Shown: one piece after another, positions 1 to 64,000 of the stretch | How positions within the stretch are numbered: the first letter of the stretch is position 1 | How the letters are laid out: the number at the start of each line of letters is the position of its first letter | Assembly: GCF_018688315.1 (NCBI RefSeq) | Contig: NZ_CP061315.1 | Location: 248,001-312,000, forward strand | Direction: 5' to 3' | Source of the DNA: Polynucleobacter sp. AP-Kolm-20A-A1 | GTDB taxonomy: Bacteria; Pseudomonadota; Gammaproteobacteria; Burkholderiales; Burkholderiaceae | Length of the DNA stretch: 64,000 nt | Position numbers and translations under genes: made by a program | Notes under the pieces: generated by a model | The model's input: only the letters and a program-made list of their open reading frames with translations | The model's database searches: none | Told to the model about the DNA's origin: nothing

Positions 1-591
1 TGGATTTTTTGCCAGAAGTAGTTTTATTCCCTCGAGGTAATAATCTAACCCCAGAAATCCATGTACCTTTGCAGCAACTGGGAGATGAACATAATCACCA
101 CGACGAATATGCACCATCGCCGAAGGGCTTGCCTGAATTTTTTCTAAATAGGCTTGATAGTGAACTGACAAACCATCGCGAGGTTGGATTTCATCTAATA
201 GTTCAGCGCGAATAGAATCAAAATAATGAAATGACTGCCAGTATCCTATGAGATAAATGTCTTGATTGGAGTAGGGCTTAAATCGATTGATCAGTGAATT
301 AAATCGATAGGGTCTATCTTTGAGAATGAAGGGGCTAATCGGTAGAAGCGACTGCAAAATTCGGCGCCATTTTTTTGGAGGCGTAATCGGTGGCTGAACT
401 TGAATAAATTGGGCTTGAACCCGAAGATCTGGCAATAAAAAGTGCCTTGGCGTGACATCTTCCCAGCCGTGGTTAAACCACTCAATATCCAGGCTTAATT
501 GACCCTGCAATCGCTTGCTGAGAGCCTTTGCAGTGGCATATTGGAAAAGTTGGTTCCCGAGGCCACCTTGGATTTGGGTAGTAATGTTCAT
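1..591 (-). CDS. Glycosyltransferase family 11 (alpha-1,2-fucosyltransferase), 3' end cut off
   Basis: Reading the minus strand from ATG at 591 gives 197 open codons that run off the left edge, so the C-terminus is missing. The product should move L-fucose from GDP-fucose onto a glycan at the cytoplasmic face of the inner membrane. The N-terminus carries the GT11 signature GGLGNQLFQYA (residues 9-19), and the HIRRGDY motif of this family lies near residue 167. The two agree in order and spacing with GT11. The weak AGGG ahead of the ATG is a possible ribosome site. It is divergent from the GT10 gene at 667. The fucose donor would come from manC-gmd-fcl at 43-47 kb. The exact linkage made is not predictable. 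Confidence 0.85.
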   Translation of the reverse strand, partial: MNITTQIQGGLGNQLFQYATAKALSKRLQGQLSLDIEWFNHGWEDVTPRHFLLPDLRVQAQFIQVQPPITPPKKWRRILQSLLPISPFILKDRPYRFNSLINRFKPYSNQDIYLIGYWQSFHYFDSIRAELLDEIQPRDGLSVHYQAYLEKIQASPSAMVHIRRGDYVHLPVAAKVHGFLGLDYYLEGIKLLLAKNP

Positions 592-666
592 ATCCCTATA
601 ATTAAAGCATTAGATTGGGTATAAATGCCCTAATTGCATTACGGCCTTCAAATTTATAGGTAATTT

Positions 667-1737
667 ATGCTCACAGGCAGTATTTATGGATGGGAGAATG
701 GCGAGGACGATATTTTTAATCCTCACAGCCCACGTAATCGCGATAACTGCTTGGAGCCCATGCGTGTCCTGGATGCATTCGCCAAGCAAAGCGGTATTAA
801 CCTGCACACTGCAGATGTCAATGAACGCAATGGCATCAAACCTGATTTCTCAATATATGTCGAATCGATTGATTTTGTTCCAGGCTCAGCCAGCAAGAAC
901 TACCTCATCCTTTTTGAAACACCATTAACAGTCCCTAAAAACGCCGACTGCAATTATTTAAATCAGTTTGATGTCATTTTCACCTGGGACCATCTCTTGC
1001 TGAAAAATGGTTTGCGAGATCAAGCTGGTAACTTCACCTCCCATACTCGTTTTATTCAAATTCAGACTCCCAATCCGATTCCAGAAGAATGTGGAGCGGA
1101 TTTTCAGAGTGCTTTTTTTGAGCAGCGCCAAAATTTTGTATGCTTGATTGGTAGTAATCGTCACGCCAATTGTGTTGATGAGCGTGAGCTCTATTCGCAG
1201 AGAGTTAAGGCGGTTCGTTGGTTTGAGAAGTTTGCTCCCGGCAAGCTCAAACTCTATGGAAATGGCTGGAAGGTTCCGCCAAAGCGATTTGGTAGCCTGG
1301 GTAAGGTGCGCTATCGATTGGAAAAAATTATTCCTTGGCTTTCTGGCAAGCCAGTATTTCCAAGCTACCAAGGACCTGCAAAAACAAAATATGCTGTTTT
1401 AAGTAACACCAAGTTTTGCATTTGCTTTGAAAACGCACGAGATATTTCTGGATATATCACTGAAAAAATATTTGACTGCCTCTTTGCTGGCTGCGTTCCA
1501 ATTTACTGGGGTGATGCCAATATTGCGCAATTTATCCCGGCAGAATGCTTTATCGATTTCCGTCAGTTTTCGTCTTATGAGGCCTTGTATAAATTTATGG
1601 AGTCGATGACTCCTGAGCAATTTTTGAGTTATCAACAAGCGGCAAGACAATTTTTGACCAGTTCACAATTCATGCCATTTAGCTCTCAACACTTTGCTAA
1701 GACGATTATTGGCAAAATTGCTCAAGATTTTGCATAG
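667..1737 (+). CDS. Glycosyltransferase family 10 (alpha-1,3/1,4-fucosyltransferase-like)
   Basis: A 356-residue soluble-looking protein that should transfer L-fucose from GDP-fucose, as GT10 enzymes do. The C-terminal half holds the family donor-site block, FCICFENARDISGYITEKIF followed by DCLFAGCVPIYWGD, at about residues 251-284, equivalent to the FENS...YVTEK...G.VP..G pattern of bacterial FucT. There is no signal peptide and no transmembrane helix. The ATG at 667 is the first in frame. It is divergent from the GT11 fucosyltransferase that starts at 591, so the two probably share a control region. GT69-like and dTDP-rhamnose genes follow, which points to O-antigen or other surface glycan assembly. 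The acceptor is unknown. Confidence 0.85.
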   Translation: MLTGSIYGWENGEDDIFNPHSPRNRDNCLEPMRVLDAFAKQSGINLHTADVNERNGIKPDFSIYVESIDFVPGSASKNYLILFETPLTVPKNADCNYLNQFDVIFTWDHLLLKNGLRDQAGNFTSHTRFIQIQTPNPIPEECGADFQSAFFEQRQNFVCLIGSNRHANCVDERELYSQRVKAVRWFEKFAPGKLKLYGNGWKVPPKRFGSLGKVRYRLEKIIPWLSGKPVFPSYQGPAKTKYAVLSNTKFCICFENARDISGYITEKIFDCLFAGCVPIYWGDANIAQFIPAECFIDFRQFSSYEALYKFMESMTPEQFLSYQQAARQFLTSSQFMPFSSQHFAKTIIGKIAQDFA

Positions 1738-1779
1738 TTTTGCCGAAATATAACCATAAGCCCCATGTAAAATAAGCCT

Positions 1780-2718
1780 ATGTCTCTAATAAATATAATA
1801 AAAAATCCTAGAAAGCCAATTACTCAATCAACAATTTTGTTGGCTGGGCCTGTTCGCAATGTTTCCGCTCAGATTGAGAATGAAGTGGAAAAGTTAATGG
1901 CCAGTCTTGATCAATTCAAGAATGTCATGTGTCTGGCTGTAGAGAGTGATTCAAGTGACGATACTCTTGTGAGGCTAGAAATGCTTTCCAAGAAGGTACC
2001 CAATTTTTCGTTTATTACTGTTGGAGAGTTAAGTAAAAAACTCCACAAAAGAACAGACCGAATTGCTTATTGCCGCAATGTCATTGTTGATGCAGTGGCA
2101 AATGACCCCAAATATCAAGAGGTGGATTTCATTGCCATGGCTGATATGGATGGTATGAATGGCCTTATTACACGTGAAAAGATTGCGCAGTGCTGGGAAG
2201 TGGATGAGCCATGGGATGTAGTTACCGCCAATCAATTAGGCGAATACTATGACACTTGGGCTTTAAGCCATCCCTACTGGAACCCAATGGATTGTTGGGA
2301 GCAAAAGCATCGACTTGAGGATATTTTGGGGCATCAAAGTGCGCTCGATATCGCAATTGGTTGTAAGCAATCCCCGATCGATCCGCGCGCTGATTTAATT
2401 GAAGTAGATTCCGCTTTTGGTGGTCTTGGAATCTACAGTCGAAAAGCATTTATATCTGGTAGATATGCCGGCACCGATGATCAGGCTGGCGGTATTGATG
2501 TAGCGGACCATATTCCATTCCACAGAGATTTACGTAACAAAGGCTTCCGTATTTTTATTAACCCCGCTCTAATCAATTGCGACAAGACACCAGGGGGTAC
2601 TGTTGAAGAGGTTCAATTACCTAAACCGAGGGGCGCCCTAAAGCTGGTTAAGAAACTGGGCATTCTGACATTTGGTAAGAAACGCTTTAATAGATATTTG
2701 AAGATGATGCAGTCTTAA
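1780..2718 (+). CDS. GT69-like glycosyltransferase (CAP59 mannosyltransferase family-like)
   Basis: A 312-residue protein with the layout of the CAP59/GT69 mannosyltransferase family: LLAGPVRNVSAQIENEVEKL near residue 21, an acidic VESDSSDDT stretch near 54-62, RIAYCRNVIVDAV near 94, and DMDGMNG near 122, which could be the metal-binding DxD. There is no signal peptide. It sits 42 bases after the GT10 gene and 29 before rfbB, so it reads as part of one surface-polysaccharide operon. The family assignment rests on motif memory and is moderate. The sugar transferred is unknown; a generic GT-A fold transferase is the main alternative. Confidence 0.6.
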   Translation: MSLINIIKNPRKPITQSTILLAGPVRNVSAQIENEVEKLMASLDQFKNVMCLAVESDSSDDTLVRLEMLSKKVPNFSFITVGELSKKLHKRTDRIAYCRNVIVDAVANDPKYQEVDFIAMADMDGMNGLITREKIAQCWEVDEPWDVVTANQLGEYYDTWALSHPYWNPMDCWEQKHRLEDILGHQSALDIAIGCKQSPIDPRADLIEVDSAFGGLGIYSRKAFISGRYAGTDDQAGGIDVADHIPFHRDLRNKGFRIFINPALINCDKTPGGTVEEVQLPKPRGALKLVKKLGILTFGKKRFNRYLKMMQS

Positions 2719-2747
2719 TGTCATTTTAAGATTGAAAGATTAATTAC

Positions 2748-3812
2748 ATGATTTTAATAACTGGTGGTGCTGGATTTATTGGGGCAAATTTTGTTTTAGA
2801 TTGGCTTGCATCACCCAATGCTGAAGGCGTCGTGAATTTAGATAAGTTGACCTACGCAGGCAATCTCGCAAATCTGCAATCGCTCCAAAAAGATTCTAGG
2901 CATGTCTTTATTCATGGGGATATTGGCGATAAAGCCCTTGTATCAAAACTACTTGCAGAACATCGTCCACGCGCTATTGTGAATTTTGCTGCTGAGAGCC
3001 ACGTAGATCGCTCGATTCACGGGCCTGCTGAATTTATTCAAACTAATATTGTCGGCACTTTTAATTTATTAGAGTGCGCCCGCGAATATTGGGGAGGATT
3101 AGAGGGGGAAGCAAAAGCGCAATTTCGCTTTCATCATGTCTCAACCGATGAAGTGTATGGATCACTCTCTGCGACTGATCCAGCCTTTAGCGAAACCAAT
3201 CCATACGAACCAAATAGCCCGTATTCAGCATCAAAGGCAGCCTCAGATCACCTGGTGCGCGCCTGGTTCCATACCTACGGCTTTCCAGTTGTGACCACCA
3301 ATTGTTCAAATAACTACGGTCCATATCACTTCCCCGAGAAGTTAATTCCATTGGTAATTCTCAATGCCTTAAATGGCAAGCCGTTGCCAGTTTATGGCGA
3401 TGGTCAGCAGATTCGCGACTGGCTCTATGTCGGCGATCACTGTTCTGCAATTCGCGAAGTATTGGCTAAAGGCACATTGGGTGAGACTTACAACATTGGC
3501 GGCTGGAATGAAAAAGCCAACTTAGAGGTTGTTAACACCATCTGCAAAATCTTAGATGAATTAAGACCGCGTGCTGATGGCAAGCCTTATGCAGAGCAAA
3601 TTACCTTTGTTAAAGACCGCCCTGGTCATGATCGTCGCTATGCGATTGATGCCAGCAAGGTTGAGAAGGAGCTTGGCTGGCGTCCAGCCGAAACTTTTGA
3701 TACGGGTATTCGTAAGACGGTGCAGTGGTATTTAGATAATCCAATATGGGTTGATGGTGTGGTCACTGGCTCGTATCGAGAGTGGCTCGATAAGCAGTAT
3801 CAGAGCCAATAA
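2748..3812 (+). CDS. rfbB: dTDP-glucose 4,6-dehydratase
   Basis: Converts dTDP-D-glucose to dTDP-4-keto-6-deoxyglucose, the second step of dTDP-L-rhamnose synthesis in the cytoplasm. At 354 residues it has the usual family length. It shows the NAD-binding GGAGFIG (6-12), the catalytic STDEVYG with Thr133-Asp134-Glu135, and the YSASK pair Tyr159/Lys163. The HVDRSI segment near residue 85 is also typical of RmlB. It opens a tight block, rfbB-rfbD-rfbA-rfbC, whose members are 21 bases apart or less, so all four steps from glucose-1-phosphate are encoded together. Recognition is firm. Confidence 0.96.
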
Positions 3813-3822
3813 ATAACTCATA

Positions 3823-4764
3823 ATGAATATTCTGGTTTTTGGAAAAGATGGTCAGCTAGGTAAAGCCTTTGCTGAGCAGCTCAAGGCCGGGCGATTTAAT
3901 CAGGACACAATCCGCTTTGTGGGGCGCGCCGATTGTGATCTAGCTAATACCGAGCATGTCAGCGATCTATTGCAGTCTTTTCAGCCTCAAGTCATTATCA
4001 ATGCTGCCGCTTATACGGCGGTAGATAAAGCGGAGTCAGAATCTGAGTTGGCATTTGCGATTAACGCAAAAGCGCCAGAGGCAATGGCAATCTATGCGGC
4101 TAGTCAAGATGTAACACTGCTGCATTTCTCAACAGACTATGTATTTGATGGCACAAAGCAGGGCTCCTACACGGAGTTGGATCAAACCAATCCATTAGGT
4201 GTCTACGGCAAATCCAAAGAAGCGGGCGAGCGCGCTATTGTGCAGGCCTTTGTTAAGGGCGCTGGCCAATATGTCATTTTGCGAACCAGCTGGGTTTATG
4301 GGGATGGCGCAAACTTTATTCGCACTATCTTGCGTTTGGCAAAAGAGCGCACCGAGCTGCGAGTGATTGATGATCAATTTGGTATTCCAACTAGCGCGCA
4401 GTGGTTGGCAGAGCTTGGCTCTCAATTAGTGTTGAGTCTTGCCACTAAACAATTTGCTTCGGGTGTTTATCACGCTGTACCAATTGGGGAAATCAATTGG
4501 TATGGATTGGCTCAATTGGCCGTGCAATCAGCGATTGAGGCTGGTGCAACCTTGAAGGCATCATCTGGTGCCATTAGTCCCATTCCAGCCTCCGAATACC
4601 CTTTACCAGCCCCAAGGCCAATGAATTCTCGCTTGGATACTAACAAGCTTCAAAGTGAGTTAGAGCGTTTGGATCTTGTGTCAAAATTGCCTCATTGGAA
4701 TACGCCGTGGGATAAGCAAGTGACTGCTTATGTGCAGCAGCTATTGGCAGATTCAAAAACATAG
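3823..4764 (+). CDS. rfbD: dTDP-4-dehydrorhamnose reductase
   Basis: Catalyses the last step of dTDP-L-rhamnose synthesis, NADPH-dependent reduction of dTDP-4-keto-L-rhamnose. The 313-residue protein starts with MNILVFGKDGQLG, the nucleotide-binding loop of RmlD, and has STDYVFDG at 103-110 with the catalytic Tyr128 and Lys132 of YGKSK. Length fits the family. It begins 10 bases after rfbB and is followed by rfbA after 27 bases (to its ATG). No rhamnosyltransferase was recognised next to the block, so the acceptor glycan is unknown. Confidence 0.95.
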   Translation: MNILVFGKDGQLGKAFAEQLKAGRFNQDTIRFVGRADCDLANTEHVSDLLQSFQPQVIINAAAYTAVDKAESESELAFAINAKAPEAMAIYAASQDVTLLHFSTDYVFDGTKQGSYTELDQTNPLGVYGKSKEAGERAIVQAFVKGAGQYVILRTSWVYGDGANFIRTILRLAKERTELRVIDDQFGIPTSAQWLAELGSQLVLSLATKQFASGVYHAVPIGEINWYGLAQLAVQSAIEAGATLKASSGAISPIPASEYPLPAPRPMNSRLDTNKLQSELERLDLVSKLPHWNTPWDKQVTAYVQQLLADSKT

Positions 4765-4791
4765 AATTCAAATGAAGGTTTTAGGGTGCAA

Positions 4792-5718
4792 ATGGTAAAA
4801 AATCGCAAAGGCATTATCTTGGCTGGCGGGTCTGGTACTCGCTTGTACCCAGTTACCCAGGCAGTATCAAAGCAGTTGATGCCGGTCTACGACAAGCCGA
4901 TGGTGTACTACCCGCTAACCACTTTAATGTTGGCAGGGATTCGAGATATTTTGTTGATTTCGACACCCCACGACACTCCACGCTTTACAGAGCTGCTTGG
5001 CGATGGTTCTCAGTGGGGGCTCAATATTGAGTATTGTGTGCAACCCTCACCCGATGGTTTGGCCCAAGCATTTACATTGGGAAAAAGTTTTATCAATAAT
5101 CATCCCAGCGCATTGGTGTTAGGCGACAATATTTTTTATGGCCATGAGTTGGTATCAAACCTAGAGAGTGCTGATGAGCGCGAACAAGGCGCCACAGTTT
5201 TTGCATATCACGTCACTGATCCAGAGCGTTATGGCGTGGTTGAGTTTGATAAACAGTACAAAGCGGTTTCAATTGAAGAAAAGCCGCTAAAGCCAAAAAG
5301 TAGTTATGCAGTTACAGGGCTCTACTTTTATGATAATCAGGTCTGCGATATCGCTAGTTCAATAAAGCCTAGCGCACGTGGCGAGCTCGAGATTACAGAT
5401 GTAAATCGTATCTATCTTGAGAAGGATCAACTCAGTGTCGAGATTATGGGCCGTGGTTTTGCTTGGTTAGACACCGGGACACACGATTCTTTATTGGATG
5501 CGGCAGGCTTTATTGCAACACTGCAAAAACGCCAAGGTCTCATGGTGGCATGCCCAGAGGAAATTGCCTATCGCCAAGGTTGGATTGGTGCTGAAGCAGT
5601 TCAAAAAGTGGCAGCTCAGTTAAGCAAAAATAGCTATGGCCAATATCTTTTGAAAATTTTGAATGAAATCAATGCTGGCTCTCAGCCGATGGCACTTTCT
5701 TCAAAGAAGGTTATTTAA
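4792..5718 (+). CDS. rfbA: Glucose-1-phosphate thymidylyltransferase
   Basis: Makes dTDP-glucose from dTTP and glucose-1-phosphate, the entry step of the rhamnose pathway. The signature [16 protein letters not shown] lies at the N-terminus, followed by [16 protein letters not shown] and the [10 protein letters not shown] metal-binding segment. The frame can start at GTG 4786 or at ATG 4792. I chose ATG (308 residues) because an AGGG lies about 5 bases ahead of it; a GAAGG at 4774 would instead suit the GTG, and the difference is only two residues. The TAA overlaps the ATG of rfbC as TAATG, which suggests translational coupling. Confidence 0.95.
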
Positions 5719-6293
5719 TGGTATTGCCCAATCAACATCCGAAGATGTCTGTAACACCAACAGCAATATCAGAAGTATTAATTATTGAGCCAAAGGTATT
5801 TGGTGATGACCGTGGCTGGTTTACAGAATCTTTTAATGTTCAAGACTTTTCTGCTGTCACTGGCCTGAATGTCAATTTTGTGCAAGATAACCATTCTTTT
5901 TCTCGTAAGGGAACTTTACGTGGACTGCATTACCAGCTAGAAAAAACTCAAGGCAAGCTTGTTCGAGTAGTGTCAGGCAGTGTTTTTGATGTTGCTGTTG
6001 ATTTGCGTAAAGGGTCTCCAACATTTGGTAAGTGGGATGGGGTAGAACTAAGCGCTCAAAATCATCGGCAATTGTGGATTCCACCTGGATTTGCCCATGG
6101 CTTTTTGGTGCTTTCAGAAGCTGCCGAGTTCTTGTACAAGACGACCGATTACTATCACCCACAAAGTGAAGTTTGCTTGGCTTGGGATGACCCTAGTATT
6201 GGAATTGAGTGGCCTTTGTTGGCCGGAACTACTCCCATTCTGAATGCTAAAGATTCAGCAGGTCTTCCTTGGGATCAGGTCCCTAAGTTTTAA
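5718..6293 (+). CDS. rfbC: dTDP-4-dehydrorhamnose 3,5-epimerase
   Basis: Epimerises dTDP-4-keto-6-deoxyglucose at C3 and C5. The 191-residue cupin has the RmlC pattern: EPKVFGDDRGWFTESFN near residues 25-41, QDNHSFSRKGTLRGLHYQ (catalytic His in GLHYQ), VFDVAVDLRKGSPTFGKW, and the IPPGFAHGFLVLSE block. Length fits. Both ends overlap neighbours by one base (TAATG with rfbA upstream and with waaC downstream), so it is probably co-translated with them. The four rfb genes are complete and intact. Confidence 0.95.
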   Translation: MVLPNQHPKMSVTPTAISEVLIIEPKVFGDDRGWFTESFNVQDFSAVTGLNVNFVQDNHSFSRKGTLRGLHYQLEKTQGKLVRVVSGSVFDVAVDLRKGSPTFGKWDGVELSAQNHRQLWIPPGFAHGFLVLSEAAEFLYKTTDYYHPQSEVCLAWDDPSIGIEWPLLAGTTPILNAKDSAGLPWDQVPKF

Positions 6294-7327
6294 TGACCGC
6301 TCTTAATTCATCTCCAAAAATATTATTGGTGAAGTTGTCTTCATTGGGAGATGTGCTGCATAACTTGCCAATCGTTTGGGATTTGCGAGCACGCTTACCG
6401 GATGCGCAAATTGATTGGGTGGTGGAAGAAGGTTATGTTCATTTATTGCAGCCATTGCTGACTAAACCAGGCTTTAAAGGAATTGACCGAATTATTCCGT
6501 TCGGTCTGCGCCGTTGGAAAAAGCATCTTTTTAAAGCAAGTGCCTGGAAGCAGTTTTTTGCTTTTAAGCGCCAGTTACAAGCAGTGCAATACGATTACAT
6601 TATTGAAACACAGGGTTTGTTGAAGTCTGGTTTGGTCTGCGCCTTAGCTAATAAGTCTTCAGATGCTGTAGTTGCTGGCTTAGCTAACGCAACAGAATAT
6701 TCAGGCTACGAGCCCATTGCGAGATCGTTTTATAACCAGTGTGTGCAAGTGCCATTCCAGTGTCATGCGGTGGATCGCTCTCGTTGGGTCATGTGCTCCG
6801 CATTGGATTGGCCCTTATTAGAGCGCTCGGATCGGCCACAGTTCTATCCAAGTTCTTTTGCAGAAGCCTTGACGGCTACTGCTGGCGTTGAGCTACAAAA
6901 GCCTTATGTACTTTGTTTTCATTCGACTGCTCGTGAGGCAAAGCGTTGGTCTAACAACAATTGGATTGAATTGGGGAAAGAGCTCGCTAGCAAAGGTTAT
7001 CAAATGGTATTTCCGTGGGGAAATGCTGCTGAGAAGCTCATTAGCCAAGAGCTTTCCAGTCAAATACCAGGCGCTGTAGTGCCGCCGGCGTTTTCAATTG
7101 AAGAAGCATTTACTGTCATTGCTGGTGCTGCGCTTACCGTTGGCGTTGATACTGGCTTGACTCACTTGGCTGCCGTATTGAATAAGCCAACTGTTGAAAT
7201 TTATTGTGATTCACCGCAGTGGAAAACGGATGGCTATTGGTCAGATCATATTCGCAATCTCGGTGATATGCGCTCACCGCCAAGTGCGGCAAATGTTATT
7301 GAAGCTTCTTTGGAATTACTGAAGTAA
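6293..7327 (+). CDS. waaC: Lipopolysaccharide heptosyltransferase I
   Basis: Adds the first L-glycero-D-manno-heptose to Kdo2-lipid A at the inner leaflet of the inner membrane. The 344-residue GT9 protein begins with KILLVKLSSLGDVLHNLPIV, the diagnostic N-terminus of WaaC/WaaF, and has the donor-site stretch GVDTGLTHLAAVLNKPTVEIY near residues 283-303. It follows rfbC with a one-base overlap, placing inner-core assembly in the same transcript as rhamnose synthesis. It is convergent with the TolC gene, 13 bases away. WaaC rather than WaaF is preferred because of the YDYIIETQGLLKSGL segment. Confidence 0.9.
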   Translation: MTALNSSPKILLVKLSSLGDVLHNLPIVWDLRARLPDAQIDWVVEEGYVHLLQPLLTKPGFKGIDRIIPFGLRRWKKHLFKASAWKQFFAFKRQLQAVQYDYIIETQGLLKSGLVCALANKSSDAVVAGLANATEYSGYEPIARSFYNQCVQVPFQCHAVDRSRWVMCSALDWPLLERSDRPQFYPSSFAEALTATAGVELQKPYVLCFHSTAREAKRWSNNNWIELGKELASKGYQMVFPWGNAAEKLISQELSSQIPGAVVPPAFSIEEAFTVIAGAALTVGVDTGLTHLAAVLNKPTVEIYCDSPQWKTDGYWSDHIRNLGDMRSPPSAANVIEASLELLK

Positions 7328-7340
7328 CTCTAAATGCTGT

Positions 7341-8966
7341 TTAGCGCAGCAAAGAATTAATCGCGATTAAATCTTCATCTGTTAAAGCGGCTGCATGCGC
7401 TTTTAACTTAATTGCATTCAGGATGGTGTTGTATCTTGCTTGATGCAATAAAGATCTTGTGTTGATGAGTGTATCCAAAGCAATCAATACATCAATATTA
7501 ATTAAAGTACCTACTTCAAATCCTAGCTTGCTGGACTCAAGCGCTGAAGAGCTTGAACGCTCTGCTGCCTCATAGGCCTTCACACTCGCTAAGCCGCCAT
7601 AAAAACCAGTAAATGCCGCACGCGTATTTTGAGCGGCAGTGCGACGATAGTTATCGTAGTTCGCTTTTGCTGCATCTAAGAGTGCAGCATTTTGACGAAT
7701 GACCGAGCTATTAAAACCACCAGAGACCAGCGGAATGGTCATCTGCAATGCCACGGTATTGTTGTACACATTCGTATTGGCAGGCGTATAACTATTCGGC
7801 GTGCCATTTGAAGTGTTGTAGCCTGAAGTGCCCACTAAATTTACGGTTGGGTAATTTAGCGCTTGAGCGCCGCGATAAGTACTTTCGGCAAGACTAACGG
7901 AGAGTTGTCCTGCCAGAACATTAAAGTTGGCTGACTCTGCTTGATTGATCCAATCATCTAAAGTTTGCCCCGGGGGCAAGCTTGGATTGACGCTGTCGGC
8001 AATCGGATTGCCTTTGCTGTCTTTGGGTTTGCTGCGAGGGTCCTTGAGAACACCTTCAATCTTGGCATCTTTCACGAGTGGCTTAATGGCGCCGACTGGG
8101 CGGCCAACCAGCTGTTCAAGGGCGCCGCGCTTCACAATCAAGTCTGCTTGCGCTGCAATCTCTTGAGAGTTTGCTAAATCGAGGGCTGCTTGCGCAGTAT
8201 TGACATCCACAATGGTTGCCAAGCCAGCATCAAACTTTGCCTGCGCTACCTCTAGCTGTTGCTTGATTAACGATTTTTTGTTTTGATAAAGCGCCACATT
8301 ATCTTGACTAGTCAGCGCATCAAAATATGCTTGTGAAACACGCAAGATGAGATCTTGCTGCGCCAAGTAAAAACGCATATCGGCTAATCTGGTATTGAGA
8401 TCACCTTGCTTAAATAATTCTGTGGCGGCTATGTTAAATACTGGCTGCGTTAAGGTAACGGTGTAGCTCTTTTGATCAAACACTCGAGAGTTGCCGGAAG
8501 TGTTTGAAACAACGGTATTGTTTGCGCCGTGCTGATAGTAGCGAGTACCACCAGGAGTGGCGTTTGCCTGAGGCATCAATAAAGAGAAGCCCTGCCAATA
8601 GAGCTCTTTGCTTGCCTGGTAATTAAAGCGCGCCGCATTCAACACGGGATCACTAAACGCCGCCTCTTGATAAAGCTGTATCAGGTCGTTCAACTGACCC
8701 TTGATGTCGTTGGCTTTGGCGCCATTGATATTTGAGGGGGTTGATACGGCAGGAAAGGCTGGTTTACTAGGCGGCGGCGCAATCTGAGGGGGCTGCTCTA
8801 GGCCTATGAGCGTAGAGGCACTCATAGGGGTTGGCAAGGCTGGTCTAGCTGCTGCGGTAGGGCTTTGGGCAAATGCACCGTTTGACCATGAATAGAGGCC
8901 GAGCGCGTGACCTAGGATCAAACCAAAGGCGGTAAGTCTAGAGAGTCTGAAGCGTGCTGGGGTCAT
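7341..8966 (-). CDS. TolC family outer membrane efflux channel
   Basis: A 541-residue outer membrane factor that should form the trimeric exit duct of type I secretion or RND efflux systems. A signal peptide (residues 1 to about 34, ending near GAFAQ) is followed by a proline-rich linker and two OEP-type repeats: VSQAYFDALTSQDNVAL with KFDAGLATIVDVNTAQAAL in the first half, and a matching SSKLGFEVGTLINIDVLIAL near the end. Such internal duplication is typical of TolC. No membrane-fusion or inner-membrane pump gene lies next to it, so the partner is unknown. It is divergent from uppP. Confidence 0.88.
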   Translation of the reverse strand: MTPARFRLSRLTAFGLILGHALGLYSWSNGAFAQSPTAAARPALPTPMSASTLIGLEQPPQIAPPPSKPAFPAVSTPSNINGAKANDIKGQLNDLIQLYQEAAFSDPVLNAARFNYQASKELYWQGFSLLMPQANATPGGTRYYQHGANNTVVSNTSGNSRVFDQKSYTVTLTQPVFNIAATELFKQGDLNTRLADMRFYLAQQDLILRVSQAYFDALTSQDNVALYQNKKSLIKQQLEVAQAKFDAGLATIVDVNTAQAALDLANSQEIAAQADLIVKRGALEQLVGRPVGAIKPLVKDAKIEGVLKDPRSKPKDSKGNPIADSVNPSLPPGQTLDDWINQAESANFNVLAGQLSVSLAESTYRGAQALNYPTVNLVGTSGYNTSNGTPNSYTPANTNVYNNTVALQMTIPLVSGGFNSSVIRQNAALLDAAKANYDNYRRTAAQNTRAAFTGFYGGLASVKAYEAAERSSSSALESSKLGFEVGTLINIDVLIALDTLINTRSLLHQARYNTILNAIKLKAHAAALTDEDLIAINSLLR

Positions 8967-9085
8967 CTAATTCGGGTACTTTTTAATGTGCAATGAAGTT
9001 TAAGGCTAAATTGCTTTAAATGCCGGTTTTGGCTCAATTTTGCCAAATAAGTCTAGAAGTTTCAGATACCTATAAAATTTGGGTC

Positions 9086-9931
9086 ATGGATCTAATTTTG
9101 CTTGGTAAGGCAGTTATTTTGGGGGTAGTGGAGGGCTTAACAGAGTTTTTGCCGATCTCCAGTACTGGCCACCTCATATTGGTAGGTGACCTACTCAATT
9201 TCAATGATGAACAGGGTAAGGCTTTCGAAGTCATTATTCAGTTTGGTGCCATTTTGGCGGTCTGCTGGGAGTTCCGTGAAAAGCTATTAAAGGTAGTGAT
9301 GTCAATCACTTCTAGCGCCTTATCGCGCCGCTTTGTACTTAACCTATTAATTGCCTCTTTCCCAGCCATGAGCCTGGGATTTTTGTTTAGTAAGCACATT
9401 AAGGCAGTTTTATTTGCTCCGATTCCAGTGGCCAGCGCTTTCATAGTTGGTGCTTTAGTTATTTTCTGGGCAGAGCGTCGTCAGCAATCTGCGTCTGCTG
9501 CTAAATCCTATATTCAAAAAGTGGATGACCTCACTCACCTTGATGCACTTAAAGTTGGGCTGGCGCAATGCGCAGCATTAATTCCTGGCACATCGCGTTC
9601 GGGTGCAACCATTATTGGCGGCATGCTTTTTGGTATCCCACGCGCAGTGGCGACGGAGTTTTCTTTCTTCCTGGCTATTCCAGTGATTGGTGGGGCAACG
9701 GCTTACGAATTACTCAAGCTTTGGAAGAATCCAGTTCCAATTTCAGGTGAGTATGGCTTTGCCATTCTGGTCGGATTTGTTGCAGCATTCATTTCTGCTT
9801 TTATCTGCGTCCGCTGGCTAATCCATTATGTAGCGCACCATAATTTTGTGCCGTTTGCTTGGTATCGTATTGTCTTTGGTGTGCTGGTACTCATCAGCGC
9901 TTACAGCGGCTTAGTAGCCTGGTCTCATTAA
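9086..9931 (+). CDS. uppP: Undecaprenyl-diphosphatase
   Basis: Recycles undecaprenyl diphosphate to the lipid carrier used for peptidoglycan and O-antigen, in the inner membrane. The motifs are [16 protein letters not shown] near residues 18-33 and PGTSRSGAT in the middle, with several hydrophobic helices. The frame is open back to 9020, but the 22 extra residues are not family-like. ATG 9086 gives 281 residues, close to the usual length, starting [22 protein letters not shown] lies just ahead of this ATG and could be a -10 box for a very short leader. The lipid carrier links this gene to both glycan blocks. Confidence 0.93.
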
Positions 9932-9963
9932 CTTTCAATTTTTTACAGAAAACCGGATTTCCT

Positions 9964-10422
9964 ATGGATGTATCAATTGATGCGATTACCAACAATATTC
10001 AGCTAGCTTTAGCACCTGTTTTTTTGCTAACTGCAGTTGCAACGTTGATTAATGCAATCTCAGGCCGTCTTGCTAGATCAGTGGATCGTATGCGCACTAT
10101 TCAGAGAGCCATTCAGATGGGCGAGGTGAAAGATGCGGCAGTACTGGAGCATATGCATAAAGAGGCTGATGAAGCAAAGGTTAGGGGTCGTCTCTGCACA
10201 GCGGCTATCTTCTTTGACGTCCTCAGTGGTGTGTTTATTTCTCTCACCGTATTAGAGCTCTTCTTCTTTCAGGCGGGCGCAGTACGTTCTTTGCAGACAA
10301 GTTATGTTATTTGGACCTTCGTATTGGGTCTGATATCCTTTATGACATCCCTATCCATTGTTTTGGCTGAGGTGGTTTATGCCTATAGATCGGCCGGCTG
10401 GAACTCCCCAAGACATTATTAA
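9964..10422 (+). CDS. DUF2721 family membrane protein
   Basis: A 152-residue membrane protein of unknown function. It matches the DUF2721 layout: an N-terminal hydrophobic stretch (LALAPVFLLTAVATLINAIS), then RLARSVDRMRTIQRA with the conserved RLAR.VDR core, a charged central loop, and two more hydrophobic helices, ending with a short polar tail. The frame is open upstream into uppP, but ATG 9964 is the sensible start since the family begins shortly before the first helix. It lies 32 bases after uppP and may be co-transcribed. No catalytic residues are evident. Confidence 0.8.
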   Translation: MDVSIDAITNNIQLALAPVFLLTAVATLINAISGRLARSVDRMRTIQRAIQMGEVKDAAVLEHMHKEADEAKVRGRLCTAAIFFDVLSGVFISLTVLELFFFQAGAVRSLQTSYVIWTFVLGLISFMTSLSIVLAEVVYAYRSAGWNSPRHY

Positions 10423-10470
10423 TTCAACATTAGTTTTCAATAATCATTCTTCATATAAAAAAGATTAACT

Positions 10471-11406
10471 ATGAATAAAATCCTCATCACCGGTGGCGCT
10501 GGATTTTTAGGTTCTCACCTTACTGAGAGGCTACTCAAAGAGGGTAATGACGTCTTGGTGGTGGATAACTACTTCACGGGATCTAAAGAGAACGTAGCAC
10601 ATTTGTTGCCCAATCCCCGCTTAGAGCTCATGCGTCACGATGTGACCTTCCCGCTCTATGTAGAAACCAATCAGATCTATAACTTAGCTTGCCCAGCATC
10701 TCCAGTGCACTATCAATATGATCCAGTGCAAACTACGAAGACCAGCGTGCATGGCGCTATTAATATGCTTGGCCTTGCTAAAAGAACAAGGGCTCGCATT
10801 TTGCAAGCTTCTACGAGTGAAGTGTATGGCGACCCAGAAGTGCATCCTCAGCCTGAAGCCTATTGGGGCAAAGTCAACCCAATCGGTATTCGTTCTTGCT
10901 ATGACGAAGGTAAGCGCTGTGCAGAAACCCTCTTTTTTGATTACAACCGCCAGCATAACCTCGATATTAAAGTCGTACGCATTTTTAATACCTACGGCCC
11001 ACGCATGCATCCTAACGATGGTCGCGTAGTGAGCAACTTTATTGTGCAAGCATTGCAAGGCAAAGACATCACGATTTACGGTGATGGCCAACAAACTAGA
11101 AGCTTTTGCTATGTTGATGATTTAATTGATGCCATGGTCAAAATGATGAACTCTGAACAAGGATTTACTGGACCAGTCAATATCGGCAATCCTGGTGAGT
11201 TCACAATGCTCCAGTTGGCTGAGACGATTCTCAAACTCTCAGGCAGCAAATCCAAGATCATTCATCAACCATTGCCTTCTGATGATCCTAAGCAGCGTCA
11301 ACCGAATATCGAGTTAGCCAAGGCAAAGCTTGGATGGCAGCCTAAGGTCAATCTAGAAGATGGCCTGAAAGAGACGATTGCTTACTTCAAGAAGGTAGTT
11401 GCTTAA
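10471..11406 (+). CDS. UDP-glucuronate decarboxylase (UDP-xylose synthase)
   Basis: An extended SDR of 311 residues that should convert UDP-glucuronate to UDP-xylose. The UXS signatures are all present: [10 protein letters not shown] at 8-17, [12 protein letters not shown] at 71-82, TSEVYGDP around Thr115/Ser116/Glu117, [19 protein letters not shown] at 131-149 with the Tyr144/Lys148 pair. The NLACPASP and RSCYDEGKR blocks separate it from epimerases. No UDP-glucose dehydrogenase was seen in the window, so its substrate must come from elsewhere. It is followed directly by trmB, whose start overlaps its stop. Confidence 0.9.
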
Positions 11407-12214
11407 GTTGACGGTAGAGCATTCGAAAAATTTGGATAAGCGATTTGATCGAATTCGATCTTTTGTTTTAAGGGCTGGCAGAACAACCGCTGGGCAACAG
11501 CGTGCCATTGATGAGCTAGGCCCTCAGTTTTTAATCCCATTTCAAGAAAATGTTTTGAACTTAGATGCTGTCTTTGGCGGGTCTAAAAATCCCAAGATCC
11601 TAGAGATTGGTTTTGGAATGGGCGAGACTACCGCCAAGATTGCAGCCCTAAGAAAAGAAGATGATTTTTTGGCAATCGAAGTGCATCCACCGGGAGTGGG
11701 TGCGCTCCTGAAATTAATTGGTGAAGATAATCTCACCAACCTCAGATTGATTCGCCATGATGCGGTTGAGGTTTTGGAGCAAATGCTCGCCCCAGAGTCG
11801 CTTGATGGTATTCATATTTATTTTGCAGATCCATGGCACAAGAAGCGCCACCATAAGCGTCGTTTAATTCAGGCGGAGTTCGTAAAGCTCTTAGTGTCCC
11901 GTTTGAAGCCGGGTGGCTATTTACATCTGGCAACCGATTGGCATAACTATGCCGAGCAAATGCTCTTAGTTTTGAATGCCGAGCCTGTTTTGGTAAACAC
12001 CTCAACTGAGTCAGTCAAAGTAGAAACCTTTGCTGTTGAAGATATTGCATTAGCCGATAAAGAGTCGAATGAATTTAAGCCGACTCGCGAGCAGTTAGAT
12101 GCAATGCACCCAGGTTATGTTGCAAGGCCTGCTTATCGGCCCTTAACCAAATTTGAGAACCGTGGCATCAAACTAGGTCACGGCGTTTGGGATTTGGTTT
12201 ATAGAAAAAAATAA
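11399..12214 (+). CDS. trmB: tRNA (guanine-N7-)-methyltransferase
   Basis: Methylates G46 of tRNA using S-adenosylmethionine. The SAM-binding [16 protein letters not shown] lies near residue 66, the acidic IEVHPPGVG follows, and the family active-site block [15 protein letters not shown] lies near 144-158. The C-terminal TKFENRG is the TrmB substrate-binding motif. No ATG or GTG fits: the frame opens at TTG 11399, inside the end of the UXS gene, or TTG 11408 just after it. The GAAGG at 11391 is too close to the first TTG and rather far from the second, so the start is uncertain by three residues. Confidence 0.9.
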
Positions 12215-12262
12215 TAAAAAAACAGCAGTACATCAAAAGTACATCATCAAGAATACGTTGCC

Positions 12263-13741
12263 TTACAGGCCAACACAGACATATTTCATTTCTAAGTATT
12301 CATCCATGCCGTAGACGCTGCCTTCGCGTCCAAGCCCTGATTGCTTAATGCCGCCAAACGGTGCAACTTCATTGGAGATAAGACCGGTATTAACACCGAC
12401 GATGCCATATTCCAATGCTTCAGCCACTTTCCAGATGCGACCAATGTCACGGCTATAGAAGTAAGATGCCAAGCCAAATTGACTGTTATTGGCTAATTTA
12501 ATAACTTCTTCATCGGATTCAAAAGGAATTACCGGCGCTACGGGACCAAAGGTTTCCTCTGAAGTGATGAGCATTTCTTTCGTGACGTTCGCCAAGATAG
12601 TGGGCTCGTAGTAGTTTTTGCCTGGCACGGAAGCTTTGCCGCCCGCAATGAGTTTGGCGCCTTTACTAATGGCGTCTGCAACGTGCTTCTCCACCTTCTC
12701 CAGGGCTGCGGTCTCAATAAGTGGTCCTTGAGTCACGCCAGACTCCATACCATTCCCCACCTTAATGGCGGCAATTGCTTTGGCAAATTTTTCTACAAAG
12801 ACATCTTGTATTTTTTTATGAACATAGAAGCGATTGGCGCATACACACGTCTGCCCAGAATTTCTAAACTTGGAACTCATGGCGCCACTAACGGCCGCAT
12901 CAATGTCAGCATCTTCAAAAACAATAAAGGGTGCGTGACCGCCTAACTCAAGTGCTAATTTCTTGACTGTGGGTGCGCACTGTTCCATCAGAATTCGGCC
13001 CACTTCTGTGGATCCTGTAAAGGAGAGGTGGCGAACAGTAGGTGAGGAACACAGTGTTTTACCAATCACAATCGATTGATTTGCATCTGCAGTCAAAATA
13101 TTAATCACGCCATGAGGAATGCCGGCACGCTCTGCCAACTCTGCCAGCGCTAAGGCGGACAAAGGGGTAAGCTCTGCAGGCTTGATCACAATCGTGCAGC
13201 CAGCTGCAAGTGCTGGTGCAATTTTGCGAGTAATCATCGCAATCGGAAAGTTCCATGGGGTAATCGCAACGCAAACACCAATCGGTTGCTTTAGGACCAT
13301 GAGACGTTTATCACTCCAGGTGGTACTAGGGATTGCGCCTGATACACGTTTTGCTTCTTCGGCAAACCATTCCACAAATGAGGCGCCGTAAGCAACTTCA
13401 CCAGCAGCTTCAGCAAGTGGCTTGCCTTGCTCTACAGTCATCAGCGTTGCTAGATCTTGTGTGTTGGCGATGATGAGGTCGAACCATTGACGCATGATCT
13501 GCGCGCGTTCTTTGCCAGTCTTAGCGCGCCATGCTGGAAGTGCATGTTCAGCAGCGCTAATTGCCAACTCAGCATCTTTGCTAGTTAGATTGGAAACTTG
13601 TGCAATCAATTCATCAGTTGCTGGATTGGTGACCGCAAAAGTTTTGCTATCAGATGCTGTATGCCATTTACCGTTGATATAGGCTTCTTCTTTAAATAGG
13701 CTGGAGTCTTTGAGTAGTGTGCGGATATCGATTTTTTGCAT
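12263..13741 (-). CDS. gabD: NAD(P)-dependent succinate-semialdehyde dehydrogenase
   Basis: A full-length aldehyde dehydrogenase of 492 residues that probably oxidises succinate semialdehyde to succinate. Key residues are visible: ITPWNFPIAMITRKIAPALA, general base Glu265 in LALELGG, nucleophile Cys299 in SGQTCVCANR, and the C-terminal PFGGIKQSGLGREGS. The CVC pair at the catalytic site and close overall similarity to GabD support that substrate over betaine or glutarate aldehydes, but this is not proof. It stands alone, convergent with trmB, and is transcribed away from the nusB terminator. Its 5' region has no recognisable regulator. Confidence 0.85.
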   Translation of the reverse strand: MQKIDIRTLLKDSSLFKEEAYINGKWHTASDSKTFAVTNPATDELIAQVSNLTSKDAELAISAAEHALPAWRAKTGKERAQIMRQWFDLIIANTQDLATLMTVEQGKPLAEAAGEVAYGASFVEWFAEEAKRVSGAIPSTTWSDKRLMVLKQPIGVCVAITPWNFPIAMITRKIAPALAAGCTIVIKPAELTPLSALALAELAERAGIPHGVINILTADANQSIVIGKTLCSSPTVRHLSFTGSTEVGRILMEQCAPTVKKLALELGGHAPFIVFEDADIDAAVSGAMSSKFRNSGQTCVCANRFYVHKKIQDVFVEKFAKAIAAIKVGNGMESGVTQGPLIETAALEKVEKHVADAISKGAKLIAGGKASVPGKNYYEPTILANVTKEMLITSEETFGPVAPVIPFESDEEVIKLANNSQFGLASYFYSRDIGRIWKVAEALEYGIVGVNTGLISNEVAPFGGIKQSGLGREGSVYGMDEYLEMKYVCVGL

Positions 13742-13818
13742 GGTGAGCTTGCCAATATTAGGTCTGTGACGAGTAAAAACGGGTCAATAAATAATATTCT
13801 TATTCTATTCCTGAACAA

Positions 13819-13852
13819 AAGAAAAAGCCTCCAAGCTGAGGGCTAGGAGGCT
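13819..13852 (-). terminator. Intrinsic terminator of the ribBX-ribH-nusB operon
   Basis: On the minus strand AGCCTCC (13852-13846) pairs with GGAGGCT (13832-13826), with a 13-base loop, and TTTTT follows at once. It lies 26 bases past the nusB stop, between nusB and gabD, in the right place to end the riboflavin-nusB transcript. Confidence 0.8.
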
Positions 13853-13877
13853 GGGGATTATTGCTAGTAAAGGCTGT

Positions 13878-14399
13878 TTAGTTCGCTTTAGTTTCAGCGC
13901 TGCGTAGCTTTTGGGCCAATAGGTCTAAAACACCGTTAACGTATTTATGACCGTCAGTGCCACCAAAGGTTTTGGCCAGTTCAACGGCTTCGTTGATAGC
14001 CACTTTGTAGGGTACTGAGAGGTCTGCAGCTAGCTCATAAGTGCCAATGAGAAGGGCTGCATGCTCTACTGGAGACAGTTCATTTATTGGGCGATCTAAA
14101 GCCGGGGTAATGATGGCTTCTAATTCATCGGCACGATTTAAAACGCCTTCGAAAATGCCTTGAAAGAGTTCTAGCTGGCAGCGACGAAAAGCTGGGTCTT
14201 CAGCAAGTTGCTTCGCGATTGCAGCGCTATTGGGTAAGCTGCCCGCACGACGCATTACCAAGCTTTGATAAACGCCTTGTAGAGCGTATTCCCGGGCGCG
14301 ACGACGAGGCGTCAGAGAGCGCTTTGGTGCTGCTGGCTGCGCATCTTTTGCCGCTTGGGTGTTTGAAGGCGTAAGAGGAGGTTTAGGCATGTCAGTCAT
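13878..14399 (-). CDS. nusB: Transcription antitermination factor NusB
   Basis: An RNA-binding protein that with NusE/S10 binds boxA and supports rRNA antitermination. The 173-residue protein has a basic, proline-rich N-terminal extension of about 30 residues, then the all-helical NusB domain: RRRAREYALQGVYQSL near 32-47, LSPVEHAALLIGTYEL in the middle, and PYKVAINEAVELAKTFGGTDGHKYVNGVLD near the end, a strong family signature. Its ATG overlaps the ribH stop by one base (TAATG), the usual ribH-nusB coupling. An intrinsic terminator follows. Confidence 0.95.
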   Translation of the reverse strand: MTDMPKPPLTPSNTQAAKDAQPAAPKRSLTPRRRAREYALQGVYQSLVMRRAGSLPNSAAIAKQLAEDPAFRRCQLELFQGIFEGVLNRADELEAIITPALDRPINELSPVEHAALLIGTYELAADLSVPYKVAINEAVELAKTFGGTDGHKYVNGVLDLLAQKLRSAETKAN

Positions 14400-14914
14400 T
14401 ACGCTTCACTAGGGGGGTTAATTTCAATATCGATATCTGGTGTGAGAGCTAATGCCAGATTGGCCATCTCAACTACGGCTTTAGCGCAGTCAGCGCCTTT
14501 TACATTGACACGAACTTGGGCTTGCTCATCGGTGTCGCAAGTTAACACGCCATTGGCAATTGGTAGACCAGATTCAATCGAGATGCGCGTAATGCCAGCA
14601 GCAGACTCATTTGAAACCAACTCAAAGTGATAGGTCTCGCCACGAATGACTGCACCTAAAGCCACCAAACCATCAAACTCACCAGTCTCAGCGAGTTTTT
14701 GTAATGCAAAAGGAATTTCTAGTGCACCAGGAACAGTAACCAATTTGATGTCTGATTGTGAAACACCTAAGTTGATGAGCTCATGAATGCAAGCAGTAGT
14801 TAAGGCGACGCAATGATCTTCATTGAATCGAGCTTGCACGATAGCAATACGTAAATCTTGGCCATTCAGATCTGCTTCTAGTACGCCAACAAAGTCATTG
14901 TTTGAATTAGTCAT
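14399..14914 (-). CDS. ribH: 6,7-dimethyl-8-ribityllumazine synthase
   Basis: Condenses 5-amino-6-ribitylaminouracil with 3,4-dihydroxy-2-butanone 4-phosphate to form lumazine, the penultimate step in riboflavin synthesis. The 171-residue protein has VQARFNEDH near 26-34, [10 protein letters not shown] near 61-70 and [17 protein letters not shown], where His96 is the catalytic residue of the family. It lies between ribBX (17 bases) and nusB (one-base overlap), all on the minus strand. An oligomeric lumazine synthase is expected. Confidence 0.95.
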
Positions 14915-14931
14915 GATATTTTTTTAAAGAA

Positions 14932-16062
14932 TTAAGGCTGATAAGGGGTATAGCCAGTCACTTCAAGCTTATAACCTGAAAGACTTGGAACGGGGCTAGG
15001 GTTAGCAAGCAAGCGCATTTTGCCAACGCCGATGTCCTTGAGAATTTGAGCGCCAATGCCATAGCTTCTGAAGTCTGTCTTACGAGCCAAAGGCTTTTGT
15101 ACATCACCTTGAGATTGATTGAGTTTTTGAAATTGAGCAAGCCAATCTTCATTATTAGGCGCGGCAATCCCGGCTGCATTGAGTAAGACGGCAACACCTG
15201 CAGGCGCTGCGGCAATCTTTTGCAGGGCTTGAGCTAGCGGCCAAGAGTGTGTACTGATTTGAGAATCCAAGAAATCTAACACTGTCACTGGCTCATGAAC
15301 GCGCACGAGTGTCTCTTGGGCTTCAGAAGGTTTGCCATGAACTAGGGCGATATGCATGCATGAGCTTGGGGTATCGCGATAAACAATACCTTCGAACTTG
15401 CCCCAAGGTGTAGTGAATTCACGAGTACCTTCGCGCACCACAATACTTTCGTGTTGGCTGCGATATTGAATGAGATCGGCAATGCTGCCAATCTTGAGTT
15501 GATGTTCTTTGGAAAACTCTAACAAGTCTGGCAGACGAGCCATGCTGCCATCGTCTTTCATGATTTCGCAAATCACAGATGTTGGTGAGCAACCCGCCAT
15601 GGACGCAAGATCGCAACCAGCTTCGGTATGTCCTGAGCGAATTAATACGCCACCAGGTTGTGCCATTAAAGGGAAGATATGGCCAGGCTGAACTAAATCA
15701 CTTGGCTTGGCATTGGGCGCAACTGCCGTTTTAATTGTCAGAGCGCGATCTGCTGCTGAGATACCGGTAGTAACGCCAGTAGCAGCCTCAATGGAGACTG
15801 TGAAATTGGTGCCCATCGAAGTGCCGTTGTCCCGCACCATCAAAGGAAGGTTGAGTTGCTGACAACGCTCGCGAGTGAGGGTCAGGCAAATGAGTCCACG
15901 ACCATGTTTAGCCATGAAATTAACTGCTTCCGCTGTGACATGGTCAGCAGCCAATACGAGATCGCCTTCATTTTCGCGATCTTCTTCATCAACCAGAATG
16001 ACCATCTTGCCGGCGCGGAGGTCGGCAATGATTTCTTCTGTGGAGGCTAGGGTATTTGGCAT
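14932..16062 (-). CDS. ribBX: 3,4-dihydroxy-2-butanone 4-phosphate synthase fused to degenerate GTP cyclohydrolase II-like domain (RibBX type)
   Basis: The N-terminal ~205 residues form an intact RibB domain: [20 protein letters not shown], then [10 protein letters not shown] and [11 protein letters not shown], which supply the acidic and His catalytic residues. The C-terminal ~165 residues align in outline with GTP cyclohydrolase II but lack its zinc cysteines. Where the family has RVHSEC...LRCDCG, this protein has [20 protein letters not shown], and the EGRGIGL loop is also absent. This is the RibBX architecture reported in Proteobacteria, in which the X domain is not an active cyclohydrolase. 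A true ribA should therefore lie elsewhere. No FMN riboswitch consensus was found upstream. Confidence 0.88.
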
Positions 16063-16185
16063 AGCCCTCTATTTTAAGCTGAGGAGCCCCTCTTTGTTGG
16101 TGCTTACAGCAATATCCCCGCTTTCTGACGGTAAGAGCCTTGGCCGGCCGTTTTCATCGCCGGCAGGCATTGGGAAAATGAGGGG

Positions 16186-16491
16186 GTGCTCAGTCCGCTG
16201 ACAAATCCCCATCATTTTCCAGGCTACCCCAAGAATGGCTTTATTTTGTTCGAGGTTTTAGTGGCCATGAGCTTGATTTTGGGCGCTTGGATGAACTTCA
16301 TTCAAAGTTACCAGGCCTTGAGTTTGAAATTAACGCAACAAGAGAAGCAAAAAGCACTCGTTAGAAAGGAGCAGGATGTTTTTGAAAGTGGTCTCATGGT
16401 CAAGGGCATAAGCAATGAGTTTGCTCGAATGTCTGGTCGGACTAACTATGTGCATGCTGCTACTCAATCCGCTTCTCAAAACCAGCGCTGA
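16186..16491 (+). CDS. PilV-like minor pilin (type IV prepilin)
   Basis: A 101-residue protein with a class III prepilin N-terminus: a short basic leader ends at Gly18, followed by [20 protein letters not shown], with Glu at +5 of the mature chain and a hydrophobic helix. The rest is a short charged tail, much shorter than a typical PilV. The start is taken as GTG 16186, since no ATG is available in frame, and it is weakly supported. It overlaps the next pilin gene by 77 bases. It opens a four-gene minor pilin set placed ahead of ribD and divergent from ribBX. Its likely place is in pilus tip assembly in the inner membrane. Confidence 0.7.
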
Positions 16492-17068
16492 TTTAGTTGC
16501 CAAACAAATTCAGTATGAAAAAACGCAAGCGCTGATCGCAGAGGCTGATCGTGCGCTTGAATTAATTGGTCGGGCAATTCGGATGGCGGGTTACCAAAAT
16601 ATTAAAACTGCTGATAAGAAAAAAAGTCCGAAGAGAGTAAATTTGAAGGGAGTCCAATATTTAGAAGTGCAAAAAAGAACTGGCTATCGCAGCTCTGATG
16701 CATTGCTTATTCGCCATGAATTATCGGATGGCATTGATTTTGATTGCATTGGTAATACGCTTACCCAAGAGCGCACCAAAAATCATTTGGCACTGCAAGG
16801 TTTTTTAGTAAACCGACAGGCTTCGCTACCCAAGGGTGCAAAAGCTGATGGAGGGTCATTGATCTGCCAATCTTTAGATCGCCAGGGTCGTATACAAAAC
16901 ACTACCCTCATGAATGGCGTTGAAGGCTTATGGATAGAAGAGACGAGCCCTCCTTTAGGCAAGCCATCATCGGATCAGCGCTTATTTAAAGTTTCTTTAC
17001 TTATGACTGATGGGGTCCAAGTAAATATTCGGCTTGAGCGGGTTTTTGCTACCCGAAATTTCTTGTGA
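16415..17068 (+). CDS. PilW-like minor pilin without a visible leader peptide
   Basis: A 217-residue pseudopilin whose frame begins directly with [20 protein letters not shown], matching a mature pilin N-terminus with the initiator Met at +1 and Glu at +5. The stop TAA 6 bases upstream in frame rules out a longer reading. The remainder, IGRAIRMAGYQN near 51-62 and a cysteine-containing C-terminal domain, resembles PilW-type proteins. The missing Gly(-1) leader is odd: either it is made leaderless or an upstream frameshift has separated a leader (MVKGIS in the previous frame). It overlaps its neighbours by 77 and 4 bases. Confidence 0.65.
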   Translation: MSLLECLVGLTMCMLLLNPLLKTSADLVAKQIQYEKTQALIAEADRALELIGRAIRMAGYQNIKTADKKKSPKRVNLKGVQYLEVQKRTGYRSSDALLIRHELSDGIDFDCIGNTLTQERTKNHLALQGFLVNRQASLPKGAKADGGSLICQSLDRQGRIQNTTLMNGVEGLWIEETSPPLGKPSSDQRLFKVSLLMTDGVQVNIRLERVFATRNFL

Positions 17069-17394
17069 TTTTGGCTTGGGTTATTTCTCTATTGCTCTTG
17101 GGTTCTGCGTTGGTTGGTCAACTAGAGCGACTAGCAACTTTGCGTATCGTTGAAGTAAACAGCATAAAGGTTGCGCATGCCCATTTTGTTGTTTCAGAAA
17201 AAGCTGTCTTGCAATGCGAAGGATCTATTTCAAATTTATCAGCGCTTGTAGAAAATCACTGCTTCATAGAACCTGCAGGAAAAAATCTTTGGCGTATTAC
17301 TAGCAAAGAAAAACCCTTCGTTCAAATTCATGTACGGGTAGATGAAAAATCAGGTTTAGCTAAACGCCTGAATTGGCGACAAGTATTTGAATAA
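17065..17394 (+). CDS. Small pilin-associated membrane protein, PilX-like position
   Basis: A 109-residue protein starting at GTG 17065, whose bases overlap the previous stop as GTGA. Residues 1-18 form a hydrophobic helix (MILAWVISLLLLGSALVG), followed by a soluble domain with two cysteines (about residues 51 and 67) that could form a disulfide. It has neither the Gly(-1) nor the Glu(+5) of a prepilin, as in GspK/PilX-type minor pilins. Its place between PilW-like and FimT-like genes suggests a role in pilus assembly, but sequence alone does not identify the family. Confidence 0.55.
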   Translation: MILAWVISLLLLGSALVGQLERLATLRIVEVNSIKVAHAHFVVSEKAVLQCEGSISNLSALVENHCFIEPAGKNLWRITSKEKPFVQIHVRVDEKSGLAKRLNWRQVFE

Positions 17395-17956
17395 ACATTA
17401 TCAGCATGTCTCTACTCCAGAATCTGGATTTAGCCTGCTTGAACTCATGGCGGTGGTGTTGATGATTGCCATAATGGCTGTGATCACTATGCCACTGTTG
17501 CAAGAGCAAGTAGCCGTTCGAGAAATCGATTCCATAGCGAGGCGCTTTATTGCGCATGCGCATTTTGCGCGTCAACTCGCTTTGTATCGAGGTGAGTTAG
17601 TAACGCTATCCCCACTGGCAGATCATGGTTGGGAAGGGGGTTGGGCGATTCAGAGTGGATGCGTTTCCAGAAAGCCTCCACTCCAATGCTCGGCAAAACA
17701 ATGGTTGTCTCATGGTCATATTCATCCTGTTTATTTCAAGCTTGGCGGCAAGCAATTTATTGATCCCCACTCTGGCAAAAGAGGCATTCTATTTAATGCA
17801 GCAGGCGCAGCAAAAACGGCTCAGGGCGGTTTTGTGGCCAATCGCCTCATCTTGGGCCATTCGAGCCATAACAGCCTGGAGAGACACCTGATTTTGGGTA
17901 GTGGTGGGCGTTGGCGTATCTGTGACCCGGCGCGGGATGCAAAGCGCTGTCATTGA
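17387..17956 (+). CDS. FimT/GspH-type pseudopilin
   Basis: A 189-residue type IV pseudopilin with a clean class III leader: a 14-residue leader ending in Gly, then FSLLELMAVVLMIAIMAVIT with Glu at +5. The C-terminal globular part holds paired cysteines (CVSRKPPLQC and a later CDPARDAKRC) that probably form disulfides. Only TTG 17387 is available as start; it overlaps the previous gene by 8 bases. FimT-like pseudopilins are minor pilus components, and some bind DNA during natural transformation, so a role in DNA uptake is possible but not shown. The ribD start lies 16 bases beyond the stop. Confidence 0.75.
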   Translation: MNKHYQHVSTPESGFSLLELMAVVLMIAIMAVITMPLLQEQVAVREIDSIARRFIAHAHFARQLALYRGELVTLSPLADHGWEGGWAIQSGCVSRKPPLQCSAKQWLSHGHIHPVYFKLGGKQFIDPHSGKRGILFNAAGAAKTAQGGFVANRLILGHSSHNSLERHLILGSGGRWRICDPARDAKRCH

Positions 17957-17972
17957 ATGGTTTAATAGACCC

Positions 17973-19088
17973 ATGTACAGCGCAGTTGACCATCAATTTA
18001 TGAGCGAGGCATTGGCCGAGGCTCAAAAAGCACTTTATCTATCAAACCCTAACCCAAGGGTGGGTTGCGTCATTGTCAAGGACGGCAAGATTATTGGGCG
18101 TGGATTTACGCAGCAAGTCGGCGGCCCTCATGCAGAAATTCAGGCTTTAGCTGATGCAAAGTCGCAAGGCATTGATCCCGCAGGCGCAACCATCTACGTC
18201 ACATTGGAGCCCTGTAGCCACACTGGTAGAACACCGCCTTGTGTAGATGCTTTGGTTGCGGCCAAGCCTGCAAAAGTGATTGCTGCCATGCTCGACCCCA
18301 ATCCTCTGGTATCAGGTACTGGGTTGGAGAGGCTGCAAGCCGCTGGTATTGAAGTGCAGTGCGGACTAATGGAGTCTGAAGCACAAACGTTGAATCGTGG
18401 ATTTATTTCTAGAATGACGCGTGGCTTGCCGTGGGTCCGCATGAAAATCGCTGCAAGTCTCGATGGAAAAACGGCATTACCCGACGGACGTAGTCAATGG
18501 ATTACCGGACCATTGGCTAGGGCTGATGGTCATCACTGGCGTGCTCAGGCTTGCGCTATTGTGACTGGCGTAGGAACCGTTAAAGAAGATGATCCCTCAC
18601 TCAATGTGAGAGAGGTACTGACTCAGCGCCAACCGTGGCGCGTCATCGTTGACTCTAAATTAGAGACCCCGCTAACTGCCAAAATATTAAACGATGTGAC
18701 TGCGACATCAGGTGTCATCATTATGTGCGCTAGCTTGAGTAACCCCGCCATTCAAGAAAAAGCCAAAGCATTTCAAGAGCGTGGCGTTGAGGTAGTTGCT
18801 ATGGCTAATGAATTTGGCAAAGTCGATTTACCAAAGCTCTTCTCTTATCTTGCTAAAGAGCGCGGCATGAATGAGGTACACATTGAGTCAGGCTTTAAAT
18901 TAAATGGCTCCATGCTCAGAGAAGGCTGTGTCGATGAGCTCTTGCTGTATTACGCCCCATTCTTCATGGGCGAAGGTATTGGCATGGCTAATGTGTCAAC
19001 TTCATCATTAGATCTGCGTCAGGATTGGCGGATCATGGATCAGCGCTTGTTTGGACCTGATCTGCGCTTGAGATATATTAAGAACTAA
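17973..19088 (+). CDS. ribD: Bifunctional riboflavin deaminase/reductase
   Basis: Deaminates and then reduces the pyrimidine intermediate of riboflavin synthesis. The deaminase domain comes first, with zinc ligands in HAEIQAL (about residue 50) and PCSHTGRTPPC (about 77-87). The reductase domain follows, with MKIAASLDGKTALPDGRSQWITG and VIVDSKLETPL. The frame is open upstream to 17901 inside fimT, but ATG 17973 gives 371 residues, the normal length. It is coupled to the pilin genes by position and followed by ribE after 9 bases. No FMN riboswitch lies in front. Confidence 0.95.
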   Translation: MYSAVDHQFMSEALAEAQKALYLSNPNPRVGCVIVKDGKIIGRGFTQQVGGPHAEIQALADAKSQGIDPAGATIYVTLEPCSHTGRTPPCVDALVAAKPAKVIAAMLDPNPLVSGTGLERLQAAGIEVQCGLMESEAQTLNRGFISRMTRGLPWVRMKIAASLDGKTALPDGRSQWITGPLARADGHHWRAQACAIVTGVGTVKEDDPSLNVREVLTQRQPWRVIVDSKLETPLTAKILNDVTATSGVIIMCASLSNPAIQEKAKAFQERGVEVVAMANEFGKVDLPKLFSYLAKERGMNEVHIESGFKLNGSMLREGCVDELLLYYAPFFMGEGIGMANVSTSSLDLRQDWRIMDQRLFGPDLRLRYIKN

Positions 19089-19097
19089 AATCTAGCC

Positions 19098-19715
19098 ATG
19101 TTTACAGGAATCATTACTGCTGTCGGTCAAATTCAAAGCGCTCAAGCGAAGGGCGATGGTCTGCATTTAATCGTTGAGGTCCCTGCGGGCTACTTAGATG
19201 ATGTTGCGCTCGGTGACAGTATTGCTATTCAGGGCGCATGTATGACGGCCACCCAATTTAAGGGCAATACATTTGCCTTGGATATTTCTCGTGAGTCACT
19301 TAATAAGACTGTTGGTCTAGATAAGGTTGGGCCAGTCAATTTAGAAAAAGCTATGCGTTTAAATGATCGTTTAGGTGGTCATTTGGTAAGCGGTCACGTA
19401 GATGGTATTGGCAACGTGGTGCACTTTTCTCAAGTGGCGCAAGATGCATATGGTTCTTGGTTACTTCGCATTGAAGCTCCAAAAGAATTAGCACCATTCC
19501 TGGCCTATAAAGGCTCTATCGTTGTGAATGGCGTGTCGTTGACGGTTAATAAAACTGAAGATAATCCAAGTGCCTGCATTGTTGACATCAACCTCATCCC
19601 TCATACACTGCAAAGTACTACTTTGGGTAAGTTGCAGCAGGGCGACGCCGTAAATCTCGAGATTGATTTAATTGCGCGTTATGTTGCGCGTATGCTGGAA
19701 GCTAAAGCCCTTTAA
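19098..19715 (+). CDS. ribE: Riboflavin synthase, alpha subunit
   Basis: Dismutates two 6,7-dimethyl-8-ribityllumazine molecules to riboflavin. The 205-residue protein has the two lumazine-binding repeats: MFTGIITAVGQI with a first GDSIAIQGACMTAT block, and LGGHLVSGHVDGIG followed by KGSIVVNGVSLTVNKTEDN. One difference from common sequences is that the first-repeat position usually reading NGVCLT reads QGACMTA. With ribD, ribH and ribBX in the same 6-kb region, all steps except GTP cyclohydrolase II are accounted for. Confidence 0.94.
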   Translation: MFTGIITAVGQIQSAQAKGDGLHLIVEVPAGYLDDVALGDSIAIQGACMTATQFKGNTFALDISRESLNKTVGLDKVGPVNLEKAMRLNDRLGGHLVSGHVDGIGNVVHFSQVAQDAYGSWLLRIEAPKELAPFLAYKGSIVVNGVSLTVNKTEDNPSACIVDINLIPHTLQSTTLGKLQQGDAVNLEIDLIARYVARMLEAKAL

Positions 19716-19721
19716 GCAGAT

Positions 19722-20012
19722 TCATTTTCTGGCACTTGCTTTTCGATAGACTTCTTCTTGATTTCTTTTGCCTATTGCGATGACAAGAATAATCAATTTT
19801 CGATCGATAACCTCGTATACCAGGCGATAACCTAGGGCTTTCAGTTTTATTTTGTAGTAATTATCTAAATCACCATGAAGTTTGGCCGATTCAATTCTAG
19901 GATTATTAACTCTTTTTTCTAATTGCTTCTTAAATTGCGCTTTTATTGAGTTATCTAATTTATGCCATTCTTTTAAAGCCAGTACGTGAAACTCAAGACT
20001 ATAGATCTGCAA
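19722..20012 (-). CDS. RelE/ParE superfamily toxin
   Basis: A 96-residue toxin of the RelE fold, expected to cut mRNA on the ribosome when free of its antitoxin. The N-terminal YSLEFHVLALKEWHKLDNSI and the central LHGDLDNYYKIKLKALGYRLVYEV with a C-terminal VIAIGKR...EEVYRKA match RelE, including the Arg-rich strand. It starts inside the last 14 bases of the antitoxin gene, the usual coupling. It is convergent with ribE, with only 6 bases between them. It seems intact, so the module is probably active. Confidence 0.88.
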   Translation of the reverse strand: MQIYSLEFHVLALKEWHKLDNSIKAQFKKQLEKRVNNPRIESAKLHGDLDNYYKIKLKALGYRLVYEVIDRKLIILVIAIGKRNQEEVYRKASARK

Positions 20013-20265
20013 GTTTTACCTTTACTGTTTTGCCGCCTTTTCTGGATTGAATGGTTTTAATAAGGGCGGCATCATCCACCAACTCAAGTAAAGCCTCATA
20101 GGCTTTTGCCGATAGAAGGTACGCTTCAGGTTTATTGTGATTTAAAACTGCAACAGGAAGATCGCCGGCGATCTCCATTATTTTGCTTGGATTGCGCCTT
20201 AAATCGGTCATGCTGACCGTAGTTTTAGCGTGAATTGTTTGTGTCAGATTCATAAAATTACCCAT
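19999..20265 (-). CDS. Phd/YefM family antitoxin (RelB role)
   Basis: An 88-residue antitoxin for the adjacent RelE-type toxin. The N-terminal DNA-binding part shows TVSMTDLRRNPSKIMEIAGDLPVAVLNHNKPEAYLLSAKAYEALLE, the Phd/YefM pattern; the C-terminal third is charged and would wrap the toxin. ATG 20265 or ATG 20253 could start it (four residues apart). The promoter and a tandem 12-base repeat lie just upstream and probably serve autorepression. Confidence 0.88.
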   Translation of the reverse strand: MGNFMNLTQTIHAKTTVSMTDLRRNPSKIMEIAGDLPVAVLNHNKPEAYLLSAKAYEALLELVDDAALIKTIQSRKGGKTVKVKLADL

Positions 20266-20304
20266 TATTTAGTGCATTATTTAGTGCATTTTAAGAAAAG
20301 TCAA
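20264..20304 (-). promoter_or_regulatory. Promoter and tandem-repeat operator of the RelE/Phd module
   Basis: On the minus strand a -35 TTGACT (20304-20299) is followed after 17 bases by AATAAT (20281-20276), one mismatch from TATAAT. A 12-base unit, ATTATTTAGTGC on the plus strand, is repeated exactly twice at 20264-20287 and covers the -10 and the antitoxin start. A repeated site over the promoter suits cooperative binding by the antitoxin-toxin complex; that role is inferred. Confidence 0.65.
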
Positions 20305-20334
20305 TCAAAAAAAGACCCTAGAGTTCTAGGGTCT
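20305..20334 (-). terminator. Intrinsic terminator downstream of queC
   Basis: AGACCCTAGA (20334-20325, minus) pairs perfectly with TCTAGGGTCT (20322-20313), and a run of seven T follows on the minus strand. It lies 23 bases after the queC stop and ends the long tol-pal-queC transcript just ahead of the toxin-antitoxin promoter. The loop as drawn is only two bases, so the outer part of the stem is what forms. Confidence 0.85.
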
Positions 20335-20357
20335 AAGTCTTGGGGTTTATGTAGTTT

Positions 20358-21092
20358 TTATCGATAGCGAGTAGGATCGCTCACATTGGCTTGCTTAAAG
20401 CCTGCCTGCCTTAGACGGCAGGACTCACATTCACCGCAAGCTTCGCCTAAATCATTGGCTTGGTAGCAAGAAACTGTTTGGGAGTAATCAACCCCCATAG
20501 TGCTGCCTAATTGAATAATTTCAGATTTGCTTAAATTGATGATGGGGGCATGAACCCTAAAGCGATTTTCATCATTGATGGCTTCTACACCTGCTTTCGT
20601 TGCAAGGTTAGCCATGTGCTCAAACGAGGCGACATACTCAGGGCGACAGTCTGGATAACCTGAATAGTCAACGGCATTGGCGCCATAAAAAACATCGAGT
20701 CCACCAAGTGATTCTGCCCATCCTAAAGCGAGTGAAAGCAAAATCGTATTGCGTGCTGGTACATAAGTAACGGGGATCTCTTGGTCTTTGCCAGGTGTTA
20801 CTGGAATGGCAATAGAAGAGTCTGTTAAGGCGGATCCGCCAAAGCGAGTGAGGTCCAAATTGACCACCTCGTGACGAATGACACCAATTTGTTTGGCGAT
20901 GTGTTTTGCTGCTGCCAACTCAGAAGAGTGACGTTGTCCATAGCCCACTGACAGTGCGAACGGCGAGTAGCCCAAGTCTTTGGCTAGAGCTAAGACCGTA
21001 GTGGAGTCTAGGCCCCCAGAAAACAAGATAACGGCAGGCGCACCTGGTTTGCGTGGTGCAAGATTCTGAAATGCAGCAGACAGCTTAGACAT
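20358..21092 (-). CDS. queC: 7-cyano-7-deazaguanine synthase
   Basis: Makes preQ0 from 7-carboxy-7-deazaguanine with ATP and ammonia, for queuosine tRNA modification. The N-terminal PP-loop [15 protein letters not shown] lies at about residues 23-37, and the zinc site is the C-terminal CYQAND...[14 protein letters not shown] set of four cysteines. Length (244) is a little above the E. coli enzyme because of an N-terminal extension. It is the last gene of the tol-pal operon, 2 bases after cpoB, the common order in Gammaproteobacteria and Betaproteobacteria. Confidence 0.95.
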
Positions 21093-21094
21093 AC

Positions 21095-21826
21095 TTACTT
21101 GATCGCAGAAAGCAGTTGCTGCGCGTCTTTTGCTGCTTCGGTGTCAGGATATTTAGAAATAACTTCGTTAAATGTTTTCTTGGCGGCAGTTTTATTACCG
21201 TTCTCAAGCTGAGAGTTTCCTAATGTCACCATGGCACCAGGAATACGGGGGTGATTAGGGTATTTCTTAATCAGGCTTTGAAGTTGGCTAATTGCGCCAG
21301 CGTAATCTTTGTTGGCGTATTTGCTATTGCCGCTCCAATACAGCGCTAGAGGCAAGTAAGGGCTCTTAGAGTATTTATTCGCAAATGCAGAAAATCCATC
21401 GTCTGCCTTTTTAAGATTGCCCGCTTGAAAAGCTTTTAAGGCATCGTCGTAGGCTTTCTTCTCGCCAGGTTGCACTGTGCCTGAGACACCTTCAATGGTT
21501 ACCGTGCGAGGCTCAAAATTACCTAGGCGCGTATCCAGATCTTGGTAATACGTTTTCTGACTGCTGGTGATGTCTTCACCTTGTTTTTCAAGCTCTTCGA
21601 TTTTGCCGCGCAGCTCAGAATTATCTGCTTTGAGCTTGTCAATCTGACCTTGCAATTCCAATTGGGTGGTGGCCAAGGTTTTGCGCAACTCTAGGATGGC
21701 CTTGCGGGCTTCGTCATCTGAAAAGAGCGCCCAGGCGCTATTGGATGCGCCTAAGAAAATGACGGTAGCACTTAAACAAAACGCTCGTGAGAGCGTTTGT
21801 TTTGCAGAGTGTGAAAACATCTTCAT
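21095..21826 (-). CDS. cpoB: Tol-Pal system protein CpoB (YbgF)
   Basis: A periplasmic coordinator of Tol-Pal action and peptidoglycan synthesis during division. The 243-residue protein has a signal peptide (to about residue 33, SAWA), a coiled coil (about 36-85, rich in Leu/Glu/Lys) for trimerisation, then tetratricopeptide repeats: [41 protein letters not shown] and a third near 190-225. The start may be the first or the third codon (both ATG). It follows pal with no gap. Confidence 0.93.
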
Positions 21827-22327
21827 TTAGTTCGTGATGTAAACAATGTCAGCGCGGCGATTTTCTGCCCAAGCTGCTTCAGTATCACCTTCAGCTTTAG
21901 GCTTTTCTTTACCAAAGCTTACGGCTTCCATTTGGTCATCAGAAACGCCCATCAAATTTAAAGATTTACGAACCGCATCAGAACGACGTTGGCCTAATGC
22001 CAAGTTGTACTCAGCAGTGCCGCGTTCATCAGTGTTACCTTGAATGATGATCTTCTGTTTTGGATTTGCTTTTAAGTAACTTGCATGAGCAGACAACATT
22101 TTTTGATATTTAGTTTGAACGGTGTACTCGTCAAAACCAAAGTAAACACTTTTCTCAAACAATGGGCTGCTAGGATCATTCCAAGGCTGCGAGCCAAACT
22201 TACCGCTGCCACTGCCATTAGCGCCATCAGTGTCATCTAATTTAACGCTAGAACATGCAGCCATCAAAAATGCTGTGGCGCCGATGAGAGCAAATGTCGC
22301 TGCGCGACGTGCGATAGAAATCTTCAT
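21827..22327 (-). CDS. pal: Peptidoglycan-associated lipoprotein Pal
   Basis: An outer-membrane lipoprotein that anchors the envelope to peptidoglycan and is moved by TolQRAB. The chosen ATG 22327 has AGGAAAA ahead and yields a lipoprotein signal (about 24 residues) with lipobox LMAAC; a nine-residue longer frame exists but spoils the signal. The OmpA-like domain shows YFGFDEYTV and the peptidoglycan-binding GNTDERGTAEYNLALGQRRS. The mature part is about 140 residues, normal for Pal. Confidence 0.96.
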   Translation of the reverse strand: MKISIARRAATFALIGATAFLMAACSSVKLDDTDGANGSGSGKFGSQPWNDPSSPLFEKSVYFGFDEYTVQTKYQKMLSAHASYLKANPKQKIIIQGNTDERGTAEYNLALGQRRSDAVRKSLNLMGVSDDQMEAVSFGKEKPKAEGDTEAAWAENRRADIVYITN

Positions 22328-22435
22328 GAATTTTCCTTTTTTCCTACAAGCCAAATAACCAATGAATTAGCAAACTCGCTCCAAAGGAGCTGATAGTTAA
22401 TATTATGCCCTCAAGAATGCCAAAAGTGAGTATTT

Positions 22436-22453
22436 CACCCCTAAATAGGGGTG
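22436..22453. other. Inverted repeat between tolB and pal
   Basis: CACCCCT-AAAT-AGGGGTG forms a perfect 7-bp stem with a four-base loop, 38 bases past the tolB stop and 109 before the pal ATG. No T run follows on either strand, so it is not an intrinsic terminator. It could be an RNA processing or stability hairpin that separates pal-cpoB-queC from tolQRAB. Confidence 0.5.
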
Positions 22454-22490
22454 TTGTGGAGGGTTTGGGGCTTGGTGTTGCTGGACTTAC

Positions 22491-23813
22491 TTAGTCCATA
22501 AATGGACCCCAGGATGGCTGACGGACGTCAGATCCTGGAATGCTCAACACTTGCTTAGAATTGCCGTCTACAGATACGGCCGCTAGCACACGTTTTCCAC
22601 CAACTTTAGTGGAGTAGAGAACATAACGGCCATTGGCTGCAAAGGAAGGCGACTCATCGCTGCTGCCATCGGTTAAGGCCTGCGCATCACCGGTAGCTAA
22701 ATTCAGAATGTAGAGGCGATAGGCGCCACCAATATTGGCGATATAAGCCAAGTATTTTCCGTCTGGAGAAATTCTTGGGGAAGTGACAAACCCTTGTTTG
22801 AAGGTAATACGTTTTGCGCCTTCAGCTTGTTCGCCTTCGGCACTCATGCGATAGATCTGTGGATTGCCGCCACGATCGCTCGTGAAATAAATATAGCGAC
22901 CATCAGCTGAGTACTGCGGTTCAGTATCAATCGTGTTGCCGCGCGTTAAGCGATGCAAGCCTGTGCCATCTGCATTGATGCCATAGATCTGAGTGTTGCC
23001 ATCTTTAGAAAGTGAGATAGCCAGTTTTCTACCATCGGGTGACCAAGCAGGTGCACTGTTATTTCCCTTTTGATTGGAAAGCGAAATGCGACGACCAGTA
23101 GCCAACTCGTGAACATAAATGACTGGCTTACGATCTTCAAAAGAAACGTACGCCACTTTCTTGCCATCGGGAGACCATGATGGGGAAATAATTGGCTCAC
23201 CGCTATTCATCGCATTGCGAATATTTTGACCATCGGCATCTGAGATCACCAGGCGATAGCGCTTACCATCCTTAATGACATAGGACAAGCGAGTGGAGAA
23301 GACGCCACGCTCACCTAATAATTTAAAGATGATGTCATCTGCAATTTTGTGCGCTGCTGCACGCAAATTGTCAGCGCTGGAATTGAGGTTTAAGCCACCC
23401 AGGCTTTGAGATTTGCGAACATCAAACAACTTGTAATGAATCTCAAACTGAGATCCAGCGGTTTGTACAACCGAGCCCACTACTAAAGCATCAGCTCCGC
23501 GTGCTGCCCAGGATTTGTAATTGGGCGTACCTTCATCGTTCTCAACAGCATTGCCATTTTCAGTATTTTTAAAGTAACCGCTACGTGCTAAGTCTTGGCG
23601 AATAATTTCAGTAACGCTAGTAGGCAGTTTGTTCTCATCTTTAAAGCGCATAACTGCGATTGGATAAAGGGATTGACCCACGCCAGTAATTTCGATATTC
23701 ATCTGCGCAAGTGCTGGTGTTGCAATACTGATGGTCAGTGCCAATACCACTGCAGATAAAGCGCAGACTTTGGAATGAAATTTGCCAATCAAATGAATTG
23801 CTAATTGCAACAT
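22491..23813 (-). CDS. tolB: Tol-Pal system beta-propeller protein TolB
   Basis: A periplasmic protein that binds Pal and is released by TolA. The 440-residue protein has a signal peptide (to about residue 36, ATPALAQ), an N-terminal alpha/beta domain, and a C-terminal propeller with repeated SPSWSPDGKKVAYVS, APAWSPDGRKLAI, EPQYSADGRYIYFTSDRGG and SPRISPDGKYLAYI blades. The N-terminal leader is a little long and a later start is possible. It lies in the canonical order between tolA (3 bases) and pal. Confidence 0.95.
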   Translation of the reverse strand: MLQLAIHLIGKFHSKVCALSAVVLALTISIATPALAQMNIEITGVGQSLYPIAVMRFKDENKLPTSVTEIIRQDLARSGYFKNTENGNAVENDEGTPNYKSWAARGADALVVGSVVQTAGSQFEIHYKLFDVRKSQSLGGLNLNSSADNLRAAAHKIADDIIFKLLGERGVFSTRLSYVIKDGKRYRLVISDADGQNIRNAMNSGEPIISPSWSPDGKKVAYVSFEDRKPVIYVHELATGRRISLSNQKGNNSAPAWSPDGRKLAISLSKDGNTQIYGINADGTGLHRLTRGNTIDTEPQYSADGRYIYFTSDRGGNPQIYRMSAEGEQAEGAKRITFKQGFVTSPRISPDGKYLAYIANIGGAYRLYILNLATGDAQALTDGSSDESPSFAANGRYVLYSTKVGGKRVLAAVSVDGNSKQVLSIPGSDVRQPSWGPFMD

Positions 23814-23816
23814 GCT

Positions 23817-24641
23817 TTAGTCCTTGGGTTTAAAGGTCAGCTTTACTTCACGCTGTGGAATTTTGCCATTGTCATCTTTCGGCAGGCTTTCTGCACGAGA
23901 TAGGGCTAATAAAACTGCACGATCCCAGCTTGCATTGCCGCTAGAGCTCAGGATGCTGGTGCTCAAGATGGCTCCATCTGGGGCCAGGCTTACTTGGATG
24001 ACTGCTGCTGGATTGCCGCTCACAGATTCTGGATTAAAGACGATGAGCGGCTTTACTTTTTTAATCACCTTATCAGTCCAGCCTGGAGGCGCATTACCGC
24101 CCCCACCAACTCCGCTTCCTACTGTGCCACCGCTGCCACCTTCAGCGCCTGCTGCTGCGCGCAAGCGAGCGAGCTGATCAGCGCGCACTTTTTCTGCTGC
24201 AGCATTGGCTTTGGTTTCTGCTGGAGAGGTAGCTTTAGGGGTCTCTACTTTCTTTGGCTTTTCTGTTTCTTTTTCCTTGACCTTCTCTTTTTCTTTCGGA
24301 GGAGGTTTAACAGCTTTCGGCGTTTCTTTTAGAACTTCTTTTTTAGGAGACTCTTTTTCAACTGGCTTTTTCTTGACTGCAATATCGGCAGCCTCTCCTT
24401 TCATTTCTGTTTTGAGTTGGGGCTCTGGAGGTGTTTCTAATTGCTGAGATGCATCCCAGAGCTCAACCTCAACTCCAGAGGGGGTGCTGTTATTCCAGCT
24501 AATACCAATCATTAAAAATGCGAGCAAACCTAAATGCGCTACTAAGGAAAAAGTAAAGGCGCGTTTAGTGCTTTCTTGTTTCGTAGCACGTCCCCGCTTG
24601 AACGGAGAGAGTGGCGATTGATAAGTTTGTGCGCTAGACAT
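23817..24641 (-). CDS. tolA: Cell envelope integrity protein TolA
   Basis: Links TolQR in the inner membrane to TolB/Pal. The N-terminus has one transmembrane helix (FSLVAHLGLLAFLMIGI), then a long Lys/Glu/Pro-rich stretch in two parts (EKESPKKEVLKETPKAVKPP and EKVKEKETEKPKK), a Gly-rich hinge, and a C-terminal TonB/TolA-like domain ending REVKLTFKPKD. ATG 24641 gives 274 residues; TTG 24656 would add five. Shorter than E. coli TolA (421), as is common in Betaproteobacteria. Confidence 0.9.
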   Translation of the reverse strand: MSSAQTYQSPLSPFKRGRATKQESTKRAFTFSLVAHLGLLAFLMIGISWNNSTPSGVEVELWDASQQLETPPEPQLKTEMKGEAADIAVKKKPVEKESPKKEVLKETPKAVKPPPKEKEKVKEKETEKPKKVETPKATSPAETKANAAAEKVRADQLARLRAAAGAEGGSGGTVGSGVGGGGNAPPGWTDKVIKKVKPLIVFNPESVSGNPAAVIQVSLAPDGAILSTSILSSSGNASWDRAVLLALSRAESLPKDDNGKIPQREVKLTFKPKD

Positions 24642-24667
24642 TGGCAGTTCAAGCAAGCCTTAGGGCC

Positions 24668-25087
24668 TTACTGGGTCTTGACCGCAAGGCCAACCCGTTT
24701 GACGCCATTCTCTTTAAGTTTGGACATAACATCCATCACGGTTTCGTACTTAATGGATTTATCGGCAGCAATCACCATCGGTTGATCGGCTGATTTTTCT
24801 GCTTGCGTTCTTGCAAAGGCGCCAAGTTCAAATTTATTGAGTGTTTGTACGGGATCACCATCTTTGCGAACAATGACATTCTCGTTGGCATCGATTGTTA
24901 AAAAGATAGGGGGTAATGATTGCACCTTAGCGCCGCCAACGGTAGGCAAGTTCACGACGCCTGGATTGACCATGGGTGCAGTGACCATGAAGATCACGAG
25001 CAAAACCAACATGACGTCGATGTAAGGAACAACGTTGATGTCGGCCATTGCCCGACGTTTATTTTTTCGTAATGAAGATCCGGCCAT
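24668..25087 (-). CDS. tolR: Tol-Pal protein TolR (ExbD family)
   Basis: The peptidoglycan-binding part of the proton-driven TolQR motor. The 139-residue protein has a basic N-terminus, a transmembrane helix with the essential Asp (NVVPYIDVMLVLLVIFMVTA, Asp near residue 24), and a periplasmic domain. It lies 11 bases after tolQ, and tolA follows closely. A second ExbD paralogue lies at 32158 with its own ExbB partner, so the genome has at least two such motors. Confidence 0.94.
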   Translation of the reverse strand: MAGSSLRKNKRRAMADINVVPYIDVMLVLLVIFMVTAPMVNPGVVNLPTVGGAKVQSLPPIFLTIDANENVIVRKDGDPVQTLNKFELGAFARTQAEKSADQPMVIAADKSIKYETVMDVMSKLKENGVKRVGLAVKTQ

Positions 25088-25098
25088 GACGTATTCGC

Positions 25099-25755
25099 TT
25101 AGCGTCCTGAAGTTTGACGTTGCAAGATGTTGGTGAATTCTTCGATGAAGGTTTCAAAACGAATCGAGAGGCGATCGACATCGGTAGCTGCGCGGTTGTA
25201 GGCAACTACTGCAGGGATGGCAGCAAACAAACCAATGGCGGTTGCAATCAAGGCCTCAGCAATACCGGGGGCAACCGCAGAAAGGGTCGCGTTCTGAACG
25301 TTGGCCAAGCCGCGGAAGGAGTGCATGATGCCCCAGACGGTGCCAAAGAGGCCGATATACGGTGAGACTGAGCCAACGGATGCCAGGAAGGGCAGATTTG
25401 CCTCTAGGGCGTCCATTTCACGTTGGTAAGTGGCTTTCATGGCGCGGCGGGCAGCGTCGATTTCACGAACTTTCATGAATTCCTGCATTCCGGCCTCAAA
25501 GATATGCTCTAGAACCGCATCGCTGCGGGTATTGCGCTGGGCGGCGGCCATCAGGGTTTTGAGGTCTCCGCCAGACCAAAAGTCACGCTCAAAGCGCTCT
25601 GTATCTTGCCTAACCCCCCGTAATACGGCGGTTTTCTTGAAAATAATGGTCCAGGAGGCAACGGACATCCCTAGTAATAACAACATTACCAACTGTACTA
25701 ATAGGCTGGCATTAAGGACTAGGGAGAGGAATGAGAGGTCTTGTGTAGAGGTCAT
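25099..25755 (-). CDS. tolQ: Tol-Pal protein TolQ (MotA/ExbB family)
   Basis: The three-helix inner-membrane proton channel of the Tol system. The 218-residue protein has helices near 15-35, around 125-150 (ASVGSVSPYIGLFGTVWGIM, the family hallmark) and near 165-185 (IAEALIATAIGLFAAIPAVVAYN). It is the first gene of the tol operon here; no ybgC thioesterase lies upstream. It is divergent from glyA, and a 24-base palindrome sits between the two starts. Confidence 0.94.
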   Translation of the reverse strand: MTSTQDLSFLSLVLNASLLVQLVMLLLLGMSVASWTIIFKKTAVLRGVRQDTERFERDFWSGGDLKTLMAAAQRNTRSDAVLEHIFEAGMQEFMKVREIDAARRAMKATYQREMDALEANLPFLASVGSVSPYIGLFGTVWGIMHSFRGLANVQNATLSAVAPGIAEALIATAIGLFAAIPAVVAYNRAATDVDRLSIRFETFIEEFTNILQRQTSGR

Positions 25756-25783
25756 GGTGGATTTTGTATGATGTAGGTTGATT

Positions 25784-25807
25784 TTACTAAGTTAATGAAC
25801 TTAGTAA
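25784..25807. promoter_or_regulatory. Perfect inverted repeat between tolQ and glyA
   Basis: TTACTAAGTT, four bases, then AACTTAGTAA make a perfect 10-bp-arm palindrome. It lies 28 bases before the tolQ start and 24 before the glyA start, in a divergent promoter gap of 76 bases. It could be a regulator site for either gene, or a hairpin in the glyA leader. The arms do not match a site I can name. Confidence 0.5.
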
Positions 25808-25831
25808 TCCAATTTCATTAGGATTATCACC

Positions 25832-27076
25832 ATGTTTGACCGTCAGAACACTTTAGCCAAAACCGACCCGCAATTGTGGGAAGCCATTCAGAACGAAAAT
25901 AAGCGTCAGGAAGACCATATTGAGCTGATTGCTTCCGAGAACTACACCTCGCCAGCGGTGATGGCTGCTCAGGGCTCTCAATTGACGAATAAGTACGCTG
26001 AAGGATATCCAGGTAAGCGTTATTACGGTGGTTGTGAATTCGTAGACGTTGCTGAGCAATTGGCAATCGATCGTGTAAAGGCTTTATTTGGTGCTGAAGC
26101 TGCAAACGTTCAACCCCATTGTGGTGCGTCTGCTAACCAAGCAGTGTTCCTTGCATTCTTAAAACCTGGTGACACTTTCATGGGTATGAGTCTTGCTGAA
26201 GGTGGTCACTTGACTCACGGTATGGCACTCAACATGAGTGGTAAGTGGTTCAATCCAATCGCTTATGGCTTAGACAAGAACGAAGAAATTGATTACGAGC
26301 AAATGGAGCGTTTGGCTCGTGAGCACAAACCTAAATTAATTATTGCGGGTGCATCTGCTTACTCTAAGAAAATTGATTTTGAGCGCATCGGTAAATTGGC
26401 TAAAGAAGTCGGCGCGATATTCATGGTAGATATGGCCCACTATGCTGGCTTAGTTGCCGCCGGCGTATATCCAAACCCAGTGCCGCATGCTGACATCGTT
26501 ACTTCGACTACACACAAGAGCTTGCGCGGCCCACGTGGCGGCATCATCTTGATGAAAGCGGAGCATGAGAAGGCAATTAACTCTGCAGTGTTCCCAGGCT
26601 TACAGGGTGGTCCTTTGATGCACGTCATTGCTGCTAAAGCTGTTGCATTTAAAGAGGCTACAGAGCCAGGCTTTAAGGATTATCAAAAACAAGTAGTCGC
26701 TAATGCAAAAGCATTGGCTGAGACTTTAATTGCACGTGGCCTACGCATTGTGTCTGGTGGTACAGATTCACATGTGATGTTGGTGGATTTGCGCGCCAAG
26801 AAAATGACTGGTAAAGAAGCTGAGCGTGTATTGGGCGAAGCACACATTACTTGCAACAAAAACGGTATTCCTAATGACCCAGAAAAACCAATGGTCACCA
26901 GCGGTATTCGTTTGGGTTCACCAGCAATGACTACGCGTGGATTTAAAGAAGCTGAAGCAAAACAAGTGGGTAACTTTATTGCTGATGTTTTGGATAATCC
27001 AAATGATGCAGAGAACATCGCTAAGGTGCGTGCTCAAGTTGCTGAGCTCACTAAACGTTTCCCGGTTTACGGTTAA
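25832..27076 (+). CDS. glyA: Serine hydroxymethyltransferase
   Basis: Interconverts serine and glycine with tetrahydrofolate, the main source of one-carbon units. The 414-residue PLP enzyme starts like the family ([27 protein letters not shown]) and has the cofactor Lys229 in [22 protein letters not shown] (about 59-67) and the [13 protein letters not shown] strand are intact. nrdR follows after 25 bases, the common betaproteobacterial pair. Confidence 0.97.
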
Positions 27077-27101
27077 TTCTTAAAGTAAAAGAAGAGCCAC
27101 A

Positions 27102-27548
27102 TTGCGCTGCCCTTTTTGTCATAACGACGATACCCAGGTTCTCGATACCAGGGTATCGGACGAGGGCGATACGATTCGTCGTCGCCGTCGTTGCGTAAAT
27201 TGCGATAAGCGGTTTACCACCTATGAGCGTGTGGAGTTGGCCTTGCCAGCTATCGTGAAGAAGAATGGCAGCCGTGTTGATTACAGTCACGACAAGTTGG
27301 CCAGCTCGCTTAAGCTAGCCCTCAGAAAGCGTCCGGTCTCATCGGACTCTGTCGATGAGTCGATTGCCCGCATCGAAGAAAAGCTGCTTAGTCTGGGTGA
27401 GAAAGAGATTCCTAGTGAGCGCGTTGGTGAGTTGGTGATGCGTGAGCTCAAGCGCCTAGATAAGGTCGCTTATATTCGTTTTGCTTCTGTCTATCGAAGC
27501 TTTGCTGACATTGAATCATTCGAAAGCGCTCTCAAAGAGCTGAAGTAG
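27102..27548 (+). CDS. nrdR: Transcriptional repressor NrdR
   Basis: A nucleotide-sensing repressor of ribonucleotide reductase genes. The 148-residue protein has a zinc ribbon, [15 protein letters not shown] with [15 protein letters not shown], and an ATP-cone domain from about residue 49 ([27 protein letters not shown]). It must start at TTG 27102, because the residues MRCPFC are the family N-terminus and no other codon fits. An AAGAAGAG lies ahead of it. It is very likely co-transcribed with glyA. Confidence 0.95.
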
Positions 27549-27614
27549 TTACACCCCTCAATACTTTCCGCAGTTATTTCTACAAGACTATTTCATCCAT
27601 GTGGTTGCTTGATA

Positions 27615-27637
27615 TATACTGTAACCAATTGATTACA
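27615..27637 (+). promoter_or_regulatory. Probable promoter and operator of the HigBA-type module
   Basis: A TATACT at 27615-27620 resembles a -10 box, and runs into the 18-base near-palindrome TGTAACCAATTGATTACA (27620-27637), with only one mismatched pair. It ends 5 bases before the toxin ATG. No clear -35 or ribosome site is seen. The site suits autorepression by the helix-turn-helix antitoxin, a role that is inferred. Confidence 0.6.
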
Positions 27638-27642
27638 ATTGC

Positions 27643-27942
27643 ATGATGTATGAAATCAAAAAAACAGATGAATTTGAAAATTGGTTTTCCGGTATTCGCG
27701 ACCCATTAACGCGAGGTCGACTCCTAGCAAGACTGCGTAAGGCTTCATTAGGGAGTCTTGGGGATATAGCTTCAGTCGGTGATGGGGTGTGGGAGATGAG
27801 AGAGCATTTCGGTGCCGGCTACAGAATGTATTACGTTAGCTATCGAAGGACCATCATTCTGATGTTGGGTGGTGGATGCAAATCTACACAAATTGCTGAT
27901 ATTAAAAAGGTTAAGAAGTTGCTTCTAACCCTGGAGGATTAA
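27643..27942 (+). CDS. HigB-like RelE/ParE family toxin (COG3657 type)
   Basis: A 99-residue toxin of the addiction-module killer type. Matching features are the start YEIKKTDEFENWFSGIRDPLTRGRLLARLRKASLGSLGD, the GVWEMREHFGAGYRMYYVSY strand with its Arg residues, and the closing ILMLGGGCKSTQIADIKKVKKLL. The gene comes before its antitoxin, the order usual for HigBA. ATG codons at 27643 and 27646 are both possible. No Shine-Dalgarno lies between the operator and ATG, which would keep translation low. Confidence 0.9.
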   Translation: MMYEIKKTDEFENWFSGIRDPLTRGRLLARLRKASLGSLGDIASVGDGVWEMREHFGAGYRMYYVSYRRTIILMLGGGCKSTQIADIKKVKKLLLTLED

Positions 27943-28245
27943 ATGAAGAGTGTTAAAAAGACCAAAGTAAAAGATTCAAAAAAATTCGATGTTGTTGACT
28001 ACCTGAAGACTGAAAAAGATATTGCCGCTTATCTTTCTGCTGTTTTAGAAGATGGCGATCCTGCATTGTTTGTTGCCGCCATTGGCGATATTGCCAGAGC
28101 TAAAGGAATGACAGAGATTGCCAAGAAGAGTGGTGTTACGCGGGAGTCTTTGTATAGAGCTTTAAAAATAGAAGCTAGACCACGATTTGAAACTGTGACA
28201 CGGGTGGTGCAGGCGCTAGGCATGAAACTGAGCGTTCACGCTTAA
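27943..28245 (+). CDS. HigA-like helix-turn-helix antitoxin
   Basis: A 100-residue antitoxin of the addiction-module antidote type. It has a Lys-rich N-terminus, then YLKTEKDIAAYLSAVLEDGDPALFVAAIGDIARAKGM, and an HTH (MTEIAKKSGVTRESLYRALK). The start follows the toxin stop directly, with GGAGG about 7 bases ahead of ATG, a much better site than that of the toxin. This favours antitoxin over toxin. It is convergent with the GDP-mannose dehydratase-like gene, 6 bases away. Confidence 0.9.
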   Translation: MKSVKKTKVKDSKKFDVVDYLKTEKDIAAYLSAVLEDGDPALFVAAIGDIARAKGMTEIAKKSGVTRESLYRALKIEARPRFETVTRVVQALGMKLSVHA

Positions 28246-28251
28246 TCGGAA

Positions 28252-29217
28252 TCAGATTGACTTTGCTTTCTCGGCGCACATCATCTTAATGACGCCATCA
28301 ATATCTGTTGGCTTATTCCAACCCAAAGTCTTAATCGCTTTTTCAGGATTGCCTACGCTAGATATGATCTCATTAGGGCGGAAGAAGCTCGGCTCAATTT
28401 CCACATATTTTTGCCAGTCCAAATCAAAATACTCAAAAGATTTAGCAACAAAATATTTTAAAGATTCTTTTCTGCCTGTAGCAATGACAAAATCATCTGG
28501 TTTATCGAGCTGCATCATGAGCCACATTGCTTCAACGTATTCTGGTGCCCAGCCCCAGTCACGAGAAATTTCTAAATTACCGAGTTGTAATTTATCGAGC
28601 TGACCCGCTTTAATCTTGGCAGCACCCGCAATAATCTTTTGAGTCACAAAGCGCTCAGGGCGAAGTGGAGACTCATGGTTAAAAAGAATGCCGGTACAGG
28701 CATACAGTCCATAAGATTCGCGATAACTATTGATGAGCCATTTGGCGGTAGATTTCGCGACGGCGTAAGGGCTACGTGGAGCAAAAGGAGTTTGCTCGTT
28801 TGCTGGCGTATCGCCAGTATCACCAAAACATTCGCTAGAGCCTGCGTTATAGAAGCGCACAGGTTTATTTAACAAGCGAATGACTTCCAAAATATTCAGG
28901 GTGCCAATGGCAATACTTTCAATGGCTTCGACCGGCTGATCAAATGAGAGTCCTACTGAGGTTTGACCAGCAAGGTTATAAATTTCATCAGGGGCAGTCG
29001 TCTGGATGGCATTGAAGACGCTTCTAAAGTCGTTAATAGAAACGGAAATTAATTTAACTTGAGAGCGAACACCTACGGTATTAAGGTTGTTGAATGACGA
29101 GGCCATCACATCACGTGATGAGCCTGTCACTTCATACCCTTTGGATAAGAGATGCTTCGCTAGGTAAGCACCATCTTGACCGGTAATACCGATAATTAAT
29201 GCTTTTTTGGCCGCCAA
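28252..29217 (-). CDS. GDP-mannose 4,6-dehydratase-like SDR, short form
   Basis: A 321-residue extended SDR that resembles GDP-mannose dehydratase: IIGITGQDGAYLAKHLLSKGY at the N-terminus, AGQTSVGLSFDQP, the catalytic AGSSECFGD and SPYAVAKS (Tyr/Lys pair), LFNHESPLRPERFVTQKI and LEISRDWGWAPEYVEAMW. It differs from the 375-residue Gmd at 44627 by being shorter and by having SVSINDF in place of the [10 protein letters not shown] region. It may supply GDP-4-keto-6-deoxymannose for another sugar such as D-rhamnose. It follows adk after 10 bases on the minus strand. Confidence 0.85.
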   Translation of the reverse strand: MAAKKALIIGITGQDGAYLAKHLLSKGYEVTGSSRDVMASSFNNLNTVGVRSQVKLISVSINDFRSVFNAIQTTAPDEIYNLAGQTSVGLSFDQPVEAIESIAIGTLNILEVIRLLNKPVRFYNAGSSECFGDTGDTPANEQTPFAPRSPYAVAKSTAKWLINSYRESYGLYACTGILFNHESPLRPERFVTQKIIAGAAKIKAGQLDKLQLGNLEISRDWGWAPEYVEAMWLMMQLDKPDDFVIATGRKESLKYFVAKSFEYFDLDWQKYVEIEPSFFRPNEIISSVGNPEKAIKTLGWNKPTDIDGVIKMMCAEKAKSI

Positions 29218-29227
29218 TTTATCGGAC

Positions 29228-29956
<729 letters not shown>

Positions 29957-30006
29957 CTAGGATTATCCCCGAGAATGCATGCTACACAGGGGATTGGGTG
30001 TTTTTT

Positions 30007-30771
30007 CTAGGAATTGGCCAGTAACTGCCTCACCCTTTCGAGGTCCTCGAGGGTGTCAACTCCAGCTGGAGGTGCTTTAGGGGCGATATGGACCGCAATA
30101 CGGTAGCCATTCCAGAGGGCGCGAAGCTGCTCTAGCGCTTCCGCTTGTTCTGGGGGCGCTGGCTCTAAGCGTGTGAAAGCTTGTAAAAAATCAGCCCTGT
30201 AGGCGTAAATGCCTAAATGACGTAGATGCTCTGTTTTTTGTGGGGCATCTGCATCCCGCACAAAAGGAATGGGTGCCCTGGAAAAATACAAAGCTTCACC
30301 CGCACGGTTGAGAACTACTTTGACCGCATTTGGATTGTTGATCTCTGATAAATCTGCGATCGGCACAGCAACAGTGGAGATGGCGCATTGCGAGTGATCA
30401 GCCAAAGTTTGCGCAACTTGATTAATCAGTTCTGGCGGAATAAGTGGCTCATCACCTTGAACGTTCACGATCAATGCATTGGCAGGCAACTTCAATAGCT
30501 GTGCCACTTCAGCAATACGATCGGTTCCAGTGGGATGATCAGAACTTGTTAATAAACACTCAATGCGATGTTCATCGCATGCTGCCTGAATTTCTGGAGA
30601 GTCTGTTGCAACTACTACGCTTTGCGCGAGAGATTGTTTGGCGCGCTCTGCGACTCGGATCACCATGGGCTTTCCACCGATATCAGCAAGAGGCTTACGC
30701 GGTAATCGTGTAGAGCCCAGTCTTGCGGGTATGACAACTAAAAAGTCGGGGGCTTTGGAGGTGGCGGTCAT
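30007..30771 (-). CDS. kdsB: CMP-Kdo synthetase (3-deoxy-manno-octulosonate cytidylyltransferase)
   Basis: Activates Kdo as CMP-Kdo for lipid A core assembly. The 254-residue protein has FLVVIPARLGSTRLPRKPLADIGGKPM near the start, VVATDSPEIQAACD, and NVQGDEPLIPPELI near residue 100-113, all hallmark KdsB blocks. It is preceded by trm112 and lpxK, so lipid A phosphorylation and Kdo activation share a transcript. Confidence 0.96.
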   Translation of the reverse strand: MTATSKAPDFLVVIPARLGSTRLPRKPLADIGGKPMVIRVAERAKQSLAQSVVVATDSPEIQAACDEHRIECLLTSSDHPTGTDRIAEVAQLLKLPANALIVNVQGDEPLIPPELINQVAQTLADHSQCAISTVAVPIADLSEINNPNAVKVVLNRAGEALYFSRAPIPFVRDADAPQKTEHLRHLGIYAYRADFLQAFTRLEPAPPEQAEALEQLRALWNGYRIAVHIAPKAPPAGVDTLEDLERVRQLLANS

Positions 30772-30782
30772 GCAGTGGAGTG

Positions 30783-30962
30783 TTAAAGAACTTCGTCAGC
30801 GCTAAGGCTGCGCGCTTCGTCAACCAACATGACAGGTACATCATCACGAATAGGGTAGGCCAGGCGATCTGCTTTGCAAATGAGCTCATGTTTTTGAGCA
30901 TCCAAATGCAGTGGGCTTTTGCACAAAGGGCAAACCAAAATATCGAGTAGACGTTTATCCAT
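30783..30962 (-). CDS. Trm112/YcaR family small zinc-type protein
   Basis: A 59-residue protein. It begins [18 protein letters not shown] and has a lone second cysteine region, [20 protein letters not shown], the usual Trm112 layout. Three cysteines (11, 14, 29) are seen, so the zinc site is incomplete or uses another ligand. In this family, proteins between lpxK and kdsB are widely conserved and of unclear function. It starts at ATG 30962 and ends 12 bases before kdsB. Confidence 0.9.
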
Positions 30963-31048
30963 GATTTTCTATAGTTATTAATGCAATGACTTTTACGAGT
31001 ATCTGTAGCTGTTTCTGTAAGGGTAAGTGTAGCGCTATCAGAATAGTC

Positions 31049-32146
31049 TTACAGGTTGTATCTGTTTGGATCCGGTCTTTGCAGAATAGATTGAACCCAT
31101 TCCATGAGGCTATTAGGCAGGCTGAGGGATAGCGGCACCACCCAAATTCGATCATCCGTAATATCCGAGCATTTCACGGCATCTTTTTCAGTGATCAGAA
31201 TGCGCTCGGCATGGATGTTTGTAAAAAACTGGTTTGTGTAGGTGGCGTGATCAGCAAGTGCGATAGTTTCGCCTGCGACACCCTCTTTTAGGAGGGCGGT
31301 AAAAAATCGCTGTGGATTGCCTAAGGCAGCTATGGCAGTAATCTTGGTAGGCAAATAGGTGTCGGCAATATGCGAGAGCGTTTGAGTGTTTGCTGGGTTG
31401 ATCAGTTGATAGGCTGCGCCTAGGACGGGCATCAAATGAAAAGCGCGTCGACCCATGAAGTATTCATCGGTAATTGCGCCGGTCAGAACATTCTTTTTTT
31501 CATTACTTGCTTCGGTCAGCAAAGTGGCATCGCGATCGCGCGAGGCGGGTTCGCGCAATGGCCCTGCTGGGATCAGAAAGCGATTTCCTTCGCCACGTCC
31601 ATCGCGAACTACAAATTCGATATCACGACCACCCTCTCGGGCGGGCCAGCGAGGTAAACCGTTGTGCTGTAAACCATCATCACTAATGATGACGTTTACT
31701 TCTGGAGAGTGAGCTAGTAATGCTTGAATACTTTTCTGACGTTTTGGGAAAACCCAAAGCGGAAATTGGTTGTTAGTGCGTTTTGCAATCAGCACGGGTT
31801 CATCACCAACCAATGCTGGATCGGAATCTGCTAAAACTTGCACGGGCGTTGTTTGCGCATTCGATCCATAGCCCCGACTAATAATTCCAGGTCTCCATCC
31901 GAGTCGTGATAGCTGCTCTGCTAGTGCAATCACAATTGGCGTCTTACCAGTTCCGCCTACCCGAATATTGCCCACAATGATGAGGGGCACTGGAGCAGGG
32001 CGATGTTTAATTAATCCTAAGTCTTGAATCAACTTACGTAATCGCAAAACTAGCCCATAGACATAGGAGAGCGGCCAGAGCAAAAGACTAGTAGGGCCGC
32101 GCCTTTCCCAAAACTGAGGTGCTTTACGAAAGAAAGATAAAGACAT
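31049..32146 (-). CDS. lpxK: Tetraacyldisaccharide 4'-kinase
   Basis: Phosphorylates the 4' position of the lipid A precursor at the inner membrane. The 365-residue protein has an N-terminal membrane-associating helix (PTSLLLWPLSYVYGLVLRLR), the P-loop VGNIRVGGTGKTPIVIAL and the downstream ISRGYG. The ISDDGLQH segment and a C-terminal VTEKDAVK-like (ITEKDAVKC) block complete the pattern. It comes 11 bases after the exbD paralogue, a typical betaproteobacterial layout. Confidence 0.95.
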   Translation of the reverse strand: MSLSFFRKAPQFWERRGPTSLLLWPLSYVYGLVLRLRKLIQDLGLIKHRPAPVPLIIVGNIRVGGTGKTPIVIALAEQLSRLGWRPGIISRGYGSNAQTTPVQVLADSDPALVGDEPVLIAKRTNNQFPLWVFPKRQKSIQALLAHSPEVNVIISDDGLQHNGLPRWPAREGGRDIEFVVRDGRGEGNRFLIPAGPLREPASRDRDATLLTEASNEKKNVLTGAITDEYFMGRRAFHLMPVLGAAYQLINPANTQTLSHIADTYLPTKITAIAALGNPQRFFTALLKEGVAGETIALADHATYTNQFFTNIHAERILITEKDAVKCSDITDDRIWVVPLSLSLPNSLMEWVQSILQRPDPNRYNL

Positions 32147-32157
32147 AAAGGCGATCT

Positions 32158-32625
32158 TTATTTCTTGGTTTGACTGCTAAAGACAATGTTCGCAAGGTCA
32201 GCATCGCGGGCAGCTTCAAGAGCGCTCATGACTGCTTGATGCGGCGCTCTGGCGTCTGCATCAATATTGACTTGAAGGTTATTTGCTGCGCCTTTATTAC
32301 TGCTGCTTTCATTGCTTAACTGCATGAGAGCGCTACTGAGTTGTGAGCGATCGGTAACTTTGCCATTAATAGCAAAGCGTCCATCACGACTAACAGCAAT
32401 ATGAATTTGCTTGTTCTCTGCTTGGCTTTCAGAGCCGTTGGCAGTTGGTAATGTAATGGCAAGTTCTTGATAGCGTGTGAAGGTGGTGGAGATCATCAAA
32501 AAGATCAGCACTACTAACAGAACATCAATAAAAGGAATGAGATTGATTTCAGGTTCTGCAGAGACGGATCCCGCCCCCAAAGAAAATCGCTTTCCTGCTT
32601 TTGGGTGTGTATCTAACCAACTCAT
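32158..32625 (-). CDS. exbD: ExbD/TolR family biopolymer transport protein
   Basis: A 155-residue partner of the adjacent ExbB-like protein. After a polar N-terminus it has one transmembrane helix, INLIPFIDVLLVVLIFLMIS, with the essential Asp, then a periplasmic domain. Its start overlaps the exbB stop by 4 bases (ATGA), so the two are co-translated. No TonB or receptor gene lies nearby. In Betaproteobacteria this pair is fixed ahead of lpxK and its exact role is not well known. Confidence 0.9.
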   Translation of the reverse strand: MSWLDTHPKAGKRFSLGAGSVSAEPEINLIPFIDVLLVVLIFLMISTTFTRYQELAITLPTANGSESQAENKQIHIAVSRDGRFAINGKVTDRSQLSSALMQLSNESSSNKGAANNLQVNIDADARAPHQAVMSALEAARDADLANIVFSSQTKK

Positions 32626-33260
32626 TGCGTTGATTCAGTTGGATAAAGTTTTTTAAATAACTGGCGAGTAAATTCTTCGCACTCGCGTTGACGTTGATTT
32701 GCAAGTGCACGTAATCCACGCCAGCTAGCCAATGCAGGAATCGCTATTAATAAACCAAATGCAGTGTTGTAGAGCGCTACAGAAATTCCGTGGGCGAGTT
32801 GTTGTGGGCTACCAGCTGCGCCGTTAATCGCACCTTGACTGCCAAAAATTTCAATCATTCCCACGACCGTGCCAAATAAACCGAGTAGAGGTGCAACTGT
32901 GGCAATCGTTGCTAATGCGCCTAAGTAACGATCTAATTTAAGCCAGGTGTTTTGTGCGGTGGCCTGCAGTTCTTCCAACGCAGACTGAGGGTTATTGCCT
33001 GCAGCTTTTTCACTCAATAGGCAGGCCAATAAGGGAGTTGCTGGCGATAGTTGGGCAAACTCTTTAATTTGCTGCTCAGGTAGCGATTTTTGATTAACTA
33101 TCTGATTTGCAAGGGTAAAAGCAGTTTCTAGACTATCTTTAGGAAAAATATGGATTTGCCGCAGATACCAGCTGCGCTCCAGAACAATGGCTAGGCCAAT
33201 AATGGAGATGATTAAAAGGGGCCAAATAGGCCAGCCAGCGGATAGTAAGATGGAGTACAT
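32622..33260 (-). CDS. exbB: MotA/TolQ/ExbB family proton channel protein
   Basis: A 212-residue inner-membrane protein with three helices: near 10-27, around 115-135 (TIATVAPLLGLFGTVVGMIEIF, the family hallmark) and near 155-180 (GISVALYNTAFGLLIAIPAL). It is the first gene of the minus-strand run exbB-exbD-lpxK-trm112-kdsB-adk. It is divergent from xseA across a 314-base gap. It is clearly distinct from TolQ at 25099. Confidence 0.9.
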   Translation of the reverse strand: MYSILLSAGWPIWPLLIISIIGLAIVLERSWYLRQIHIFPKDSLETAFTLANQIVNQKSLPEQQIKEFAQLSPATPLLACLLSEKAAGNNPQSALEELQATAQNTWLKLDRYLGALATIATVAPLLGLFGTVVGMIEIFGSQGAINGAAGSPQQLAHGISVALYNTAFGLLIAIPALASWRGLRALANQRQRECEEFTRQLFKKLYPTESTQ

Positions 33261-33574
33261 AAGCTCAGTACTTTAGCTGAATTAAAAAGCCTGTTTCGGA
33301 AAGATAGCCTGTGGATAACTCTGTGCAAAACTTTTCAGCAGTTTCGCTGTAAGTCCTTGATTGATGGTGGGCATGGGTTGATGGGGTCTAAATCTCCCCT
33401 GGGTGGTTCGGTTAAATATCCTTATAAATCAACGGCTTAATATTGGTTTGTTAGATTTATGAGACGTTTCGGGTCAGTAATTACTTACTTTTAGGCGTTA
33501 AACCAAGAGCGAATATGCTTCTGTGGATATTTATTGGCCTCTAAGCCAAATGGAATTGTAGAAAACGAGAAAAA
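33261..33574. other. Divergent intergenic region between exbB and xseA
   Basis: A 314-base gap without an ORF. It should hold the promoters of the exbB-lpxK-adk run and of xseA. A TGTGGATAA near 33310 equals the DnaA-box consensus (read in reverse) and a TGTGGATAT lies near 33521, but such matches arise by chance. A hairpin TTGGC-CTCTAA-GCCAA lies near 33535, ahead of xseA. No sRNA or other feature could be supported. Confidence 0.4.
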
Positions 33575-34786
33575 ATGTCGGAAATATCAAAGGAAATACT
33601 CAGTGTTGGCGATCTAAACCGCGCCATTGCAGCTTCTTTAGAAGACCGCTTCGATACCGTTTGGGTTAGCGGGGAGATTTCCAATTTCAAGGCCTATGAC
33701 AGTGGGCATTGGTATTTCTCGCTCAAGGATGAAGAAGGTCAAATCCGCTGCGTGATGTTTCGAGGCCGCAATGGCCAAGTTGGCTTTATGCCGCAATCGG
33801 GTGATTTGGTTGAGGTGAGCGCCAATTTAGGTATGTATGTGCCAAGAGGCGATATTCAGCTCACCATTCAAACTTTGCGACGCGCGGGTATGGGTGGTTT
33901 GTATGAGGCGTTTTTAAAGCTCAAAGCAAAACTTGCCAAAGAAGGTCTATTTGACGAAGAGCGCAAGCGAGATATTCCGAGTCACCCTAGATCGATCGGC
34001 ATCATCACATCACCACAGGCCGCAGCTCTAAAAGATGTGTTGAGCACATTAGCAAGACGTGCGCCGCATATTCCGATTGTAATTTATCCAACCTTGGTGC
34101 AGGGGCCGGATGCGCCTGCGGGAATCGTCTCTGCGCTGAAGGCTGCTAATCAAGAAAACGCAGTTGATGTCATTTTGATGGTGCGCGGCGGCGGCAGCAT
34201 TGAAGATCTTTGGGCGTTTAATGATGAGCAGTTAGCTTATGCAATTGCTCAGTCTGACATTCCAGTGGTGAGTGGCGTTGGTCACGAAACAGATTTCACG
34301 ATCGCTGATTTTGTTTCTGATCTCCGGGCGCCAACACCCACAGGAGCTGCTGAGCTAGCGGCGCCACGCCGAGACCAAATGTTGCAAGAGTTGGATGCCA
34401 TCATGCAAGCGTTGTTACAGCGCATCAATCAGCGTGTAGAGCGTGAAGCGCAAACCCTAGATCAACTAGCCTTGCGCTTAAGTCATGCATTACCCAATCC
34501 AGATCGTATGCGGGAACAAATTACAAACTGGCAACAACGCTTAAATCAAGCATGGTCAGTGCGAATGGAGAATTGGAAACGCGGTCAATCTCACTTCCAG
34601 TCGCAATTAGAAATGCTCAACCCCCAAAGAACTTTAGAGCGCGGATATGCGGTGATTTTGAAAGAAGACAAAGCAGCGTTACAGGCTGTGCGGAACCCAG
34701 CAGAGCTCAATACTGAGAATGCTTTCCAGATTCGTCTGGCTGAAGGTCAGGTTGATGTCGAGTTTTCTGGGGTGAGGCAAAAGTAA
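33575..34786 (+). CDS. xseA: Exodeoxyribonuclease VII large subunit
   Basis: The catalytic subunit that degrades single-stranded DNA. The 403-residue protein has an N-terminal OB fold (VWVSGEISNFKAYDSGHWYFSLKD), the central catalytic block (IGIITSPQAAALKDVLSTLARRAP and VRGGGSIEDLWAFNDE, GVGHETDFTIADFVSDLRAPTPT), and a coiled-coil C-terminus with LERGYAVI. It is slightly shorter than E. coli XseA in the coiled coil. A strong hairpin spans its stop codon. No xseB was recognised in the window. Confidence 0.95.
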   Translation: MSEISKEILSVGDLNRAIAASLEDRFDTVWVSGEISNFKAYDSGHWYFSLKDEEGQIRCVMFRGRNGQVGFMPQSGDLVEVSANLGMYVPRGDIQLTIQTLRRAGMGGLYEAFLKLKAKLAKEGLFDEERKRDIPSHPRSIGIITSPQAAALKDVLSTLARRAPHIPIVIYPTLVQGPDAPAGIVSALKAANQENAVDVILMVRGGGSIEDLWAFNDEQLAYAIAQSDIPVVSGVGHETDFTIADFVSDLRAPTPTGAAELAAPRRDQMLQELDAIMQALLQRINQRVEREAQTLDQLALRLSHALPNPDRMREQITNWQQRLNQAWSVRMENWKRGQSHFQSQLEMLNPQRTLERGYAVILKEDKAALQAVRNPAELNTENAFQIRLAEGQVDVEFSGVRQK

Positions 34787-34796
34787 GTGCCTCACC
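34771..34796 (+). other. Hairpin across the xseA stop codon
   Basis: GGTGAGGC (34771-34778) and GCCTCACC (34789-34796) form an 8-bp GC-rich stem around a 10-base loop that contains the TAA stop. TCT/AGA flanks may extend it around a two-base bulge. No T run follows, so a classical terminator is unlikely; it may protect the 3' end of the mRNA. Confidence 0.5.
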
Positions 34797-34844
34797 AGAC
34801 CCTTTGAGACGCGTGTTATTGCGCACTATTTTTGCTAGAGTTAA

Positions 34845-35090
34845 ATGATGACTGCATATTCCGCAAGTGAAGCTAGGGCAAGTCTTTATCGGCTAATTGA
34901 TCAGGCTGCTGAGACCCATAAGCCCATCATAATCTCTGGGAAGAGGACTAATGCCGTATTGGTATCGGAGGAGGATTGGAGTGCCATTCAGGAAACACTC
35001 TATCGGGTAGCAATACCTGGCATGCGCGAATCCATTAAAGATGCCAGGGCAGAGCCTCTTGCGAAAAGCAAAAGGATATTGAAGTGGTAG
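34845..35090 (+). CDS. YefM/Phd family antitoxin, orphan
   Basis: An 81-residue protein with the YefM pattern: YSASEARASLYRLIDQAAETHKPIIISGKRTNAVLVSEEDWSAIQETLYRVAIPGMRESIKDAR. ATG codons at 34845 and 34848 are both possible. The full-length toxin expected downstream is missing; only 23 codons of a YoeB/Txe-like frame remain, overlapping the end of this gene. It may persist as an anti-addiction antitoxin or as a relic. It lies between xseA and murB. Confidence 0.85.
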   Translation: MMTAYSASEARASLYRLIDQAAETHKPIIISGKRTNAVLVSEEDWSAIQETLYRVAIPGMRESIKDARAEPLAKSKRILKW

Positions 35091-35155
35091 TTTGGAATTT
35101 GCTTTATTCCAAATACGCTTTGAAGGATATACAAAATTGGTTCAGTAGATCTTAA
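35084..35155 (+). pseudogene. Truncated YoeB/Txe-like toxin remnant
   Basis: GTG at 35084 overlaps the antitoxin stop, and the frame reads VVVWNLLYSKYALKDIQNW followed by FSRS and a stop. The first 19 residues match the start of Txe/YoeB toxins (WNLVYTKQALKD type). Nothing that resembles the rest of such a toxin follows; a short in-frame-shifted stretch after it (DLKKLRLHWRFYKEAP) may be decayed coding sequence. The toxin is not functional. Confidence 0.6.
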
Positions 35156-35193
35156 AAAACTTCGACTCCACTGGAGATTTTATAAAGAGGCCC

Positions 35194-36231
35194 CTACAGA
35201 ATATTAGGCTCAATCTCTAAACTCACACCAAAGTCTGTGTGCACTTTATCTTGAATGCATTTAGCAAGACCAATAATGTCTTGCGCTGTACCACCACCAT
35301 GGTTCACTAATACCAAGGCTTGATTTTCATAAACGCCAACATTACCCATGCGTTGACCTTTAAAGCCCGCTTGATCGATCAGCCATCCAGCAGCTAGCTT
35401 GCGTTTACCGGGAGCATCTGGGTAAGAAATTAAGTGTGGAAATCTCTGGAGCAATGTTTCATATTGTTCATTGGGAACAATTGGGTTCTGAAAGAAGCTA
35501 CCTGCGTTACCAATGACTTTCGGATCAGGTAACTTATGGGTACGAATCTTGCAGACTGCTAAAAAGATTTCTTCAGCAGTGGGGTTTGCATCGGTCTCAA
35601 ATTGCTTTGCCAAATCCGCGTAATGAATTCTTGCTTGCCATTTTTTAGGAATTCTAAAAACGACCTTTGTCACAATAAATCGCTGAGGGCTTTGCTTAAA
35701 GTAGCTATCGCGATACCCAAATCGGCAGGCTTTGTTCTCGAGGGTGACAAAGGCATGTATTTTTGTATCAAAGGCTTCGACAGATTCAACGTAGTCCCCC
35801 ACCTCAATGCCGTAAGCGCCAATATTCTGAATGGGCGCGGCACCAACCGTGCCCGGAATAAGTGCAAGGTTTTCAAGGCCAGGCAAGTCCTGATCTAAAG
35901 TCCAGCTAACAAACTGATGCCAATTCACGCCACCGCCCACGGAGATCAAAGTAGCATTCTCATTGGATGCAATAATTTCCTGATCGGTAATATTCATCAG
36001 CAGGGTAGCGCCCTGGAGTAATTGCGGCAGGATGACATTACTGCCACCCCCTAGTACTCGCCACGGCATTTGCTGTTCTGTAATTTGCGCCACGATCGCG
36101 GGGATTTGTGCAGCGTTGGTGATCTCATAGGCAAACTCGGCCTTGGTATCAAACCCAAAGGTATTGCGTTCCCGAAGACCCATATTGGGGGTCAATTTAG
36201 GGGTTGGGGATGCCTGCGCAGGGGAGTTCAT
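35194..36231 (-). CDS. murB: UDP-N-acetylenolpyruvoylglucosamine reductase
   Basis: Reduces UDP-GlcNAc-enolpyruvate to UDP-MurNAc with NADPH and FAD. The 345-residue type I enzyme has NTFGFDTKAEFAYEI near the start, the FAD-binding VLGGGSNVILP, ALIPGTVGAAPIQNIGAYGIEVGD, a catalytic YRDSYFK, NAGSFFQNP with the catalytic Ser, and a closing QALVLVNHGGG. The first ~17 residues are non-conserved, so a later start (ATG at codon 18) is possible. It is divergent from yajQ. Confidence 0.94.
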   Translation of the reverse strand: MNSPAQASPTPKLTPNMGLRERNTFGFDTKAEFAYEITNAAQIPAIVAQITEQQMPWRVLGGGSNVILPQLLQGATLLMNITDQEIIASNENATLISVGGGVNWHQFVSWTLDQDLPGLENLALIPGTVGAAPIQNIGAYGIEVGDYVESVEAFDTKIHAFVTLENKACRFGYRDSYFKQSPQRFIVTKVVFRIPKKWQARIHYADLAKQFETDANPTAEEIFLAVCKIRTHKLPDPKVIGNAGSFFQNPIVPNEQYETLLQRFPHLISYPDAPGKRKLAAGWLIDQAGFKGQRMGNVGVYENQALVLVNHGGGTAQDIIGLAKCIQDKVHTDFGVSLEIEPNIL

Positions 36232-36308
36232 GCCACAATCTTATTCGAATGTGCGCCAAATACGCAGATAATTACCAAATTACCTCAGAAGATTAATAAG
36301 GAGTAGAA

Positions 36309-36794
36309 ATGCCCTCATTTGACGTTGTATGCGAACCAGATATGGTTGAGCTTAAGAATGCGATTGAACAGTCCAATAAAGAAATCAGCAACCGCTTTGA
36401 CTTCAAGGGGTCTGATAGCCGCGTAGAGCAAAAAGATGAAGCACTCATCCTGTTTGGTGATGATGATTTCAAATTGGGTCAGGTGCGCGATGTATTAATT
36501 AACAAAATGGCCAAGCGCAATGTGGATGTGCGTTATCTCAAAGATGACAAAACAGAAACCATTGGCGGTGATAAGCGCAAGCAAACCATGAAGATCCAAA
36601 AAGGGATTACTTCGGAGTTGTCTAAAAAAGTAGTGCGCATCATCAAAGACAGCAAGATTAAAGTCCAGGCCAGCATTCAGGGTGACGCAGTACGCGTTAC
36701 GGGTGGTAAGCGTGATGACTTGCAAGAAACGATGGCGTTACTGAAAAAGGAAGTAACTGAAGCTCCATTAGGCTTTAATAATTTCCGTGACTAA
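36309..36794 (+). CDS. YajQ family nucleotide-binding protein
   Basis: A 161-residue cytoplasmic protein of the YajQ family, members of which bind cyclic di-GMP or other nucleotides and act in regulation. It starts [19 protein letters not shown] with a GGAGT ribosome site ahead of ATG, and shows [19 protein letters not shown] and [20 protein letters not shown]...[11 protein letters not shown]. Its length is standard. The start of xerD overlaps its end by 8 bases. Confidence 0.93.
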
Positions 36795-37722
36795 TGCTGC
36801 TGCCAAAGAAGCGCCCGGCATAGCCCCAGCAAGCCAAGAAGCCATTGAGCGCTTTTGTGATGCTTGCTGGCTAGAAGATGGTCTGGCTCAAAACAGTCTA
36901 GCTGCTTACAGAAGAGATTTACTGCTTCTTGCACAATGGCTCCATAAAAATCATCAGTCTGATCTGTATGCGGTGACTGAAAAAGATCTCACCGCTTACA
37001 TAGCGCATCGTCGCGCTGATAAAGCTACGACAGCCAATCGACGTCTAACCGTTTTTAAGCGCTTCTATCGCCATGCCTTGCGCATTAATTTAGTGAAGAG
37101 CGATCCGTGTATAGGCCTACGTGCTGCAAAGCAAGCAATGCGCTTTCCAAAAACTTTAAGCGAAGATCAGGTAACTGCATTACTTAATGCGCCTGATATT
37201 GAGACTCCCTTGGGGCTTCGCGATCGCACCATGTTGGAGTTGATGTATGCCAGTGGCTTGCGCGTTTCAGAAATTGTTTCCCTAAAGACTGTTGCACTTG
37301 GATTAAACGAAGGTGTAGTGCGAGTGGTTAACGGTAAGGGCGGTAAAGAGCGTTTAGTGCCATTTGGGGGCGAAGCCGGTCAGTGGTTAAGAAGATATTT
37401 AGCGGATGCTAGAACACCGCTTCTTGAAGGCAAGACTACTGATGCGGTATTTGTGGGGCGTCATACAGGAACTGGTTTAACGAGGCAGGCATTTTGGGCA
37501 TTGATTAAGCGTTATGCAACGATTGCCAATATTCCGGTGGCCTTGTCTCCTCATACCTTGCGGCATGCGTTTGCAACCCATTTGCTCAACCATGGCGCAG
37601 ATTTAAGGGTGGTGCAGCTTCTTTTGGGGCACGCAGACATCTCTACAACACAGATTTACACCCATGTGGCTAGAGAGCGCCTGAAATCGATTCATCAACA
37701 ACATCATCCGCGCGGGTCTTAA
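36787..37722 (+). CDS. xerD: Site-specific tyrosine recombinase XerD
   Basis: Resolves chromosome dimers at dif with XerC and FtsK. The 311-residue protein has an N-terminal SAM-like domain ([25 protein letters not shown]) and a catalytic domain with Arg159 (SGLRVSE), Lys184 ([11 protein letters not shown]), His256 and Arg259 ([14 protein letters not shown]), His282 ([15 protein letters not shown]) and nucleophile Tyr291. It starts at GTG 36787 inside the yajQ end. XerD rather than XerC or an integron/phage integrase is favoured by the close match and by context. Confidence 0.93.
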
Positions 37723-37771
37723 GCTATTACCAAGCGCATACGAAACTTGCAGAAGTGATTAAGATAACAAC

Positions 37772-38404
37772 ATGACCTTAAGCCTAGATCTATTACTGAT
37801 TCCCATTGCCTATCTCATTGGCTCTATTTCATTTGCGGTGGTGGTGAGCAAGTGCATGCGTTTGCCAGACCCTCATTCTTATGGATCAGGCAATCCTGGT
37901 GCGACAAATGTATTACGTACTGGTAATAAATTAGCAGCAGCCCTCACTTTGATTGGTGACGCTTTGAAGGGTTACTTCGCTGTGATATTGGCTAGAGTGA
38001 TTTTGGGCGATCAGTCGCTTACCTCTACTTTGGATTCCTGGGTATTGTGTGGTGTAGTCCTGGCGGTTTTCTTGGGGCACTTGTTCCCAATCTTTCATGG
38101 CTTTAAGGGCGGCAAAGGCGTTGCTACTGCATGCGGAATTTTGTTCGGCGTCAATTGGATCTTAGGCGCTGCAACATTGGGTACCTGGATCATTGTGGCA
38201 ACCTTTATGCGCTACTCCTCTTTAGCTGCTTTGGCGGCAGCTGTGTTTGGCCCAATCTATTTTGTCTTCCTCTTTGGCTTTCAGCCAATGGGCATAGCCT
38301 TATTGATTGTTTGCCTACTTCTGATCTGGCGTCATCGTAGCAATATTCGTAATTTGATGAATGGCACTGAGAGTCGTATTGGTTCTAAAAAGAATCCCAA
38401 GTAA
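37772..38404 (+). CDS. plsY: Glycerol-3-phosphate acyltransferase PlsY
   Basis: Acylates glycerol-3-phosphate from acyl-phosphate, the first step of phospholipid synthesis. The 210-residue integral membrane protein has [18 protein letters not shown] near residues 36-53, [22 protein letters not shown] in the middle, and several hydrophobic helices. A basic tail ends the protein. It lies 49 bases after xerD, and a MAPEG gene follows. Confidence 0.95.
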
Positions 38405-38431
38405 GTTTTATCTTTTAAAAAGAAAATTAAT

Positions 38432-38803
38432 ATGACGATCGCCTACGCATGCGTTCTCTTTATGGGTTTATTTCCCTATGTAGCAGCAGGCATTGCTAAG
38501 AAGGGTTTTGAGGGTTACGACAACAGCATGCCGCGCCAGTGGCTTGCCAAGCAAACGGGATATAGGGCGCGCGCCAACGCTGCCCAAGCAAACCTCTTTG
38601 AATCCTTACCTTTCTTTTTTGCAGCAGTCATCATCGCCCATATAGCAAATGCACCACAGACAAGAATTGATCTTCTTGCTATCGGGTTTGTGGTGGCGCG
38701 TATCGCATACCTAGTTTGCTATGTCGCCAATTGGCCAACGACCAGATCGATTGTTTGGCTGGCAGGCATTGCCTGTGTGGTGGCTATGTTTTTTCAGATA
38801 TAG
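38432..38803 (+). CDS. MAPEG family membrane protein
   Basis: A 123-residue protein with four predicted helices and the MAPEG pattern: an early LFMGLFPYVAAGIAKKGFEGYDNSMPRQ, then RARANAAQANLFESLPFFFAAVIIA (the RANaaqxNlxEslp motif) and a final VARIAYLVCYVANWPTTRSIVW. Family members include glutathione transferase-like membrane enzymes, but bacterial ones of this kind are mostly uncharacterised. It lies 27 bases after plsY. Confidence 0.88.
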   Translation: MTIAYACVLFMGLFPYVAAGIAKKGFEGYDNSMPRQWLAKQTGYRARANAAQANLFESLPFFFAAVIIAHIANAPQTRIDLLAIGFVVARIAYLVCYVANWPTTRSIVWLAGIACVVAMFFQI

Positions 38804-38882
38804 AAGTAGATAGCAAAGCACAAAAAGCGTCTAAATAACAAAGCAAGAAAACGATAAATAATGATGAAGACTAAATAACCTT

Positions 38883-39677
38883 ATGCCAACCAAAAAAATA
38901 CCTAGCAAGACAGCCACCAAGAAAACCACAAAGGCAGCAACGAAGACGGCCACAAAGGCAACAACGAAGGCAACAACGAAGGCAGCAAAGAAAGATACTG
39001 CCGGCGTACCTTTATCAGTTGTGATTCGTCGTCGCATCGAAGCACAAAAAGCACGCTTTCATGCAAATGACAATATTTCTGCTTTTATTAAGCCAGGTGA
39101 GTTAGAGGGTTTAGTGGATGAGGTGGCTCAAAAGATGCAAGAGGTGCTTGAGAGTTTAGTGATTGACACAAAAAATGATCACAACACACAGAACACCAGT
39201 CGCCGTGTAGCAAAAATGTATGTACAGGAAGTTTTTAACGGCCGCTATGTTGATCAGCCTACGTTAACGAAGTTCCCTAATGTCAGCCGCTTGAATGAGC
39301 TCATGATCATTGGCCCGATTACTGTGAGAAGCGCCTGCTCTCATCACCTCTGCCCAATCATGGGGCGCATTTGGATTGGTGTGTTGCCAAGCAAAGAATC
39401 AGCGCTGATTGGTTTGTCCAAGTATTCGCGCCTAACTGAGTGGGTCATGTGTAGACCGCAAATTCAGGAAGAGGCGGTTGTGGAGTTGGCCGACATGCTG
39501 GAGAAAAAAATTAAGCCTATCGGAGTGGCAGTAGTAATGGATGCCGATCACTTCTGTATGCAGTGGCGTGGAGTCAAGGACCGAGACTCAAAGATGATTA
39601 ATAGTGTGATGCGCGGCGCATTCTTAAAAGACTCGAACCTCAGAAGAGAGTTCTTAGCGCTGATTGATCGTAAGTAA
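38883..39677 (+). CDS. folE: GTP cyclohydrolase I with a lysine/threonine/alanine-rich N-terminal tail
   Basis: Forms dihydroneopterin triphosphate for folate synthesis. The catalytic domain spans about residues 75-264, with NTSRRVAKMYVQEVF, the zinc/active-site SACSHHLCPIMGRIWIGVLP and SKYSRLTEWVM, and the last QWRGVKD. Residues 3-40 are almost only Lys, Thr and Ala, encoded by imperfect 12-base tandem repeats, and resemble histone H1-like tails. The tail has no role in the known fold. ATG 38883 starts the tail; no alternative ATG lies between it and the domain. Confidence 0.93.
   Translation: MPTKKIPSKTATKKTTKAATKTATKATTKATTKAAKKDTAGVPLSVVIRRRIEAQKARFHANDNISAFIKPGELEGLVDEVAQKMQEVLESLVIDTKNDHNTQNTSRRVAKMYVQEVFNGRYVDQPTLTKFPNVSRLNELMIIGPITVRSACSHHLCPIMGRIWIGVLPSKESALIGLSKYSRLTEWVMCRPQIQEEAVVELADMLEKKIKPIGVAVVMDADHFCMQWRGVKDRDSKMINSVMRGAFLKDSNLRREFLALIDRK
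38921..38992 (+). repeat. Tandem 12-base repeats inside folE
   Basis: The unit GGCAACAACGAA occurs twice exactly at 38957-38980, with related copies GGCAGCAACGAA at 38933 and GGCAGCAAAGAA at 38981. It encodes (K)ATT(K)-type steps of the folE tail. Such a tract is prone to expand or contract in whole codons. Confidence 0.75.
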
Positions 39678-39878
39678 TCAAGTACCCACAAAAAATATAG
39701 GGCTATATTGCTTGCGCGTAGATAGGCGGCAAGGAGCTCGTTGTTAATAGAGATATTGAGAAGCAATAGCCGCATAAGCGTTGTTATGCCACCACAAACA
39801 GTGGTCAAGTACTTCTAATTTCTATATTGTTCGCTCAGGTCCCCTAGGGGATGAGAACTTATAAAAAGGGAATTAAAA

Positions 39879-40475
39879 ATGAAAAAATTATTAGCTGCTT
39901 CATTGTTGTCAGTTGCTGCAACTGGCGCATTCGCACAAGCAAACGCATTTGAAGGCTTCTCAGCTGGCGTTAAAGTGAGCTCAGTTGGCGGTAGCACTGC
40001 GCTCTCATCTCCTGGTTTTTCAGGTAATTGGGGTCAACAGTCTGTTGTTCCAACTATTGAAGCTGGATACACCTATGGCGTTAGCAAAGAAATTGCTTTA
40101 GGATTGACCGCAACTTATGACTTGGCTAACACCAAATTGGGTTCAGAAGACAACGCTAATATCAAAGGCAAAAATCATTACAGCCTAAACTTCAAGCCTG
40201 GTTATGTATTTAATAACACCACCATGTTGTATGCAATCCTCGGATACAACAGTATGACTGGTTCATTGAATGTAAACGGTGCTTCAGCTTCAACAACATT
40301 TAATGGTTTTGGCGCTGGTGTTGGCTTGCAAACATTGCTTAGCAAAAACATCTATGTTCAAGTTGAAGCTCAACAACTTACCTACTCTGGTGTAACCAAG
40401 AGTATTGGTGGTGAAAACGTTACCTTTACCCCAAGTGCAACAGTTGGCACACTCGGTTTGGGCTACAAGTTCTAA
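39879..40475 (+). CDS. Outer membrane beta-barrel protein
   Basis: A 198-residue protein with a clear signal peptide (MKKLLAASLLSVAATGAFAQ) and a barrel-type mature part with alternating hydrophobic strands: FSAGVKVSSVGG, VVPTIEAGYTYGVSKEIALGLTATYDL, HYSLNFKPGYVFNNTTMLYAILGYNS and a closing VGTLGLGYKF with terminal Phe, typical of outer membrane insertion. This matches OmpW/OmpA-barrel sized proteins but no exact family is certain. GGG ahead of ATG. An intrinsic terminator follows, so it is monocistronic. Confidence 0.85.
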   Translation: MKKLLAASLLSVAATGAFAQANAFEGFSAGVKVSSVGGSTALSSPGFSGNWGQQSVVPTIEAGYTYGVSKEIALGLTATYDLANTKLGSEDNANIKGKNHYSLNFKPGYVFNNTTMLYAILGYNSMTGSLNVNGASASTTFNGFGAGVGLQTLLSKNIYVQVEAQQLTYSGVTKSIGGENVTFTPSATVGTLGLGYKF

Positions 40476-40498
40476 TTATTTAGAAATTGCTTTACTGA

Positions 40499-40530
40499 AA
40501 AGCCGCTCCTTGTGAGCGGCTTTTTCTTTT
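40499..40530 (+). terminator. Intrinsic terminator of the outer membrane protein gene
   Basis: AAGCCGCTC (40500-40508) pairs with GAGCGGCTT (40514-40522) around CTTGT, followed by TTTCTTTT. It lies 24 bases past the stop of the barrel protein. Confidence 0.92.
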
Positions 40531-40594
40531 CTGCATTTCCATGAAGTCGCTACACTAGAATCATTCTTCATTACTTTCCTTGAGAGCGCTATTG

Positions 40595-40801
40595 ATGTTT
40601 CGTACTTTTACCTATGTGATATTTTTGTTGGCGCTCATTTCATGTATTGGCGTTCCAGATCAAAATGAGGATCCTGCCAAGAACAATCGCGCGACCTATC
40701 GCCAGGACTTGAAGGAATGCAATGAGGTTTATCCGGAAACGGGCTCAGGTGTACACCTCAAACAGAGAGATGGATGCATGAGATTAAAGGGTTGGAAATA
40801 G
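40595..40801 (+). CDS. Small predicted lipoprotein
   Basis: A 68-residue protein that starts MFRTFTYVIFLLALISC, a short lipoprotein signal with lipobox LISC, then a charged domain with two further cysteines (CNEVYPETG and DGCMRL). The frame opens at TTG 40580, but ATG 40595 with GAGAG ahead suits the signal better. The function is unknown and the lipid anchor is inferred. It lies between two intrinsic terminators and may be monocistronic. Confidence 0.65.
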   Translation: MFRTFTYVIFLLALISCIGVPDQNEDPAKNNRATYRQDLKECNEVYPETGSGVHLKQRDGCMRLKGWK

Positions 40802-40824
40802 GTAGGTACAAGACGCTGTATTAC

Positions 40825-40839
40825 TGAGAATAATTCTCA
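40825..40839. promoter_or_regulatory. Fur-type 7-1-7 inverted repeat ahead of the HiPIP gene
   Basis: TGAGAATAATTCTCA is a perfect 7-1-7 palindrome, identical in form to common Fur-box variants (TGAtAAT-N-ATTaTCA). It overlaps a possible promoter: TTACTG at 40821 and TATATT at 40842. The next gene downstream is the HiPIP at 40972, an iron-sulfur protein. Iron control through Fur is inferred. Confidence 0.6.
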
Positions 40840-40971
40840 ACTATATTGCTATATAAATCATGGGTTTATGAGTGCCCTAGTATCCCCAAAGCATCTCCAC
40901 TATGATCGGGTCTAGTTTTATAGGTGCATATTCTTTGCATTTCATTTCCTGTCTTACTTTTTGGAGAACCC

Positions 40972-41280
40972 ATGAAAAATAGTCGTCGCCAATTTATGAT
41001 TTTGTCTGCTGCTGGTGCCTGTACTTTGGCATTGAACGGTAAAGTTCAAGCTCAAGCAATGGTTGCTGAAACAGATCCGCAAGCTGCTGCATTGGGTTAC
41101 AAGGCTGATGCCTCTAAAGTTGATAAAGCAAAGTACGCTAAATATGCTGCTGGCCAAGAGTGTGATAACTGCGCTTTATTCCAGGGTAAAGTTGGCGCTG
41201 CTGCTGGTGGTTGCTCATTGTTTGCTGGCAAACAAGTTGCTGGTAAGGGCTGGTGCTCTGCTTACGCTAAGAAGGCTTAA
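40972..41280 (+). CDS. High-potential iron-sulfur protein (HiPIP)
   Basis: A small soluble periplasmic electron carrier with one 4Fe-4S cluster. The 102-residue precursor has a Tat-type signal, SRRQFMILSAAGACTLAL with the twin Arg. The mature part ends with the HiPIP cysteine set CDNCALFQGK, GGCSLFAGKQV and GWCSAYAKKA (Cys pattern CxxC...C...C). ATG 40972 follows a strong TTGGAGAACCC ribosome site; the frame is open 16 codons further up, but those residues spoil the signal. It lies behind a Fur-like site and before an intrinsic terminator. Confidence 0.93.
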   Translation: MKNSRRQFMILSAAGACTLALNGKVQAQAMVAETDPQAAALGYKADASKVDKAKYAKYAAGQECDNCALFQGKVGAAAGGCSLFAGKQVAGKGWCSAYAKKA

Positions 41281-41306
41281 TTAAATATTAATTAAGTGCT
41301 TTATAT

Positions 41307-41337
41307 AAAAAAGACTGCTTCGGCAGTCTTTTTTATT
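41307..41337 (+). terminator. Intrinsic terminator of the HiPIP gene
   Basis: AAAAAAGACTGC (41307-41318) pairs with GCAGTCTTTTTT (41323-41334) around a stable TTCG tetraloop; the T run ends the stem. It is 26 bases after the HiPIP stop. The stem is nearly symmetric, so it could also work on the minus strand. Confidence 0.93.
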
Positions 41338-41446
41338 TTGCGGTCAAGACGGCTGTCTCCCCAGCATCAGTTTATGATGGGCAAATCTGCGAGTTTTGTC
41401 GAGATTGTTACATCAAGAAAATATTCATCAATATAAGATCATAAAG

Positions 41447-41986
41447 ATGAGACATACAATTGAATACTGGATTAAGCGCTGCGCTTTTTATTTTGGTGGC
41501 GATCAACCTTTTGTGAGTTGGCCCGAACGCTTACGTTCTTGTGCTGGCGCTTTTGTAGGTTTGGTATTGGTATTCACGGTTGCCAAATTGCTAGGTGATC
41601 TCAGTGGCATTGATGAGTGGTTGATGGCGTCCCTGGGGGCAAGTGCGCTTTTGGTCTTTGCGTTACCAGGAAGCCCTATGGCGCAGCCTTGGGCGGTTAT
41701 AGCCGGCAATACCTTATCTGCCTTAATTGGAATTAGTGCCGCAATCTTGGTGAGGGAGCCTTTGCTTGCAATGCCATTGGCAGCGAGTTTCTCTATTTTG
41801 GGAATGTTCATCCTGCGGTGCCTGCATCCGCCGGCTGCTGCAGTAGCGCTGATTGCAGTACTCGGACATGTAGTTAATTACCGCTACGCTCTGTTCCCGG
41901 TGCTGATTGATTCTGTTTTATTAGTCATAGCCGGTGCTATTTATAGCAATTTGACTGGAAAGCCCTACCCAAATAGGCCTAATTGA
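41447..41986 (+). CDS. HPP family membrane protein
   Basis: A membrane protein with four to five hydrophobic helices and the family motif HPPAAAVALIAVLGH. Other typical blocks are ERLRSCAGAFVGLVLV, ASLGASALLVFALPGSPMAQPWAVIAGNTLSALIG. HPP proteins include chloroplast nitrite transporters; the bacterial role is uncertain. I chose ATG 41447 (179 residues), because the 17 residues in front of it (open to 41396) are non-conserved. It is convergent with a small minus-strand gene. Confidence 0.85.
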   Translation: MRHTIEYWIKRCAFYFGGDQPFVSWPERLRSCAGAFVGLVLVFTVAKLLGDLSGIDEWLMASLGASALLVFALPGSPMAQPWAVIAGNTLSALIGISAAILVREPLLAMPLAASFSILGMFILRCLHPPAAAVALIAVLGHVVNYRYALFPVLIDSVLLVIAGAIYSNLTGKPYPNRPN

Positions 41987-42071
41987 GATTTAGTGGGATT
42001 AATTTTTTAATTAAAAGCCGTTAATAAATCTGCTTATAGGCCTATTCTTCGTTAAATACTTCTAAAGCAAA

Positions 42072-42215
42072 TTACTTCACCTTAGTGGCTGCAATCGAAA
42101 CGATGCAGTCTTTAATTCCGTAATTGTGATACTTGCCGGTATTTTCCTTTTTCAAAGACTGAGCGCACTCGATAACGGAATTGCGCACCTTAATTTTTGG
42201 GGTGTTGTTTGTCAT
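42072..42215 (-). CDS. Small hypothetical protein, 47 residues
   Basis: ATG 42215 follows a good ribosome site (TAGGAGACAAA) and opens a 47-codon frame, MTNNTPKIKVRNSVIECAQS and onwards, ending IAATKVK. It has no signal or membrane helix, and two cysteines. It lies 8 bases after the DUF5672 gene, so the two are probably one transcript. I do not recognise the family. The strong ribosome site and the tight spacing are the grounds for calling it real. Confidence 0.55.
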   Translation of the reverse strand: MTNNTPKIKVRNSVIECAQSLKKENTGKYHNYGIKDCIVSIAATKVK

Positions 42216-42223
42216 TTTGTCTC

Positions 42224-43003
42224 CTATAGTTGGTTTAGTTGTTCAAAAGCTTGAGAGAGCTTTGAATAGCGCTCTTGTAGTATTGAAGCATAAAACGCTT
42301 TACCAAATTCGGGGCCTCCTCTTTCAATGTTATGGGTTCCCATAGGCATTCGGCCGATAACTTCGATCCAATACTCCGGATAGGTCTCTATTGAGAATTC
42401 GGCTGCAATTTTAGGGGGGCAAGTATGAAAATTTGGATCTCTTGAGCCCCAGTAGCCAAAAAAGACATCTTCCATAAAGCTAGTTTGGGTAATGTCACCT
42501 TTTTTCCGATAGAGAAGATCAATAGTGCTAGCAAGTTTGCGCAAGCAGAAGCCGCCATTGCCAACATAAAACCGTTTGCGGTTAATTTTTATTCGATAAC
42601 GGTTAAATAAGAAGCGATATTGAACTATTCCGTAGCGCCAGGGAGCTCCGTAATAGTCGTAATTCAGGTCGCAAAAGTGGTCAATTCGGTTTTCAAATAA
42701 GAAGGCATCAAGCTGGTAGATGAATAACCACTCATACCTGGGATAAAAGGTTTCATAGAAGGCGGGGTCCAGTAAAAAATCGTTATAGGTTTGAACGCTT
42801 AAAAAATGATTTTTGGGAAAGCGCTCCATACTCAGCTCTGGCCAAAGTTCAGTATAAAAACTGGTATCTAAGCCCTCTGGGCACATTAAGGTGACGTTTT
42901 GAACATCCAGAAGTCGCAACTGCATCAGGGAGTAGGCCTCGGTTTTACTAGGCCTCTCTTTGTAGACTGGGACGACAGTGACGCAGGAATGGGTTTTAGT
43001 CAT
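42224..43003 (-). CDS. DUF5672 family protein, glycosyltransferase-like
   Basis: A 259-residue protein of the DUF5672 type: VVPVYKERPSKTEAYSLMQ at the start, QTYNDFLLDPAFYETFYPRYEWLFIYQLDAFLFEN around residue 73-107, DYYGAPWR, and VGNGGFCLRK, then EDVFFGYW. The YQLDAF and GNGGFxLR blocks recall GT-A glycosyltransferases (a DxD-like Asp and an acceptor loop). The function of the family is not established. It is divergent from manC and leads into the GDP-fucose genes. Confidence 0.85.
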   Translation of the reverse strand: MTKTHSCVTVVPVYKERPSKTEAYSLMQLRLLDVQNVTLMCPEGLDTSFYTELWPELSMERFPKNHFLSVQTYNDFLLDPAFYETFYPRYEWLFIYQLDAFLFENRIDHFCDLNYDYYGAPWRYGIVQYRFLFNRYRIKINRKRFYVGNGGFCLRKLASTIDLLYRKKGDITQTSFMEDVFFGYWGSRDPNFHTCPPKIAAEFSIETYPEYWIEVIGRMPMGTHNIERGGPEFGKAFYASILQERYSKLSQAFEQLNQL

Positions 43004-43093
43004 GGTTTTGTGGGTGGCAGAGATGTTTTTTTGGGGGTCAAAATACGAGCCTAGGCTTTACAATGAGAGCTATTTTCTCAAACAACCATATTA

Positions 43094-44596
43094 GTGAGTG
43101 ATATTACGCTAAAGCCTTCAATTTCCTCTGATCGTACGGTAATCCCCGTCATTCTTTGCGGTGGATCGGGTACGCGTCTTTGGCCACTTTCTAGGGCGGG
43201 TTTTCCGAAGCAGTTCTTGGTTTTATCTGGCGGAGACTCTAAACAGAGTCTTTTCCAGCAAGCAATTGCGCGCATTCATACATTAGCGGATTCTAGGGCG
43301 ACTCTTGGCCCTACCTTAATTGTGACCAATGAAGAGCATCGATTTTTGGCGCTCGATCAATTGCGTGAGTTGGGTGAGCTCAATACTACATTGTTGCTCG
43401 AGCCTTCCGGGCGAAATACAGCGCCAGCATTAACCTTGGCGGCACTTCAAGCACAAGAGTTTGGCGGCGACCCAATTTTGGTAGTCACTCCAGCAGATCA
43501 AACTATTCAAAACGGCGCTGCATTTACAGCGGCCTTATCGCAAGCTGTCTCCATTGCTAGTGAGGGTGCCATTGCTATTTTGGGCATCACTCCAAATGCG
43601 CCTGAGACTGGTTATGGATATATCAAGGCAAAAGAACAAACATCCCAAGCTGCAGGCAGTTTTGTGGTGGAGCGCTTTGTTGAAAAGCCAAGCGCAGAAA
43701 TTGCTAGGCAATATTTAGAGGAGGGTAACTACTTTTGGAACGGCGGAATGTTCGTTTTAAAAGCGAGTGTTTGGTTATCTGCTTTGAAGGAATTTCGCCC
43801 AGATATCTTGGCGGCAACCCAAAAATCTTGGGATGATAAATCAAGGGATGCGTCTGGAGATGCTGTATTCGTGCGCCCCAATCAAGATGCTTTTAATGCC
43901 ATTCCAAGCGAGTCGGTGGACTATGCTGTGATCGAAAAATGTCCTGGTTCTGCATTTGCAATCAAGATGGTAGAGCTTAATGCCGGCTGGAATGACCTGG
44001 GTGCTTGGGATGCGGTGTGGCAAGTAGGCAAGCAAGATTCAAATGGAAATGTCACTAGCGGTGATACTCTTCTTACGAATTCTAAGAATTCATTGGTGCA
44101 TGCAAGTGGTCGTTTGGTAAGTGCTGTTGGGATTGAAAATCTCATCATTGTTGAGACTGCTGATGCGGTACTTGTCGCTGATAGAAAAAATAGTCAAGAT
44201 GTAAAAAATATTGTCACCCAATTAGAGGCCCAAAAGCGCGAAGAGAAAAATCTGCACCGTAAGGTATCTCGTCCCTGGGGTTGGTATGACAGTGTTGATG
44301 AGGGTGAGCGATTCAAAGTAAAGCGTATTCAGGTTAAGCCTGGTGCCTCCTTGTCATTGCAAATGCATCATCATCGTGCCGAACATTGGATTGTGGTTAA
44401 AGGGGTTGCGGAAATCACCAATGGCGATAAAGTTCTCACATTGATGGAAAATCAAAGTACGTATATTCCGCAAGGGCAGACGCATCGTCTTGCTAACCCA
44501 GGTACAGAGCCTTTAGAAATCATTGAGGTGCAATCGGGAAGCTATCTAGGCGAGGATGATATTGTTCGCTTTGAGGATAGCTACGGCAGGAATTAA
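43094..44596 (+). CDS. manC: Mannose-1-phosphate guanylyltransferase / mannose-6-phosphate isomerase
   Basis: Makes GDP-mannose (and isomerises mannose-6-phosphate). The 500-residue bifunctional protein has the N-terminal nucleotidyltransferase, LCGGSGTRLWPLSRAGFPKQFL, VTPADQTI, then EKPS and NSGMFV-like (NGGMFV), and a C-terminal cupin domain, RPWGWYD with LSLQMHHHRAEHWIVVKG. It must start at GTG 43094. It opens the GDP-fucose set manC-gmd-fcl. No phosphomannomutase is seen in the window. Confidence 0.95.
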   Translation: MSDITLKPSISSDRTVIPVILCGGSGTRLWPLSRAGFPKQFLVLSGGDSKQSLFQQAIARIHTLADSRATLGPTLIVTNEEHRFLALDQLRELGELNTTLLLEPSGRNTAPALTLAALQAQEFGGDPILVVTPADQTIQNGAAFTAALSQAVSIASEGAIAILGITPNAPETGYGYIKAKEQTSQAAGSFVVERFVEKPSAEIARQYLEEGNYFWNGGMFVLKASVWLSALKEFRPDILAATQKSWDDKSRDASGDAVFVRPNQDAFNAIPSESVDYAVIEKCPGSAFAIKMVELNAGWNDLGAWDAVWQVGKQDSNGNVTSGDTLLTNSKNSLVHASGRLVSAVGIENLIIVETADAVLVADRKNSQDVKNIVTQLEAQKREEKNLHRKVSRPWGWYDSVDEGERFKVKRIQVKPGASLSLQMHHHRAEHWIVVKGVAEITNGDKVLTLMENQSTYIPQGQTHRLANPGTEPLEIIEVQSGSYLGEDDIVRFEDSYGRN

Positions 44597-44626
44597 TTTA
44601 TTTATACAGCAATAAAGAGAGTAGAT

Positions 44627-45754
44627 ATGAGCAAGCAAAAAGTTGCCTTAATCACCGGAATTACTGGTCAAGATGGATCTTATTTGGCTGAATTCTTATT
44701 AGAAAAAGGTTATATTGTTCACGGCATCAAGCGTCGTGCATCCTCTTTTAATACCGAGCGTATTGATCATATCTACCAAGACCCTCATATTAATCACCCG
44801 GATTTGATTTTGCACTATGGTGATTTAACTGATACTAGTAATTTAGTGCGCATCATTAAAGAGTGTCAGCCTGATGAGATTTACAACTTGGGTGCGCAGT
44901 CCCATGTAGCAGTCTCTTTTGAATCTCCTGAATACACTGCAGACGTAGATGCCATTGGTCCCTTACGTATCTTAGAAGCAATTCGTATCCTTGGCTTGGA
45001 AAAGAAATCTCGTTTTTACCAGGCTTCGACTTCTGAGCTCTATGGTTTAGTGCAAGAGATTCCGCAAAAAGAAACCACTCCGTTTTACCCAAGAAGTCCT
45101 TATGCAGTCGCAAAAATGTATGCCTACTGGATTACCGTGAACTATCGTGAAGCTTATGGCATGTATGCCTGTAATGGCATCTTGTTTAACCATGAGTCCA
45201 AGCGCCGCGGCGAAACTTTTGTGACTCGCAAAGTAACACGTGGCTTGGCAAATATTGCTCAAGGTCTAGAGAAGTGTTTGTACATGGGCAATATTGATGC
45301 CTTGCGCGACTGGGGTCATGCAAAAGACTATGTGCGTATGCAATGGTTGATGCTCCAACAAGAGCAACCCGATGATTTTGTGATTGCGACTGGCGTGCAA
45401 TTTACAGTGCGTGAATTTATTATCCGTAGCGCCAAGCAACTTGGCATTACGCTCAAGTTTGAAGGCAAGGCAGAAAATGAGAAAGCAATTGTTGCCTCTA
45501 TTGAGGGCGACAAAGCTCCCGCATTAAAAGTAGGTGATGTGGTTGTGCAAATTGATCCACGCTACTACCGTCCGACTGAAGTAGAAACTCTTTTGGGCGA
45601 TCCTGCTAAGGCCAAAGCCAAACTCGGTTGGGTCCCAGAAATCACTCTAGATGAAATGATTGTGGAGATGGTTGCTAGCGATCTGGAAAAGGCTAGGCAG
45701 CATGCTTTATTGGCTAAACACGGCTATTCCGTTTCGGTTGGTAAAGAAAATTAA
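44627..45754 (+). CDS. gmd: GDP-mannose 4,6-dehydratase
   Basis: Converts GDP-mannose to GDP-4-keto-6-deoxymannose. The 375-residue protein has [19 protein letters not shown], the Gmd hallmark [19 protein letters not shown], then STSELYG and SPYAVAK with the Tyr/Lys pair, [17 protein letters not shown] and a C-terminal [14 protein letters not shown]. Full family length, unlike the 321-residue paralogue at 28252. It lies 30 bases after manC, with fcl 8 bases on. Confidence 0.97.
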
Positions 45755-45762
45755 TCGCGATA

Positions 45763-46740
45763 ATGAATTCTGTGCCACTCGATTTAAATCAAAAGGTATA
45801 TGTAGCGGGCCATCGCGGTATGGTGGGTTCGGCTATTGTGCGCAATCTTCAGGCGATGGGCTATCCCAATATTGTGACTCGCACGCATGCAGAGTTAGAT
45901 TTGTGCAATCAAGCTGCAGTGCAAGCATTCTTTGCTCAAGAAAGACCTGATCAAGTCTATTTGGCTGCTGCCAAAGTTGGGGGTATTTTTGCCAACAATA
46001 CTTTTCCGGCAGAGTTTATTTATGACAATCTAATGGTGCAGAACAATGTGATTCATCAAGCATTTGTTCATGGCGTTAAGAAGTTGCTATTTTTAGGTTC
46101 CAGCTGCATTTATCCAAAACTGGCACCTCAGCCTATGGGCGAAGATGCGCTCTTGACTGGCAAGCTTGAGCCTACTAATGAGCCTTATGCTGTTGCCAAG
46201 ATTGCGGGCATCAAAATGTGTGAGAGCTATAACCGTCAGTATGGCGAGTCTCATGGTGTGGATTATCGCTCAGTAATGCCAACCAATTTATATGGACCTG
46301 GCGACAATTACCACCCTGAAAATAGCCATGTGATTCCAGCGCTGATCCGCCGCTTTCATGAGGCTAAGATCAGCAATGCGCCCGAGGTGATGATTTGGGG
46401 TACTGGCACCCCTAGGCGCGAGTTCTTGTATGTTGATGATATGGCTGCAGCAAGCATCTTTGTGATGAATTTAGATAAGGCTATTTACGATCAGCACACC
46501 AGCCCGATGCAAAGTCACATTAATGTAGGCTTTGGTAGCGATGTCACGATTGATCAGGTAGCGCAAGCTATTTCTAAGGCGGTAGGTTACCAAGGTAAGA
46601 TTAGTTTTGATCCTACTAAGCCTGATGGTGCTCCGCGCAAGTGGATGAATTCTTCACGCTTGAATCAATTGGGTTGGTCAGCCAAGATGTCATTAGATGA
46701 GGGTTTGACCCGGGCTTATGAAGCCTTTATTTCACTCTAA
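45763..46740 (+). CDS. fcl: GDP-L-fucose synthase
   Basis: Epimerises and reduces GDP-4-keto-6-deoxymannose to GDP-L-fucose. The 325-residue SDR has [29 protein letters not shown], the catalytic [10 protein letters not shown] (Ser/Cys), [16 protein letters not shown] and [11 protein letters not shown]. Length is normal. It completes the GDP-fucose route that would feed the GT10 and GT11 transferases at the left edge of the window. Confidence 0.96.
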
Positions 46741-46754
46741 CGCGAATCTTATTG

Positions 46755-48137
46755 ATGAAGTTGCCTCCCTCGATTTCTAAATTGGATTGTGGGGTATATG
46801 CCCTTTCATTGACCTTATGTTTTTTGCTGTTCAAGCAATCAGACTTGACGCATACCAATAGCTCCTCTTTTGCTTTTCTCCATGGGCATTTTTGGGATTT
46901 CTATGAATACAATAAATCACGCATGGGAGATAACAACTATCTTCCAATTTTCTATTGGATTTTTGCGCTCTGGAATTTGCCGCTCAAATTATTGGGGCTC
47001 ATCCCAGAGGTAACAAGTGTCACCTGGCTTCACCCAACAGTGATTCAGACAATTTGGTCAAAGTTTCTACTAGCCGTTTTTTTCTTTGCCTCAGTTAGTT
47101 TGGTAGGAAAAATTGCCGATCAAATATCTGCAGCAACTAAGGCTGCCCAACCTGATTTTCTAGGCCCAAGCTTGCTATTTGCAACCTCACCAATTGCCAT
47201 TTTTTCGGTATTTATTTTTAGCGGCTACGACATATTTGGACTCTTCTTCGCTCTTTTAGGTCTCCAGTCTTACTTTGCCAAAAGATGGAAATGGTTTGCT
47301 TTTTGGTTTTCTGTGGCGATCTCTTTTAAATACTTTGCGGCATTTATATACCTTCCCCTTGTATTAATTATTGAGAAGCGGATCCTGTATCTAATTATTT
47401 TTGGAGTTGCCGGGCTTGTGATAAGTGCTTTGCAATTTGCGCTTTATTGGCATAGCGATGTTTTCTTGGGGCAGATTTTTGGTTTAGTTGGGGCAAAAAC
47501 AGCAGGTGCGACTATAAAAATACGTCCAATTTTGGCTAATGCCGCCTACGTGTTGATGTGCCTCTACCTTTACTTTGCAAAATTCGACTTTAAGTCTGAT
47601 TTTTTGCAATGGTCGCAACGGGCCATATACGTTTGCATGCTCTCCTATGCGCTACTCTTTAGTTGGGTGCTTTGGCATCCTCAGTGGATCATCCTCATAA
47701 CTCCTTTTGTTTGTTTATCTTTCTTATTTATTTATTCGCAAAGACTGCTTTTGATAATTGAGATCTTGGGGTATTTAGGTTTTGCTGCTTACACCATGAA
47801 CAACTGGGCTGGCAATGTAGACAACACGATGCTTTATGGGGGTGCATTTGGAGCCCTTATTCCATATACCAGCACTTTAGTCACTGATGTTATTAGCCGA
47901 AAATCAATGGCAATATCTAGAACGTTTTTCTACTTTTCGCTCTATGCACCTTTTTTGATATTTTTGTTCGAGACACTAGTTGTAAGGAGTGCATCCATAA
48001 GAAATCGATTCAGTATTGAACTAAATCAATCCAGCGATAATCAGGCGAAGCAAAAAGGATGGCTCTTTAGATTACGTTTTTTGGCAGCTTGTTATTTCGT
48101 GATTGCAGTATCTGCAGCCTGCTTTGTTTTCAATTAG
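46755..48137 (+). CDS. Multi-helix membrane glycosyltransferase, GT-C (GT87-like)
   Basis: A 460-residue integral membrane protein with about ten hydrophobic segments. The first periplasmic loop holds FWDFYEYNKSRMGDNNYLPIFYWIFALWNLP, similar to the YPP(L)FYxxxAxxxLP region of GT-C mannosyltransferases, and SGYDIFGLFFALLGL follows. ATG 46755 is preferred over TTG 46752. It starts 14 bases after fcl, so the genes are probably co-transcribed. Donor would be a polyprenyl-linked sugar. The family is inferred from topology and short motifs. Confidence 0.6.
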   Translation: MKLPPSISKLDCGVYALSLTLCFLLFKQSDLTHTNSSSFAFLHGHFWDFYEYNKSRMGDNNYLPIFYWIFALWNLPLKLLGLIPEVTSVTWLHPTVIQTIWSKFLLAVFFFASVSLVGKIADQISAATKAAQPDFLGPSLLFATSPIAIFSVFIFSGYDIFGLFFALLGLQSYFAKRWKWFAFWFSVAISFKYFAAFIYLPLVLIIEKRILYLIIFGVAGLVISALQFALYWHSDVFLGQIFGLVGAKTAGATIKIRPILANAAYVLMCLYLYFAKFDFKSDFLQWSQRAIYVCMLSYALLFSWVLWHPQWIILITPFVCLSFLFIYSQRLLLIIEILGYLGFAAYTMNNWAGNVDNTMLYGGAFGALIPYTSTLVTDVISRKSMAISRTFFYFSLYAPFLIFLFETLVVRSASIRNRFSIELNQSSDNQAKQKGWLFRLRFLAACYFVIAVSAACFVFN

Positions 48138-48158
48138 CATTAAAAGAAAAAGAAATCT

Positions 48159-48896
48159 ATGAAACCTATCCGCAATGCTTTAAAGCAAATAATGCCACCC
48201 ATCTTTTGGGGTATTGGTCGCCAGATTAAGCAATTTAGAAAAAGAAACCAAAAACATTATTTCAGCATCAATGGTTTGGATCAGAAGTTGGAAAAACATC
48301 TCCCAAAAATGGGCGGATTTTTTGTAGAGCTTGGTGCTAATGATGGCATCAGTCAGTCTAATACGCTTTATTTTGAGCGTTATAAAGGCTGGAGCGGGGT
48401 TTTAATTGAGCCTACGCCGCATAACTACTTAAGGTGCTTGGCTAATCGATCTAGCTCCAATCACATCTATTGCAATGCATGCGTCTCATTTGACTATAGC
48501 GACCGTTTTGTTGAAATTGTCTTTGCAAATCTCATGTCTAGCCCAGTGGGTTTGGAGTCTGATGTTGAGGATCCCCATACTCATGCGCACTCGGGCAAAC
48601 AATTTTTGGACTCTACTGACCAAGTGTTTTCATTTGGTGCGGTTGCTAAAACATTAAACTCTGTTTTGCTGGAATCCAAAGCCCCCGCACAAATTGATCT
48701 TTTATCTCTTGATGTTGAGGGTGCTGAGATTGAGGTTCTTAAAGGGGTTGATCATAATCAATTTCGCTTTTCTTATATCTGCATAGAATGCCGAGATTTA
48801 GCAAAGCTTTCAAGTTATCTTGGTAAATTTGATTACGTAATGATTGAGCAGCTCAGCGGTCACGATTATTTATTTAGAGATCAGCGCTTAAAGTAA
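48159..48896 (+). CDS. FkbM family methyltransferase
   Basis: A 245-residue SAM-dependent methyltransferase. GGFFVELGANDGISQSNTLYFE (about residues 52-73) is the SAM-binding loop, and LLSLDVEGAEIEVLKGVDH (about 184-202) is the typical FkbM block. FkbM enzymes often add O-methyl groups to polysaccharides or polyketides. Its location suggests that it methylates a sugar of the surface glycan, which is inferred. It lies 21 bases after the GT87-like gene. Confidence 0.88.
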   Translation: MKPIRNALKQIMPPIFWGIGRQIKQFRKRNQKHYFSINGLDQKLEKHLPKMGGFFVELGANDGISQSNTLYFERYKGWSGVLIEPTPHNYLRCLANRSSSNHIYCNACVSFDYSDRFVEIVFANLMSSPVGLESDVEDPHTHAHSGKQFLDSTDQVFSFGAVAKTLNSVLLESKAPAQIDLLSLDVEGAEIEVLKGVDHNQFRFSYICIECRDLAKLSSYLGKFDYVMIEQLSGHDYLFRDQRLK

Positions 48897-48898
48897 AT

Positions 48899-49990
48899 TT
48901 AAGGCCGAATGTTCTGGGCCTTAGAAATTTGCGCCTTCCAATAGCGCATCATTAACTTTTCGGTATTGACTGATTTGCTTGCTACGGACGTCAGCGCTTT
49001 TTTAAGAAATGCAGCATTGATTTCACCCCAGTCGTTAACAGCAATAACCGGCAAATCCTCAAATAGGTCATTCAGTTTTGCGGCCTTCACAATTGGAATG
49101 CAGCCTAATAGCAAGGCCTCCCAAGTGCGATGACAATCAAGCCCGGCTCCATGTGGGGACAAGACAAACTGGTATTGCGCCTGGGATACCCAGGTTTGGT
49201 CTACGGGTAAAGGCTCTGGTTGAAAGAAGCATGCTGAATGATCGATTTGTTCGTAACAAACTTTACGATCAGCGCGATCAATCGAAAAATGCCAATTGCA
49301 AAAAATCTTCGGAATGCGTTGTGCAATAGGCGGTGCATTTTGTGCAATGGTTTGTATTTGCAACTCTTGAAGGGTGGGCAAAATAAATCCACCGCCCCAT
49401 TGCAGAGGGTTGCTCCATAGGTTGTGAAGATTAATACCGATAGGTAGTGAATAGAGTTTGGGGTGATCTAAGTCTCGATTTTGCGCGAACCAGGAAAGTA
49501 GAAGAGGGTTTTGCAGTAATGCCTCTAGACTGCCATTCAGGCTGACATTGTTGATAGGTAAGTCACTGTCGCCACTAACCAATACAAAGGGAATTTTGAT
49601 CTTTAGAAGAATGTTTTGCACAAAGTAATCAATACCATCACTTGGCACATAAATACTCGGAGCTCGGTTAATGCTCTGAAATTCAAAATCGTTTAATTTC
49701 GCAGCAATTCCATTTAAGTAAGGCGTATTGGCAATACTTGATTCTGGGTTTTTGGGGTGGACATCGCAAGAAAACAGAATGGAGCGACTATTAACCAACT
49801 GGGCATTAGCAATGGCATAGTCAAAGTTGTCAGCTAGTAAAATTTTAGTAGCGATCTTCCTTCGGTCATGACGTTGCAAAAAACGACCTAAAAATCGATA
49901 AAGTGGTCTGTGGAGCATGGTGAATAGCCTGGGTTTTGTATGTGACGCTAAATTGAACCTATTTTCACTTATAGCGGCTTGAAGATTCAA
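48899..49990 (-). CDS. Exostosin-like (GT47-type) glycosyltransferase
   Basis: A 363-residue protein with a GT47/exostosin-type C-terminal block: FVLSPHGAGLDCHRTWEALLLGCIPIVKAAKLNDLF...VIAVNDWGEI around residues 283-330. The N-terminal half is less conserved. It is on the minus strand, inside the otherwise plus-strand locus, and is convergent with FkbM (2 bases apart). Exostosin-like bacterial proteins generally act in capsule or O-antigen synthesis. Acceptor and donor are unknown. Confidence 0.65.
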   Translation of the reverse strand: MNLQAAISENRFNLASHTKPRLFTMLHRPLYRFLGRFLQRHDRRKIATKILLADNFDYAIANAQLVNSRSILFSCDVHPKNPESSIANTPYLNGIAAKLNDFEFQSINRAPSIYVPSDGIDYFVQNILLKIKIPFVLVSGDSDLPINNVSLNGSLEALLQNPLLLSWFAQNRDLDHPKLYSLPIGINLHNLWSNPLQWGGGFILPTLQELQIQTIAQNAPPIAQRIPKIFCNWHFSIDRADRKVCYEQIDHSACFFQPEPLPVDQTWVSQAQYQFVLSPHGAGLDCHRTWEALLLGCIPIVKAAKLNDLFEDLPVIAVNDWGEINAAFLKKALTSVASKSVNTEKLMMRYWKAQISKAQNIRP

Positions 49991-50030
49991 AGTTTTATGT
50001 TTTAAGGGAGATTTAAGGCTTATTTTTTGT

Positions 50031-50050
50031 TATGTACGATACCGTACATA
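50031..50050. promoter_or_regulatory. 20-base palindrome ahead of rfbF
   Basis: TATGTACGATACCGTACATA is a palindrome with 8-bp perfect arms (TATGTACG/CGTACATA) around ATAC. It lies 41 bases before the exostosin-like gene start and 130 bases before rfbF, in the divergent gap. No T run follows on either strand, so an operator is more likely than a terminator. The binding factor is unknown. Confidence 0.5.
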
Positions 50051-50101
50051 AAAGGCTACCAGGGCATTTATAATCTCTTATAAATAAAGAAACTAAATTC
50101 T

Positions 50102-50145
50102 TGCTGCGATGCAGCATAATGGGGCTAAATAAGCCCCTTTCTCTT
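50102..50145 (+). other. Two tandem hairpins in the rfbF leader
   Basis: TGCTGC-GAT-GCAGCA (50102-50116) is followed by GGGGCT-AAATA-AGCCCC (50121-50137) and TTTCTCTT. The second could be a terminator or attenuator, 35 bases before rfbF. This would control the whole downstream operon; the role is inferred. Confidence 0.5.
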
Positions 50146-50179
50146 GTAAAATTGGCACTTTACTGTCTAAAAGGGTGTT

Positions 50180-50953
50180 ATGAAGGCTGTAATATTAGCT
50201 GGGGGTCTTGGAACCCGTATTGCAGAAGAAACATCTTCTCGTCCTAAGCCAATGGTGGAGGTAGGGGGTAAGCCTATTTTATGGCACATCATGAAGATGT
50301 ATTCGGCCCACGGTGTTAATGAGTTCGTCATCTGCTGTGGTTATAAGGGCTACATGATCAAGGAGTATTTTGCGAACTACTTCTTGCATATGTCGGACGT
50401 TACCTTTGATATGGCAAATAATAATGTCATGCAAATTCACCAGCAGTACGCTGAACCATGGAAAATCACCTTAATTGATACCGGCGAAAACACCTTAACT
50501 GGTGGTCGGCTTAAGCGTGTACGCCAATATCTTGGTAGTGAGGATTTTTGCTTTACCTACGGCGATGGTGTAGGTGACGTAGATCTTACTAAGCTTATTG
50601 CCTTTCATAAGGCGCATGGTAAACAAGCTACAGTTACCGCAGTTCAGCCTCCAGGTCGATTTGGAGCGCTGGACATGGATGGCACTTCAGTGAAAAGCTT
50701 TATAGAAAAACCCCATGGCGATGGCATGTACATTAATGGCGGATTTTTTGTACTATCACCTAAGGTAATTGATTTAATAGAAGATGACAGCACAATCTGG
50801 GAGCGTAAGCCCTTGGAATCATTGGCAACCTCTGGTCAGTTGCAAGCCTTTACTCACAATGGCTTTTGGCAGCCTATGGATACATTGCGCGACAAGCAAC
50901 ATCTTGAAGAGTTGTGGTCAGGCGGTAAAGCGCCATGGAAGATGTGGGCGTAA
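50180..50953 (+). CDS. rfbF: Glucose-1-phosphate cytidylyltransferase
   Basis: Makes CDP-glucose from CTP and glucose-1-phosphate, the entry of the CDP-3,6-dideoxyhexose pathway. The 257-residue protein has [22 protein letters not shown] at the start, then [29 protein letters not shown], and [16 protein letters not shown]. It is the first gene of a long coupled run; the rfbG start overlaps its end by 19 bases. Family and substrate are well supported. Confidence 0.96.
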
Positions 50954-52059
50954 GCGTGCTTAATCCACGCGCATTGAAAGGCGCAGCTGTTGATCCATCT
51001 TTTTGGATGGGGAAACGTGTATTTTTAACAGGACATACTGGATTTAAAGGAGGGTGGCTTGCGCTATGGCTTGCCTCCATAGGGGCCAAAGTCACTGGTT
51101 ACGCGTTGACTCCAAATACTAACCCTAATTTTTACGAGGTTGCTAAAGTTGCGGGCGATCTCGAACAATCTCATATTGCTGATATTCGTGATTTAGATAG
51201 GCTAAAACAAACAATGGCTGAAGCTAGGCCAGAGATTGTCATTCATATGGCAGCACAACCTCTGGTTCGCTACTCGTATTTAAATCCAGTGGAAACTTAT
51301 GCCACCAATGTCATGGGAACGGTTCATATCCTTGAATCTATCCGAAATTTAGATTGTGTGCGCGCTGTAGTAGTGGTAACTACAGACAAGTGTTACGAAA
51401 ATAAAGAATGGTCATGGGGCTATCGCGAAAATGAGCCAATGGGTGGACATGATCCCTACAGCAACAGCAAAGGCTGCGCTGAGTTAGTTACCAGCGCTTA
51501 TCGCCAATCATATTTTTCTCCGGAAAAATACGCTCAACATCAGGTGGCCATCGCTTCAGCACGTGCTGGCAATGTTATCGGCGGAGGTGATTGGTCTGAG
51601 GATCGTTTAATTCCAGATGCAATTAAAGCTTTTGAGACGCAACAATCCTTGATGATTCGCAACCCTTTAGCTACTCGTCCTTGGCAGCATGTCTTAGAGC
51701 CATTATCTGGTTATTTGATATTGGCTCAGGCGCTTTATCAAGAGGGAGCCAAGTTTGATGGGGGCTGGAATTTTGGCCCGCGCGACGAGGATGCTAGGGC
51801 GGTCCAAGAAGTTATTGATTTATTGATTAAAAATTGGCCATCAGCAGCCAGTTGGACTCAAGATCAAAGCGAGCAGCCTCATGAGGCACATTCTCTAAAG
51901 CTTGATTGTTCAAAAGCGCGCCAATATCTCAATTGGGTGCCGAGATGGAATTTAGAGCAGGCAATCAAAAATATTACACAGTGGCATGAAGCACAGCATC
52001 AGAAAAGCAATATGCATGAGATGAGCTTAATGCAAATTGCCGCTTATCAAAACTCTTAA
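50935..52059 (+). CDS. rfbG: CDP-glucose 4,6-dehydratase
   Basis: Converts CDP-glucose to CDP-4-keto-6-deoxyglucose. The 374-residue SDR has the [27 protein letters not shown]-terminus, specific for this family, then [36 protein letters not shown] (Tyr/Lys), [12 protein letters not shown] and [17 protein letters not shown] 50935 overlaps rfbF by 19 bases. rfbH follows after 20 bases. Recognition is firm. Confidence 0.96.
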
Positions 52060-52079
52060 TTTTTTAAACAGATAAAAAT

Positions 52080-53423
52080 ATGACCGAAACCTCTATCTCA
52101 GTTGATCAGTTCGCAAAAGACAAAATTCGCAAGCAAATTTTGGAATTGGTCAAAGAGTATTCCGCTTTAGAATTTGCACCCAAAAAATTTATACCAGGGC
52201 AAACGGCCGTACCTCCGTCGGGTAAGTTGATAGATTCTAGAGAGTTGGAAAATATGGTCGAGGCATCTTTGGATGGATGGCTTACCACTGGCCGCTTTAA
52301 TGACCTATTTGAAAAAAAGCTTGCTGAATTTATTGGGGTAAAACATCTCATCACTGTGAATTCAGGCTCCTCTGCAAATTTAGTGGCCTTCTCGACATTG
52401 ACATCTTCTAAGTTGGGCGATCGCGCCATTAAAAAGGGCGACGAAGTAATTGGCGTTGCTGCTGGCTTTCCAACTACGGTAAATCCGATTGTGCAGTTTG
52501 GTGCAGTGCCTGTTTTTGTGGATGTGGATCCAATCACTCACAATATTGATGCCTCTAAAATTGAAGCGGCAATTAGCCCAAAAACCAAGGCAATTATGTT
52601 GGCCCACTCTTTGGGTAATCCGTTTAACTTAGACGTTGTTACAGCAATCTGCAAGAAGCACAGCCTTTGGTTGGTTGAGGATTGCTGTGATGCTCTGGGT
52701 ACGACATACAAAGGAAAGATGGTTGGTACCTTTGGCGATATTGGTACGCTGAGTTTTTATCCGGCCCACCACATTACTATGGGTGAGGGCGGAGCAGTAT
52801 TTACAAATAATTACGAGCTTAAGCAAATTGCAGAAAGTTTTAGGGACTGGGGCCGTGATTGTTATTGCCCCCCAGGAAAAGACAATACATGCGGCAAACG
52901 TTTTGCCTGGCAGTTGGGCGACTTGCCTTTTGGATACGATCATAAATATACATATAGTCACTTGGGGTACAACCTAAAGATTACTGATATGCAGGCAGCC
53001 TGCGCTCTCGCTCAGCTAGAAAAAGCGCCTGCATTTATTCAGGCACGAAAAGATAACTTTAAGTTTTTAAAAGAGCGACTCGCCACTTGTGAAGAGTTTT
53101 TACAATTACCTCAGGCAACAGAAGACTCAGACCCCTCTTGGTTTGGTTTTCCAATCACATTAAAAGAAGGTTGTCCTGTATCTCGCGTGGATCTCACAAC
53201 CTATTTGGATCAAAATAAGATTGGAACAAGATTGCTATTTGCTGGTAACTTAGTTCGCCAGCCATATATGAAGGATGCGCAGTACCGCATTAGTGGCGAA
53301 CTTAAGAATACCGATAATGTAATGAATAATACTTTTTGGATTGGTGTGCAGCCAGCTTTGACTAAAGAAATGTTGGAATACGCTGCCACTCAAATTGAAG
53401 CATTCCTGGGCGTTAATTTTTAA
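52080..53423 (+). CDS. rfbH: CDP-4-keto-6-deoxyglucose 3-dehydratase (E1)
   Basis: A PMP- and [2Fe-2S]-dependent enzyme that removes the C3 hydroxyl of CDP-4-keto-6-deoxyglucose. The 447-residue aminotransferase-fold protein has His230 in [14 protein letters not shown] in place of the PLP lysine, the hallmark of E1. The iron-sulfur cysteines lie in [20 protein letters not shown] (Cys261, 263, 271). The NSGSSANL pocket is near residue 94. The E3 reductase that normally recycles it was not found in this window. It ends with a one-base overlap with the next gene. Confidence 0.96.
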
Positions 53424-54130
53424 TGACTGAGGGTCGTAAGAAATTACTTTTGTTTGGCGGATCTGGTCAGATTGCCCAGGAAGTTGCTGCTAAATTTGGT
53501 GATAAGAATTGGGATGTTTGTACGGTGGCGCGGACTCCAAGTATTGCCCATCCTAGCGCAATCATCTGGGATGTTATGGCTGGAAATAATCTTCCAGGCA
53601 GTCTAGGGTTGAGAGCCCCGTTTGATGCAGTCTGCTGGGCACAGGGCGCCAATTTAAATGACAGCATTTATGAGTTTAATAAAACCAGTCATCAAATACT
53701 TTACGAGGCAAATGTACTTTTTATTCTGGAGTCTTTGAGTCAACTGTTGAGGGCTGAAGTATTGGTGGAGTCGGCGAAACTTTGTATTGTTAGTTCAATT
53801 TGGCAAGAAATTTCCAGGCAAAACAAGTTGAGCTATGCAATCTCTAAATCGGCATTAAGAGGCTTAGTTTTATCCTTAGCCAATGATTTGGCTGAGGATG
53901 GTTATTTGGTGAATGCAGTTTTGCCGGGCGCCTTAGATACCCCAATGACTCGTAGCAACTTGTCAGAGCAGCAAATACGCTCAATTGAAGGCGCTACAAA
54001 GTTTAATAAATTAGCCACACTGGGAGATGTTGCCTCCACTATATTTTTTCTATGTTCAGAAGAAAACAGTGGAGTTACTGGACAGTTTTTAAAAGTAGAT
54101 TTAGGGTTTTCCGATGTCCGTAATATTTAA
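53423..54130 (+). CDS. Short-chain dehydrogenase/reductase in the CDP-sugar operon
   Basis: A 235-residue SDR: the N-terminal LLFGGSGQIAQEVAAKFG replaces the TGxxxGxG loop, and the catalytic set is Ser in IVSSIW with SYAISKSALRGL (Tyr/Lys of YxxxK). The C-terminus, NAVLPGALDTPMT with SGVTGQFLKVDLGFS, is typical. It starts at a TAATG overlap with rfbH and overlaps the next gene by 17 bases. It may reduce the keto or acetyl group of a CDP-sugar, as required in yersiniose synthesis, but the substrate is not known. Confidence 0.8.
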   Translation: MTEGRKKLLLFGGSGQIAQEVAAKFGDKNWDVCTVARTPSIAHPSAIIWDVMAGNNLPGSLGLRAPFDAVCWAQGANLNDSIYEFNKTSHQILYEANVLFILESLSQLLRAEVLVESAKLCIVSSIWQEISRQNKLSYAISKSALRGLVLSLANDLAEDGYLVNAVLPGALDTPMTRSNLSEQQIRSIEGATKFNKLATLGDVASTIFFLCSEENSGVTGQFLKVDLGFSDVRNI

Positions 54131-55196
54131 AGTCGAGGCAAGCTCTGGTCCTTATCAGGTTCAAATTGGGGCTAATCTGCAAATAACATCTGAAAGAGAG
54201 AATTCTTTTTCAATTGCTGATGAGCTCGTTTTTAATTTATGGAAAGACATTATTCCTACAGATGCATTTACAGTTCTGGCGGTCGAGCAAAATAAAACAC
54301 TAGAAACTAGTTCGAAAATAATTGAGGCAATGAGGTCAAAAGGTGTTCAAAGGGGATCGCATTTAAAGGCCTTTGGCGGTGGAATAATTCAGGATTTAGC
54401 TACTGTTACATCTTCGTTATACATGAGGGGCATTGGTTGGACTTATTACCCCACAACCTTACTTGGAATGGTCGACTCATGTATCGGGGGGAAATCCTCA
54501 ATTAATGTGGGGCGCTATAAAAATATCGCAGGTAATTTTTACCCTCCCCAAGAAATTATTATTGATGTTGAATTTTGTAAAACATTATCCACCCCCGAGC
54601 AGGTAGCAGGCTTATGCGAAGCTGTAAAAATTTGCTATGCTGCAAAAAATGATAGTTTTGACCAATATGTTAAAAACTTTTTAGATCTTCCATTGCCATT
54701 TTCAAGTGAGCAATTATTGAGGTTAGTCGAATTAAGTTTGCTAACAAAAAAAACCTTTATCGAAGAGGATGAGTTCGATAATGGGGTGCGGCTATTGCTT
54801 AATTTCGGACATACTATTGGCCACGCAATTGAAGCTGCAACTCATTTTTCTATAACGCATGGTGTTGCTATAGGCATTGGGATGTTGGCTGAGATTCGTA
54901 TGGGTATGCTTTTGAGTGGCCTCAATGAATTGCCTGAACGCGCAAAGCTATTGGATTTATATATTCGACGTCTGTTAAAGAATATCCCCTATATGGTGAA
55001 TACAATTCGCAATCTTGATGTAAGCACGGCATTTGAGGCATTTAAATCAGATAAAAAACATACTGATCAATCTTATGTAATTGTCGTATTGGATAATCGA
55101 GGATATTTAAAGCGAGTCTCTATCCCGGTATCAGAGGATATCAACCGGATTACTCTTGAAATTTTTGAATGGGTAAAGAAGGATTTTTTACTATGA
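54114..55196 (+). CDS. 3-dehydroquinate synthase-like cyclase
   Basis: A 360-residue protein of the AroB/sugar-phosphate cyclase superfamily. It has FGGGIIQDLATVTSSLYMRGI, WTYYPTTLLGMVDSCIGGKSSINVG and YKNIAGNFYPP (Lys and Asn of the substrate pocket), and the metal ligands Glu in GLCEAVKI, His in LLNFGHTIGHAIEA and His in ITHGVAIGIGM. The GGKSSIN and lack of the DHQS GGKTAVN text suggest a divergent group. It probably cyclises a sugar phosphate to a carbocycle. Starts inside the SDR gene. It may not be the housekeeping AroB, given its context. Confidence 0.8.
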   Translation: MSVIFKVEASSGPYQVQIGANLQITSERENSFSIADELVFNLWKDIIPTDAFTVLAVEQNKTLETSSKIIEAMRSKGVQRGSHLKAFGGGIIQDLATVTSSLYMRGIGWTYYPTTLLGMVDSCIGGKSSINVGRYKNIAGNFYPPQEIIIDVEFCKTLSTPEQVAGLCEAVKICYAAKNDSFDQYVKNFLDLPLPFSSEQLLRLVELSLLTKKTFIEEDEFDNGVRLLLNFGHTIGHAIEAATHFSITHGVAIGIGMLAEIRMGMLLSGLNELPERAKLLDLYIRRLLKNIPYMVNTIRNLDVSTAFEAFKSDKKHTDQSYVIVVLDNRGYLKRVSIPVSEDINRITLEIFEWVKKDFLL

Positions 55197-56959
55197 AGTA
55201 CAGCGATTTAATAGCCGATTGGCTTGTAGACTTGGGGTACACCCATTGCTTCACTGTTGGCGGTGGAAACATTATGCATTTGACGGAAAGCTTGAGTCGA
55301 AAAATGAAAATGGTTGCCGTAGTTAATGAGGTTGCCGCTGGAATTGCCGCTGAATACTTCAATGAAACATCTAAAAATGGTAAAGCTTTTGCCCTAGTGA
55401 CTGCTGGACCTGGGTTGACTAATATAGTGACTGCAATGGCAGGGGCATATTTAGAGAGTAGGGAGCTTTTGGTTATTGGGGGTCAGGCTAAAACTTTAGA
55501 TCTGGCAAGAGGGCTTTTACGTCAGCGTGGAATTCAGGAGATTGATGGCGTTTCTATAGCGAAGCCAATTACAGTTTGCTCGAGGTTAATGGATGATGTA
55601 TTGAGTGCTGATGAATTTGCAGACCTTGTGATGATTGGACGTAGCGGTAGAAAAGGACCAGTGTTTCTGGAAATTCCACTGGATATTCAGGCAAGGCAAG
55701 TGGAGCAAGCTGGTGTCAGCCGTCGATTTATTGAGAGTGACTCCAGTTCGATATCAAAAGTCCCTTATGTGGTAACTGAGCAGCTGGCGGTCAAATTTAA
55801 TGAAGCTAGTCGCCCTGTAATTCTATTGGGTGGTGGCGTTTCTCGTGAGGTTGCCAGAGAGCTGAGGTCTGATTTAGCAGCTCTGGGTTGTCCTGTGATG
55901 ACAACGTGGAATGCTGCCGATCGCATGGCTGCGGATGAGTTGAATTATCTTGGTCGTCCTAATACCTGGGGACAACGTTCTTCAAATATGATTTTGCAGC
56001 AAGCTGATTTTGCATTGATCATTGGTTCTCGTCTGGGCTTACAGCAAACAGGATTTAATTGGCAGCAATTTGTACCCAAGGGGTTTGTAGTCCAGATAGA
56101 TCTTGATAGGGCCGAATTAGAAAAAGGGCATCCTAAGGTTGATATGCCAATACTGGGTGACGCAAACCAGTTTTTAGTTGATTTTTTAAATCAAAAACTT
56201 TCTCCAAAATTGGATTGGCTTAATTATGCAAAAAAAATTCGCAAAGCCATTCCCCTGTCTGAAGCAATTAACAAGCCTAGGGATGAATATATCTCGCCAT
56301 TTGATTTGGTTAAAAGCCTATCAAGGCTATGTAATGCCGAAGATGTAATCGTTCCATGCAGTAGCGGTAGCGCTTTTACTTCAATGATGCAGGTGTTTGA
56401 GCAAAAATCCGGTCAAACTATTATTACCAACAAAGGACTGGCATCTATGGGGTACGGATTATCCGGGGCCATAGGCGCAGCATTCTCTAGCCCCAACAAG
56501 CGCGTGGTTTTGGTAGAGGGGGACGGAGGCTTCTCTCAGAACCTCCAGGAAATTGGGACTGTGGCAATCAATGCGCTGAATATAAAAATGTTTATATTAG
56601 ACGACTCGGGGTACGCCTCGATTCGCATGACGCAAAAAAACTATTTTGGTGGTCGTTATGTAGGTTGCGATCGCGAAACAGGTCTTGGTTTGCCAATTTG
56701 GGATAAATTATTTCAGGCATGGGGAGTGCAGGTGATGAGGCTTGAGCCCGGCTATGAATCAACGCCCGAGTTTCTTGCTGCGCTCTCAAGTGGTGACCCA
56801 TATGCTTTTATTGTTTCCATTGATCCTGAGCAAACTTATTTTCCAAAAATATCAAGTCGGGTAACTGCAAGTGGAGCAATGGAATCGAATCCATTGCATT
56901 TAATGACTCCTGATCTTACGCCAGAAGAAACAACTTTGTACTTGAAGTACCTTGTTTAA
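55193..56959 (+). CDS. Thiamine-diphosphate-dependent carboligase (acetolactate synthase-like)
   Basis: A 588-residue ThDP enzyme with three domains. The catalytic Glu46 is in VVNEVAAGIAAEYF; TAGPGLTNIVTAMAGAYLES follows; the central domain runs to about 340; the Mg-ThDP motif begins GDGGFSQN at 443. The motif usually ends in Asn-Asn, here Asp470-Asp471 (ILDDSGYASIR). ATG 55193 overlaps the cyclase stop as ATGA; the longer frame from 55169 is unlikely. Next to rfbFGH it resembles YerE of yersiniose synthesis, which adds a two-carbon unit from pyruvate to C4 of a CDP-sugar. That substrate is inferred. Confidence 0.85.
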   Translation: MKYSDLIADWLVDLGYTHCFTVGGGNIMHLTESLSRKMKMVAVVNEVAAGIAAEYFNETSKNGKAFALVTAGPGLTNIVTAMAGAYLESRELLVIGGQAKTLDLARGLLRQRGIQEIDGVSIAKPITVCSRLMDDVLSADEFADLVMIGRSGRKGPVFLEIPLDIQARQVEQAGVSRRFIESDSSSISKVPYVVTEQLAVKFNEASRPVILLGGGVSREVARELRSDLAALGCPVMTTWNAADRMAADELNYLGRPNTWGQRSSNMILQQADFALIIGSRLGLQQTGFNWQQFVPKGFVVQIDLDRAELEKGHPKVDMPILGDANQFLVDFLNQKLSPKLDWLNYAKKIRKAIPLSEAINKPRDEYISPFDLVKSLSRLCNAEDVIVPCSSGSAFTSMMQVFEQKSGQTIITNKGLASMGYGLSGAIGAAFSSPNKRVVLVEGDGGFSQNLQEIGTVAINALNIKMFILDDSGYASIRMTQKNYFGGRYVGCDRETGLGLPIWDKLFQAWGVQVMRLEPGYESTPEFLAALSSGDPYAFIVSIDPEQTYFPKISSRVTASGAMESNPLHLMTPDLTPEETTLYLKYLV

Positions 56960-57003
56960 ATTTCTTGCAAAAAATAATTGGATTTTCTAAATAGGAACTA
57001 AAA

Positions 57004-58092
57004 ATGAATAACGAAATATTTAATGATTTATTTGTACTTGAAATGGCGAGCAACCATCAGGGGAGTGTTGATCGTGGGTTGGCAATTATTGATCGCTTCT
57101 CTAAAGTAGTTCGATTTAACAATATGCGTGCTGCAATTAAATTGCAGTTCAGAGACATTGATAATTTTATTCACAAAGACTTTATTGATCGCGAAGATAT
57201 TCGTTATGTCAAAAGACTATCTGATACAAAAATGTCTAAAGAGGATTTTTCACGACTCGTGGATGCCATACGTCAAAGTGGTTGCATTCCAATGTCCACC
57301 CCTTTTGATGAAAAATCAGTTGATTGGTGCATTGAGTTTGACATGCCCATTATTAAAGTTGCAAGCGCGGATAACAATGATTGGACATTACTGGAGAAAA
57401 TTGCACACACCCGTAGGCCGGTAATTATCTCTACTGGTGGTATGACTCAAAAAGATATGGATGATGTGGTCACATTTTTTAAACATCGTGCTATACCGTT
57501 GGCATTAAATCATTGCATTGCAGCCTATCCTCATGAAGACAATGAGTGCGAATTAAATCAAATTGATTATCTAAAGCACCGCTATCCAGATGTAGTGATT
57601 GGATACTCTTGCCATGAGTATCACGACTGGACTGCATCTATGTATATAGCCTACGGTAAGGGCGTTAGAACATTTGAGCGCCATATAGATATCAACGACG
57701 ATGGTTTTAAGGTAGCAACCTACTCTTCGTTGCCAGATCAAATTGATACTTGGTTTAAAGCCTGGCATAAGGCCGTTGAGATGTGTGGAACATCCTCAAA
57801 CCAGAGGCGTAATTTTATTGATCGAGAGATAGCATATTTAGACTCATATGTTCGCGGTGTTTATGCTAAAAGGGATTTAGTTGCTGGGCAAACTCTGACT
57901 GAGGATGACTACTATATGGCCATTCCTTTGCAAAAAGGGCAAATTTCCAGTCGTGAGTTGATGCTTGGAAAATTTGGGCACAAGCTTCTGAATTCATGCA
58001 GCAAAGATCAACCAATTACTATAGAAATTTTAGATACTCCATATTCGGGAAATGAAGAGTTACTAAAGTCATTCAGGAATAGAGGACTCTGA
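57004..58092 (+). CDS. NeuB family sialic acid synthase-like protein
   Basis: A 362-residue protein of the NeuB family, which condenses phosphoenolpyruvate with a sugar aldehyde. It has EMASNHQGSVDRGLAIID at the start, FKxQ-like AAIKLQFRD, STPFDEKSVDW, IIKVASADNNDWTLLEKIA, ISTGGMTQKDMDD and IGYSCHEYHDWTASMYIAY with VRTFERHIDINDDGFKV. The C-terminal ~70 residues form a SAF domain (VYAKRDLVAGQTLTEDDYYMAIPLQKGQ). AGGA lies 7 bases before ATG. No neuA-type CMP-transferase or neuC is adjacent, so it may not make sialic acid. Confidence 0.85.
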   Translation: MNNEIFNDLFVLEMASNHQGSVDRGLAIIDRFSKVVRFNNMRAAIKLQFRDIDNFIHKDFIDREDIRYVKRLSDTKMSKEDFSRLVDAIRQSGCIPMSTPFDEKSVDWCIEFDMPIIKVASADNNDWTLLEKIAHTRRPVIISTGGMTQKDMDDVVTFFKHRAIPLALNHCIAAYPHEDNECELNQIDYLKHRYPDVVIGYSCHEYHDWTASMYIAYGKGVRTFERHIDINDDGFKVATYSSLPDQIDTWFKAWHKAVEMCGTSSNQRRNFIDREIAYLDSYVRGVYAKRDLVAGQTLTEDDYYMAIPLQKGQISSRELMLGKFGHKLLNSCSKDQPITIEILDTPYSGNEELLKSFRNRGL

Positions 58093-58110
58093 GTATAGGG
58101 CGGTAATTTT

Positions 58111-59079
58111 ATGGCATCATTATTAATTATTGGAGGGTCTGGATTTTTTGGAAAATCCTTTCTTGACGCATATGTGCGGGGGAAGCTAAATCTTTGGAAG
58201 ATTGATAGCATTGGAGTGCTTTCTAGACATGCTGAGCAACTTAAATTACAGTATCCAGAACTCATTAATGAATCAATAAAACTCATTAACAGTGATATTG
58301 CAACATGCCAGGATCTTCCTTTTGCAGATTATGTGATTCATGCTGCCGCCTCTACTGATGCGGCAAATTATCTTATGAGACCCAAAGAGGAAAAATGGAA
58401 TATACAAGCTGGTACACATAACTACTGTGCCTTGGCAAATAAATTTCATCTAAATAGTCGAATTCTTTATTGTAGTTCTGGTGCTGTTTATGGTCAGCAA
58501 CCGATGGATGTGGAATATCTATCGGAGGAATTTGATCATGGGTATGTAGATGAAATGTCGATTACCAAGCGAGATTATGCGATGGCAAAGCGTGATTCCG
58601 AAAAATCAATTCAGGCTCTAGGTTCTCAAGGGGGTGCGGTGAGCATAGCTCGCTGCTTTGCTTTTGTTGGTAAATACCTGCCAAGAGACCAGCACTTTGC
58701 AATTGGTAATTTTATAGAGGATGGATTAAAGGGGCGTTCGATTGAAGTTAGATCGAATCATTTGGTCTATCGGAGTTATATGTATGCAGATGACCTTGTT
58801 CATTGGCTTATGACAATTTGTCATTCTGCCAGTACCCATTGCCCCATTTATAACGTAGGCTCAGATCAGGCCATAACCATTAGCGATCTCGCTATGGTGG
58901 TTGCACAAAGATTTTCTGTGCACATCAATAAAATGGAAATAAGTCGAAATATCGTAGATCGTTATATACCGTCTATCAGCAAAGCAAGGGATCAACTGGG
59001 CCTTAGCTTGTCAACTGATATTGCGGGCGCAATTGATAAAACTATTGCGGCATTACGTTTTGATAACCTAAATGCATAA
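58111..59079 (+). CDS. NAD-dependent epimerase/dehydratase family protein
   Basis: A 322-residue extended SDR with the nucleotide loop LLIIGGSGFFGKSFLDAYV, the CSSGAVYGQQP catalytic Ser and the RDYAMAKRDSEK Tyr/Lys pair. VYRSYMYADDLVHWL and YNVGSDQAITISDLA follow. It belongs to the NDP-sugar epimerase group but not clearly to a named one. It lies 18 bases after the NeuB-like gene and overlaps GtrA by 8 bases. It may finish the sugar made by the enzymes upstream. Confidence 0.8.
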   Translation: MASLLIIGGSGFFGKSFLDAYVRGKLNLWKIDSIGVLSRHAEQLKLQYPELINESIKLINSDIATCQDLPFADYVIHAAASTDAANYLMRPKEEKWNIQAGTHNYCALANKFHLNSRILYCSSGAVYGQQPMDVEYLSEEFDHGYVDEMSITKRDYAMAKRDSEKSIQALGSQGGAVSIARCFAFVGKYLPRDQHFAIGNFIEDGLKGRSIEVRSNHLVYRSYMYADDLVHWLMTICHSASTHCPIYNVGSDQAITISDLAMVVAQRFSVHINKMEISRNIVDRYIPSISKARDQLGLSLSTDIAGAIDKTIAALRFDNLNA

Positions 59080-59464
59080 TCGGGAAAAGATTCGTTATCT
59101 AATAGTAGGGGCGGCTAATACCTTGACTGGCTACTTTGTTGGCGTTGGTTTTTATGAAGCATTAAGTAGCAGCACTAATATTTTATTGGTTGGGTTAATC
59201 TCCAACGTATTTTCAATAACAGTATCATTCTTAACTTATAAGATTTTCGTATTCAAAACCAAAGGTATGTGGCTTTCGGAGTATTTTAAATCATATATTG
59301 TCTATGGCGGCGTATCAATAATTAGTATCTTGTTGTTATGGGTGTTTATGGATAAGTTGAAGATATCAATTTGGATATCGCAGGCTCTAATAATAGGAAT
59401 GACCGTATTCATCTCTTATGTGGGTCACTCTAGATTTACATTTAAACGTAGAAGCACGCAATAA
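59072..59464 (+). CDS. GtrA-like family membrane protein
   Basis: A 130-residue four-helix protein with KIRYLIVGAANTLTGYFVGVGFYEA at the start and VSFLTYKIFVFKTKG in the middle, then VGHSRFTFKRR at the end, the GtrA layout. GtrA is thought to flip polyprenyl-linked glucose in serotype conversion. Its ATG overlaps the upstream epimerase by 8 bases. Together with the GT2 that follows it forms the GtrA-GtrB pair. Confidence 0.87.
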   Translation: MHNREKIRYLIVGAANTLTGYFVGVGFYEALSSSTNILLVGLISNVFSITVSFLTYKIFVFKTKGMWLSEYFKSYIVYGGVSIISILLLWVFMDKLKISIWISQALIIGMTVFISYVGHSRFTFKRRSTQ

Positions 59465-59475
59465 CGAAGGATTAA

Positions 59476-60414
59476 ATGGAAAATAAGACGCTAATAAGCA
59501 TTACCTCCCCTTGTTTTAATGAGGGTGAAAATATTGAAGAGCTCTATAAGCGCGTTGTCAAAGTTATGGAGATATTTCCAGAATACGATTTTGAATATAT
59601 ATTTATTGATAATGCATCTACCGATCAAACGGTAGAAATATTACGAGGACTCGCAAGGAAAGATCCTCGCATAAAAATTATTGTTAACACTAGAAATTTT
59701 GGGCACATTCGTTCGCCATATTGGGGAATTATTAGCACAAAGGGATCTGCAACCATATATTTAGCCTCGGATCTTCAGGATCCACCTGAATTAATAGCTG
59801 AATTTATTTCACAGTGGCAGTTGGGGTTTAAAATTGTTCTAGCTGTCAAGCCCGTGACATCAGCAAATCCAATAATGCATTATTTTCGAAGAATCTACTA
59901 CAGGTTGCTTGATAAAATTTCTGAAGTATCGATTACAAAAGATGCAACTGGATTTGGCCTATACGATAAAGTGGTTCTAGATCACATACGCGAAATCAAT
60001 GATCCATACCCTTTTTTGCGGGGTCTAATATGTGAGCTAGGGTATAAAATTAAGACAGTTCCCTTTAACCAACCTAGACGTCTTAAGGGAATATCAAAAA
60101 ATAATTTCTATAGCCTATTTGATATTGCTTTGCTTGGAATAGTTAGCCATTCCATGGTTCCAATCAGAGTTGCTTCAATGCTAGGATTTCTAGTTGCATT
60201 TATAAGTATTTTATCTGCATTTATTCTTTTTTTAGCAAAGATATTTTTTTGGGAAAGTTTTCCAGTGGGTTATGCTCCAGCAGGCATTGGTATTCTACTG
60301 ATGTTTGGCATTCTATTATTTTTTATTGGAATGGTGGGGGAGTATGTGGGGGTAATTCATAATCATGTGCAAAGACACCCAATAGTTGTTGAAAAAGAAA
60401 GAATAAATTTCTAA
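59476..60414 (+). CDS. GtrB-like polyprenyl-phosphate glycosyltransferase (GT2)
   Basis: A 312-residue GT2 with SITSPCFNEGENIEELYKRV at the start, then FIDNASTDQTVEIL, INTRNFGH-like VNTRNFGHI, LASDLQDPPELI (metal DxD), and RGLICELGYKIK. Two C-terminal transmembrane helices (about 230-260 and 270-300) match the dolichol-phosphate mannosyltransferase/GtrB topology. It should load a sugar onto undecaprenyl phosphate. It starts 11 bases after gtrA; the following genes are much more AT-rich. Confidence 0.87.
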   Translation: MENKTLISITSPCFNEGENIEELYKRVVKVMEIFPEYDFEYIFIDNASTDQTVEILRGLARKDPRIKIIVNTRNFGHIRSPYWGIISTKGSATIYLASDLQDPPELIAEFISQWQLGFKIVLAVKPVTSANPIMHYFRRIYYRLLDKISEVSITKDATGFGLYDKVVLDHIREINDPYPFLRGLICELGYKIKTVPFNQPRRLKGISKNNFYSLFDIALLGIVSHSMVPIRVASMLGFLVAFISILSAFILFLAKIFFWESFPVGYAPAGIGILLMFGILLFFIGMVGEYVGVIHNHVQRHPIVVEKERINF

Positions 60415-60416
60415 AT

Positions 60417-61661
60417 ATGAAATATAAAGAATTATTCATATTTAGATTATCAATAGCATGCTCATTAATATTTTTTGGGTACACAGCATTTTTTTATATA
60501 CAAAATTCTTATTTACCTCCCCCATTCGTATTTCATAAATTTGATAGTTTTATGGATTTCTATAATGTAATGCATTGGGCAAAACAAGATGGAATATATG
60601 CTGAATGGGGGTCAGTATACCCACCATTAAATTTTCTAATTATGCAATTATTAGAAAATTTATTTAACCTTGTAAATATTGGTAGTGGAAGTGTAGAGTT
60701 AAGACAAATAACTGGTTATAAAATATTATATTTGATACTTATATTTTATATCTCAATTGGAATGGCAGTAAAAATAAGTTGCAAAAAAAATAATGAAAAT
60801 GATAGATTTATATACTTCTTCATAATAGCAATATTCAGTGCACCCTTTTTATTCGCTATAGAGCGTGGTAATTTAATTATATTATGCTTGCCATTTTTAA
60901 GTATTTACGCATATTCGAATTCTCAGTTGCTAAAGGCAATGAGCCTAGCTTTTCTTATAAATTTAAAGCCATATTTTATAATAGTATTTATAATTGATTT
61001 TTTTAGTAAAAATAAAAAAAATAACGATATTATATTATTATCATCATTTTCTTTATTGATATTAATTATAAGTGGATTAATTCTGGATCAAGAATATTAC
61101 TTTCTTCCAATAAATTTACTGGGTTTCGCTTCAGTTGGTTCAACATTAAATCCTGAAGATATCTTAGCTTTACCTATATCTTTGCTAGCTTTTAAATATA
61201 TTCAAAATGATATATATGGATATAGCATTATTAGGTTTTTGGGGCATATTTCTATGCTTGCCATATATTTTTTAATATTTAAATCAATTATTATTAATAA
61301 AAATAATAATCAAAAAGAGAAATATACATTAATATTATCGATAATTATCTTAACAAACTTTTCTGTGAGTACCGGAGGTTACGGCGCGCTTTATTATATT
61401 TGCATATTGCCGATATTATATAAGGAAAAGTTATTTTTTATATTTAATGTAATAATATTATTTATATTAAATGGAATTTGGGATTTAATATCAATATATA
61501 ATTTTAAATATGAATATATGAATGTATATTTATCTAATGAATATTTAAATATTCCCCAAAGTATTACGCTGGGAACAATTATTAGGCCCATCGCTAATTT
61601 TATGGTCCTAGTGTTATTTTATCAAAATATAAAAGAAGCCAGCCATGTCAAAAATATTTAA
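60417..61661 (+). CDS. Multi-helix membrane protein, GT87-like
   Basis: A 414-residue integral membrane protein with about nine helices. The first long loop carries DFYNVMHWAKQDGIYAEWGSVYPPLNFLIMQLLE, of the GT87 YPP type; AIERGNLIILCLPFLSIYAYS follows. Base and codon use turn sharply AT-rich here. It lies 2 bases after the GtrB-like gene, so it probably is the acceptor-specific transferase (GtrC role) or one of them. No exact family assigned. Confidence 0.6.
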   Translation: MKYKELFIFRLSIACSLIFFGYTAFFYIQNSYLPPPFVFHKFDSFMDFYNVMHWAKQDGIYAEWGSVYPPLNFLIMQLLENLFNLVNIGSGSVELRQITGYKILYLILIFYISIGMAVKISCKKNNENDRFIYFFIIAIFSAPFLFAIERGNLIILCLPFLSIYAYSNSQLLKAMSLAFLINLKPYFIIVFIIDFFSKNKKNNDIILLSSFSLLILIISGLILDQEYYFLPINLLGFASVGSTLNPEDILALPISLLAFKYIQNDIYGYSIIRFLGHISMLAIYFLIFKSIIINKNNNQKEKYTLILSIIILTNFSVSTGGYGALYYICILPILYKEKLFFIFNVIILFILNGIWDLISIYNFKYEYMNVYLSNEYLNIPQSITLGTIIRPIANFMVLVLFYQNIKEASHVKNI

Positions 61662-62262
61662 TATTAGTATTAAGCAAATTATTATAATATTAATCATTTC
61701 TTCTCCCATGGGTTATTATTTATACTCACAGGAAGTTGAAAAAATAATTTACGAGATTAATGTTGAAGGCGGCACTATTATTTCAAAGAATTTATGCGGA
61801 GACATTCGTGAAATAAATGGCTTAATTGTTACTCAACCACGAGCTAACGACCATATTTCTAAAGTCATAAGCGGCATATATGCTGAATATCCTAATAAAG
61901 AAGCCGCAGGGAAGGTGGGTTATGACTCTGGCAAAAATGAATATAAAATAGTTTTTAAAGCAAAATATAGCGATAGAGAGATTTTAGCAAGCGAGGGAAG
62001 AAAAATTATTCGCTACATACTTGATTTGGAGAATAAGATATATGAAAAATACTATAGGAATATAAAGCTAAATTGTGCGCATGGGGCTTACCAAGCATTT
62101 TCTTATATCCCTTTGGATACAAATTCTATAAGTTATTTTACGAGTCGTAGACATGACAAATGGCATGCATATGTATTATTAATTTCACCACTCATAATAA
62201 TTTATTTACTAATTATAGTAATTAGAAGGATAAAGGCGGTAGAAAATAATAAAAATGCATAA
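61645..62262 (+). CDS. Unrecognised membrane protein with terminal helices
   Basis: A 205-residue protein with one hydrophobic helix near each end (about 10-28 and 170-190) and a ~140-residue domain between them, probably periplasmic. Two cysteines (about 51 and 148) may form a disulfide. This two-helix layout recalls polysaccharide chain-length regulators such as Wzz, but I see no Wzz sequence motifs. It overlaps both neighbours (17 and 8 bases), so it belongs to the same operon. The function is unknown. Confidence 0.6.
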   Translation: MSKIFNISIKQIIIILIISSPMGYYLYSQEVEKIIYEINVEGGTIISKNLCGDIREINGLIVTQPRANDHISKVISGIYAEYPNKEAAGKVGYDSGKNEYKIVFKAKYSDREILASEGRKIIRYILDLENKIYEKYYRNIKLNCAHGAYQAFSYIPLDTNSISYFTSRRHDKWHAYVLLISPLIIIYLLIIVIRRIKAVENNKNA

Positions 62263-63925
62263 AATTAATACTTATTTAACAAATAATTTTAATTTTTCAA
62301 AAAGTAAAATAAGATTATTATTCGCATTAAAAATATTAATAATAATATTTGCGATTTATTCTGCCTCTAAGTTACCTATTTATCCCGATGAAGTAGCTTA
62401 CAAGATTTTCCTTGAAAGATTTTTCATAAATGGTGGATTTAAACAGTCTCTTACCCCGTACTGTACTTCTGGGTTCATGATCCGCCCTGCAGCCTTTTTA
62501 TGGCCCGCAGCTATTGCATGGTCGTCTTTAGCATTCTTTGGGGAGGGGTGGGCTTCATATAGGTTGTTACCTCTATTGCTACTACTCACGGTTCTAATTT
62601 ATTTAGCTTTTGTTAACTATAAGGCTTGTGGATCGATACCTTGGGCTTCAATTTTATTGGTGGGAATATCGCCATGGCTTTATGGATTATTGATATTAAG
62701 ACCTGAAATTTTCCTTTTAGCACTTGGATTACTTATATATATATTATGTTTAAAGATAAATAAAACGTTTAATAAATATTTATTAATATTTTTGCCTATA
62801 ATAGTTATATTCATTTATAGTCTAATATTATATATTCATCCAAAGGCACTCTATTTCCTGCCATTAATTTTATATGGGATATTATTGGGTGCATTAAATA
62901 TTAAAGGTAATTTTAAATCATTAATCTATAGCATATTTTTTTGTTTAATTGCAGTGCTATTATCGATATCGGCATTGAATATTCATAAGGAGCAATATTT
63001 AACATGCCCTGAAGTTCCTAGTATTCAAATAACCATGAATAGCCAGGCCTTAAATTTGATGAAAATATTTGAAGATAGAGGTGATTTTTTAAAGCAGGTA
63101 AATAAATTATTTGGCCCTGAAATTACTGAAAGAACTTTATCACAGTTTAATTTTAAAAAAAATTATGATATTGGATACTTACCTTCAAAGCCATTCATTG
63201 AGAATATTGATAAAATAATGAATTTTAGTAATAAAATTGTAATTCTATTAGAATTGCTAATATTAATATTATCAGTTATTTTTAGCTTTAAAGTAATGCC
63301 TATAAAAGATTGGATATTAATATTTTTATTTACAATTGGATTATTATCATCAAGTTTTCTTAGCTTTTCTCGTAACTGGTATGATATTTCAATGTTTATG
63401 GGTTCAATATTGGTATCCACAGCATTATACTATTCGCATTGTTATAATTTTTTAATAAAATATTTCAATAATACATATAAAACTATTTATATGTATTTAA
63501 TAATATTTTGTTCAATTGGTACGATGTATCTAATATCAGTAAATTTTAATAATTCTTTTGATGGTGGATATACTGGTCCTGGCATTCCATTGTCTATTGA
63601 TAAATCAACTCTCAAAACAAGTATTAATGAAATTCTTGATAAATATGATTTAGACATAAGGGATTCAATCATTGTTGATGATCTCACATATGAGTACTTA
63701 AAAAAAAGTAAAAAAGTTTTTCCTGCTAGCTACCTAGGTCTATTATTTGATCAGCCCAATCTTATTAACAATGTTCTTTATACTGAAAAGGTGAAATATG
63801 GAATTGTTCGCTGCAATACTTTTACATATTTGATCTCCTCAATTCCCAGCTTAAATTGGGGGTTAATTGAAATGACTCTGGATAAATCTTCTTTAGAAAA
63901 ATTATGTATATTTTCTACCAAATAA
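62255..63925 (+). CDS. Multi-helix membrane glycosyltransferase, GT-C (GT39-like)
   Basis: A 556-residue protein with around ten helices and a GT-C first loop with LPIYPDEVAYKIFLERFF, where the Asp-Glu pair is the catalytic motif of the ArnT/PMT type. The long periplasmic C-terminal part (about residues 430-556) is soluble. Very AT-rich, like its two predecessors, with many isoleucine ATA codons. It probably transfers a lipid-linked sugar onto a glycan or protein in the periplasm. The last 75 bases of the window after its stop hold nothing recognisable. Confidence 0.6.
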   Translation: MHKINTYLTNNFNFSKSKIRLLFALKILIIIFAIYSASKLPIYPDEVAYKIFLERFFINGGFKQSLTPYCTSGFMIRPAAFLWPAAIAWSSLAFFGEGWASYRLLPLLLLLTVLIYLAFVNYKACGSIPWASILLVGISPWLYGLLILRPEIFLLALGLLIYILCLKINKTFNKYLLIFLPIIVIFIYSLILYIHPKALYFLPLILYGILLGALNIKGNFKSLIYSIFFCLIAVLLSISALNIHKEQYLTCPEVPSIQITMNSQALNLMKIFEDRGDFLKQVNKLFGPEITERTLSQFNFKKNYDIGYLPSKPFIENIDKIMNFSNKIVILLELLILILSVIFSFKVMPIKDWILIFLFTIGLLSSSFLSFSRNWYDISMFMGSILVSTALYYSHCYNFLIKYFNNTYKTIYMYLIIFCSIGTMYLISVNFNNSFDGGYTGPGIPLSIDKSTLKTSINEILDKYDLDIRDSIIVDDLTYEYLKKSKKVFPASYLGLLFDQPNLINNVLYTEKVKYGIVRCNTFTYLISSIPSLNWGLIEMTLDKSSLEKLCIFSTK

Positions 63926-64000
63926 TTTATGAAGATGGTCTTTTTATTGCGTTTTAGATAGACATCTTAATATTCATTTTTAAGCATTAAAAAATAAATA

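What the first reader, a model, noticed from the sequence alone, without database searches (positions are those of the whole stretch)
50180..59079. Coupled CDP-sugar operon that mixes rfbFGH, ThDP carboligase, AroB-like cyclase and NeuB-like synthase
Seen: rfbF, rfbG, rfbH, an SDR, an AroB-like cyclase, a ThDP enzyme, a NeuB-like protein and an epimerase, all on the plus strand. Several starts overlap the previous stop. Established: rfbFGH make CDP-4-keto-3,6-dideoxyglucose, and in Yersinia the ThDP enzyme YerE adds a two-carbon branch to it (yersiniose). Inference: the ThDP enzyme and SDR could make a yersiniose-like branched sugar, but the AroB-like and NeuB-like enzymes are extra and point to an additional, possibly undescribed, sugar. 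This is the best candidate in the window for a new system.
Basis: partly seen in the sequence, partly recalled or inferred. Interest (0 to 1): 0.85.

Follow-up and report, generated by a model that had tools for sequence, protein, structure and literature searches.

The report
Branched-sugar operon with interchangeable arm-building enzymes
A bacterium carries an operon that probably builds a rare surface sugar by making a custom carbon arm and welding it onto a nucleotide-bound sugar; the enzymes that looked out of place are most likely the arm-building part, which other bacteria replace with different enzymes.

Summary
The eight genes are real, in order and operon-like. The genome has a separate AroB and two other TPP enzymes; this NeuB homologue is its only one. 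The ThDP enzyme groups with the YerE-like carboligase JanthE, not with acetolactate synthases. AroB-like and NeuB-like are probably not for a second sugar. Of 30 loci with ThDP plus AroB-like genes, 29 hold exactly one enzyme that can make a 2-keto-3-deoxy acid: HMGL-type aldolase 13, HpcH/HpaI aldolase 12, NeuB-like 4. Two same-genus genomes keep rfbFGH-ThDP-NeuB but have a HAD phosphatase and no AroB-like. Best reading: NeuB-like makes a phosphorylated 2-keto-3-deoxy acid; AroB-like+SDR remove the phosphate by elimination and reduction; the ThDP enzyme decarboxylates the acid and joins it to C4 of CDP-4-keto-3,6-dideoxyglucose. The product would be a long-armed, caryophyllose-like sugar. Linkage and swaps are shown; substrates, step order and product are inferred. 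AroB-like keeps the dehydroquinate-synthase residues, so a carbocyclic arm is not excluded. New variant of a known kind.

The parts
50180..50953 (+). rfbF, glucose-1-phosphate cytidylyltransferase
   Evidence: TIGR02623 469 bits, cut-off 300
50935..52059 (+). rfbG, CDP-glucose 4,6-dehydratase
   Evidence: TIGR02622 522 bits, cut-off 278
52080..53423 (+). rfbH, CDP-4-keto-6-deoxyglucose 3-dehydrase (makes the 3-deoxy 4-ketone acceptor)
   Evidence: NF011936 757 bits, cut-off 423
53423..54130 (+). SDR reductase; proposed to reduce the ketone left after phosphate elimination
   Evidence: PF13561/PF00106; YAISK motif seen in the sequence; window-SDR tblastn hit in 26 of 30 ThDP+AroB-like loci, and three of the other four (L007, L016, L022; not L008) hold an ORF of the same cluster
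54114..55196 (+). AroB-like (dehydroquinate-synthase homologue), proposed phospholyase on the donor acid
55169..56959 (+). YerE-like ThDP carboligase; proposed to decarboxylate the donor acid and add it to C4 of CDP-4-keto-3,6-dideoxyglucose
   Evidence: PF02776/00205/02775; best PDB match 8rph E 2.4e-73; starred branch with JanthE apart from IlvB
57004..58092 (+). NeuB-like PEP-dependent enzyme; proposed maker of the 2-keto-3-deoxy donor acid
   Evidence: PF03102 133 bits; PEP/metal positions kept, N-acylhexosamine positions lost in 9 of 9 proteins aligned
58111..59079 (+). NAD-dependent epimerase/reductase; candidate for reducing the new ketone (YerF-like role, inferred)
   Evidence: PF01370 74 bits
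59072..59464 (+). GtrA-like protein, candidate flippase
   Evidence: PF04138 55 bits
59476..60414 (+). GT2, candidate undecaprenyl-phosphate glycosyltransferase (GtrB-like role, inferred)
   Evidence: PF00535; nearest NCBIfam NF047588 PgfS 176 bits, cut-off 500
60417..61661 (+). hydrophobic protein, candidate membrane glycosyltransferase (by eye)
   Evidence: ORF, no Pfam match
61645..62262 (+). ORF of unknown role in the same run
   Evidence: ORF, no Pfam match
62255..63925 (+). hydrophobic protein, candidate membrane glycosyltransferase (by eye)
   Evidence: ORF, no Pfam match

Best explanation
One pathway, not two. (1) rfbFGH make CDP-4-keto-3,6-dideoxyglucose, the acceptor (named enzymes; established chemistry). 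(2) NeuB-like joins PEP to an aldose phosphate, giving a phosphorylated 2-keto-3-deoxy acid (inferred; erythrose-4-phosphate, hence a C7 acid, is the favoured guess). (3) AroB-like transiently oxidises it and eliminates the phosphate, and the SDR reduces the remaining ketone, leaving a methyl-ended 2-keto-3-deoxy acid (inferred). In two sister clusters a HAD phosphatase would simply hydrolyse the phosphate. (4) The ThDP enzyme decarboxylates this acid and adds the acyl anion to the C4 ketone of the CDP-sugar (family chemistry known for YerE and ErwE; donor inferred). (5) The epimerase/reductase trims the new ketone, and the GT2/GtrA pair loads and flips the sugar for attachment outside (inferred). 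With a C7 donor the arm has six carbons, as in caryophyllose.
For: Aldolase slot: of 30 ThDP+AroB-like loci, 13 have an HMGL-type, 12 an HpcH/HpaI and 4 a NeuB-like enzyme, 1 none (L060, a 6.1-kb contig that begins inside the SDR); none has two. The rule was written down before the contents of 6 further loci were seen: the 4 with ThDP obey it, the other 2 lack ThDP. L002 has the window's order with HpcH where NeuB-like sits. AroB-like and NeuB-like hits share 8 contig lengths, jittered control mean 0.75. Phosphate slot: L074 and L075 (same genus) have rfbFGH-ThDP-HAD-NeuB(84-88%)-epimerase and no AroB-like; relatives of these HAD proteins are absent from 29 of the 30 loci (the exception is L063). 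AroB-like keeps the recalled DHQ-synthase carboxylate-binding positions (K250, R264, N268 equivalents in 38 of 38) yet differs from AroB at nine positions, among them Q93, C123, D222 (38 of 38) against G, S, E (27 of 27). ErwE prefers 4-hydroxy-2-oxo acids (PMC12247030, passages), and ThDP clusters with a 4-hydroxy-2-oxovalerate aldolase exist (L091 over the NCBIfam cut-off; L080 and L092 match it at 389 and 413 bits). Caryophyllose's arm is 1,3,4,5-tetrahydroxyhexyl (PMC5706390, passages), the carbon pattern of a 3,7-dideoxyheptulosonate minus CO2.
Against: No substrate, intermediate or product was tested. In DHQ synthase, phosphate loss is followed by ring closure on the C2 ketone, which would destroy the 2-keto acid; the recalled DHQ-synthase residues are kept here, and NCBI's name for the subfamily says 'cyclizing'. 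Bacterial NeuB enzymes usually take unphosphorylated aldoses (recalled). NeuB-like is not tied to AroB-like: of five sampled genomes with it at E<=1e-90, G017 and G019 lack AroB-like. L063 holds AroB-like, SDR and a HAD protein together. Of 19 further ThDP loci none has AroB-like, none has a relative of those HADs, and 7 show no aldolase; L092 has two. So ThDP and NeuB also occur with no known phosphate-removing step beside them (L079, L084-L089). In 2 of 38 AroB-like proteins the K197 position is changed. The caryophyllose match is by carbon pattern; against DAHP the C4 configuration would have to differ (worked out by hand), and the caryophyllose loci could not be read.
Confidence: 0.57

Rival explanations
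1. AroB-like is a true cyclase. It closes a sugar phosphate or 3-deoxyulosonate phosphate to a carbocycle, the SDR adjusts it, and the ThDP enzyme either opens a cyclic diketone or joins an acyl unit to the CDP-sugar, giving a carbocyclic arm.
Against: DHQ-type closure consumes the 2-keto group that a ThDP decarboxylase needs; it does not explain why a plain HAD phosphatase is found in the AroB-less sister clusters L074 and L075.
Confidence: 0.2
2. Same arm-building module, other order: AroB-like and SDR first turn an aldose phosphate into a terminally deoxygenated aldose, and the aldolase slot then extends it by pyruvate or PEP.
For: NeuB enzymes usually take free aldoses (recalled); a short aldose cannot easily ring-close, so the cyclisation problem does not arise.
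Against: The carboxylate-binding positions K250 and R264 of DHQ synthase (roles recalled) are kept in 38 of 38 AroB-like proteins, which suggests an acid substrate.
Confidence: 0.14
3. One reading: the ThDP enzyme makes a yersiniose-like sugar from pyruvate, while AroB-like and NeuB-like make a second, separate sugar.
For: Pyruvate is YerE's donor (PMC12247030 passages); in L093 and L094 rfbFGH-ThDP occur with no aldolase of the searched types.
Against: ThDP+AroB-like loci carry exactly one 2-keto-acid-making enzyme in 29 of 30; no NeuA-type cytidylyltransferase was recognised in the run to activate a ulosonic acid.
Confidence: 0.09

Closest known systems
Yersiniose A pathway (rfbFGH/AscA-C, YerE, YerF; gene names partly recalled)
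   Same: CDP-4-keto-3,6-dideoxyglucose acceptor genes and a YerE-like ThDP enzyme in one operon
   Different: adds a donor-building set (NeuB-like, AroB-like, SDR) where YerE uses pyruvate
Erwiniose pathway (ErwE, 4-hydroxy-2-oxo-acid donors)
   Same: an aldolase-made 4-hydroxy-2-keto acid is the likely donor; L080, L091 and L092 hold a 4-hydroxy-2-oxovalerate-type aldolase beside ThDP
   Different: the window uses a PEP-dependent NeuB-like enzyme plus AroB-like/SDR instead
Caryophyllose (C12 sugar; MMAR_2332 in Mycobacterium marinum)
   Same: predicted six-carbon, methyl-ended polyhydroxy arm on C4 of a 3,6-dideoxyhexose
   Different: structure not known here; gene content of the caryophyllose loci could not be checked
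TIGR04425 AroB-related putative sugar phosphate phospholyase
   Same: same subfamily by sequence and by gene neighbourhood; the L013 member scores 439.5, above the cut-off
   Different: the window protein scores 278, below the cut-off of 400; no activity known to me
3-dehydroquinate synthase (AroB)
   Same: fold and recalled catalytic residues
   Different: own signature positions; a separate AroB exists in the genome

Membership tests
YerE-like ThDP carboligases | TPP N/M/C domains with catalytic Glu and GDG motif | tested here: met
YerE-like ThDP carboligases | groups with characterised YerE-like enzymes, not with acetolactate synthases | tested here: met
   28 of 32 rows, JanthE among them, in one branch 99/99, both IlvB rows outside; the place of PpYerE is unstarred (87/58), several rows have long branches, and the window's own sub-branch is not joined to JanthE by a starred fork. 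8rph=JanthE inferred from its CDG motif; 5ahk=PpYerE recalled
YerE-like ThDP carboligases | adds an acyl anion to the ketone of a CDP-4-keto-deoxyhexose | not testable with these tools
   needs assay
CDP-4-keto-3,6-dideoxyglucose module | RfbF, RfbG and RfbH above curated cut-offs | tested here: met
CDP-4-keto-3,6-dideoxyglucose module | an E3-type (RfbI/AscD) reductase partner (recalled) | tested here: inconclusive
   none recognised in the run; a 36% homologue of the L002 protein lies at G000:C1:1587882-1588904
3-dehydroquinate synthase AroB | score over the aroB equivalog cut-off | tested here: not met
   239.6 against 305
3-dehydroquinate synthase AroB | catalytic and carboxylate-binding residues (numbering and roles recalled) | tested here: met
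   all kept in the window protein
TIGR04425 phospholyase (cyclizing) | score over cut-off 400 | tested here: not met
   278; neighbourhood homologue L013 439.5
TIGR04425 phospholyase (cyclizing) | phosphate elimination with ring closure | not testable with these tools
   needs assay
N-acetylneuraminate/pseudaminate synthase | score over TIGR03569 or TIGR03586 cut-off | tested here: not met
   111 against 400; 122 against 340
N-acetylneuraminate/pseudaminate synthase | N-acylhexosamine-binding residues (D247, R314 of the meningococcal enzyme; roles recalled) | tested here: not met
   changed in 9 of 9 proteins aligned, as is N184; eight PEP/metal positions kept in 9 of 9
Caryophyllose biosynthesis | makes 4-C-(1,3,4,5-tetrahydroxyhexyl)-3,6-dideoxyhexose | not testable with these tools
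   needs structure of the polysaccharide

The most novel reading that the evidence does not exclude
AroB-like is a dehydroquinate-synthase homologue that no longer closes the ring: it eliminates the phosphate of a DAHP-type 2-keto-3-deoxy acid, and with the SDR gives a methyl-ended ulosonic acid. That acid is a shared currency: a YerE-like enzyme welds it onto CDP-sugars (caryophyllose-type sugars), and in ThDP-free clusters a KdsB-like enzyme may activate it with CTP. Three unrelated enzyme types supply it in different bacteria.
Probability: 0.33. Interest if true: 0.8.

Novelty: new variant of a known kind. Interest (0 to 1): 0.6.

Why it matters
It would give a gene-level route to long-armed branched sugars such as caryophyllose, for which the passages seen here name the ThDP enzyme but no donor pathway. 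It would assign a role to a widespread AroB relative (3057 homologues at E<=1e-40, a count that may include true AroBs) that databases call '3-dehydroquinate synthase'. And it gives a rule for predicting the arm from gene content: aldolase type, and phosphatase versus AroB-like+SDR.

Tried and rejected
Second-sugar reading: disfavoured by the one-aldolase rule and because no NeuA-type gene was recognised in the run. Plain yersiniose: disfavoured by the donor-building genes. Bradyrhizose: PMC4743980 (passages) links it to an 11-gene cluster; the terms rfbF, rfbG, dehydroquinate and acetolactate do not occur in it. Mycobacterium marinum caryophyllose locus: passages of PMC4703794, PMC13354803, PMC5706390, PMC12507525 and PMC12395582, and passages plus section 11 of PMC4403928, give no full gene list, so nothing follows. 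PMC12188165 (JanthE): passages only. PMC7821131: passages only. Plasmid search: 3 weak matches, 32-34% identity; one was used as a PDB query without result for the question. Rfam (gathering) and tRNA scans of the window: none.

Rows dropped: from the ThDP tree 7 of 39 rows (L058, L059, L029, L031 duplicates; L070 partial; L016, L022 where my frame extraction failed); the own IlvB and TPP rows were cut short by the stretch fetched. In one search, 117 of the 120 listed NeuB contig lengths were typed.

In print: nothing linking an AroB-like enzyme to YerE-type pathways was found in searches of an open-licence library; the single hits were not opened. Absence there is not absence in print.
Full report
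Observation. The run goes on through GtrA, a GT2 and three ORFs without Pfam match to 63925. The genome (1.92 Mb, one contig; probably Polynucleobacter, inferred from named homologues) has another AroB at C1:78825 and two other TPP enzymes; the NeuB homologue is single.

ThDP enzyme. Its best solved relative is 8rph (E 2.4e-73), then 5ahk, then E. coli AHAS I. In a 32-row tree the 27 cluster enzymes and 8rph form one branch (99/99) apart from the two IlvB rows; PpYerE's place is unsure, and several rows have long branches. AHAS models score far below their cut-offs. So it is YerE-like by descent; ketone chemistry is inferred.

Neighbourhoods. One genome-contig scan gave 26 loci. Clustering and tblastn show AroB-like, nearly always with the SDR, beside ThDP and usually rfbFGH in Pseudomonadota, Bacillota, Spirochaetota, Chloroflexota, Planctomycetota and Bdellovibrionota (origins as printed) and one phage contig. 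Six of those 26 lack ThDP (L011, L014, L015, L018, L020, L025). The third partner varies: NeuB-like, HpcH/HpaI (PF03328) or HMGL-like (PF00682; nearest NCBIfam 4-hydroxy-2-oxovalerate aldolase), the last two typed on single representatives. Over 30 loci with ThDP and AroB-like the counts are 4, 12 and 13, one with none on a cut contig, none with two. rfbF, rfbG and rfbH pass the script's thresholds in 23, 22 and 20 of 30, some contigs being short. The rule was noted before the contents of six more loci were seen; the four with ThDP obey it. On the ThDP tree the group labels need 7 changes (least possible 3), so the slot has probably been refilled several times.

All three enzyme types can make one product class, a 2-keto-3-deoxy (4-hydroxy) acid (family chemistry, recalled). 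That is the donor class ErwE prefers (PMC12247030, passages). Of 19 further ThDP loci drawn from 398 phylum genomes, NeuB homologues are near 7, HpcH near 2, a 4-hydroxy-2-oxovalerate-type aldolase near 3 (one of these, L092, also has a weak HpcH-type hit) and none of these near 7; none of the 19 has AroB-like. The three with the oxovalerate aldolase look like the erwiniose pathway.

The second swap. G017 and G019, same genus, have NeuB-like at 84 and 88% identity, with rfbFGH, a ThDP gene and the epimerase, but at E<=1e-30 only one AroB match each, at housekeeping level. Between ThDP and NeuB-like they carry a HAD_2 protein, nearest to phosphoglycolate phosphatase models though below their cut-offs. 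Relatives of these HADs are missing from 29 of 30 ThDP+AroB-like loci; L063 is the exception. One flank of the G019 locus has the same antiporter, methyltransferase and sulfite-reductase genes (named by eye) as the right flank of the window's cluster: probably alternative cassettes at one site. A phosphatase and a phosphate-eliminating enzyme in alternative cassettes suggests that both take phosphate off the same kind of intermediate. Against this, L079 and L084-L089 have ThDP and NeuB homologues with neither.

NeuB-like. Eight PEP/metal positions of meningococcal NeuB are kept in 9 of 9 proteins, while N184, D247 and R314 are changed in 9 of 9 (roles recalled): PEP chemistry, but not the usual N-acylhexosamine. 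It is rare: 4 of 200 relatives and 2 of 399 order genomes at E<=1e-90, the own genome counted in both; three of these five genomes have AroB-like beside it (own, G055, G450).

Mechanism. See best explanation. Shown: gene identities, linkage, one-aldolase rule, phosphatase cassette, residue patterns. Inferred: substrates, order of steps, product. The caryophyllose link is by structure: its C4 arm is 1,3,4,5-tetrahydroxyhexyl (PMC5706390, passages), the carbon pattern left when a 3,7-dideoxyheptulosonate loses CO2. The main doubt is ring closure by AroB-like, which would destroy the keto acid.

A second use. Five loci (L011, L014, L015, L018, L020) have AroB-like without ThDP but with a KdsB-like cytidylyltransferase, Gfo/Idh and 2-hydroxyacid dehydrogenase genes; three of the five also show an HpcH/HpaI aldolase, in L011 only a piece at the locus edge. 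This fits a ulosonic acid as AroB-like's realm.

Verdict. The finding is real, and the genes called extra are more likely a modular arm-building pathway feeding a YerE-like enzyme. New variant of a known kind.

Noticed in passing
L064 (IMGVR_UViG_3300042197_001558): A contig with phage genes (phrog_850 at 464 bits, HNH endonuclease) carries rfbH, a nucleotide-sugar epimerase, ThDP, SDR, AroB-like and HpcH aldolase: a phage may carry the branched-sugar module.
   Followed up: partly
L011, L014, L015, L018, L020: AroB-like with KdsB-like cytidylyltransferase, Gfo/Idh and 2-hydroxyacid dehydrogenase genes, no ThDP: possibly a CMP-activated relative of the same acid.
   Followed up: partly
L084-L089: NeuB homologues of 501-525 aa next to YerE-like ThDP genes; the four printed (L085, L086, L088, L089) end in a cupin-like domain (recognised by eye).
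   Followed up: no
L063 3787-12492: ThDP-NeuB-like-SDR-AroB-like followed by an FGGY sugar kinase, a radical SAM/SPASM protein and a HAD protein, without an rfbF, rfbG or rfbH hit on the 20-kb stretch.
   Followed up: no
window 60001-64000: GC falls to 27-28% over the last genes of the run, against 38-49% in the other 2-kb steps of the window.
   Followed up: no
window 42224-43003 and 48899-49990: Two minus-strand genes next to and within the plus-strand sugar genes: DUF5672, and a protein with a sub-threshold RXYLT1_C-like C-terminus.
   Followed up: no
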